DNA of 34,443 nt from Candidatus Cloacimonetes bacterium HGW-Cloacimonetes-1 (GCA_002841975.1 PHBQ01000023.1:1-34443), one strand, 5' to 3'. Shown: positions 1 to 34,443, counted from the first letter of the stretch. Numbers and translations: made by a program. The notes: generated by a model not told the origin, from the sequence alone.

Positions 1-442
1 CGTTAAAATATGCCGGAACTGTGACCACAGCTTCGGTAACTGCATGACCCAAGTATGCTTCTGCAGTTTCTTTCATTTTCGTGAGGACCATGGCAGATAT
101 TTCTTGAGGAGTGTAATCCTTGTTATCTGTATCAATGTGGACAGCGGCTTGGCCTTTCACACCAACGATGACTTTATAAGGTACTTGTTTGATTTCTTCG
201 CTTACTTCCGAATACGCACGTCCCATGAATCTTTTGATAGAATAGACTGTATTAGTGGGGTTGGTGACTGCTTGTCTTTTGGCAAGCTGACCGACTAACC
301 TCTGTCCATCTTTTGCAAATCCTATCACGGATGGCGTGGTTCTGGTTCCTTCTATATTAGCGATAACTATAGGCTTTCCGCCTTCTACGACTGATACGCA
401 AGAGTTTGTAGTACCGAGATCGATTCCAATTATTTTTCCCAT
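1..442 (-). CDS. dnaK: Chaperone DnaK (Hsp70), N-terminal part only
   Basis: This is the 5' end of an Hsp70 ATPase that folds client proteins with GrpE and DnaJ in the cytoplasm. The reverse strand from 442 reads [20 protein letters not shown], the phosphate-1 loop of the Hsp70 actin-like nucleotide-binding domain. It continues with [10 protein letters not shown] and a VVTVPAYFN segment, all hallmark DnaK blocks. About 147 codons are present and the rest lies beyond the left edge. The ATG at 440-442 follows a strong GGAGGAAT ribosome site located inside the last codons of grpE; the grpE stop abuts this ATG. It is the third gene of the hrcA-grpE-dnaK operon, so it should be under the HrcA-controlled promoter near 2113-2140. 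The family assignment is very secure. Confidence 0.97.
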
Positions 443-1000
443 TTATTCCTCCAGGGCTTTATTATTATTTGTTCCATTTGAGACGGCTACGCGCACCGGG
501 CGTATAAGCTTGTCATGCATCGTGTAGCCATTTTGTATAATTGCTGCGACTTTATTTTCTTCATATTCAGAAGCTATGTGTGCCAGCGCTTCATGCAGGG
601 TAGGGTCAAACTCGGCACCCAGGGCTTCGATCCTTTTGACGTTTTCTTTTTCTAATACTGCTCGCAGTTGCTGTTCGATCAGCAGTATCCCTTTAAAGTT
701 CTTATCTTCGAGGCTTGCTTCATCAAAATGTAGTAAAGCCCGCTCAAAATTATCCACCACATCACAGACATTTAGTGCCATTTTCTCGGTGGCTAAGCGA
801 ATCCAGTCTGCTTTTTCCTGGATAGATCTTCTACGGAAATTGTCAAATTCAGCCATACTGCGTAAATATTTATCTTTCCACTCGGACACTTCTTTTTCCA
901 GTTCCGTGATGCGCTGCTCCGGACTTTGTGGTTCAGGCTGGACTTCAGTCTCTGAGCTCGGTACTTCTGTGGGTTCAGAGTTCTTTTTGTTCTTGGACAT
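443..1000 (-). CDS. grpE: Nucleotide exchange factor GrpE
   Basis: GrpE releases ADP from DnaK in the heat-shock chaperone cycle. The 185-residue product has an acidic, Pro/Glu-rich disordered N-terminus (about residues 1-30). A long coiled coil follows (about 30-80, with WKDKYLRSMAEFDNFRRRS, the classic GrpE signature). The C-terminal beta domain contains GAEFDPTLHEAL and GYTMHDKLIRPVRVAVS. Its length is typical of the family. The ATG at 998-1000 has a GAGGTAATAA ribosome site. The gene starts 18 bp after the hrcA stop and its own stop touches the dnaK start, so the three genes are probably one transcript with coupled translation. No odd residues were noticed. Confidence 0.97.
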   Translation of the reverse strand: MSKNKKNSEPTEVPSSETEVQPEPQSPEQRITELEKEVSEWKDKYLRSMAEFDNFRRRSIQEKADWIRLATEKMALNVCDVVDNFERALLHFDEASLEDKNFKGILLIEQQLRAVLEKENVKRIEALGAEFDPTLHEALAHIASEYEENKVAAIIQNGYTMHDKLIRPVRVAVSNGTNNNKALEE

Positions 1001-1018
1001 TTATTACCTCTATCAAAA

Positions 1019-2056
1019 TTATTGTGGAACTATCATACCACGCTGAGTGGTCGTTGTTATAGTCTTTGTGATATCCCGAACCAGGGGAATCAAGCTTCGA
1101 TAATCTGTACGAGTAGGAGCGATTATACCCAGGTATCCCGGAATCCCAAACACTTCGTATTTGCCGTATATCACTGCAAAGTTGGTCCATTCTGCCAGAT
1201 CTTCTCCCATCAACACGTTGACAGCGGCTTTGTCGTGAGTTCGCATGATATTGAGCAGATAATCCTGCCTCTGGATGAGATTCATGAAACTCAAGATGTT
1301 TTGTTTGGAATCAAATTCAGGCTGCTCCAAAAACTTGATGCTGCCATCGAAGTGGATAAAGAAATCACTGATCTCGATAAACGCTTTATGCAGCTCTTTG
1401 AGGAACATACTGACTAAGCTGTTTTCCAAGTGCATGTTTTCGCGCATTTCGACCAAGAACTTATTGGCGATATCGTAGATGCGCAAACCGACCAGTTCAT
1501 CATTGAGATATCTCACCAACTTTTTGAGCTGAGTATCGCTGATATCATACTCACATTTCATGATGACGGTCTTGTCCAATCCCGAATCCAGACTCATTAC
1601 AAATATATACTTGCGAACACTGATAGGGAATACGTCCAGCTTTGCCAAGTATCCGTTTGAAACTTCCGGTTCAGCTACAAAGCTCAGTTGATCTGTCTCC
1701 TTTGCCAACATCTGCATGATGAAATGCAGTGCTCGCGGTGTATCCTTGTAGTTATGAACCAGCAGATCTCTCAAGATATCCATGCGGGCATATTCGGTTT
1801 TGAGGTGGTCCGCTTCAATGATCCCAAGATACTCTCTGTAACCGGAAATTGTAGGTATCCTTCCCGCCGATGTATGAGGCTGAAAGATCAAATTTGATTG
1901 CTCTAATTTTAGCAAATCCAGCCGCAAAGTGGCTGAACTGACATCAGCCAGATACTTTTCATTCAGTATCCTGGATGATACGGGCTCGTTGGTGAGAATA
2001 AACTCATCAACTAAGGCTTTTAGAGTCTCACTAAGTCTAATCTGATTCTTTTTCAT
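1019..2056 (-). CDS. hrcA: Heat-inducible transcription repressor HrcA
   Basis: HrcA represses class I heat-shock operons by binding the CIRCE inverted repeat, and it depends on the GroE chaperonin for activity. The N-terminal winged helix is visible (EPVSSRILNEKYLADVSSATLRLDLLKLEQSNLI, split over about residues 25-60), followed by the family motif PHTSAGRIPT. A GAF-like middle and C-terminal region ends in GYLGIIAPTRTDYRSLIPLVRDI. About 345 residues is the normal HrcA length. The start is uncertain. The ATG at 2054-2056 has an AGGAAG sequence placed very close to it, and an in-frame TTG at 2066-2068 would add four residues. It is the first gene of the hrcA-grpE-dnaK operon and is likely autoregulated through the inverted arms around its promoter. 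The middle region is diverged, but the assignment is firm from motifs and context. Confidence 0.95.
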   Translation of the reverse strand: MKKNQIRLSETLKALVDEFILTNEPVSSRILNEKYLADVSSATLRLDLLKLEQSNLIFQPHTSAGRIPTISGYREYLGIIEADHLKTEYARMDILRDLLVHNYKDTPRALHFIMQMLAKETDQLSFVAEPEVSNGYLAKLDVFPISVRKYIFVMSLDSGLDKTVIMKCEYDISDTQLKKLVRYLNDELVGLRIYDIANKFLVEMRENMHLENSLVSMFLKELHKAFIEISDFFIHFDGSIKFLEQPEFDSKQNILSFMNLIQRQDYLLNIMRTHDKAAVNVLMGEDLAEWTNFAVIYGKYEVFGIPGYLGIIAPTRTDYRSLIPLVRDITKTITTTTQRGMIVPQ

Positions 2057-2075
2057 CTTCCTAACCAATATCTTA

Positions 2076-2160
2076 TTAAGCAGTCTCGATCACTTGCTGC
2101 TAATTTAGAGACAATATAATTACGGCCAAGAAGTTGTCAATCAAAAAGTGAGACTGCTAA
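2076..2160 (-). promoter_or_regulatory. Inverted arms around the hrcA promoter, possible degenerate CIRCE operator
   Basis: TTAAGCAGTCTC at 2076-2087 and GAGACTGCTAA at 2150-2160 are near-perfect inverted arms enclosing the hrcA promoter. A third half-site, GCTGCTAA, lies at 2096-2103. The canonical CIRCE is TTAGCACTC-N9-GAGTGCTAA. The TTAGCA...CTC ends match, but there are extra bases, and the outer arms are much further apart than in CIRCE. The inner pair (2076-2103) has nearly CIRCE length. An HrcA operator function is inferred from location next to hrcA and from this partial match. Confidence 0.5.
2113..2140 (-). promoter_or_regulatory. Sigma70-type promoter of hrcA-grpE-dnaK
   Basis: On the minus strand a perfect TTGACA (2135-2140) is followed after 16 nt by TATATT (2113-2118). 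Transcription would start near 2105, about 50 nt upstream of hrcA. It lies between two inverted arms that probably serve as the HrcA operator. Confidence 0.75.
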
Positions 2161-2470
2161 TTAGTAATGGAAAAACTGGATCTGAAGAGGGGAGAAGGTA
2201 AATTGTGACGTTTGGAGTTCATGGCGACATGAAAGCCGGCATTAATCAGAAGTCTCGAAGTCGTCACGGACTTCAATGATCATTGTCACGGCTTTTGAAT
2301 GGCGGTATCTTTCCCGGGACTACTACTGGCTCCAATCTCAGGAGATGCCCTCGCGACTCCCTTGTGAAGCCCAGGTTGGCACCCGGGAAGCGCGCCGGAA
2401 GTACTCATGTGTGCAAAATCCCGAACCTTGTGACAGACTCGGGATTTCACTTTTCATGCGGATTTGGTTT
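2161..2470. other. Intergenic stretch without a supported gene, locally GC-rich
   Basis: This stretch separates the start of the hrcA operon from the end of the minus-strand gene at 2471. Short plus-strand ORFs here lack a ribosome site and resemble no protein I know. The part from about 2300 to 2400 is clearly richer in G+C than its surroundings and has inverted TTCCCGGG (2310-2317) and CCCGGGAA (2382-2389) blocks. It could be a decayed dispersed repeat. The right end carries a terminator-like hairpin, listed separately. Confidence 0.4.
2416..2447 (-). terminator. Hairpin downstream of the 152-residue gene
   Basis: AAATCCCGA (2416-2424) pairs perfectly with TCGGGATTT (2439-2447) around a 14-nt loop. 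It lies about 25 nt past the stop of the minus-strand gene at 2471. Read on the minus strand only a short T run follows, so it would be a moderate rho-independent terminator. Confidence 0.5.
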
Positions 2471-2929
2471 TTAGCCGATGTCGTCCACCAGTGACTCGCT
2501 ACCGCTTACATCGTGCAGATATCCCGCCTCGATTGCACCGTAAACATTGATCACAGGCGCAGGCTGAGAAACGATATCCTCGATGGTTACCACTGCCAGG
2601 TCAACCGTCGCCGAGTTTTCTTTTTGCCAAGCAAACATCATCTTTACAAAGATGGCATAGGCAGTAGGAGCCAACATGGTTTTGGGCACGTTTTCCCGAC
2701 CGTTCAAAACACTGTAAGTCTTGAGATTGCCCTTGTAATCCGGATCTGCCTCTTTGTAGACAGTGCTCAGATTCTTCATGATATTACCAATAGTAGTGTT
2801 CTGCTCCGTGAGAACGGGCATCACAAATTTGCGACCGATGCAGATATTCCCCTGGCGATACGCTCCGTAGGTAAATTCATCCACAGTTCCCGAATACGTT
2901 TTGATGCCGAAATTGAATTTGACTTTCAT
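2471..2929 (-). CDS. Hypothetical protein, paralog of the protein at 8878-9315 (repeat-associated family)
   Basis: I do not recognise the function of this 152-residue soluble protein. It is clearly related to the 145-residue product at 8878-9315. Shared features in order are KTYSG / KAYSG near residue 11, a YxxYR...N block, an IGRK / IARR block followed by PV, a central Tyr-rich helical part, and a C-terminal V-x-AxEAGxLxxVxGxExLV block. There is no signal peptide, transmembrane segment or known catalytic motif. The ATG at 2927-2929 has a good GGAGG site (GGAGGTTTTGTTATG). Upstream lie the sequence GTCGTCCAATATC (minus strand, 3015-3003) and two 100-bp hairpin repeat units. The same 13-mer precedes the paralog, and the repeats follow it. 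The gene is real, judging from conservation between the two copies. Confidence 0.8.
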   Translation of the reverse strand: MKVKFNFGIKTYSGTVDEFTYGAYRQGNICIGRKFVMPVLTEQNTTIGNIMKNLSTVYKEADPDYKGNLKTYSVLNGRENVPKTMLAPTAYAIFVKMMFAWQKENSATVDLAVVTIEDIVSQPAPVINVYGAIEAGYLHDVSGSESLVDDIG

Positions 2930-3002
2930 AACAAAACCTCCAAGTTTTCATTATGGCAGATATTGTACCCTCCGAGTTGTGAGGATTTTATCTGCTCTTA
3001 CT

Positions 3003-3015
3003 GATATTGGACGAC
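3003..3015 (-). promoter_or_regulatory. 13-nt motif shared upstream of both paralogs (copy 1)
   Basis: GTCGTCCAATATC on the minus strand lies 73 nt before the ATG at 2929. The identical 13-mer, in the same orientation relative to its gene, lies 33 nt before the paralog at 8878 (8832-8844). Its role is unknown; it could be a regulatory site or simply retained ancestral sequence. Confidence 0.4.
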
Positions 3016-3039
3016 GCTGTGGTAAGGCCCGGCGACCAC

Positions 3040-3216
3040 GTAGCCGGAGGATGCCATTCCTCCGCAAATGAACAAGACGGAGCTTCGGCAAGCTCCGGTA
3101 CGAAAACTCCATACCCCAATCCTCACATCACGCAATCCCGTAGCCGGAGGATGCCGATCCTCCGCAAATGAACAAGACGGAGCTTCGGCAAGCTCCGGTA
3201 CGAAAACTCCACACCC
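3040..3216. repeat. Tandem double-hairpin repeat array, two units with 100-bp period
   Basis: Two units start at 3040 and 3140 and are nearly identical over about 75 bp. Each has hairpin A (CGGAGGA ... TCCTCCG), a spacer containing AAATGAACAAGA, then hairpin B (CGGAGCTT-CGGC-AAGCTCCG, a perfect 8-bp stem with a 4-nt loop), followed by TACGAAAACTCCA. The first unit is linked to the second by a CCTCACATCACGCAATCCCG segment. The reverse complement of the same unit occurs at 9311-9410 with the same 100-bp period. The structure is REP/BIME-like. The period, shared arms and shared linker are seen directly; a dispersed repeat family in the genome is inferred. Confidence 0.85.
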
Positions 3217-3418
3217 CCCACCAGTTATTATCATTCCAAGACACTTTGCCATCAGTCTGTTCCCCCTGTTTTAATGACATTCTAACCGCCATATTTTACA
3301 GTCTCTTACAACTGTGATTATGGGCGTTGAAACTCTTGACAAATATCCCCGCTCCTGATAATGTCTTCAGTATAGTTCAACGTTTTGAGCTAAATAAACA
3401 GCGAAGGAATATTACAAA
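3217..3418. other. Intergenic sequence before the 180-residue gene
   Basis: No gene is supported here. Together with the hairpin repeats and the 13-nt motif it fills the 489-bp gap between the divergent genes at 2929 and 3419. A possible promoter at 3336-3364 is listed separately. Confidence 0.4.
3336..3364 (+). promoter_or_regulatory. Possible sigma70-type promoter for the 180-residue gene
   Basis: TTGACA at 3336-3341 is followed by GATAAT (3357-3362, 15-nt spacing) or TAATGT (3359-3364, 17-nt spacing). It would give a leader of about 50 nt before the ATG at 3419. The -35 box is perfect and the -10 box ambiguous. Confidence 0.45.
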
Positions 3419-3961
3419 ATGATACCAAAATTGAATGAACTGATCAATGCCTACCCCGACTCGGAGGGAGCAAAGGCTCTCCGGGTCCTAACACGTCAGC
3501 CCAATACCGATATCCACTGTATCAATCTTACGCATTTCATCGATCCCCCGGATTATTCATCTCTAAATGAGTTGTTGTCTTGTGAGCTATCACCAGAGAT
3601 CAACCCCTTTGAAGCAATTTCACAAATCCCCATGACCGACCATCAAGCCATCCGTGAAATTTACTCGCGGCTCAATCATCTGCTTCGCCAAAAGGCAGAG
3701 ATTCTCGGCTTTGATCCAAATGCCACCACAGATGCCCTCGACACGGAGATCACGGCGCTCAAACGCTATGTGAGCCAATGCCTCCGTCCCGGCGGTAAGA
3801 TACGCAATTGTAACGACGAAGAGCGGCGGGCATCTCAGCGGATCAGTGTAGCGATCAAGAGACTGCTCCAGAAAGCGGAAGCGGACCACCCCGAAGCAGT
3901 AGCCATCGTTCGGAACAATCTGAAGATGGGACTGTATTTTCGGTATGAGGAACTGAATTGA
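3419..3961 (+). CDS. Hypothetical protein with a helix-rich C-terminal module usually found at the end of large regulators
   Basis: I cannot name this 180-residue soluble protein. The N-terminal half (LNELINAYPDSEGAKALRVL) is helical and leucine-rich. The C-terminal 60 residues have basic and amphipathic helices (RASQRISVAIKRLLQKAEADHP) ending in VRNNLKMGLYFRYEE. From memory, that pattern (ER-RVAV-KAI-RAL-KI...HP-L...L---I-TG-YC-Y) terminates many large bacterial ATPase or TPR regulators. Here it is fused to almost nothing else, so it may be a free-standing version. No signal peptide or membrane segment is visible. An AAGGA sequence lies about 10 nt upstream of the ATG, and a TTGACA promoter lies about 80 nt upstream. 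It opens the plus-strand part of the island before the primase. The C-terminal resemblance is inference. Confidence 0.7.
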   Translation: MIPKLNELINAYPDSEGAKALRVLTRQPNTDIHCINLTHFIDPPDYSSLNELLSCELSPEINPFEAISQIPMTDHQAIREIYSRLNHLLRQKAEILGFDPNATTDALDTEITALKRYVSQCLRPGGKIRNCNDEERRASQRISVAIKRLLQKAEADHPEAVAIVRNNLKMGLYFRYEELN

Positions 3962-4096
3962 GAGTAACCGGAAATCATCTATCATCCAAGTGGGTTACAC
4001 CGCTATATCCACTATTGCGTAAAATTGGTTCAGGAGTGTATTCATATATATTACATTGCATTAGCGAGTGCCGTGAACTAACGCGTCACTTTTTTC

Positions 4097-4125
4097 TTGA
4101 CAAAACTCGGTCTTTGGTGTATTTG
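4097..4125 (+). promoter_or_regulatory. Possible sigma70-type promoter for the small ORFs and primase operon
   Basis: A perfect TTGACA at 4097-4102 is followed after 17 nt by TATTTG (4120-4125). It lies about 45 nt upstream of an ORF with a strong ribosome site (4169) and would drive transcription towards the primase gene. Confidence 0.5.
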
Positions 4126-4168
4126 ATTTCTTAACGATCAAACAAATACTTTGTGTAAAGGAGTAACA

Positions 4169-4363
4169 ATGAAGAACACACAGATCACAGGAGCCAAAAT
4201 GAGAGCAATAGGAGGTAAACTGATTGTAACGAAGCAACCCGATAATGGAAGCTTCATGAGAAAGAAACAACAAGTTTTAAACCAAGGAGATTTATATGGT
4301 ATTAAAACAAACTACACAAAATGTAGCGCAGCCCAAGGCTGTATGGGATATCCCCCGTTATGA
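4169..4363 (+). CDS. Possible small protein of 64 residues, unknown
   Basis: The ORF begins MKNTQITGAKMRAIGGKLIV and is basic, without a signal peptide or membrane segment. Support comes from a strong ribosome site (AAAGGAG, 6 nt before the ATG) and a TTGACA promoter just upstream. Against it, I recognise no family, and a second ORF with an equally good ribosome site (4296) overlaps its 3' part in another frame; both cannot be strongly constrained there. It may be a leader peptide or a small DNA-binding accessory protein of the replication module. This is a low-confidence call. Confidence 0.3.
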   Translation: MKNTQITGAKMRAIGGKLIVTKQPDNGSFMRKKQQVLNQGDLYGIKTNYTKCSAAQGCMGYPPL

Positions 4364-4532
4364 AACGTCAAAAGAAAAGGGTCGAAGAAAACTGCAATTT
4401 CCTTCGACCTCAAAACAACTTTTCATTGTCTTATGTTGTGCAAGTTACTTCATAGTAGCGTTCAACAATCCTGTCAAGAAAAGTTTTAGTAATTTCGGAT
4501 TTTTACTTAATTCTATAGGAAGGTCAAAATGA
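4296..4532 (+). CDS. Possible small protein of 78 residues, unknown, overlapping the primase start
   Basis: The ATG at 4296 follows a near-ideal AAGGAG-ATTTAT site. The first 35 residues (MVLKQTTQNVAQPKAVWDIP...) are basic and polar. A hydrophobic stretch (QLFIVLCCASYFIVAF) follows and overlaps DNA that also forms a hairpin at 4380-4409. The ORF ends 4 bp inside the primase gene. It matches no family that I know. The good initiation signal may mark a real short gene, or be a remnant whose end has been disrupted. Confidence 0.28.
   Translation: MVLKQTTQNVAQPKAVWDIPRYETSKEKGRRKLQFPSTSKQLFIVLCCASYFIVAFNNPVKKSFSNFGFLLNSIGRSK
4380..4409. terminator. Hairpin upstream of the primase, possible attenuator or terminator
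   Basis: GGTCGAAG (4380-4387) pairs perfectly with CTTCGACC (4402-4409). On the minus strand it is followed by CTTTTCTTTT, a terminator-like tail. On the plus strand the tail is weak. It could insulate the primase operon from upstream transcription. Confidence 0.4.
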
Positions 4533-5578
4533 GCTCCACCAATACGCAACCTATGCAAAACCAGGAAATCGAAGCCCATGAACTCAATCTGGCACTGTCA
4601 GAACGGTGCACAATAACCGTCTCCGACAGAATCACTAACACCCAAGGTCACAAACGTAGTCTTGGACAAGTAATACAGGGCATTCGCCAAGGTGAATTTG
4701 AGAAGTGGAGTTTCGCTAATCGTATCGCAACGATTCGGAATGTCGACACCTCTCAGCAGAAACGGGATTTGACAAAGAGCACCCTACCTTGGTTCTCCAT
4801 GGCCGAGTTCGACGGAACAAGATGCGCTGCTAACACCAAACAAAGTTGGGGCATCGTACTGGATATTGATCACGTTGGTACCGACGAAGCTATTGAGATC
4901 TGTAAATCGGAATTGATAGCCATTCCCTGTGTGAAGTATGTCTTTCGCAGTCCCAATGATGGCGTTAAAGCAATTGTGCTCTTTGACGAACCCGTAACTG
5001 AAAAAGATGAATATAGTCAAATCTTCAATTACTGCGCAAACTACATATTGGATGCCACCGGCTACAAGGTAGATCCCACGTGTAAGGATATTTGCAGAAT
5101 CCACTTCTTCAGTCACGACCCCCGATTGCGGGAAGACAAGTTCGCGGCGCCACTATCCGTCAGAGAAGCTCTCGCTATGTCTCAGGAAGTTGCACTGCAA
5201 GAACGAGTACTGGGTGTAATCAACTTAACTTCAAACATTATGCACCAAATCGAGACAATCAATTATAACTACAATGACCCCTCCCAGACGATAGTCTATC
5301 CGAGCAGCCTGGAATTGGACTTGCAAAAAGCAGCTCAGATCATCGAAGTACTCAACTCTTGTGTTATCGACTACCTGGACTGGATCAAAGTTGGTCTGGC
5401 GCTCAAGAATGTCTTTGCTGAAGAGGGTTTAGGCCTCTGGCTGAGGTTTTCCGGGAATCCCAACTATAACGACACAGAGGATAGCCTGGCTCGAAAATGG
5501 TACAGCTTTCCCTCTCAAAATTCATGCAACTTTGGGAGCATAATATACGTTGGGGAAAAGCATGGATATCAAAAATAG
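4529..5578 (+). CDS. DNA primase-like protein: VirE_N/BT4734-like domain plus PriCT-2 domain
   Basis: This is probably a primase subunit of a mobile-element replication module. Residues about 45-210 match the VirE_N/BT4734-like archaeo-eukaryotic primase fold. They include GIVLDIDHV with two acidic residues (D112, D114) of the metal site, KYVFRSPNDGVKAIVLFDEP, and GYKVDPTCKDICRIHFFSHDP with further conserved Asp and His. Residues about 265-345 form a PriCT-2 domain (DYLDWIKVGLALKN ... LWLRFSGNP ... KWYSF ... FGSIIYVGEKHGY). The ATG at 4529 has an AGGAAGG site. The 3' end overlaps the helicase gene by 17 bp, so the two are surely co-translated. Splitting primase and helicase into two overlapping genes differs from the fused P4 alpha protein. 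Family membership is firm; the exact biological role is inferred. Confidence 0.85.
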   Translation: MSSTNTQPMQNQEIEAHELNLALSERCTITVSDRITNTQGHKRSLGQVIQGIRQGEFEKWSFANRIATIRNVDTSQQKRDLTKSTLPWFSMAEFDGTRCAANTKQSWGIVLDIDHVGTDEAIEICKSELIAIPCVKYVFRSPNDGVKAIVLFDEPVTEKDEYSQIFNYCANYILDATGYKVDPTCKDICRIHFFSHDPRLREDKFAAPLSVREALAMSQEVALQERVLGVINLTSNIMHQIETINYNYNDPSQTIVYPSSLELDLQKAAQIIEVLNSCVIDYLDWIKVGLALKNVFAEEGLGLWLRFSGNPNYNDTEDSLARKWYSFPSQNSCNFGSIIYVGEKHGYQK

Positions 5579-7001
5579 TAAGCTAACCAAATCTAAGGGG
5601 GAGCGCTCCGGCGTTCCCCAATCCATCCCCTGGCGCAAATTGCTATCTGACACCCACGACAACACGATCGCATCTGCTTTTGCAGAGCATTACTGTACCA
5701 ATCATCGTTTTGAGCTCGACAACAAGGCATGGCTGGTATGGGCAGACCGCAGGTGGCAATACGATGTACACACCCAAGCACTGTATAGCAGTATAGAACA
5801 AATGGTGAATGACCTCAAAGCCTTCAACAAGTCCAAATCCGTTGAAACGATAGGCGGAGTTATCAAAAAGCTCTCCAATGCCCGCTCACGCTCAAATGTT
5901 GTCACCATCCTCAGCACCATCCCCTCTGTGGGGATCCGCCACTCTGATCTGGATGCTCACGCACATCTCATTTCACTGTTCAACGGCGCATTCAACCTGG
6001 ATACCGGCCAGTTCATTCACGACGAGAATGCCCTCAGACCGCTCTATCTGCACAAGCAAATGCATGTCGCTTATGACAAAGATGCCAAGTGTCCGCAGTG
6101 GATGGAGTTTCTGGACAAAATATTTCTACAAGATCAGGACCTAATCCACTTCGTACAAAAGATCCTTTCGCTCTCGCTCTATGGCAATGTGAGTGAGGAA
6201 CGGCTGTTTCTGGCGTATGGTAGCGGTAAGAACGGCAAGACCACCTTGTATAACGTGATGAAGCAGCTCCTGGGCTGTTATGCGGTTGCCATCCCCAGTA
6301 TGCTGCTGCTCCAGAGCCGCAATAAAGACCAACGCATTGAATACGAAGTCAACGATTCTCTGGAAAATGCCAGGCTCGCGATTGCCAGTGAATTGCCGGA
6401 ACAGTGCTCCTTTGACAGCATCTGTCTCAAGCAGTTAAGTTCGCGAGACAATATCAATGCCAAGAAGATCTACAATCCGGTGTACTCGTTCCGACCGTCT
6501 CATCAGTTGCACGTCCATGCGAACTATCTGCCCAGCTTCAATGCTCAGGATAGGGCACTGCTGCGCCGGATCTTGGTGATCCCCTTTGACTATCGGGTTC
6601 CGGATAGCGAAACCATTGAAAACTACGATGTCATCCTACTGCGTGAAGCATCGGGTATCCTCAATTGGTTGATCGAGGGATGGGCTCTGTACAAGAAGGA
6701 AAAGCTCGTGGTTTTGCCAGCCAGAGTTCAGGAAATCATGCAAAACTATACCGATGATTGCGATATTTTGAACAATTTCATCGATAACTGCTGCACCCGC
6801 GGAGTTGATCTAAAGTGCACACTCAAAGAGTTTTACGATGTGTTTAGCAGTCAATACGAGAATCGTAGAATTCAGCAAAAAACACTGTCAAAACGCTTGC
6901 AAGATGCCGGATTTGAGGTGAGAGAGAGTTCCGGAAACAAGAAGCATATCTTTGGTTTAATGCTCTCCAGTCAACAAGATAACAGCACTTATATGATGTA
7001 G
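5562..7001 (+). CDS. P4/D5-type replicative helicase (superfamily 3, phage/plasmid primase C-terminal family)
   Basis: This 479-residue protein is the helicase partner of the preceding primase. The N-terminal part (about 20-200) matches the D5_N / phage-plasmid primase region, including LISLFNGAFNLDTGQF. A Walker A loop, YGSGKNGKTTL, starts near residue 219. A Walker B-like NARLAIASELPE follows, then QLHVHANYLPSFNAQDRALLRRILVIPF, the SF3 sensor/arginine-finger region typical of P4 family helicases. The C-terminal part may be a winged helix (LKEFYDVFSSQYENRRIQQKTLSKRLQDAGF). The chosen ATG at 5562 has GGGGA upstream; an in-frame TTG at 5550 is less likely. The gene overlaps the primase gene by 17 bp and is followed by nested inverted repeats. 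A phage, satellite or integrated plasmid origin is inferred. Confidence 0.88.
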   Translation: MDIKNSKLTKSKGERSGVPQSIPWRKLLSDTHDNTIASAFAEHYCTNHRFELDNKAWLVWADRRWQYDVHTQALYSSIEQMVNDLKAFNKSKSVETIGGVIKKLSNARSRSNVVTILSTIPSVGIRHSDLDAHAHLISLFNGAFNLDTGQFIHDENALRPLYLHKQMHVAYDKDAKCPQWMEFLDKIFLQDQDLIHFVQKILSLSLYGNVSEERLFLAYGSGKNGKTTLYNVMKQLLGCYAVAIPSMLLLQSRNKDQRIEYEVNDSLENARLAIASELPEQCSFDSICLKQLSSRDNINAKKIYNPVYSFRPSHQLHVHANYLPSFNAQDRALLRRILVIPFDYRVPDSETIENYDVILLREASGILNWLIEGWALYKKEKLVVLPARVQEIMQNYTDDCDILNNFIDNCCTRGVDLKCTLKEFYDVFSSQYENRRIQQKTLSKRLQDAGFEVRESSGNKKHIFGLMLSSQQDNSTYMM

Positions 7002-7019
7002 CTTATCAAGTTAGAAAGG

Positions 7020-7113
7020 TAGGTAAGTTAGGCAGTTTCCTATTATAGTCTCTATAGATAAAACTTGTATAGAGCCACAATATAGAATTTACCTAACTTG
7101 CCTAACTCACCTA
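7020..7113. repeat. Nested inverted repeats between the helicase and Sel1 genes
   Basis: The outer arms TAGGTAAGTTAGGCA (7020-7034) and TGCCTAACTCACCTA (7099-7113) pair with one mismatch. The inner arms CTCTATA (7050-7056) and TATAGAG (7068-7074) pair perfectly. The right side also contains a directly repeated CCTAACT (7092-7098 and 7101-7107). The block fills the gap between two convergent genes. It could be a bidirectional terminator or an origin/iteron region for the primase-helicase pair. The structure is seen; the function is inferred. Confidence 0.6.
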
Positions 7114-8424
7114 TCAATCAATACCAATATTGCTGAGCGGTATTCTAGAACTAAATTCTTTCATGAACAGCTTTACTTGATCAGCAATCTCATCCTTTTC
7201 GTCTTGAGTAAGAGAATTACAGAATAAGTGCTTTTCAGCGGACGCAGTTTTATCTCCCAAGCCTGAAGCAATAAGACACCAATGATATGCTTTTTTTGTA
7301 TTTAGGGGTGCTCCTATTCCCTTGAGGTAGCACTCCGCAAGGCAGTATGCTGAATCGGAATCTCCCTGTTCAGCAGCTAATCGATGCCATTTAAAAGCCT
7401 CTTCATTGCTTTTCGGAAACAGTACTCCAGTTGAATACAAAAATCCCATCATGGTTTGAGCTTTTGCCAGTCCACACTCTGCAGCGAGACTATACCATTT
7501 CATTGCTTCAATGGGGTCTTGTGCAACTCCCTCACCTGTTGCATAGCAATGACCGATATAATAATTAGCTTCCAGATTTCCCTGAGCAGCAGCCATTCTA
7601 AACCATCTAAAAGCCTCACTATAGTTATATGATACATCTAAGTAAATCTTGCCAAGCTCTAGTTGTGCTGATGCTACTCCTTTGAAAGATGCCTTTTGAA
7701 TCAATTTCAAAGCTTTAATGGGGTCTTTGTCAACACCTATTCCGTCATTATAGCACATACCAATTTTATAAATAGCTATTGGATATCCTTTGTCAGCAGC
7801 TAAACGAAACCATGTAAAAGCTTCAATAGTATCCTTATTAACACCCACTCCGGCGGCATAGCATAATCCAACTCTGTAACATGCTTCATGATCTCCTTGA
7901 TCAGCAGCCAAACGAAACCATTTATATGCTTCTGTAGTGTTTAATAATACACCTGTTCCATGAGAATAACACAATCCGAGCATTATTTGTGCTCCTACAA
8001 CTCTATTATCAGCAGCCAAACGAAACCATTTCACGGCTTCATTGAGGTCTTTGTCAACAACAACTCCATTAGTATAGCATAAGCCAATATTGAAATAAGC
8101 CCTCGGATCGCCATTATCAGAAGCTAACTGAAACCATTTAAAAGCTTCAACAAAGTCATTTGATACCCCATCACCATTGTAATAACTAATTCCTAGCATT
8201 GATTGAGCCCCAGCAACGCCCTTATCAGCAGCTAATCGAAACCATTTCACAGCTTCAATGGGGTCTTTTTTTACACCATCTCCGTCAGAATAGCACATCC
8301 CTACTTTAAATATTGCCTCGGGGTCACCTGTTTTCGCAGCTACGAGCAACCTTTTCAATCGGGCATTAATGCTTAATGCCTGACCTATACGATCCTTAAT
8401 CAAATGAATTAAGTTATATCCCAT
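7114..8424 (-). CDS. Sel1-like repeat protein
   Basis: This 436-residue protein is almost entirely Sel1-like (TPR-related) repeats of about 36 residues. Ten units are visible, each ending in a version of EAxKWFRLAADxG and opening with CYxxGxGVxxD (for example SDGDGVKKDPIEAVKWFRLA near residue 45). Unit 7 is shortened. A short N-terminal helical part precedes them, and a polar C-terminal helix (QDEKDEIADQVKLFMKEF) closes the protein. There is no signal peptide, so it is probably cytosolic and acts as a protein-protein scaffold. GGAGG lies 5 nt before the ATG at 8422-8424. A TTGACA promoter lies about 115 nt upstream. It converges on the helicase gene. Its partner cannot be told from the sequence; SLR proteins near mobile-element genes are often accessory cargo. 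Confidence 0.9.
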   Translation of the reverse strand: MGYNLIHLIKDRIGQALSINARLKRLLVAAKTGDPEAIFKVGMCYSDGDGVKKDPIEAVKWFRLAADKGVAGAQSMLGISYYNGDGVSNDFVEAFKWFQLASDNGDPRAYFNIGLCYTNGVVVDKDLNEAVKWFRLAADNRVVGAQIMLGLCYSHGTGVLLNTTEAYKWFRLAADQGDHEACYRVGLCYAAGVGVNKDTIEAFTWFRLAADKGYPIAIYKIGMCYNDGIGVDKDPIKALKLIQKASFKGVASAQLELGKIYLDVSYNYSEAFRWFRMAAAQGNLEANYYIGHCYATGEGVAQDPIEAMKWYSLAAECGLAKAQTMMGFLYSTGVLFPKSNEEAFKWHRLAAEQGDSDSAYCLAECYLKGIGAPLNTKKAYHWCLIASGLGDKTASAEKHLFCNSLTQDEKDEIADQVKLFMKEFSSRIPLSNIGID

Positions 8425-8539
8425 TTAGCCTCCAGAATATTATACATATTTACAGATTTCAAACTAGAAATTGATAGGTTCAAAGCGGGGTGGATAACCC
8501 TTGTTGATACACCTTACCCAAATCTCTTTTCTGAATCGA

Positions 8540-8568
8540 TAGTTAAATTTACTATAATAATATGTCAA
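8540..8568 (-). promoter_or_regulatory. Sigma70-type promoter for the Sel1-repeat gene
   Basis: On the minus strand a perfect TTGACA (8563-8568) is followed after 17 nt by TAACTA (8540-8545). It lies about 115 nt upstream of the ATG at 8424. Confidence 0.55.
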
Positions 8569-8622
8569 GAAATTATATCTACTTCATGCATGTCGCATTG
8601 TTTTAACCCTCAATTTTGTGAT

Positions 8623-8633
8623 GGGGGGGGGGG
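8623..8633. repeat. Homopolymer run of 11 G
   Basis: Eleven consecutive G occur in an otherwise AT-rich intergenic stretch. Such runs are prone to slippage. It lies about 55 nt upstream of the sel1 -35 box and about 245 bp upstream of the gene at 8878, outside any supported coding region. Confidence 0.85.
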
Positions 8634-8831
8634 CAAAGTGATGCAGGAGTGGTGTGGTAATGGCTTGATCATTTCCCTAAACTCATCCGGGCTATGCAAA
8701 ATTGAAGGTCAAAACTGGATTGCTCCAATCGCACTTTACGGGAGAGGGATTGGGGGTTACAGAGCATCTGTTTCATCATCCTCGGGGACAGCTGGGGCTT
8801 TGTCCCATCCGTCTTTGAGTATCCGCTTTGT

Positions 8832-8844
8832 GTCGTCCAATATC
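8832..8844 (+). promoter_or_regulatory. 13-nt motif shared upstream of both paralogs (copy 2)
   Basis: GTCGTCCAATATC lies 33 nt before the ATG at 8878. The same 13-mer in the same gene-relative orientation precedes the paralog (3015-3003, minus strand). Its function is unknown. Confidence 0.4.
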
Positions 8845-8877
8845 TATAGGAGCACGAAACTCCAAAAGAGGTAAAAC

Positions 8878-9315
8878 ATGATAGTATCATTCACGAACAT
8901 TTTGAAAGCATACAGCGGGAAGTGCGACGGCCTGGTGTATATGTACAACCGACGCTTGAACAAGGTAATAGCACGCCGCATGCCCGTCTTTACACCCCAC
9001 GCCGGGAATCAGCGTTTGAGCGAAATCTCCCGCAATCTGAAGGCACTGGAGATCAGTGAAGCCTATCGCAACGACATCCGTTTTTACACAGAGATGCATC
9101 GCATGGCATACCCAGAGAGCAGCGTTTACACTTGGTCAAACATGTTCACAAAGCTGATGTGGTCGCTTCACAGGGCTATTGGAGTGGATTTGGCTACGAT
9201 CACCAGAAACGAGATTGAGACCCAGGAACTGCCCTGTATCAGCGTTAAGGCGGCTGTGGAAGCCGGACTCTTGCCAGCGGTGCAAGGTTACGAACGCTTG
9301 GTGGCGTTGATGTGA
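8878..9315 (+). CDS. Hypothetical protein, paralog of the protein at 2471-2929 (repeat-associated family)
   Basis: This 145-residue soluble protein is homologous to the 152-residue product at 2471-2929, and I know no function for it. Shared blocks are KAYSGKCDGLVY near residue 10, NRRLNKVIARRMPVFTP, the Tyr/Asp-rich region AYRNDIRFYTEM, a WSNMFTKLMW helix (aligned with AYAIFVKMMFAW), and the C-terminal VKAAVEAGLLPAVQGYERLV. It is basic overall, but no DNA-binding motif is obvious. AGAGG precedes the ATG at 8878. The stop codon (9313-9315) lies inside the first bases of a 100-bp hairpin repeat unit, so gene and repeat are physically fused. The shared 13-nt motif lies upstream. Two diverged copies that preserve the same blocks argue that the family is under selection. 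Confidence 0.82.
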   Translation: MIVSFTNILKAYSGKCDGLVYMYNRRLNKVIARRMPVFTPHAGNQRLSEISRNLKALEISEAYRNDIRFYTEMHRMAYPESSVYTWSNMFTKLMWSLHRAIGVDLATITRNEIETQELPCISVKAAVEAGLLPAVQGYERLVALM

Positions 9316-9434
9316 GGTGTGGGGTATGGAGTTTTCGTACCGGAGCTTGCCGAAGCTCCGTCTTGTTCACTGGCGGAGGAATGGTATCCTCCGGCTACGG
9401 GATTGCGTGATGTGAGGTGTGGGGTATGGAGTTC
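9311..9434. repeat. Double-hairpin repeat unit plus start of a second, inverted relative to 3040-3216
   Basis: One full 100-bp unit (9311-9410) is followed by the first 24 bp of a second (9411-9434), which repeats TGTGAGGTGTGGGGTATGGA exactly. It contains the same two stems as the left array, reverse-complemented (CGGAGCTT-GCCG-AAGCTCCG and CGGAGGA ... TCCTCCG). The partial second unit ends abruptly at GGAGTT. The unit begins within the stop region of the preceding gene. Confidence 0.85.
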
Positions 9435-9758
9435 AAGGCACTGATTCAAATTCAAAGTTATCCCTATGCTCCGCAGTGCTTTTGGACTTCATGAAGGTTT
9501 TTCCCCTCTCCCCAGCCCTCTCCCACAAGGGGCGAGGGAGCAACAAACCTGAATCTACGCATTCTTACAAAGATCTGCAATCCAGAGAACGAAGATCTGC
9601 AATCCAGAGAATGAAGATCTGCAATCCAGAGAACGAAGATCTGTCATCTCGTTGTAAAGATCAGCGGAATTCGGCAGACCTATCACCTGTGGATTCTGGC
9701 GCAGACCGTAACGGGTCAGGCACCGTGTATTCACATCGAGATGAATATTAGATAGAGT
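9435..9758. other. Intergenic stretch with dispersed-type palindrome and short tandem repeats
   Basis: No gene is supported in these 324 bp. A C-rich palindromic element (CCCTCTCCC ... AGGGG, GAGGGAG; about 9504-9541) resembles dispersed extragenic elements seen in many genomes. A 22-bp tandem repeat follows at 9570-9643. The rest up to the end of the nuclease gene at 9759 shows only a weak GACC/GGGTC hairpin. Confidence 0.5.
9570..9643 (+). repeat. 22-bp tandem repeat, three full copies and part of a fourth
   Basis: The unit AAGATCTGCAATCCAGAGAA plus two bases (CG or TG) occurs at 9570-9591, 9592-9613 and 9614-9635. A partial copy (AAGATCTG) begins at 9636. The copies differ by one base. 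It has no spacer structure, so it is a minisatellite rather than a CRISPR array. Confidence 0.85.
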
Positions 9759-10688
9759 TCAATTGTTAAAGTTGAGGCGGATTACCACGGGTCTGTGATC
9801 TGAGATTTGAGTTTTGTAATTGGACATACCGCCCATAGACCTCTCGATCTGAATCGTCCTGGTATAAAATCCACTTTGGCGCAGGGCATCAAACAGTTCA
9901 TTGGTGATCAGGATATGATCCAGATGGCTTAATGAGCCGGGATATGAGGCATTGTTATAATTGAGATTTTGTGCGATGGGCATATCTGCAAATACATACT
10001 CGTCAGTTTTATTGATGAAAGCGCGAAAGACGTTGGTGGTCATAGGTTCCTGGATTTGATCGTTCATGTCACCCACGACGATGACTTTGCTGTTATTCAG
10101 ATTCTGAGTGATGTATTGGTCGAGCTTATCACAAGCTGAGCGTCTGCGCATTTCTTCGTCGCGTATGTTGGTCTCATCTATGTAGTTATCACCGAATGCC
10201 TTTAAATGATTATTGATCACATAGCAGTGCTGGTCTGACCACGTAAAGTCCAGTACATAAGGCGCACGGGGAAAGGCATACTCGTTGTTAAATATTGTAT
10301 ATGCGCCATTTACAGTAACAGTATTGGTATTGTAGAGAAATGCCAGGTTTTGCGGCATTGAACCACCAAACCCGGTCGAACACCATTCATAATTTGGCAA
10401 TGCCTCTGCCAGAGTTTGGAGCGCTCCGAGGTTATTGATCTCCTGGAACGCAAAAATATCAACCTTCATCTGAGGTATAATAAATGCCAGAGCTTGGACA
10501 GTTGAATTATTGATCGCCGGGAAGTTGTATAGGTTCCAGGTCACAATATCCAGACTTTGGCTGGTTCCAACTTCTATAGTATAGTCATCTACTATAGGAT
10601 CGATGTTTGTATTTGTCCCGCAGCCAAACATAATAAGCAAGGCGACAAAGACTACGGCAATGTGTTTTCTAAAATTCATAATTCTCAT
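9759..10688 (-). CDS. Secreted endonuclease/exonuclease/phosphatase-family protein, probable lipoprotein
   Basis: This 309-residue protein has the complete EEP (DNase I-like) metal-dependent hydrolase motif set. The motifs are TWNLYNF (N52), FAFQEI (E83), INNHLKA (N159, H161), VVGDMND (D207, N209), LSHLDHIL (D257) and ISDHRPV (D297, H298). The family cleaves phosphodiester bonds in nucleic acids or lipid and sugar phosphates, so the substrate is open; an extracellular nuclease is plausible. The N-terminus (MRIMNFRKHIAVVFVALLIM then FGC) is a signal peptide with a weak lipobox, Cys23 being the likely acylated residue. The first ATG at 10686-10688 has GAAGGA upstream; the next Met would be too far from it. 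It is divergent from the gingipain-like gene at 10834. Confidence 0.9.
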   Translation of the reverse strand: MRIMNFRKHIAVVFVALLIMFGCGTNTNIDPIVDDYTIEVGTSQSLDIVTWNLYNFPAINNSTVQALAFIIPQMKVDIFAFQEINNLGALQTLAEALPNYEWCSTGFGGSMPQNLAFLYNTNTVTVNGAYTIFNNEYAFPRAPYVLDFTWSDQHCYVINNHLKAFGDNYIDETNIRDEEMRRRSACDKLDQYITQNLNNSKVIVVGDMNDQIQEPMTTNVFRAFINKTDEYVFADMPIAQNLNYNNASYPGSLSHLDHILITNELFDALRQSGFYTRTIQIERSMGGMSNYKTQISDHRPVVIRLNFNN

Positions 10689-10833
10689 GGGTCCTTCATA
10701 TTTAAGATGGGATTTCTAACAAGCTTTTTATTTGATGCAATTTACGTGCCTTGTGGCAAGAAATCATCATTAACCCCAATTTAGGAATACTTATTGCTAT
10801 ATATACATGTGAAACACATTCTGGGAGGAACGA

Positions 10834-13800
10834 ATGAGATACACACTTATATTGATAATTCTTACGCTTATGAGCGTTTTAGTAGCAGCTCCGATAGAGA
10901 ATATTGCGACACACTCTTCAGGAGTACAGGTACGCATTGAAAATCTGCGGTCAAATCCTATTGATGAAGCAGATTTGAGCAATGATGAAGAAGGTTATCC
11001 TACATCTACTTTAATCTCGCGTACATTTGCGATGCCATACAGTGATGCACAAGTAGTGCTCAATAATATGACTTGGAATGTTTTTGATGCCCAAGGCAGA
11101 GTAATGTATGAAAGTGTTGATAACAATTCTGATGACATTGCTGTGGCTCATCATTTCAATTTTAGAGAAATGAATGGTTTTACAGTGACGATCCAAACAC
11201 AAAAGAATATTGGAAACAACAAAGCTACTTTGAAAAGCGTAGAATTTGCTCTGCAATGCCAGAATCCAATAGCTATACCTGCGTCCGTATCTCCGGCTTT
11301 CGTGGAAGCATACCGGCAGTTGGCAGATAACTACAGCACTTCCTATTTACGCAATTTACCCCTTTCCAGACCGAAATTATTGATTATCAGCCATCAAGGT
11401 CTATCAAGCTACATTGGTGAATTTGTAAAGTGGAAGAGACAAAAAGGCTTTGAAGTCTATGTCGTAAACAAATCTGATATTGGCAGTTCAGCCGAACAGA
11501 TCAAGAGTTTTATCCTCTCACATTATTTGCAATATGGTACAGACAATCTGCTGTTTATGGGTGACACAACCGGAAACTTTGCGATCCCCACCAATATCTA
11601 TCCCTCTCCGGATGGCACCGAACAAGACGCTGATGATAATGCCTATGTCAACTTGGTTGGCGATGACTATTTCCCCGAAATGCTGGTGGGAAGGATGTCC
11701 TTTGCTGATCCCAACGAGTTTTTGATCATCACAAATAAATCTATCGTTTACGAAAGAACACCATATATGACCGACACCAATTGGATGCGTAGAGCCTTAG
11801 TCGTAGCAGGTAACTATGCCGAAGGTACGCTGCGTCCATCTACACCTGTTACAATGTCCCGTTCTTTGCGGGAAAGAATGCTCGAATATGGTTATGCTCA
11901 AGTGGATACGGTTTTCTACCCATTTTCTCCGGCTCCCGGTACTTCTGCCATCCAATCTTCCATCAGCCAGGGTGTACAATTTGTCAGTTATCGCGGTTGG
12001 GGAGATGCCAACGGCTGGCATTATCCTTCTTTCCATATTCCGGACTTGACCAATACATACAATGGCCCCAAAATGCCGGTCGTGTATTCCATCGTTTGTA
12101 ACACCGGTGATTTTAACAATTCGGTGAATCCTTCATTCGGTGAGAAATGGATGCGGATGGGTACAATGAGTAATCCTGCCGGTTGCGTCGCCTTTATGGG
12201 ACCCTCAGATTTGCATACTCGTACCAGATTGAACAATTCTATCTCTACTGGTTGTTTCCGCGGAATATTCGACTTTGGAGTTCGTAATTTTGGATCCAGC
12301 GTTTTGGCAGGAAAGATCGAGCTTTACAAGAACTTCCCGAACGACTTAGCTCCGGGAATGTGGATACCTTTTTACTTCCACGTTTATAACATTTTATCCG
12401 ATCCTACGCTCAATCTCTGGGTTCTGGCACCTACTACTATTCCTGCCAGTTCGATAGTAGGCGGTAACACCTTTGCGCAGTCAGACAATCATATTTCTAT
12501 ATCCGATCCTGCTCTGGAAGGAGCTGTTGTAACCGGAACAAAGAACAATGTAGATTATTCTTATACGACTGTTCGCAATGGTATGGCAGTATTGCCTTTC
12601 AATCCCGAACAGACCGGTAACCTGACTCTCACGATATCAAAGAATAACATGGTGCCTTTGGTGGCAACTCTTACGGCATCGGAAACGGCAACTCTGGGAT
12701 TGCAAAGTAATTCTCTGAGTGGCCAGGTAGTTAATGCAAATCAGACCCTGAATCTGGAGCTGACCTTCAAGAACTACTCTGCTGCTACATTGACAAACCA
12801 GAGTATCGTCTTGAGCTGTGAACCAGCCGGAACGGTGACTATAAACAATGCCCAACAGACGATCAGTTCAATCGCTCCCGACGGTACTCAGACTTTATCT
12901 TACCAGATTACAATTGGTAGCCAAGTTATGCCGCGTGAAGTGCTGACATTTGGAATCGCAATTGCACCGGGTGGCGTCCATCATGCTTTCCAGTTATTGA
13001 GTGGTGGCGCAGAATTTGAGATACTTGGTAGTTCCGGTGTTTTAAATCTCGGTCAGAATAGCCCTATTTCTTTTGAAATTCAGAACAAAGGTAATGTCCC
13101 ATTGAGCAACGTTTCTGTGCAGATCCTATCATTGACAACGGCGATGACTATCACAACGAACAATGTAAATATGGGGAATTTTGCCATTGGTGAAACTAAA
13201 ACTCTCAATACTACTATGCAAGTACAAGCCAATGCCTATAATGGCAGAAACCTGCCGATTCGGATGAATTTCAGTGACAATAGCAATTACAGCATCAGTT
13301 CCTTCTATGCTGTTACAGCAGGCACACCGACCAATACGGATCCCACCGGACCTTGTGAATATGGCTATTTTGCCTATGACAGTAATGATCTCACATATCC
13401 TGAACATCCTACCTATCAATGGGTGGAAGTTGACCCTCGTGATGGGGGACAGGGGACTGTATATCTGGTCAAAGATGATGGTTCACGTGTAGTTGATTTA
13501 CCTTTCACGTTCCGTTTTTATGGTGTCGATTACAATCAAATCACAATCTGTTCAAACGGGTGGATGTCCTTTGGTGCTACCTGGATGACGGATTTTTACA
13601 ACCATTATATCCCCGCAGCCCTGGGTCCCAAATCTATGCTTGCCCCTTATTGGGATGATCTTAAGGGCATGAAAACGGGTGATGCAGAATTTAATGATAT
13701 GCGCATTTGCTACTGGTATGATGCCGCAAACAATCGCTATATCGTGGAATGGAACGATGCCTACAATCAGTACACCATTGAATTGGGTACCGGTGCCTCT

Positions 13801-14343
13801 CTGGAAAAATTCCAAGTAATCCTCTATCCACAACAGGGAAGAGATGGAGATATAGTTTACCAATATCATACTATCGATAACCCCGGGATCGGGAATAACT
13901 ATTGTACCATAGGTATCGAAAATCAAACACAATTAGTGGGTCTCACGTATTCTCACGCAAATTTCTATCCGGTTACTGCCAGTACTCTGGCTCCAAACCT
14001 GGCAGTGAAGTTTACTACGAATGCACCGGATACATTTGTTTCCAATGACGACCAGATCGGTTCTTTGCCTTTTGTAATGGGACAAAACTACCCCAATCCT
14101 TTCAATCCAACTACTACAATATCATTCAATTTGTTAAAGAACAGCAACACCTCGTTACGGATTTACAACCTCAAAGGACAATTGATCCGTAGCCTGATGG
14201 ATGCCGATGTAAAAGCGGGTCCTTATCAGATCGTATGGGATGGTAAAGACGATCAGGGACGTGATGTAAGCTCCGGATTGTACCTATACCAACTGAAGAG
14301 TGGAGCCAAGACAGTCTCACGCAAGATGCTGCTCATGAAATAA
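10834..14343 (+). CDS. Gingipain-like (peptidase family C25) secreted protein with C-terminal sorting domain; catalytic His position is Trp
   Basis: This 1169-residue protein begins with a signal peptide (MRYTLILIILTLMSVLVAA). A C25 domain spans about residues 170-540, recognisable from KLLIISHQGL, FVKWKRQKGFEVYVV, LLFMGDT and the Cys motif VVYSIVCNTGDF (Cys422). The expected GHG motif reads RGWG: Trp389 lies exactly 33 residues before Cys422, where gingipains have His. Beta-rich Ig/CARDB-like modules follow (about 560-830). Next comes a jelly-roll-like region with FYGVDYNQITICSNGWMSFG and LAPYWDDL (about 890-1070). The C-terminus carries NYPNPFNPTT (about 1086) and a FlgD-like sorting domain ending in SSGLYLYQLKSGAKTVSRKM. 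GGGAGGAACGA precedes the ATG, and a strong terminator follows. Export by the PorU/PorV-type system nearby is inferred. It may be a non-peptidase or a divergent enzyme. Confidence 0.9.
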   Translation: MRYTLILIILTLMSVLVAAPIENIATHSSGVQVRIENLRSNPIDEADLSNDEEGYPTSTLISRTFAMPYSDAQVVLNNMTWNVFDAQGRVMYESVDNNSDDIAVAHHFNFREMNGFTVTIQTQKNIGNNKATLKSVEFALQCQNPIAIPASVSPAFVEAYRQLADNYSTSYLRNLPLSRPKLLIISHQGLSSYIGEFVKWKRQKGFEVYVVNKSDIGSSAEQIKSFILSHYLQYGTDNLLFMGDTTGNFAIPTNIYPSPDGTEQDADDNAYVNLVGDDYFPEMLVGRMSFADPNEFLIITNKSIVYERTPYMTDTNWMRRALVVAGNYAEGTLRPSTPVTMSRSLRERMLEYGYAQVDTVFYPFSPAPGTSAIQSSISQGVQFVSYRGWGDANGWHYPSFHIPDLTNTYNGPKMPVVYSIVCNTGDFNNSVNPSFGEKWMRMGTMSNPAGCVAFMGPSDLHTRTRLNNSISTGCFRGIFDFGVRNFGSSVLAGKIELYKNFPNDLAPGMWIPFYFHVYNILSDPTLNLWVLAPTTIPASSIVGGNTFAQSDNHISISDPALEGAVVTGTKNNVDYSYTTVRNGMAVLPFNPEQTGNLTLTISKNNMVPLVATLTASETATLGLQSNSLSGQVVNANQTLNLELTFKNYSAATLTNQSIVLSCEPAGTVTINNAQQTISSIAPDGTQTLSYQITIGSQVMPREVLTFGIAIAPGGVHHAFQLLSGGAEFEILGSSGVLNLGQNSPISFEIQNKGNVPLSNVSVQILSLTTAMTITTNNVNMGNFAIGETKTLNTTMQVQANAYNGRNLPIRMNFSDNSNYSISSFYAVTAGTPTNTDPTGPCEYGYFAYDSNDLTYPEHPTYQWVEVDPRDGGQGTVYLVKDDGSRVVDLPFTFRFYGVDYNQITICSNGWMSFGATWMTDFYNHYIPAALGPKSMLAPYWDDLKGMKTGDAEFNDMRICYWYDAANNRYIVEWNDAYNQYTIELGTGASLEKFQVILYPQQGRDGDIVYQYHTIDNPGIGNNYCTIGIENQTQLVGLTYSHANFYPVTASTLAPNLAVKFTTNAPDTFVSNDDQIGSLPFVMGQNYPNPFNPTTTISFNLLKNSNTSLRIYNLKGQLIRSLMDADVKAGPYQIVWDGKDDQGRDVSSGLYLYQLKSGAKTVSRKMLLMK

Positions 14344-14371
14344 CGAAAATCTCTAATTACATATTCCTTCC

Positions 14372-14401
14372 AGCCCTTGTTCTATGGAGCAGGGGCTTTT
14401 T
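14372..14401 (+). terminator. Rho-independent terminator after the gingipain-like gene
   Basis: AGCCCTTGTTC and GAGCAGGGGCT form an 11-bp stem with two G-U pairs and a TATG loop. It is followed by five T. It lies about 30 nt past the stop at 14343. Confidence 0.88.
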
Positions 14402-14490
14402 ACTATAAAACGCGATTTGGTCTTTTCCAATTGACAGATAGCAAACCATCTCATTCTTGGTATCTTGTTTAAAATTGTATGGAGTTCATA

Positions 14491-16017
14491 ATGGCGAAAA
14501 ATAAGAAAACAGCAATAGAGCCTACCCGGGAAGATAATTATTCCGAATGGTATCAACAAGTTATCAAAGCAGCAGATTTGGCGGAGAATAGCGATGTACG
14601 CGGATGTATGGTCATCAAACCTTGGGGTTATGCAATATGGGAAAACATTCAGCGGATTCTGGATACGATGTTTCGTGAAACAGGGCACAAGAATGCCTAT
14701 TTCCCCATCTTCATACCAAAAAGTTATTTTGAAAAGGAAGCCGAGCACGTCGAAGGTTTTGCCAAAGAGTGTGCGATTGTTACCCACAGCAGGTTAGAAA
14801 ATGACGGACATGGCGGTTTGAAGGTCGCCGGTGAGCTGACGGAGCCTTATATCGTGCGTCCCACCAGTGAAACCATCATAGGTGCATCCTTTGCCAAATG
14901 GGTAAACTCATATCGTGATTTACCGCTTTTAATCAATCAATGGGCAAATATAGTGCGCTGGGAAATGCGTACCCGTCTCTTCCTGCGGACAGCTGAATTC
15001 CTCTGGCAGGAAGGTCATACCGTTCACGAGTCCTATGACGATGCTATGGTGGAAACCAGAAAGATGTTGGATGTATATTCCGATTTTGCAGAACGCTATC
15101 TGGCATTGCCAGTAATCAAAGGCGAGAAAACCGATAGCGAGAGATTCCCCGGTGCAGTCAGCACCTATTGCATCGAATCTATGATGCAAGACAAGAAGGC
15201 TCTGCAATCGGGAACATCACACTTTTTGGGACAGAACTTTGCCAAGTCCTCCGGTATTAAATTCCAAAACAGAGCCGGTGAAATAGAGCATGCCTGGACT
15301 ACGTCCTGGGGTGTGTCCACAAGGCTTATTGGGGCGCTTATAATGGCTCATAGTGATGATAACGGGCTTGTACTGCCTCCCAAGGTTGCGCCCGCTCACG
15401 TCGCCCTAATCCCCATTTATCGCAATGATGAAGAGAAAGCAGCAGTTCTGGAATTTGCTCATAAAATCGAATTGCAGCTCAAGGGCTTGTATCTCGACGA
15501 AATCAAGATTTATAGTGAATTTGACGATAGAGATCTGACCTCCAGTGAAAGAAACTGGTATTGGATCAAGAAAGGGATTCCATTACGCATCGAGATCGGT
15601 CCCCGAGACGTCTCCGGGAATTCTGTAATGGTGGCTCGCAGAGATAAAGATGGCAGGGACAAAGAGAGTATTGCAATAGAGGATTTGACGAACTATGTGG
15701 TTCAGACTCTTGCAAATATGCAGGATAACATCCTGAACAGTGCTTTGGAGTTCCGTAGCCAAAATACTATCAAAATAGATGATACAAAGCAGTTCTACGA
15801 TTTCTACACTCCTCGAAATGTGGCACAACCGGAGATTCATGGCGGTTTTGCAGTTTCCCATTGGTGTGGAGAATCTGCATGTGAAGAACAGATCAAAACC
15901 GATCTGAAGGTCACGATTCGCTGCATCCCCTTTGGAGATGAGTACATCGAAGAGGGTGAGTGTATCAAATGCGGAAAAGTATCACATAAGCGAGTGATTT
16001 TTGCCAAGTCCTATTGA
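14491..16017 (+). CDS. proS: Prolyl-tRNA synthetase, archaeal/eukaryotic-type (ProS type 3)
   Basis: The enzyme attaches proline to tRNA-Pro in the cytoplasm. The 508-residue product is a class II synthetase of the short form without the bacterial INS editing insertion. It starts with EDNYSEWYQQVIKAADLAE and has the motif 2 region EPYIVRPTSETIIG / WEMRTRLFLRTAEFLWQEGHTVH. It continues with HFLGQNFAK and SWGVSTRLIGALIMAHSDDNGLVLPP. The anticodon-binding domain (HVALIPIYR...) follows. The C-terminal zinc-type domain has CGESACEE and CIKCGK and ends in Tyr, as in this subfamily. The ATG at 14491 is preceded by GGAG at 6 nt; an in-frame ATG at 14479 would contain that ribosome site and is less likely. 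The cinA gene begins 4 nt after the stop. Confidence 0.96.
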   Translation: MAKNKKTAIEPTREDNYSEWYQQVIKAADLAENSDVRGCMVIKPWGYAIWENIQRILDTMFRETGHKNAYFPIFIPKSYFEKEAEHVEGFAKECAIVTHSRLENDGHGGLKVAGELTEPYIVRPTSETIIGASFAKWVNSYRDLPLLINQWANIVRWEMRTRLFLRTAEFLWQEGHTVHESYDDAMVETRKMLDVYSDFAERYLALPVIKGEKTDSERFPGAVSTYCIESMMQDKKALQSGTSHFLGQNFAKSSGIKFQNRAGEIEHAWTTSWGVSTRLIGALIMAHSDDNGLVLPPKVAPAHVALIPIYRNDEEKAAVLEFAHKIELQLKGLYLDEIKIYSEFDDRDLTSSERNWYWIKKGIPLRIEIGPRDVSGNSVMVARRDKDGRDKESIAIEDLTNYVVQTLANMQDNILNSALEFRSQNTIKIDDTKQFYDFYTPRNVAQPEIHGGFAVSHWCGESACEEQIKTDLKVTIRCIPFGDEYIEEGECIKCGKVSHKRVIFAKSY

Positions 16018-16021
16018 GCCA

Positions 16022-17245
16022 ATGAGCCCCATTCGAACTGCTGTTATATCGATTGGAAATGAATTATTGCTGGGGAAGACAGTTAATACAAACCTGTCTT
16101 TCCTTGCGACCGAATTAGCTTTAATCGGGCTCCCTGTGAGCTATGCCATTACAATCCAGGACGAGCAGGATATCATTGCAAGCTCTGTAACGGAACTATG
16201 TAGAGACTATGATATAGTCATTACTACAGGGGGATTGGGGCCTACGGCAGATGATATCACCAAACGGACTATTGCAGATTGTTTCGGAAAAGCTCTTCAC
16301 TTTGATGAGGAGATCTGGGCAAAAGTGCAAACAATGTTTCAAAGCAGGGGCTTAGAGACGCCGGCGATCAATCGCAATCAAGCATTGGTTCCCGATGATT
16401 TTGTGGTTTTGGAAAATGCTCGGGGTACCGCCCCGGGTTTGTATTATCGTCAGGGATCTCATTCACTGTTCGTGCTTCCCGGTGTCCCGGTCGAAATGAA
16501 ATACATCTTCCAACATAGTATCAGGGGCATACTGTTTGAGGATTATCCTGCGACGCCTATATACCAAAAGACTTTACATACTTCCGGAATATCGGAATCT
16601 GCCCTTGCTGAAAAATTGGCGGATTTGGTGATACCCAATGAAGCGTCTATGGCATGGTTACCGCAGACCGGAAGAGTAGATTTGCGGTTTTATGGGGCGA
16701 GTAAACCCGTGATTGATGGCATTGCAGCAGAAGTTCAGCATCTAATTCCGGAACACATCTGGGGTAATGATGACGAGACACCGTTCACAGCTTTGCAAGA
16801 ATTATTGATAGACAAAGGACTGACCCTTTCGGTTGCTGAATCTTGCACTGGTGGTAACGTCCAAAAGTTGATGACAGAATTGCCCGGCTCTTCTAAATAC
16901 CTGTTGGGTGGAGCAGTAACGTATAGTAATGAACTGAAAACGCGTATTTTGGGAGTATCTCCGAAGTTACTGGCAGAGTATGGAGCAGTCAGCACTCAAT
17001 GTGCAGAAGCGATGGCTGTTGGGATAAAAAACTTGACTAATTCGGACCTCTCAATTTCGATCACTGGCATAGCCGGACCGACTGGTGGAGACGATAGCAA
17101 GCCGGTGGGTACAGTTTGTTTTGGATATTCAGATCATGATACTCTTCTATCTGTGACTCAGTATTTTAACGGAGATCGGGAGACTATTCGCCTCAAGGCA
17201 TCAGAGTATATTGTTTTGTATCTTTTGAAAAAAATTAGAGGATAG
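16022..17245 (+). CDS. cinA: CinA-like protein (NMN deamidase / ADP-ribose pyrophosphatase family)
   Basis: CinA proteins carry an N-terminal MoCF-like domain with ADP-ribose pyrophosphatase activity in characterised homologs, and a C-terminal nicotinamide-mononucleotide deamidase domain; the pathway is pyridine nucleotide salvage. The product has 407 residues, the usual two-domain length. Visible N-terminal motifs are ISIGNELLLGKTVNTN, VITTGGLGPTADDIT and FVLPGVPVEMK. Visible C-terminal motifs are LSVAESCTGG (catalytic-Ser region), YSNELKTRILGV and ISITGIAGPTGG. The ATG at 16022 follows the proS stop by 4 nt and has no clear ribosome site, so initiation may rely on coupling. An in-frame TTG at 16001 would overlap proS and is less likely. 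Confidence 0.93.
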   Translation: MSPIRTAVISIGNELLLGKTVNTNLSFLATELALIGLPVSYAITIQDEQDIIASSVTELCRDYDIVITTGGLGPTADDITKRTIADCFGKALHFDEEIWAKVQTMFQSRGLETPAINRNQALVPDDFVVLENARGTAPGLYYRQGSHSLFVLPGVPVEMKYIFQHSIRGILFEDYPATPIYQKTLHTSGISESALAEKLADLVIPNEASMAWLPQTGRVDLRFYGASKPVIDGIAAEVQHLIPEHIWGNDDETPFTALQELLIDKGLTLSVAESCTGGNVQKLMTELPGSSKYLLGGAVTYSNELKTRILGVSPKLLAEYGAVSTQCAEAMAVGIKNLTNSDLSISITGIAGPTGGDDSKPVGTVCFGYSDHDTLLSVTQYFNGDRETIRLKASEYIVLYLLKKIRG

Positions 17246-17249
17246 GAAT

Positions 17250-18506
17250 TTGAATATTCTGGTCATTGGTTCAGGTGGAAGAGAGCATGCACTAGCGGAG
17301 GCATTTGTCCGTAGTCCCCAAGTCACCAGGGTCGTAGTGTCACCGGGTAATGCCGGGATAGCACTCAAGTATCCTACAGTCGAGTTAGCTAGCCATCAGA
17401 GTATCCTGGATTATTGTCATGAGAGCTTGATCGATATGGTATTTATCGGGCCTGAAACAGCTATAGCAGATGGTTTAAGCGATTATCTGCGTGCGGGGGG
17501 CATCAAAGTGATAGCGCCTTCACAAAAAGCAGGTCGTATTGAAACGAGCAAAATATTTGCCAAAGAACTGATGCAACGATACCAAATCCCCACCGCAAAA
17601 CATGTAAGTGTTTCAGACTATGAGTCAGCGTTGGAACGACTGGATATGTTTACCTTACCGGTAGTGATCAAGGCAGATGGCTTAGCTGCGGGGAAGGGAG
17701 TTGTAATCTGCTTTACCAAGGCTGATGCAATAAAAGAACTGTCCGCTCTCTTGGTGGACAAAAGCCTGGGAGAAGCCGGTAGCAGAGTAATCATTGAAGA
17801 GTATCTGGAAGGCTGGGAAGTATCTCTCTTTGCTATTACAGATGGCGATAGTTTCTGTACAACCATCTTCGCTCAGGATCACAAGCAGCTTTACAATGAC
17901 GATAAAGGCCCCAACACAGGTGGGATGGGCGCGTATGCACCGGTCCCGGCTGCCGAAGAATATAGAAAGGAAATCGAGGACTCGATTATAGCCCCAATAC
18001 TGGCAGCTTTGAAAATGGAAGATTCCTTGTACCAAGGAATACTATTTTGTGGTATTATGATCACCCCTCAGGGTCCCAAAGTGATAGAGTTTAATTGTCG
18101 TTTGGGCGATCCGGAAACCCAGGCTATCCTGCCTTTACTGGAAACTGATCTTGTCCAGATTTGTGATGCCATTGAGCAGCACAAGGTAAGTGCTTTGCAA
18201 GTCGCATGGAAAACGGATACTTCCGTATGTGTTGTTCTGACATCAGAGGGATATCCCCGGAAGCCCAATACAGGTCATCCCATATTTATTCCATCCATAA
18301 CATCTGCGACAGTGTATTATGCAGGTGTTTGTGATATAAATGGTATCCTTTGTAACTGTGGTGGAAGGGTGCTGAATGTTGTCGGGATAGCCGACGACAT
18401 AGATACTGCAAGAGCTATGGCCTATAACGAGATTAAAGGTATCGAGTTTTATGGTAAGTACTACCGTAATGACATCGGTCTTAGAATTAACAAGTTTAAA
18501 CAATGA
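17250..18506 (+). CDS. purD: Phosphoribosylamine-glycine ligase (GAR synthetase)
   Basis: PurD ligates glycine to 5-phosphoribosylamine with ATP, the second step of de novo purine synthesis. The 418-residue ATP-grasp protein shows the family signatures in order: ILVIGSGGREHALA at the N-terminus, VIKADGLAAGKGVVIC (about residue 140), GPNTGGMGAYAPVP (about 223), and IEFNCRLGDPETQ (about 280). The start is a TTG at 17250 with GAGGATAGG upstream, supported by the N-terminal GxGGREHAL motif lying directly after it. It starts 4 nt after the cinA stop. The PorU-like gene begins 7 nt after its own stop, so purine synthesis and secretion genes may share a transcript. Confidence 0.97.
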   Translation: MNILVIGSGGREHALAEAFVRSPQVTRVVVSPGNAGIALKYPTVELASHQSILDYCHESLIDMVFIGPETAIADGLSDYLRAGGIKVIAPSQKAGRIETSKIFAKELMQRYQIPTAKHVSVSDYESALERLDMFTLPVVIKADGLAAGKGVVICFTKADAIKELSALLVDKSLGEAGSRVIIEEYLEGWEVSLFAITDGDSFCTTIFAQDHKQLYNDDKGPNTGGMGAYAPVPAAEEYRKEIEDSIIAPILAALKMEDSLYQGILFCGIMITPQGPKVIEFNCRLGDPETQAILPLLETDLVQICDAIEQHKVSALQVAWKTDTSVCVVLTSEGYPRKPNTGHPIFIPSITSATVYYAGVCDINGILCNCGGRVLNVVGIADDIDTARAMAYNEIKGIEFYGKYYRNDIGLRINKFKQ

Positions 18507-18513
18507 GGATGGT

Positions 18514-21500
18514 ATGAAGAGATTTTGTGTGCTCCTATTACTGCTATTACCGGTGATTGTGTTTGCCGGGAATGTTACTTTAGTAAGTGAAACGCCCAAT
18601 GAATTAGTAGTAGATTTCAAGATGCCGGAATGGAGCCTGGACACTTTGCAAGGTCAGGGTCAAATATGGCAGAGGATAATCTGTGATGAAGGAAGTTACA
18701 CTTCTGAAGAAGGTTATCCGGAGCTAAAAGTGTTTGCGGAAGCGATCGGGATCCCGGTTGATGGAGATATCAGCTACCAAGTGATCAGCAGTAAACAATA
18801 TCTCGTCCAAAATGTGAATCTGAACCCGGTAAAAAAGATGGTTGTACAAGACTGGGAAGTAGATTACATCTATGCTCGGGACAATAAAATCTACTCCAGC
18901 AACACACTCTATCCCACATACCTTATCAATAAAGGGGAAAGTGCTTTTATCGGGGATAGGAATTTCATCAGTTTGGAGATTTATCCGTTCCAGTACAAGC
19001 CACGGGAAAGAGTGTTACAGGTCACTTCTGAGCTCAGAATCAGGGTGATAATTCATGGTACAAAGAGCCAAACCAAGGATTGGCAACTGTCTCAGAATAT
19101 CATTGATCGTGGCTCCAATTCCTTTTTGATCAATAACCTGACATCCAAGGAATGGCGCTTGCCAAAAGTAAAAGACAATGCTTATCAAACTCCCAAATCC
19201 AGTTCCAACTTGTATGATGAATTACAGATAGTGGTTGATACAGATGGCATATACAAGATTTCATACGATGATATAAATGATTGCATAAATGCCATTCAGG
19301 ATTCCATGGGGATAGACTTTGGATGGTCGATGTCGAATGTAGATCCTCGTTACCTCGAATTGTCTGATAAAAATGGTCCAGTTGCAATAAATTTTATCGG
19401 AGAAAGCGATGGACACTTTGATACTCAAGATCGGATCGAATTTTATGGTGTGAGGAATCCGGGCGTTACCAGCTATTATGGGTCATACACTTCAGAAAAT
19501 GTATATACATTGAAGTTAAACAGCACTTTAGGTGCCAGAATGGCCGTCGAAAATGGCGGATTGATTATCTCGGATAATACCAAATACATCGTTCCCGATG
19601 CTTATCAGGAGACTGTGCGTTTGGAACAACAACTGGTAACAGATAAATTGGGACATTCGTGGACCTCATCTAATCCGCTGTTTTTTAGAGAAGATCAGTG
19701 GTTTTGGAAAAAAATATCAGCACCCAATTTGGAGATCGTACCCTTCAATTTACAATATCCGATCGACTCCACGATTAGGACTTTTAACCTCAAAATGTCT
19801 CTGTATGGTTTGACTTATAATGATACCCTGACAGCCGGGTTATATGACCATTCCGCAACGGTTCGCCTGAACCAGGCGATGATCAATACCCATAAGTGGG
19901 TTGGGCAAACAGAGCGGATATTCAATAATCCCAGCCCGATTCCAAATTCGTTTCTCCGGCATGGAACAAATAATCTGTACATTAGCTTGAGTGGCGAGAC
20001 AACTATGGCAGATAGAGAGCAAATCCTGTTCGATTATGCAGAACTGAACTATTGGAGACAGTATAAGACAGACACTGACTACATCAAGTTTTCAAGACCG
20101 CTGAACAGACCTTACTTCCTATATCAATTTAGTTTACAAGGCTTTAGTAGCGGCGATGTGTCAGTTTATAAAATTGGATCGAGTGTATTCAATAACATGC
20201 AAGTAGAGGCATTTAATCTTGATGGTGTTGCGCCCTGGACTGTCACCTTTCAGGATAGTATAGCTTCAAACAGCGTTTGGTATGTGGCTGTGACAGAGGC
20301 ACAAAAATTGAAAGCCAAGAGCATCAGAGTGAATTTTAACTCCGATCTGAAAAACCCCAATAACTACGGTGATGTTTTGTTGATCACCCGTAGAGATTTT
20401 ATTGACTGTGAAGGTACGCTCATTCTCAAACAGCAGTGGGAAGCTCAAGGTCGAGTAGTAAATATTGTAGATGTTCAAGATATCTATGATGAATTTAACT
20501 ATGGAATTCGTGAGGCAAAACCTATCAAAGACTTCATCCAGTACGCCTACAATAACTGGGGCTCTCCCCATATCACTCATGTATTATTAGTGGGAGAGGG
20601 GACAGACGATGAACGTGACTTTACAAACAACAAGATTTATAACGTGATCCCTGTTAAAAAGGTATGGACCTTTAAACATGGCGCCACTGCCAGTGATTCA
20701 TGGTATTCATGCATAGTAGGAAAAGACGTTGTTCCTGATATAGCTATTGCCAGAATCAATGTCTGGAAGCCAGAACAGATATTGGACTATGCCAATAAAG
20801 TAGTATCATATAATAGCAATCACTTGACATCAAGTCTTTGGAACAGCCATATCACCTACACCTCTGGAGGAAAGATTACAGACCCCGAGGATACATTCTC
20901 TCAGCAATCAGAACGAATACGGAGAAAATCCATACCGGACTATTATAGAGTATCGCGCGTATACACGTCTACGCAAACTGTAAGTACGGACTATTTCGGT
21001 GGAACCTTTGCCCTTAAGGATGCTATCAACACTGGAACCAAATATGTGCAGTTTATGGGTCACGGTGGCGGTAGAATATGGGCAGATTACAATTTGTTCA
21101 ATTTTAATGATGTTGCTACCCTCAACAATCAAGCATTTCCTGTTTTCGTAAGTTTAGCGTGCTATGCATCTGCTTTTGATACACCGGGGATATCGTCCAT
21201 CAGTGAAGCACTGGTGATGCAGCCAAACAAAGGCGCAATCGGTGCTATTGGTTTTACCGGATTAGGCTATTTGAATGAAGATGAGGATTATGGCCTTGCC
21301 ATGAACGAGGCATTGTTTAAAAACAATCTGGGTTCAGTGGGTGAAGCATTTATATATGCAACGGCCAGGTTTTATACAGTTTCTTCATCTACTTCTGCCA
21401 GATATGCGCTGACGCAAGCGGGTTCTTATTTGGGTGATCCGCTGATCCGATTTAACGAGCCTCTCCCGGGAGTGAAAGTCACCTTGAACAAGTACATATT

Positions 21501-23517
21501 CCAACCCGGTGACACGCTGAAGGTCACAGCGCAATTCCCCGCAGGAGTAAACGCCGCTAAATTGTTCATCATGAAGACGAATGAAAAAATCGTGAATGTA
21601 CCATACGATTTGCCAGTGCTACAGAATACTTATCAAGCGAGCTATGTGATCCCGATATCGCAAGGCACAAACTACCTAAGAACTGTTTATGTTGGAGGAT
21701 ATTCGTCCGACAATGAGTATATCGGTAAAACCCAGATTTCGGTTGGCAGATCTAATGTCATGCATGCCCTCCTAACGCCGGAAACACCTGCATGGAGTGA
21801 TTCCGTATCCTTTGCAGCAAGAATATTTGCACAAAGTGGAGTAACTTCCGTGAAATGCATAGCCCAGACGGGTGTTAACACTTCAGGACCAATATTGGAA
21901 ACCATCAATATGATACAGTCGGGCGATGATGTAAACCTCTATCGTTCCGAAAGAAAACTATCACGCCAGATTACTGGAAAGGAGATCTTGTATAAGTATG
22001 TCCTGGACGAAAGCGGAACCTTGTATGAATCTCCACAGTATAGTTATGTAGTCGCAGGGCCGGATTTATTCTTAACAGACATAAAGCTATCTACAACAAG
22101 CCATAACCTTGCATTACAGGTAAAATGCAAAAACATCGGTAATGCTCCATCTACAAATACAGACCTCCGCTTGTACATAACTCCTGAAGGCCAACCAACA
22201 TATCTGTATAAATCTCAACAATTGGCAGGTATTGGAGTAAATGAACAACGCTGGGAAACTATTGAGATAGACACTTTGTTATCTGCAAACGTTAGTTTTG
22301 AAGTAAGAGCAAATTGGTCAAATACGTTCCCGGAATGGCATTTCTTTTATAATACCAACAACTCTATCACTTTGGCTATGCCCTTCAACTATCAATTGGT
22401 GGGGAGTAGTGAAACTGAGTTTAGCAGCATTGATAACAATGTGATATGCAAAGTCCCCGCGAACTTACTTGCGACCAATCAAAATGCGTATTTCTACATA
22501 CATAATCTTGTCACACCTACACCTCTTGATCAGCCGGATATTTCCGCCGTGATGTTGGCCTCCGGTGCAAACACAAAGTCGTACGAAATCCAAACTATGG
22601 ACAGTACATTGACTGATAGCACCGGTGTCTTTGTGAACGGTAAAGCATTAGAATTGACATTTAAGTACCATCCAACAGACGCACAGACTCAACAATACGA
22701 AACCGAAAACTCATACGGCATATTCCGGTGGGATTCTACATATCAGAAATGGATTCTGCAAGGCGGAAACATCTCCACGAGCACGGATAGGGTTGTGTTT
22801 TCCGTTAACCGGACGGGAACCTACTCCTTGTTTAGAAATAAAGATTCGATCAGACCATCGATAGATTTGAATGTCCAGGACCAAGAGTTTACTGTTGGCG
22901 GATATGTGTCTGGGAAGGGAACCCTTTCTTTGATCTTGAGTGACGCTAATGGGATAAACGTAAATGATGGATTTGTTAATATGTTTATCAGTGATGGAGT
23001 TAGCATCAATGAGATAGATAAGAGGGACTTTGTGATGACTCTCAATTCAGCAAATACCAATAGGATTCCCTTGAAGTACCAGCTGGATCTACCAAGGGGT
23101 ACATATACTTTAAAGGTTGATTGTAGTGATGTAAACGGAAAAACTAATTCTCGTGAGTTCCAATTCAATGTGAATGATAAGTTTGACGTGATCAATGTTG
23201 CAAATTACCCCAATCCCGTTGTTGGTAGAGGCCAGGATCCCAAGAACGACGGTAGAACACGATTTACATATGTCCTAACCGACGATGCAGACGAGATTAC
23301 GATTAAGGTCTATACAGTCAGTGGTCGACTGGTGAAGACATTTAAAAACCTTCCTGCCGGTGTAGGATATCATGAGTATCCCAGAACTGTTTACAGTTGG
23401 GACTGTAAGGATGAGCACGGATATTTATTGGCAAATGGAGTTTATTTTTATCGCATCATTGCCAAGAAGGGTAGTAAAACCATTGAAAAAACGCAAAAAA
23501 TGGCAATCTTGAAATAG
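18514..23517 (+). CDS. porU: PorU-like C25 peptidase of a type IX-type secretion system
   Basis: This 1667-residue protein begins with a signal peptide (MKRFCVLLLLLLPVIVFAG). In Bacteroidota, PorU removes the C-terminal sorting signal of type IX cargo and attaches the cargo to the surface. The C25 domain is catalytically intact: VQFMGHGGGRIWADYN carries His850, and FVSLACYASAFD carries Cys883. They are 33 residues apart, the spacing known in RgpB. N-terminal prodomain-like beta repeats (about 20-600) precede it, and CARDB/Ig-like regions (about 1150-1560) follow. A C-terminal sorting-like domain has NYPNPV and LLANGVYFYRIIAKKGSKT. The ATG at 18514 has GAGG upstream; the longer frame from 18451 lies inside purD. 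It is directly followed by a PorV-like gene, as porU-porV are in Bacteroidota. The PorU identity is inferred from domain, length and neighbour. Confidence 0.85.
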   Translation: MKRFCVLLLLLLPVIVFAGNVTLVSETPNELVVDFKMPEWSLDTLQGQGQIWQRIICDEGSYTSEEGYPELKVFAEAIGIPVDGDISYQVISSKQYLVQNVNLNPVKKMVVQDWEVDYIYARDNKIYSSNTLYPTYLINKGESAFIGDRNFISLEIYPFQYKPRERVLQVTSELRIRVIIHGTKSQTKDWQLSQNIIDRGSNSFLINNLTSKEWRLPKVKDNAYQTPKSSSNLYDELQIVVDTDGIYKISYDDINDCINAIQDSMGIDFGWSMSNVDPRYLELSDKNGPVAINFIGESDGHFDTQDRIEFYGVRNPGVTSYYGSYTSENVYTLKLNSTLGARMAVENGGLIISDNTKYIVPDAYQETVRLEQQLVTDKLGHSWTSSNPLFFREDQWFWKKISAPNLEIVPFNLQYPIDSTIRTFNLKMSLYGLTYNDTLTAGLYDHSATVRLNQAMINTHKWVGQTERIFNNPSPIPNSFLRHGTNNLYISLSGETTMADREQILFDYAELNYWRQYKTDTDYIKFSRPLNRPYFLYQFSLQGFSSGDVSVYKIGSSVFNNMQVEAFNLDGVAPWTVTFQDSIASNSVWYVAVTEAQKLKAKSIRVNFNSDLKNPNNYGDVLLITRRDFIDCEGTLILKQQWEAQGRVVNIVDVQDIYDEFNYGIREAKPIKDFIQYAYNNWGSPHITHVLLVGEGTDDERDFTNNKIYNVIPVKKVWTFKHGATASDSWYSCIVGKDVVPDIAIARINVWKPEQILDYANKVVSYNSNHLTSSLWNSHITYTSGGKITDPEDTFSQQSERIRRKSIPDYYRVSRVYTSTQTVSTDYFGGTFALKDAINTGTKYVQFMGHGGGRIWADYNLFNFNDVATLNNQAFPVFVSLACYASAFDTPGISSISEALVMQPNKGAIGAIGFTGLGYLNEDEDYGLAMNEALFKNNLGSVGEAFIYATARFYTVSSSTSARYALTQAGSYLGDPLIRFNEPLPGVKVTLNKYIFQPGDTLKVTAQFPAGVNAAKLFIMKTNEKIVNVPYDLPVLQNTYQASYVIPISQGTNYLRTVYVGGYSSDNEYIGKTQISVGRSNVMHALLTPETPAWSDSVSFAARIFAQSGVTSVKCIAQTGVNTSGPILETINMIQSGDDVNLYRSERKLSRQITGKEILYKYVLDESGTLYESPQYSYVVAGPDLFLTDIKLSTTSHNLALQVKCKNIGNAPSTNTDLRLYITPEGQPTYLYKSQQLAGIGVNEQRWETIEIDTLLSANVSFEVRANWSNTFPEWHFFYNTNNSITLAMPFNYQLVGSSETEFSSIDNNVICKVPANLLATNQNAYFYIHNLVTPTPLDQPDISAVMLASGANTKSYEIQTMDSTLTDSTGVFVNGKALELTFKYHPTDAQTQQYETENSYGIFRWDSTYQKWILQGGNISTSTDRVVFSVNRTGTYSLFRNKDSIRPSIDLNVQDQEFTVGGYVSGKGTLSLILSDANGINVNDGFVNMFISDGVSINEIDKRDFVMTLNSANTNRIPLKYQLDLPRGTYTLKVDCSDVNGKTNSREFQFNVNDKFDVINVANYPNPVVGRGQDPKNDGRTRFTYVLTDDADEITIKVYTVSGRLVKTFKNLPAGVGYHEYPRTVYSWDCKDEHGYLLANGVYFYRIIAKKGSKTIEKTQKMAILK

Positions 23518-23524
23518 AGGGATT

Positions 23525-24535
23525 ATGAAAAAGATCGTATATTGTACGCTGATAATTAGCATCGCAGTTTTCCATTTGTATGCAGGAAGATATGCAGGTG
23601 ATTTTATGATGATAGGTTCAGGAGTACGTGCTTTAGGGATGGGTGGAGCATTTGCAGCAATTGCTGATGACGGTTCCTCTATATATTGGAATTCTGCAGG
23701 AATTGCCCAGATACGACAGTCTGAGCTCACTGCGATGCATGCTTTTCTCTACAACGGTTTAGCTTCTTATGATAATATCAGTTTTTGCCAACCTCTTCCA
23801 AACGAAGTCACAATTGGGTTCAATGTAACGAGACTGACAGTCGATGAAATCCCGTATTTTGACGAACAGTACCTTTTAGGTACAAATGTCGATCAGCGGA
23901 TTAACAATAGCTATTATCAGTTATCCGGAGTACCGGATGGAAACTTTCGAAGCGTTGATGATCTATACCAGTTCGCATTTGCCAAACATATACAATATAT
24001 GGCAAACATGGGATGGCTGTTTTTTGAAGTTCCCTTAGACTTTTATGTTGGCGGTAATGTGAAGTATATTAAAAGACAGATAAAAGACAATTTGGGAGCT
24101 GGAACCGGTATTGATTTTGGATTCAAAGTGAAGACTGATTTGGCTACCATTTTTGATCTGGATTATCTGGGCGATATTTCCCTAGGCATGAACTTCCAGG
24201 ATATCTCCAGTACAGATATTACATGGGATACATCGTCCGAGCATAAGGATGAAGTATTGTTTAATTCCAAAATAGGTGTTGCGGTAGAACAGCCAATCAA
24301 GAGTATTAAATCTATCCTTACATTGGCATATGATGTTGACTATATCTACGGTACATCAAATCATCTTGGAGTAGACCTGAATTATAACGATACAGCAAGC
24401 ATACGCATGGGCTATTATGACAACAATGCCACTTGTGGAGCTTCCATAAAAATCTATGGTATCAATGTGGATTATGCTCTAATTAATAATCCGGTAGGTT
24501 TAACGAATCGTATTGGCATGAGATTGAAATTCTGA
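23525..24535 (+). CDS. porV: PorV/PorQ-family outer-membrane beta-barrel protein
   Basis: This 336-residue protein has a signal peptide (MKKIVYCTLIISIAVFHLYA) and then the PorV/PorQ (UPF0164-like) N-terminal signature. That signature reads GDFMMIGSGVRALGMGGAFAAIADDGSSIYWNSAGIA. The remainder alternates polar and hydrophobic residues as in an FadL-like barrel, and the protein ends in RIGMRLKF with a terminal Phe, typical of outer-membrane barrels. In characterised type IX systems PorV shuttles cargo from the translocon to PorU at the cell surface. Adjacent placement 7 nt after the PorU-like gene supports PorV over PorQ. AGAGGGATT precedes the ATG at 23525. The family call is firm, the PorV subtype moderately so. 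Confidence 0.83.
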   Translation: MKKIVYCTLIISIAVFHLYAGRYAGDFMMIGSGVRALGMGGAFAAIADDGSSIYWNSAGIAQIRQSELTAMHAFLYNGLASYDNISFCQPLPNEVTIGFNVTRLTVDEIPYFDEQYLLGTNVDQRINNSYYQLSGVPDGNFRSVDDLYQFAFAKHIQYMANMGWLFFEVPLDFYVGGNVKYIKRQIKDNLGAGTGIDFGFKVKTDLATIFDLDYLGDISLGMNFQDISSTDITWDTSSEHKDEVLFNSKIGVAVEQPIKSIKSILTLAYDVDYIYGTSNHLGVDLNYNDTASIRMGYYDNNATCGASIKIYGINVDYALINNPVGLTNRIGMRLKF

Positions 24536-24543
24536 GGTATGAG

Positions 24544-25314
24544 ATGAAAACTAAATTGATGATCACGATGCTCTCCGTTCTTATGATTATGGCACTTATA
24601 GGCTGTGCCGGAGAGGACAGCCTGGGAAAAGATAAAGTTCCTCCCACTGCACCAACCTTGATTCCTCATTTGGGTGATACAGGTGACCCTGCAGTTAGTT
24701 ATAATGGTCAGTCTGTATATCTCAATGACGAAAACAACGGGATTGACACCGTTCCGGACGGGGACTGGATCAAAATATCTTGGATGCCTTTTATTGATAA
24801 CGATTTAAGCCATCTAAAGATTTTTCGTTATGATGAGTTCAATACAGAATCTGTTTTAATTGACTCAATATCCTCGAGTAACACACAATATGTCGATAAC
24901 AGTTCATTAACGGTACAAACACGATATTCATACTTTATTGAATTAGTAGATTTTACAGGAAACTCGACGCTTTCGGATACGGTCTCCTATGCTTTGTTAA
25001 GCAAGGTGAATCTTGTGAGCCCGGAAGCTGGTAGCACCGTTCAAGCAAATAATGTAACATTTCAATGGTATAGAAGTGGTTTTGCATCTAAATATAGAGT
25101 GATCGTATTTAATCAAAACTATGAATACGTATGGCATCAAGATCTGGACGTAGCATTTGAAGAAGATCTGTTATCGATGCGCTTTCCGGTTAATCTCGGG
25201 CAAGACTATGTGGGGCAAACAATGAGATGGAGGGTAGATGCCTTGGAAATGGATAATGAACTGGGAGTCTATATAGGCTCAGAATCATATGAGAGAACTA
25301 TGCATGTCCAGTAA
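24544..25314 (+). CDS. Lipoprotein with fibronectin type III-like domain
   Basis: This 256-residue protein has a textbook lipoprotein signal, MKTKLMITMLSVLMIMALIG followed by Cys21. A fibronectin III-like domain lies at about residues 75-150 (ISWMPFIDNDLSHLKIFRYDE ... TQYVDNSSLTVQTRYSYFIELVDFTGN, split over two segments). A second beta-sandwich region follows (VNLVSPEAGSTVQANNVTFQWY), of the type often annotated as a carbohydrate- or matrix-related Ig-like module. It starts 9 nt after the PorV-like gene with GAGGTATGAG upstream, so it should be co-transcribed with porU-porV. It could be an accessory surface lipoprotein of the secretion machinery. No catalytic motif is visible, and the specific role is unknown. 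Confidence 0.8.
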   Translation: MKTKLMITMLSVLMIMALIGCAGEDSLGKDKVPPTAPTLIPHLGDTGDPAVSYNGQSVYLNDENNGIDTVPDGDWIKISWMPFIDNDLSHLKIFRYDEFNTESVLIDSISSSNTQYVDNSSLTVQTRYSYFIELVDFTGNSTLSDTVSYALLSKVNLVSPEAGSTVQANNVTFQWYRSGFASKYRVIVFNQNYEYVWHQDLDVAFEEDLLSMRFPVNLGQDYVGQTMRWRVDALEMDNELGVYIGSESYERTMHVQ

Positions 25315-25344
25315 ATCGGATAGTGTTTAGCTCTATCATTCTCT

Positions 25345-25361
25345 CTCTAAAAGCATTAGAG
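25345..25361 (+). terminator. Weak hairpin after the lipoprotein gene
   Basis: CTCTAA and TTAGAG form a 6-bp stem with a 5-nt loop, about 30 nt past the stop at 25314. The stem is AT-rich and the following sequence (TGGTTTAAA) has only a short T run, so this is a tentative end of the porU transcript. The rest of the 197-bp gap shows a TTGACT (25459-25464) but no convincing -10 box. Confidence 0.3.
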
Positions 25362-25511
25362 TGGTTTAAACAGAGAACATACATGACGCAGATTAGTAGT
25401 GAGATTTGTAATATCTCGTTCAGATAGATAATTAAAGCGGTTCAAGGGGAGATTTCTCTTGACTATAATGGTAAATCAAGAATTTTTACATAAAATTGGA
25501 AAGAGGATGCT

Positions 25512-25997
25512 GTGAAAAGAATACTTATTATACTCTTTGTTATTGGAATTACTCTGTCTTTGTGTGGTCAGGATGCTTCTTCATTTGTGCCAACGTCAAA
25601 TATATCAGCATATTCGTTTGATGGAGTAAGAAGCGGAGTAGAGAAACTAAAGATAAACGTATATATATGGGGTCAAGTATATAAACCCGGTTTGTACGTA
25701 GTACCCGATGACACAGACTTACTGACGTTGATCTCTTTGGCTGGTGGTCCCAGGGAAGATGCAAAGCTTTCAAAAGTCAGGATTATTCGCCCTACGAACA
25801 TAGGAGAGAGAGTGCTATATATAAATTTGAAAGATTATATGGAAACCGGTGATGAAAAGATCATTCCCAAGCTTCAACCCGGAGACACAATTGTAATGTC
25901 TGGAACAATATTTTATGCATTTTCACGGTTAACAGATTTCCTTTCCAAGGCAGCCATAGCAATTGGTGTTTACACTACAGTTTCAAATATAAAGTAA
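25512..25997 (+). CDS. SLBB-domain periplasmic/outer-membrane polysaccharide export-type protein
   Basis: This 161-residue protein has an N-terminal signal peptide (MKRILIILFVIGITLSLCG; the Cys might be a lipid site, but the lipobox is poor). A single SLBB beta-grasp domain lies at about residues 47-125 (INVYIWGQVYKPGLYVVPDDTDLLTLISLAGGP ... LQPGDTIVM, two segments). A C-terminal amphipathic segment follows (FLSKAAIAIGVYTTVSNI). Wza-type exporters usually carry an extra N-terminal Poly_export domain, which is absent here. The start is GTG at 25512 with GAGG 5 nt before. It precedes the tyrosine kinase/chain-length regulator by 10 nt, which fits a role in capsule or exopolysaccharide export. 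Confidence 0.85.
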   Translation: MKRILIILFVIGITLSLCGQDASSFVPTSNISAYSFDGVRSGVEKLKINVYIWGQVYKPGLYVVPDDTDLLTLISLAGGPREDAKLSKVRIIRPTNIGERVLYINLKDYMETGDEKIIPKLQPGDTIVMSGTIFYAFSRLTDFLSKAAIAIGVYTTVSNIK

Positions 25998-26007
25998 GGG
26001 GAGAAGA

Positions 26008-28305
26008 GTGGAAAATCAAGTCCAAAATCAATCCAATGTATCGCAAGATGAGATAAAGCTATCCGACTACATACGCGTTATAGTACAATATAGATATTTA
26101 ATCGTTTTAGTGTTTGTACTCGTTATCACTTTAACCATTTTTTATACAGCGAGATCTCCCCGAATTTATTCTGCCTCTTCCAAAATACTGTTAGAAAATC
26201 AGAAAAGTCAAAGTGATTTTCTATTTTTAGCGACTCCAGGCGTCACTTCTACGACTATCAATAACAATATTGAATTGATGAAGAGTAAAACCATTGGCAC
26301 CATGGCTTGGGAGATCATGAAGCGGAATCCAGACTGGGATACATTCCCGATCAATTCCTCAGGATCTCCAGTTAATACTCTTCGCAGTAGTGTGAAAATT
26401 GAATCTAAGCGTGAAACAGATATTTTAACCATCAGCTACGAATCTACAAATCAAGTAGAAGCTATGGTGGCGGTTAATTCTCTTGCCGAAGCAGTGATGC
26501 TGGAGAATACTCAGTATGCTAGGTTAGAATTTACAAACATTCGCGAATTTTTGGAAACTCAATTAGATGCAATAACCAGAAGACTCCAAACTTCAGAAAA
26601 CGATTTACGTGAGTTTAAAAACATGAATCGGCTAGTGGAATTGACTGAAGAGACGACCAAATTAATCGAAAAGTCCTCTGACGTTGAGGCCGAATATGAA
26701 TCGGCATTAACTGACCAGGCTGTAAAAGCAAAATCATTAGACTTGCTCAACAAGCAGCTGCGTGAGCAAGATTCCCTGATGGTTAATGTAAACAACATCT
26801 TGAAGGCACCCTATGTAGCTGAGTTACGTAAACAAGTGGTTGATACTCAATCTTTGATCAACAAGCTTCTTTCCAAGAATGAGTATCCCCTTGATCATCC
26901 CCAGATTATGCTTTTAAATAGAGAACTTGAGAACATTAAAGCAACTCTAGACACCGAAGTAAGGAAACTTGTCAAGATATCACTCAATTCAGACCCCTTA
27001 CAAAGTAGAAGTGATTTGCTGAGTAGGATTGTTGCGGCAAATTTGGAACTGGAGTTAACACGTGCCAAAGTAAATGGTTTGTCTCAAACCAAAGAAATGT
27101 ACAACGAAAGAATAGTGACTCTTCCCAATACAGAGCTTGAACTTGCCCGCCTAGTTCGTAATATGAAGCTTGATGAAAAAATCTATGGCATCATGATGGA
27201 AAAATATGAAGATGCCAAGGTAGCAGAACAGGCAAAAGTTGGTAACATCCGGATTGTGGAATATGCCGAAAAACCAGTATCTCCAATTAAACCACGTGTT
27301 TCCATGAATATCATGGTAGGTATCATACTCGGCCTGGGTTTGGGTATTGGTGTAGCCTTTATTGTTCACTCTTTGGACACAAAGCTCAGAACATTAGAGG
27401 ATATGGAGACATTTGTACGCTTACCTATAGTTGGTACGATTCCGATGATTGCAGAGTCCGAATCAAAGCTTGAAGAGTTCAACCGTATGATCGAACAATC
27501 TGACGGTGAGCATAAAGAGCAACTGCTAAAATCAATGCATTATGTGATGATGCAACTTGTTTCGCATTATGCGCCCAAATCTCCGATTGCTGAAGCTTAT
27601 AGAACACTGAGAACAAATATCCTCTCCAAGAAATCGGAAGGTAGTGTCTGCTTGATGGTGACGTCCTCCGGTCCCAAAGAAGGTAAATCAACAACCATAG
27701 TAAACCTTGCTATTACATTATCCCAAATGAATGCCAAAGTAGTATTGATTGATATGGATATGAGACGTCCGATGGTTCATAACAAGTTTGGAGTCGAAAA
27801 AGAAAATGGCTCAAGTGACTATCTAATCGACCCTGAACTTACAATTCCTCAAGTCGCTAAAGCTACAGGAATCCAAAATCTGGATATTATTACCAGTGGT
27901 TTTGTACCCCCCAATCCTTCAGAGTTAATTTCATCAAAACGTATGGATCAAATGATCGTCGAACTGAAGTCAATTTACGACTATGTACTGTTTGATACTC
28001 CCCCAATTATTGCAGTGACAGATGCCTTGATTTTGACCAAAAAGGTTGATATGACATTTGTTGTTGTAAGATGTGGATATACAGAAAAGGGTATCATCAA
28101 AAGAACCAAGGAATTGATGGAGAACATTGATAGCAAGATTGATGGTATTGTCGTAAATAGTATCTACGTCCAACGTTACTATAGCAAACAAAGCTACTAT
28201 TACTATTACTATTACTATTACTACTATTACTACGGGGATGATGTTCCCAAGAAGCAAATGAAGAATGTTAATAAATTCCTTCGCAAAAATCAACCTGTTT
28301 CTTGA
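26008..28305 (+). CDS. Polysaccharide chain-length regulator fused to a bacterial tyrosine autokinase (Wzc-like)
   Basis: This 765-residue inner-membrane protein combines a Wzz domain and a BY-kinase. TM1 lies at about 31-52 (YLIVLVFVLVITLTIFYTA) and is followed by a long periplasmic coiled coil (about 175-400). TM2 lies at about 433-455 (NIMVGIILGLGLGIGVAFIV), preceded by the Pro-rich EKPVSPIKPR motif. The kinase has Walker A SSGPKEGKSTT (Lys560), Walker A' VVLIDMDMRRP and Walker B YVLFDTPP (Asp663). The tail has 13 consecutive Tyr (residues 730-742) encoded by alternating TAC/TAT, the likely autophosphorylation cluster. It controls polymerisation and export of a surface polysaccharide in homologs. 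The start is GTG at 26008 with AGGGGAG upstream. Its 3' end overlaps ispE by 41 bp in another frame. Confidence 0.93.
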   Translation: MENQVQNQSNVSQDEIKLSDYIRVIVQYRYLIVLVFVLVITLTIFYTARSPRIYSASSKILLENQKSQSDFLFLATPGVTSTTINNNIELMKSKTIGTMAWEIMKRNPDWDTFPINSSGSPVNTLRSSVKIESKRETDILTISYESTNQVEAMVAVNSLAEAVMLENTQYARLEFTNIREFLETQLDAITRRLQTSENDLREFKNMNRLVELTEETTKLIEKSSDVEAEYESALTDQAVKAKSLDLLNKQLREQDSLMVNVNNILKAPYVAELRKQVVDTQSLINKLLSKNEYPLDHPQIMLLNRELENIKATLDTEVRKLVKISLNSDPLQSRSDLLSRIVAANLELELTRAKVNGLSQTKEMYNERIVTLPNTELELARLVRNMKLDEKIYGIMMEKYEDAKVAEQAKVGNIRIVEYAEKPVSPIKPRVSMNIMVGIILGLGLGIGVAFIVHSLDTKLRTLEDMETFVRLPIVGTIPMIAESESKLEEFNRMIEQSDGEHKEQLLKSMHYVMMQLVSHYAPKSPIAEAYRTLRTNILSKKSEGSVCLMVTSSGPKEGKSTTIVNLAITLSQMNAKVVLIDMDMRRPMVHNKFGVEKENGSSDYLIDPELTIPQVAKATGIQNLDIITSGFVPPNPSELISSKRMDQMIVELKSIYDYVLFDTPPIIAVTDALILTKKVDMTFVVVRCGYTEKGIIKRTKELMENIDSKIDGIVVNSIYVQRYYSKQSYYYYYYYYYYYYYGDDVPKKQMKNVNKFLRKNQPVS
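28195..28233 (+). repeat. TAY triplet tract encoding 13 tyrosines in the kinase tail
   Basis: Thirteen consecutive TAC/TAT codons, mostly alternating, form a short microsatellite inside the tyrosine autokinase gene. In-frame gain or loss of units would change the number of phosphorylatable tyrosines without a frameshift. Confidence 0.9.
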
Positions 28306-29110
28306 AGTAGTAGGATTACAATCTAACAATTATCACGAGATCGATACTGTGTTCGGCAGTATCGATCTCTGCGATACACTCAGATTTGCTTTGACAAAAA
28401 AGCCATCTATCAAATTGTTGTCTAACTTACCAGAAATGGTATCAGAGTCGAACTTAGTGTATAAGGTGGCTAAATACTTAGCTGATTTATACTGTCCCAA
28501 GCATGGTATAGAAATTCACCTTGAAAAGCGGATTCCCATTGCAGCCGGTTTAGGAGGAGGGAGCAGTAATGCTGCTGCCACTATCCAAGCCTTAAACATT
28601 TTGTGGGACATTGGCTTGAATCTTGAAGAGATGATGAGCATTGGAGCAAAATATGGTTCCGATATTCCTTATTTTTTCATTGGTGGTACAGCCCGGGGTA
28701 CTGGATATGGAAGTACTATTCAGCCTTTGGAAGACATAGTTTTAGACAATATCTTATTGGTAAATCCCAATATTGGCATTTCCAGTAAGGAAGCCTATAC
28801 GTTGTATGACTTGCAGAAGGATAACAATGAACGAACCGAACAAATGGTGCATTCTTCGCACATTTACTATAACGGACTGGAGTCAGTTGTAGAGCAAAAG
28901 TACGAAGATATACGAGTGATAAATGAAAATCTCAGATTTATGGGAGCAGATGTTTCCATGATGAGTGGCAGTGGTTCTACATGCTTTGGGATTTTCAAAA
29001 ATAGTGAAAAAATGGGAATAAGTCAAGAGTTCTTCAATACAAAGGGCTATTGGACAGAATGCACAAAAACAACAACAAGAGAAGAGTATAAGAGATGTTT
29101 TCAAAGTTAA
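28265..29110 (+). CDS. ispE: 4-diphosphocytidyl-2-C-methyl-D-erythritol kinase
   Basis: IspE phosphorylates CDP-ME in the non-mevalonate (MEP) isoprenoid pathway. The 281-residue GHMP kinase starts with NSFAKINLFLEVVG, has the nearby NYHEIDTVF motif, and carries the ATP-binding glycine loop PIAAGLGGGSSNAAATI at about residues 90-106. Further motifs are GSDIPYFFIGGTARGTGYG and the C-terminal MSGSGSTCFG. Its length is normal. The ATG at 28265 lies within the last codons of the kinase gene, a 41-bp overlap; the N-terminal AKINL motif requires a start this early. The 3' end overlaps prs by 16 bp. No internal promoter is apparent, so expression is probably coupled. Confidence 0.95.
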   Translation: MLINSFAKINLFLEVVGLQSNNYHEIDTVFGSIDLCDTLRFALTKKPSIKLLSNLPEMVSESNLVYKVAKYLADLYCPKHGIEIHLEKRIPIAAGLGGGSSNAAATIQALNILWDIGLNLEEMMSIGAKYGSDIPYFFIGGTARGTGYGSTIQPLEDIVLDNILLVNPNIGISSKEAYTLYDLQKDNNERTEQMVHSSHIYYNGLESVVEQKYEDIRVINENLRFMGADVSMMSGSGSTCFGIFKNSEKMGISQEFFNTKGYWTECTKTTTREEYKRCFQS

Positions 29111-30039
29111 AACTAATAACTGGTAATGCCAACATACCTTTGGCTGAAGAAGTTGCTAGATTTGCAGGTATTCCTCTAGGAGATATTGAGTTATTCAAAT
29201 TCTCTAATGACGAGTCTTTTGTTAAAATCAATGACAATGTGCGTGGTGCGGATGTCTTTATCATCCAGCCTACCTGTTACCCTGTTAATGACAGTCTTAT
29301 GGACTTGTTAATAGTAATTGATGCCCTTAAGCGAGCATCTGCGCAGAGAATTAGCTGTGTAATACCATACTATGCGTATGCTAGGTCCGACAAAAAAGAC
29401 CAGCCTCGTGTACCTATAACGGCGAAATTAGTGGCAGATTTGATTACAATAGCAGGCGCTAACCGTGTAATCACAGTAGATTTGCATGCGGAACAAATTC
29501 AGGGCTTTTTCAATATCCCTGTTGATCATCTTTTTACGGTTCCAATATTCGCAAGATATTTTAAAAGTATCATGAACTTGGATGATGTAGTTGTTGTTTC
29601 TCCAGATTCTGGCGGAGCTAATCGAGCTAGAGCCTTGGCAAAAAGGCTGAATAGCGGTTTAGCCATTGCTGATAAAAGACGTAGCGGCAATAATGATAAA
29701 ACAGAGTGCATGAATATCATTGGTGATGTCCAGGGCAAAAATGCTATCTTGTTTGATGACATCATCGATACAGGTGGCAGCTTGATCAAAGTTGCGCTGG
29801 AGCTACAAAAGAAAGGTGCAAAGCACGTTTATGCTGCATGCGCGCATGGAGTATTATCAGGGAATGCAGTGGAAAACCTGGAAAATTCACCGATTGAAAA
29901 GCTCTACATTACGAATACAATACCTCTAACAGAGAATAAGAAATCAGAAAAAATAGTGCAGCTCTCTATAGCAGAGATGCTCGCGATTGCAATAAAAAAA
30001 ATACATATAGAAGAGTCTATTAGTATCTTGTTTAGATAG
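29095..30039 (+). CDS. prs: Ribose-phosphate pyrophosphokinase (PRPP synthetase)
   Basis: The enzyme makes PRPP from ribose 5-phosphate and ATP for nucleotide, His and Trp synthesis. The 314-residue protein has the family blocks LKLITGNANIPLAEEVA, FSNDESFVKI, the flexible loop YYAYARSDKKDQPRVPITAKLVADL, and VITVDLHAEQIQGFF (about 125-139). It also has VVVSPDSGGANRARALAK and the PRPP-binding loop ILFDDIIDTGGS (about 219-230). The loop has ARSDKKD where many bacterial enzymes have ARQDRK, a mild variation. The ATG at 29095 overlaps ispE by 16 bp. The order ispE-prs-rplY-pth is common in bacteria and supports the call. Confidence 0.96.
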   Translation: MFSKLKLITGNANIPLAEEVARFAGIPLGDIELFKFSNDESFVKINDNVRGADVFIIQPTCYPVNDSLMDLLIVIDALKRASAQRISCVIPYYAYARSDKKDQPRVPITAKLVADLITIAGANRVITVDLHAEQIQGFFNIPVDHLFTVPIFARYFKSIMNLDDVVVVSPDSGGANRARALAKRLNSGLAIADKRRSGNNDKTECMNIIGDVQGKNAILFDDIIDTGGSLIKVALELQKKGAKHVYAACAHGVLSGNAVENLENSPIEKLYITNTIPLTENKKSEKIVQLSIAEMLAIAIKKIHIEESISILFR

Positions 30040-30060
30040 TAATTGAGACTGGAGGAATAA

Positions 30061-30663
30061 GTGATATTTACTCTGAATGCAGAAATTAGAAAGACCGTTA
30101 AGAAATCGGATTTAACGAATTTGAGAAACTCAGGTATGATACCTATCGTGATTTATGGTAATGAGTTCGAGCCTGTTTCATTGTCGATTAACAAAGCAGA
30201 ATTTACGGCTGCTTACAAAAAGAGCTTTGGCGAAGTTACCTTTTATGAGATTAACGTTGCCGGCGTCAAACACCAAACTATGCTCAAGGCAAAGCAGACT
30301 CATCCATTAACCAGAGATATTCTCCATATCGATTTTATGGTTTTAGGTAGAAACAGTAAGGTGGACATTGATGTTCCTTTACATTTCATTGGTGAACCGA
30401 TTGGAGTCCAATTCGGTGGAACTGTGGACGTTATTCAAAGAACCGTGAAAGTATCATGCATGGTAAATCAACTTCCGGAAGATATCAAGGTTGAGATTTC
30501 TCAGATGGAAGCCGGTACATCACTACATGTGTCAGACCTGCCTCAAGGTGCCTGGGAATACAAAGATGCATTAGACAATGCTATTTTAGTAGTTCATTCA
30601 CCCAAAGGTGAATCAGAACCCGTTGCCGAGGATTCTGAAGCCGAGGAACCTGTAGCCGAGTAA
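30061..30663 (+). CDS. rplY: Large ribosomal subunit protein bL25, CTC/TL5-type
   Basis: This protein binds 5S rRNA in the 50S subunit; the long CTC/TL5 form is stress-related in some bacteria. The 200-residue product has the L25 domain (about 1-92: FTLNAEIRKTVKKSDLTNLR, GMIPIVIYG, DILHIDFM). The C-terminal TL5 beta domain follows (about 95-180: VDIDVPLHFIGEPIGVQFGG, LPEDIKVEISQMEAG), and an acidic tail (GESEPVAEDSEAEEPVAE) ends it. The start is GTG at 30061 with an excellent GGAGGAATAA. It lies 21 nt after prs and 11 nt before pth. Confidence 0.96.
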   Translation: MIFTLNAEIRKTVKKSDLTNLRNSGMIPIVIYGNEFEPVSLSINKAEFTAAYKKSFGEVTFYEINVAGVKHQTMLKAKQTHPLTRDILHIDFMVLGRNSKVDIDVPLHFIGEPIGVQFGGTVDVIQRTVKVSCMVNQLPEDIKVEISQMEAGTSLHVSDLPQGAWEYKDALDNAILVVHSPKGESEPVAEDSEAEEPVAE

Positions 30664-30674
30664 GAGATTCCTTC

Positions 30675-31277
30675 ATGAAGTTAGTGATAGGACTTGGTAA
30701 TGTCGGTCCCACATATCAAAATACTCGCCATAACATCGGTTTTAAGTTCTTGGATTATTATGCTTCCTCAAAGAAGTGCAAATTCTCCAAGGATAGATAT
30801 TTCGAGTATTTCTCTTATGCAAATACGGCATTTATCAAGCCTACTACATTTATGAATTGTTCCGGGCTTGCTCTGGAAGCAGCCTTGACAAAATGGAAAA
30901 TCGAAGACACTCTAATTATTTATGATGATTTGGAATTAGCCCCCGCGAGTTTTAGAATTCGCTCCGGTGGGGGAGATGGCGGTCATAACGGACTGAAATC
31001 TCTGTTTACAAAATGTGATCCAAATGAGATTAAACGAATTAGAATTGGGATCGGTCGCAATATCACGAGCAAATCAGAGGTTTATGTATTAGAAGAAATA
31101 CCTGAAGATCTGATCACTGCTTTCGATGATACATTTCGACTGGTCACGAAATTCATTGATACTTATCTTCACAGCAGTTACAAAAACATGCTGGATGATT
31201 ATAGTAAGTGGAAAAGAGCCTATTCCGGTAAAAATGATGCCGGAATCATTAGTCCAAAGGAGGAAACGGATGACTAA
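30675..31277 (+). CDS. pth: Peptidyl-tRNA hydrolase
   Basis: Pth recycles peptidyl-tRNA released by drop-off. The 200-residue product shows LVIGLGNVGPTYQNTRHNIGF with the catalytic His (residue 19), FIKPTTFMNCSG with the conserved Asn, IIYDDLELAPASFRIRSGGGDGGHNGLKS with the catalytic Asp, and RIRIGIGR. Length is normal. The ATG at 30675 lies 11 nt after rplY. The 3' end overlaps rpsF by 8 bp, and the last codons carry the GGAGG used by rpsF. Confidence 0.96.
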   Translation: MKLVIGLGNVGPTYQNTRHNIGFKFLDYYASSKKCKFSKDRYFEYFSYANTAFIKPTTFMNCSGLALEAALTKWKIEDTLIIYDDLELAPASFRIRSGGGDGGHNGLKSLFTKCDPNEIKRIRIGIGRNITSKSEVYVLEEIPEDLITAFDDTFRLVTKFIDTYLHSSYKNMLDDYSKWKRAYSGKNDAGIISPKEETDD

Positions 31278-31578
31278 AGATTATGAACTTATGGTGATCT
31301 ACTCACCGAAGCTCACTGTTGATCTTGCAAAGCAAGAGAACGAAAAATTGATGAAACTATTCACAGACAATGCCGGAGAAATCATCAAAACTGACGATTG
31401 GGGCAAGCGGATATTAGCATACCCTATCAACAAAACCAACGACGGTTTCTATTTCGTAAATTATCTAAAATACGAATCTACAGAAATCAAAACCATCAAA
31501 CGTTTGATGAGTATCAACGAGAACATCATACGCTCTATGTTTATTCTTAGAGATGAGAAGAGGAAGACTGATGGCTGA
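31270..31578 (+). CDS. rpsF: Small ribosomal subunit protein bS6
   Basis: This 102-residue protein binds 16S rRNA with bS18. Motifs are YELMVIYSPKL at the start, WGKRILAYPINKTNDGFYFVNY in the centre, and IKRLMSINENIIRSMFILRDE near the end. The true start is the ATG at 31270 with GGAGGAAACG upstream; the reading frame is open further upstream inside pth, but those residues do not belong to S6. It overlaps pth and ssb by 8 bp each, and ssb and rpsR follow in the usual bacterial order. Confidence 0.97.
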   Translation: MTKDYELMVIYSPKLTVDLAKQENEKLMKLFTDNAGEIIKTDDWGKRILAYPINKTNDGFYFVNYLKYESTEIKTIKRLMSINENIIRSMFILRDEKRKTDG

Positions 31579-32014
31579 TCTCAAATTGCCGAGGATGAAT
31601 AAAATATTCATCAGTGGCAGGATTACCCAAGATATAGACTTAAAGTACACTCCCAAGGGTACTCCTGTTGTCAGGTTTACTATTGCTTCAGATCGTAGTT
31701 ACAAAGATGAAAGTGGAAATTTTCAGCAAAGTACTACGTTTATTGATGTAGTCGCTTGGTCAAAGTTAGCAGAATCTGTAAGTTCACAAACCCATAAAGG
31801 TGGAGCTTTATTAGTAGAAGGACGCCTGGATGCCAGAACCTATACAGATTCCAATAATGTTAACCGCAAAGTAGTTGAGATCGTCGCCGATCATATCCAT
31901 TTCTTAGAATGGAAACCCAAAACCGGATCTGAAACCGATTCGAATTCAAATCCGCCGCTTCCTGAAGAAGAAATGCCTCACCCACAAGTAACCAATGATG
32001 ATGTTCCATTCTAG
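31571..32014 (+). CDS. ssb: Single-stranded DNA-binding protein
   Basis: SSB coats single-stranded DNA in replication and repair. The 147-residue product has an OB fold (about 8-115: [30 protein letters not shown], split; [31 protein letters not shown]). An acidic Pro-rich linker follows, and the tail is NDDVPF, the conserved protein-docking tip. The ATG at 31571 has GAGGA upstream and overlaps rpsF by 8 bp; the longer frame from 31553 lies inside rpsF. The rpsF-ssb-rpsR order is classic. Confidence 0.97.
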
Positions 32015-32022
32015 GAGAGAAA

Positions 32023-32259
32023 ATGAATAGTATAGACAGAAAAAAGAAGTTTACCCGCAAAAAATACTGTAAGTTTTGCGCAAATAAAGATATTGTAATT
32101 GATTATAAGAACGTTGATTTACTCAGACAGTTCATATCTGATGTCGGTAAAATCGAGCCAGCTCGTATCACCGGAACCTGTGCAAAGCACCAAAGAAAGT
32201 TGACCACCGAAATCAAACGTGCACGTCAAATGGCACTTATTGCTTTCGTTATTGAGTAA
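32023..32259 (+). CDS. rpsR: Small ribosomal subunit protein bS18
   Basis: This 78-residue basic protein partners with bS6 in the 30S platform. It has the family blocks [28 protein letters not shown] and [33 protein letters not shown] (each read in shorter segments). Three cysteines, C17 and C20 plus the one at GTCAKHQ, resemble the zinc-type C+ form of S18. A GGAGAG site precedes the ATG at 32023. Its stop overlaps the next ATG by one base (TAATG). Confidence 0.96.
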
Positions 32260-33101
32260 TGTTTTTTTTACCTCTTGTCCTCGGATCTCTGGCGATTGTC
32301 TTTCCATTTTTAGCACTAATGCTGTTACTGGCATTTTGTGGGAAAAATGGAAGTCAGTGCATCAGTAATCCGACTAAGAGTATCAGCCCCTTTTTTATCG
32401 TACCAATCATCCTGCTAATTCTCGTTTATCGAACTGATAACTTGATGTTGGCCAGTGATGCGCTGTATGGGGTAGGATTAGCTGTTATGTTTTTCTTGAT
32501 TTCGATCAAAAGAAATGTCCATATCAATGATGCCATCACTAGAACGGCATTACTAATTATTGCATATGGTTTATGGCGTAGTATCCTATTTGGGGATGTT
32601 CTGGACAAGACATTTGACTCTGCAATATCTTCTTTACAAAAGAACTTTGTGATGTTCAAAACTGAGTCTTTAGGTGTTAACACCGTGAAATATATGCATC
32701 TTCTGATGCCTGCTATTTGGACGGTACAACAGATACTGGCTTTGATGATTGGATTCGTTCTGTTTGAAAAGAATGTTGGTATTGTTCAAGGTATTCGAAA
32801 ATTTGCATTACCCAAGTATTTCAGTATTATTTTGCTCGCAATCTTACCGCTCTACTTTTGGGACAATAGCTTTATCTTTTTTGTCAATGCACTGCTCAGC
32901 CTTTGTATGCTACCAATGCTTCAAGGCTTGATTGTGTTAGTTGACAGGACTTTTTCTATCGTCCCCAATCGTATGCTTGCCGGTATAGTGTTAGCAATTA
33001 TTCTGTTAAACATAATATCGTATTTATTCATAGTCCTATTAGGACTGGCTGACCAATGGTTAGATTTTAGAAAAATAAACAATGGAGGAATATCCGCATG
33101 A
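32259..33101 (+). CDS. Multi-pass membrane protein between rpsR and rplI, DUF2232/YybS-like position
   Basis: This 280-residue integral membrane protein has about seven to eight hydrophobic segments. The first is [20 protein letters not shown], and later ones lie near 45-57, 67-82, 95-107, 150-166, 188-203, 207-225 and 240-262. In many bacteria a DUF2232 (YybS-type) membrane protein is encoded exactly here, between rpsR and rplI, so this is probably a divergent member. The sequence alone is too generic to prove it. The ATG overlaps the rpsR stop by one base and the 3' end overlaps rplI by 4 bp (ATGA), so translation is coupled. The function of the family is not well established. Confidence 0.8.
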   Translation: MFFLPLVLGSLAIVFPFLALMLLLAFCGKNGSQCISNPTKSISPFFIVPIILLILVYRTDNLMLASDALYGVGLAVMFFLISIKRNVHINDAITRTALLIIAYGLWRSILFGDVLDKTFDSAISSLQKNFVMFKTESLGVNTVKYMHLLMPAIWTVQQILALMIGFVLFEKNVGIVQGIRKFALPKYFSIILLAILPLYFWDNSFIFFVNALLSLCMLPMLQGLIVLVDRTFSIVPNRMLAGIVLAIILLNIISYLFIVLLGLADQWLDFRKINNGGISA

Positions 33102-33547
33102 AGATCATTATGCTGGAAAACATAGAAAAAGTCGGTATTAAAGGTGAAGTTGTAAGTGTAAAGCGTGGCTTTGCCAGAAACTTCCTGATCCCAAGAAAAC
33201 ATGCTATTTATGCTACTCCCGACAATATGAAGAAGCTGGGTAACATTCAAGCTCAGATTGCTGAAAAAGAGAGCAAACAAATAGCCGAATTAAAAGTGCT
33301 TGCAGAAAAACTCAATGTCACTAATTTGAACTTCGTTCGTAAAGTAGATGAAAATGAACATATGTTTGGTTCAGTTTCCGAGAATGACATTGTGAACGAA
33401 CTCAAGGAAAAAGGCATCGTTGTGCACAAGTCAATGGTCGTGATGGACAAGCATATCAAAGAACTTGGTGAGCAAACGATTCAGATTAAATTGCATAAGG
33501 ATATTAGTTCAAATATCCGGATAGTTGTAGATAAAGAACAAGATTAA
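33098..33547 (+). CDS. rplI: Large ribosomal subunit protein bL9
   Basis: bL9 binds 23S rRNA and bridges ribosomes in a polysome. The 149-residue product has the N-terminal signature MKIIMLENIEKVGIKGEVVS, then VKRGFARNFLIPRKHAIYAT. A long connecting helix (about 45-78) follows, then a C-terminal domain with FGSVSENDIVNEL. GGAGGAATATCCGC precedes the ATG at 33098. It overlaps the preceding membrane protein by 4 bp. Confidence 0.97.
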   Translation: MKIIMLENIEKVGIKGEVVSVKRGFARNFLIPRKHAIYATPDNMKKLGNIQAQIAEKESKQIAELKVLAEKLNVTNLNFVRKVDENEHMFGSVSENDIVNELKEKGIVVHKSMVVMDKHIKELGEQTIQIKLHKDISSNIRIVVDKEQD

Positions 33548-33561
33548 ACTGGGAGGTTCCC

Positions 33562-34134
33562 ATGCAAGACAAATTGTTTAACATCAAGAAAGTCCTGGCG
33601 ATGATCGTTTTCATAGCCGTGTTTTCTCTGATGGGATTATCGACAGGTAAACCAATAATGGTACTGGCCTATGCTGTATTTTTCGTGTTAGTGTCGTTCG
33701 GCGTCATTATAACAATCCGAAAAAAGCAGAGGCATTTTGAGGTAAGTGGAAATACTAATCCTATGCTCAAAAAGATCGGTGGAATAGTACTTTTAGCCCT
33801 TGCTCTCATTTCTCCCTTGTACGTATTCAGTACTTCAAATCTGCTGAATACAGGAAAAGACGTAAATGCAGTATTCCTATTCACAGTGTTTGGGATCAGC
33901 GTTCTCTTCTTGGGATTGATGTTTGTGGCAGTCAAATTAATCAACAAGATTAATGCTACAAATCTAAACAGAGCCTTAGGTTATGTGCTGATCATTGTGG
34001 CTTCGATTATCCCCGGAGCTATTGTGGCAAGTATCGATAGATCTACTACCGGTATCGGTTCTACCTACTATATAGCGTTAGCTGTTGTAATCCTTGCATG
34101 GAATGGCTTCGGTTTAATTTCAAATCAAGAATAG
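33562..34134 (+). CDS. Six-TM membrane protein, unknown
   Basis: I do not recognise this 190-residue protein. It has about six hydrophobic segments, at roughly residues 11-28, 31-50, 72-90, 101-123, 138-157 and 167-184. Basic loops (IRKKQRH, KLINKIN) would lie on the cytoplasmic side. No catalytic or transport motif is apparent. GGGAGGTTCCC lies just before the ATG at 33562, which is 14 nt after rplI. A strong terminator follows 20 nt after the stop, so it is the last gene of the ispE-to-rplI run. Confidence 0.75.
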   Translation: MQDKLFNIKKVLAMIVFIAVFSLMGLSTGKPIMVLAYAVFFVLVSFGVIITIRKKQRHFEVSGNTNPMLKKIGGIVLLALALISPLYVFSTSNLLNTGKDVNAVFLFTVFGISVLFLGLMFVAVKLINKINATNLNRALGYVLIIVASIIPGAIVASIDRSTTGIGSTYYIALAVVILAWNGFGLISNQE

Positions 34135-34152
34135 ATATACAACATATTAGAC

Positions 34153-34197
34153 ACAGTTGCCACTTGATTATCAGATTATAGTGGCAACTGTTTTTTT
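34153..34197 (+). terminator. Strong rho-independent terminator of the ribosomal-protein run
   Basis: ACAGTTGCCACT (34153-34164) pairs perfectly over 12 bp with AGTGGCAACTGT (34180-34191). It is followed by seven T. It ends the operon after the six-TM protein gene. Confidence 0.93.
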
Positions 34198-34261
34198 GTT
34201 AGTACGTCGGGTTTTGTGCTATGAAAACCACAGCCCTATATTGGTTTCATAAGGAGTAATT

Positions 34262-34443
34262 ATGTCGATGAATAACGTCAATCTCCTTACCAAGAACTTA
34301 ATTTATCGCCTTGCGGGTGATAAATATCGAGTCTTTCTGGATGTGTACATTGCTTGGAAACCAATTGTAGGCAATCTGCTGGCAGAAAAATCTTCTCCCT
34401 TTCGCTATGAAAACGGAGTAATTTACATTGGTGTCCGAAACAG
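34262..34443 (+). CDS. DciA / DUF721-family protein, N-terminal part only
   Basis: The window ends inside this gene; 60 codons are visible. The sequence MSMNNVNLLTKNLIYRLAGD then the block VYIAWKPIVGNLLAEKSSPF followed by GVIYIGVRN match the DUF721 pattern (W-x-x-I-V-G-x-x-L-A-x-x-S-x-P, then a beta strand L-x-I-x-V-x-N). Members such as DciA load the replicative helicase DnaB in bacteria lacking DnaC or DnaI. AAGGAG lies 5 nt before the ATG at 34262; a second ATG two codons later is possible. It follows a strong terminator, so it starts a new transcript. Confidence 0.75.
   Translation, partial: MSMNNVNLLTKNLIYRLAGDKYRVFLDVYIAWKPIVGNLLAEKSSPFRYENGVIYIGVRN

Follow-up and report, generated by a model that had tools for sequence, protein, structure and literature searches.

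The window, a stretch of 34,443 nucleotides from Candidatus Cloacimonetes bacterium HGW-Cloacimonetes-1, belongs to a genome of 2.78 Mb in 128 contigs. Within it two small genes, W1 and W2, stand on either side of a group of other genes and are accompanied by repeats.

About 2330..2405, + strand: dispersed palindrome phased at 11 bp, GATGCCCTCGC GACTCCCTTGT GAAGCCCAGGT TGG CACCCGGGAAGC...
2471..2929, - strand: W1, gene of subfamily B encoding 152 aa, pI 5.4 (near neutral to acidic)
3032..3217, - strand: two copies of a ~100-bp hairpin repeat, upstream of W1
3419..3961, + strand: p180, a 180-aa protein with no function assigned, element core; in relatives often divergent from the A or B gene
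4529..5578, + strand: primase-like protein with a BT4734-like N-terminal domain and PriCT_2, element core
5550..7001, + strand: D5_N / DUF5906 helicase-like protein, element core
7114..8424, - strand: Sel1-repeat protein, between the helicase and W2
8878..9315, + strand: W2, gene of subfamily A encoding 145 aa, pI 9.4 (basic)
About 9308..9433, + strand: third copy of the ~100-bp hairpin repeat, downstream of W2

W2 is predicted to be a DNA-binding protein, and the Sel1-repeat protein is probably a passenger. The nearest copy of W1, on contig C43, is 88% identical to it. At 9570-9648 of the window a 22-bp unit (AAGATCTGCAATCCAGAGAACG) occurs three times in tandem.

An earlier note on this DNA had taken W1 and W2 for diverged paralogs, and this is confirmed by an end-to-end alignment with 34% identity (E=5e-20), far beyond chance. 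The genome search with both proteins that the note had proposed places them as two of ten family members there. All 37 same-family Cloacimonadota genomes (the window's and 36 relatives) contain the family, with 1-28 matches each, while beyond the taxonomic family its distribution is patchy; those matches that carry names are Cloacimonadota. The family is Cloacimonadota-specific and consists of small dispersed genes. No relatives were found in the viral contigs searched. Profiles from Pfam, NCBIfam, PHROGs and the PDB gave chance-level matches alone, and none of the ten members in the window genome had a Pfam match above chance. The note had seen no transposase motif in the two proteins, and the HUH motif is absent from the conserved positions of 84 family members; G14, R33, Y70 and K94 are among the invariant or nearly invariant residues. 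Weak AF2 models built on five-sequence alignments (pLDDT 56 and 63) show a beta-hairpin at 19-34 followed by helices, and gave no match with Foldseek.

The family falls into two classes, A, which is W2-like, and B, which is W1-like. The median pI is 9.5 for the basic A proteins and 8.1 for the near-neutral B, with W1 itself at 5.4. Most members stand alone between other genes, and an all-against-all protein comparison revealed no conserved neighbours of the solitary A genes. In draft genomes of relatives many family genes lie less than 1 kb from contig ends, as if the assembly had been broken by repeats.

The earlier note had proposed that W1 and W2 form a cassette with the ~100-bp hairpin repeat. 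The layout is as it described: the repeat has the same orientation on both coding strands, upstream of W1 and downstream of W2, with 92% complementarity between the copies of the two sides, and W2 ends inside the repeat, its last ~8 bases (9308-9315) lying within the margin of the extended unit. The cassette, however, was not borne out. At least 49 matches to the repeat were found in the window genome, the three window copies included, and the expectation that each family member would be flanked by a copy fails, with none within 1.5 kb of any of the other eight (0/8); the repeat is scattered independently of the family. It starts with GTAG (GTAGCCGGAGGATGCC...) and is made of two palindromes, with the GTAG-tagged palindrome GTAGCCGGAGGATGCCATTCCTCCG from 3040 onwards. 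GTAG-type REPs are palindromes of 20-40 bp with a GTAG tetranucleotide at one end (PMC3733652). With its tagged palindrome, its many copies and a RAYT-type gene in the genome, the ~100-bp repeat looks like a conventional GTAG-tagged REP pair. The genome has five Y1_Tnp (RAYT/IS200-type) matches, two of them weak, and no copy of the repeat lies directly beside a Y1_Tnp gene at the Y1 loci examined. While three copies adjoin W1 and W2 in matching orientation, the distribution and the REP-like structure leave virtually no credence to this repeat being their partner, and we have rejected it as such. The note's wider idea, a gene-plus-repeat system with proteins other than RAYTs, is supported, but the repeats concerned are arrays of 11-bp units and not the hairpin.

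In these palindromic arrays, which typically lie 100-400 bp upstream of solitary A genes, 2-4 direct units of 11 bp lead into inverted ones, and the sequence differs from gene to gene. That at locus L096 reads GATTCTTTAAT GACTCTCTAAT GATTCTCTAAT CGG ATTAAAGAATC ATTAGAGATTT and that at L085 is AGCTTATGTCC repeated four times. Array alignments show 11-bp units without a GTAG end, which sets them apart from GTAG-type REPs. Periodicity at a lag of 11 (identity at least 0.62) was present in 27/79 of the 500-bp regions upstream of family genes, compared with 1/73 at -500 to -1000 and 0/84 downstream. A fixed detector, devised once the pattern was known, was applied to genes and controls alike. It found an array upstream of 36/63 A-class genes, as against 35/308 (11%) intergenic gaps taken as controls from the same genomes (p=4e-14), and upstream of 1/14 of the other B genes. 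W1 and its C43 copy sat in the seed alignment, score high and were counted with A, so that these statistics are slightly conservative. Arrays precede 35/51 solitary A genes but only 1/14 of those next to B or p180, a linked set assigned by our own judgement (p=4e-5). About a third of the solitary A genes have no detectable array.

The sequence of the array follows the clade of the protein. Among cross-genus pairs with at least 60% protein identity 83% have the same array sequence, while none of the 459 pairs below 40% identity share one; in a permutation test the link was reached in 0/2000 trials. In one clade, across nine genomes, CCTTAATCAAGCGTTAAT.ATTAACGCTTGATTAAGG lies between about -110 and -125. 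Array sequence and protein clade go together even between genera, so the array belongs to the gene. The arrays could act as RNA, forming a hairpin in the mRNA leader of A, as an attenuator, and in other transcripts, where A would bind it; the inverted repeats are long, the protein is basic and a turn of A-form RNA is also 11 bp. However, among the mismatches in the array stems G-U is not in excess on the gene strand (G-T 44, A-C 36) and, though similar within a clade, the distance from array to start codon spans ~60 to 470 bp overall. We regard a role as RNA as very unlikely.

Copies of the arrays are also dispersed through the genomes. The complete genome G009 has 48 array places in the 1.06 Mb scanned. 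Four sequence families account for all but four of these places, every family having a single copy in front of one A gene. In its first 800 kb all 32 of the 32 copies of three array families are intergenic, and the parent copies of three families lie 146-227 bp before the A genes at 100843, 33932 and 1678030. As arrays occupy roughly a tenth of gaps, this linkage alone is only mildly improbable, and the weight rests on the control-gap comparison and the clade test. One family, Fam3, was found in G009 and as two weak matches in a congener, and is absent from the other genomes searched. The window array at 2330-2405 is one of 23 matches in its genome and belongs to the same repeat family as the arrays before the A genes C17, C90 and C128.

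The palindrome of the C37 clade was found in 8/9 genomes that have the clade gene at 70% identity or more and in 6/19 same-family genomes without it (p=0.013; with a 55% identity threshold, p=0.13). In six genomes one of the retrieved copies immediately precedes the clade gene, and the rest of those retrieved stand free. Several genomes have the palindromes without the clade gene, for example at ~20 places in G015, so that the repeats can outlive the gene or spread without it.

The dispersed copies have ~100 bp in common, non-palindromic tails included, and the differences between them are of whole 11-bp units. MITEs have terminal inverted repeats and a target-site duplication and are mobilised by a transposase. 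The copies here have palindromic units with defined tails; no target duplication was evident at them and no clean empty site was found, the intergenic DNA of the two species of one genus that were compared being too diverged. It could be that the arrays are MITE- or REP-like and moved by another transposase, such as Y1_Tnp, with A using a captured array as a regulatory site. Y1_Tnp genes are indeed present, five in the window genome and three in G009, and an array lies within ~1 kb at 3/8 of the Y1 loci examined, although this is unremarkable where 11% of ordinary gaps have one. Against this, arrays are tied to A by clade and distance, the parent copies in G009 are far from Y1 genes and some Y1-free genomes (e.g. 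G002) have arrays. Mobilisation by another transposase therefore appears improbable. On contig C17 (L042:8187-9097) a Y1_Tnp gene lies close to an array-bearing A gene together with further ~100-bp repeats of the CGCCCGTAAAGGGCTT type, which are also seen upstream of the A genes C116 and, in part, C87. The CGCCCGTAAAGGGCTT-type repeats and the Y1_Tnp gene on C17 are probably a separate RAYT/REP set.

That most solitary A genes have their own type of palindrome upstream and scattered copies of it elsewhere suggests a gene-plus-repeat system unrelated to RAYT/REP. The explanation we favour, and judge fairly probable, is of parent A genes, clade-specific arrays bound by A and dispersed copies, in the layout of RAYT/REP but with an unrelated protein. 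Each solitary A gene would be the parent, with a clade-specific palindromic array upstream. From the basic nature of the protein, the phasing of the units at one turn and the co-divergence of protein and site we infer that A binds its own array, presumably as phased monomers one helical turn apart, and this binding may give rise to autoregulation. The array would be copied as a unit of 80-120 bp, with its tail, into intergenic sites genome-wide. That A itself spreads the arrays is a speculative step.

Alternatively, A could be a sequence-specific regulator or chromosome organiser, similar to ParR or MatP, with the arrays as sites useful to the cell that are not mobilised by A. ParR-parC comprises a small DNA-binding protein with 11-bp direct repeats beside its own gene. 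A genes likewise adjoin 11-bp direct repeats, which resemble autoregulated centromere-like sites, and the basic proteins and the similar distance to the start codon within a clade would also fit. The all-against-all comparison of neighbours, however, revealed no ParM/actin-like ATPase gene adjoining solitary A, nor any other fixed neighbour, and the arrays are palindromic and chromosomally dispersed. As to a ParR-type ribbon-helix-helix, the weak models (pLDDT 56-63) show the beta-hairpin and then helices, with no Foldseek match. MatP, of ~150 aa, has many dispersed chromosomal matS sites; A is also ~150 aa with many dispersed sites, but matS is short and uniform with one protein per genome, whereas the A paralogs are many and their sites long and different. 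The sharing of ~100 bp with non-palindromic tails among dispersed copies, a copy number that varies hugely between genomes and the lack of preference for promoter-side gaps also speak against sites kept for the cell. We consider a regulator or organiser of this kind rather unlikely.

For the layout that we favour, the bacterial example that has been studied well is RAYT/REP, in which a gene goes with dispersed palindromes, and RAYTs are thought to spread REPs. As in RAYT-REP or REPIN (REPtron) systems, the parent gene has beside it a palindrome of which further copies lie scattered between genes, as seen in the control-gap comparison and the G009 families; the repeat families are lineage-specific and repeats can persist without the gene. 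The defining domain of RAYT (TnpA-REP), Y1_Tnp (PF01797) with its HUH motif and catalytic Tyr, is however absent from the A proteins, and we have not assigned the system to RAYT/REP for this reason. The arrays also differ in being 60-120 bp, with 11-bp phased units and no GTAG tag, and a genome has many paralogs, of which several have a palindrome of their own; there is also a shared regulatory box and a companion subfamily, B. CGTC-tagged REPs are also dispersed short palindromes with no known tie to a transposase (PMC3733652). For these no parent gene is known, while the arrays here have no tag and are phased at 11 bp.

No description of Cloacimonadota repeats or of such a system was found in the literature, though most subscription journals lay outside the search and a prior report is possible. 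The protein family, the array architecture and their pairing match no system known to us or found, while parent genes with dispersed palindromes are, as a general idea, known. The origin and persistence of REP-like repeats is an open question, on which an unrelated family with the RAYT/REP layout bears. One genome has several independent gene-palindrome pairs and the family of genomes has dozens, which provide replicates for the co-divergence of repeat and protein, and the clade-by-clade match of protein and 11-bp unit forms a natural data set on protein-DNA specificity. The system may extend to all Cloacimonadaceae-like bacteria, a common group in anaerobic digesters.

W1 and W2 themselves belong to an array-less, element-linked class. 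B often pairs with A around a p180-primase-helicase core and such A genes are without arrays. The order B(-) p180(+) primase(+) helicase(+) ... A(+) is seen again in G025 (L136, reversed), in G009 the p180-primase-helicase arrangement recurs with A and B side by side, and in many relatives p180 is near a family gene and mostly divergent from it. The B-p180-primase-helicase-A stretch (window 2471-9315), which recurs in relatives, has no evident recombinase; it is probably an integrative element. At L135, L137 and L140 there is other cargo between A and B. As a general rule, A and B as the two ends of one mobile element was rejected, as solitary A is commoner and tandem A-B exists.

A double TGTC box near a TATAT element is found in 14/79 upstream regions of family genes and 0/606 control upstreams. 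Many of the A genes have this box, as do at least two B genes, and its form in G009, TTTGTCAC-N8-14-TTTGTCA, has five exact matches in 1.06 Mb, all before family genes. This suggests that the A and B genes with the box are one regulon, and B would, in at least some cases, be co-regulated with A through it. A fuller version of the explanation, in which A, as a new kind of DNA-processing or DNA-binding protein, spreads and maintains its own palindromes independently of RAYTs by a code of one clade to one palindrome, under a common regulator, with B as the co-regulated partner of the element-borne members, seems possible but is held tentatively.

Several B genes are followed by a small ORF of ~50-70 aa that is kept between genera.

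L041, immediately after the B gene at 12021: small ORF
L148:4025-4189: small ORF after a B gene
L153:3987-4187: small ORF after a B gene
L136:9553-9774: small ORF after a B gene
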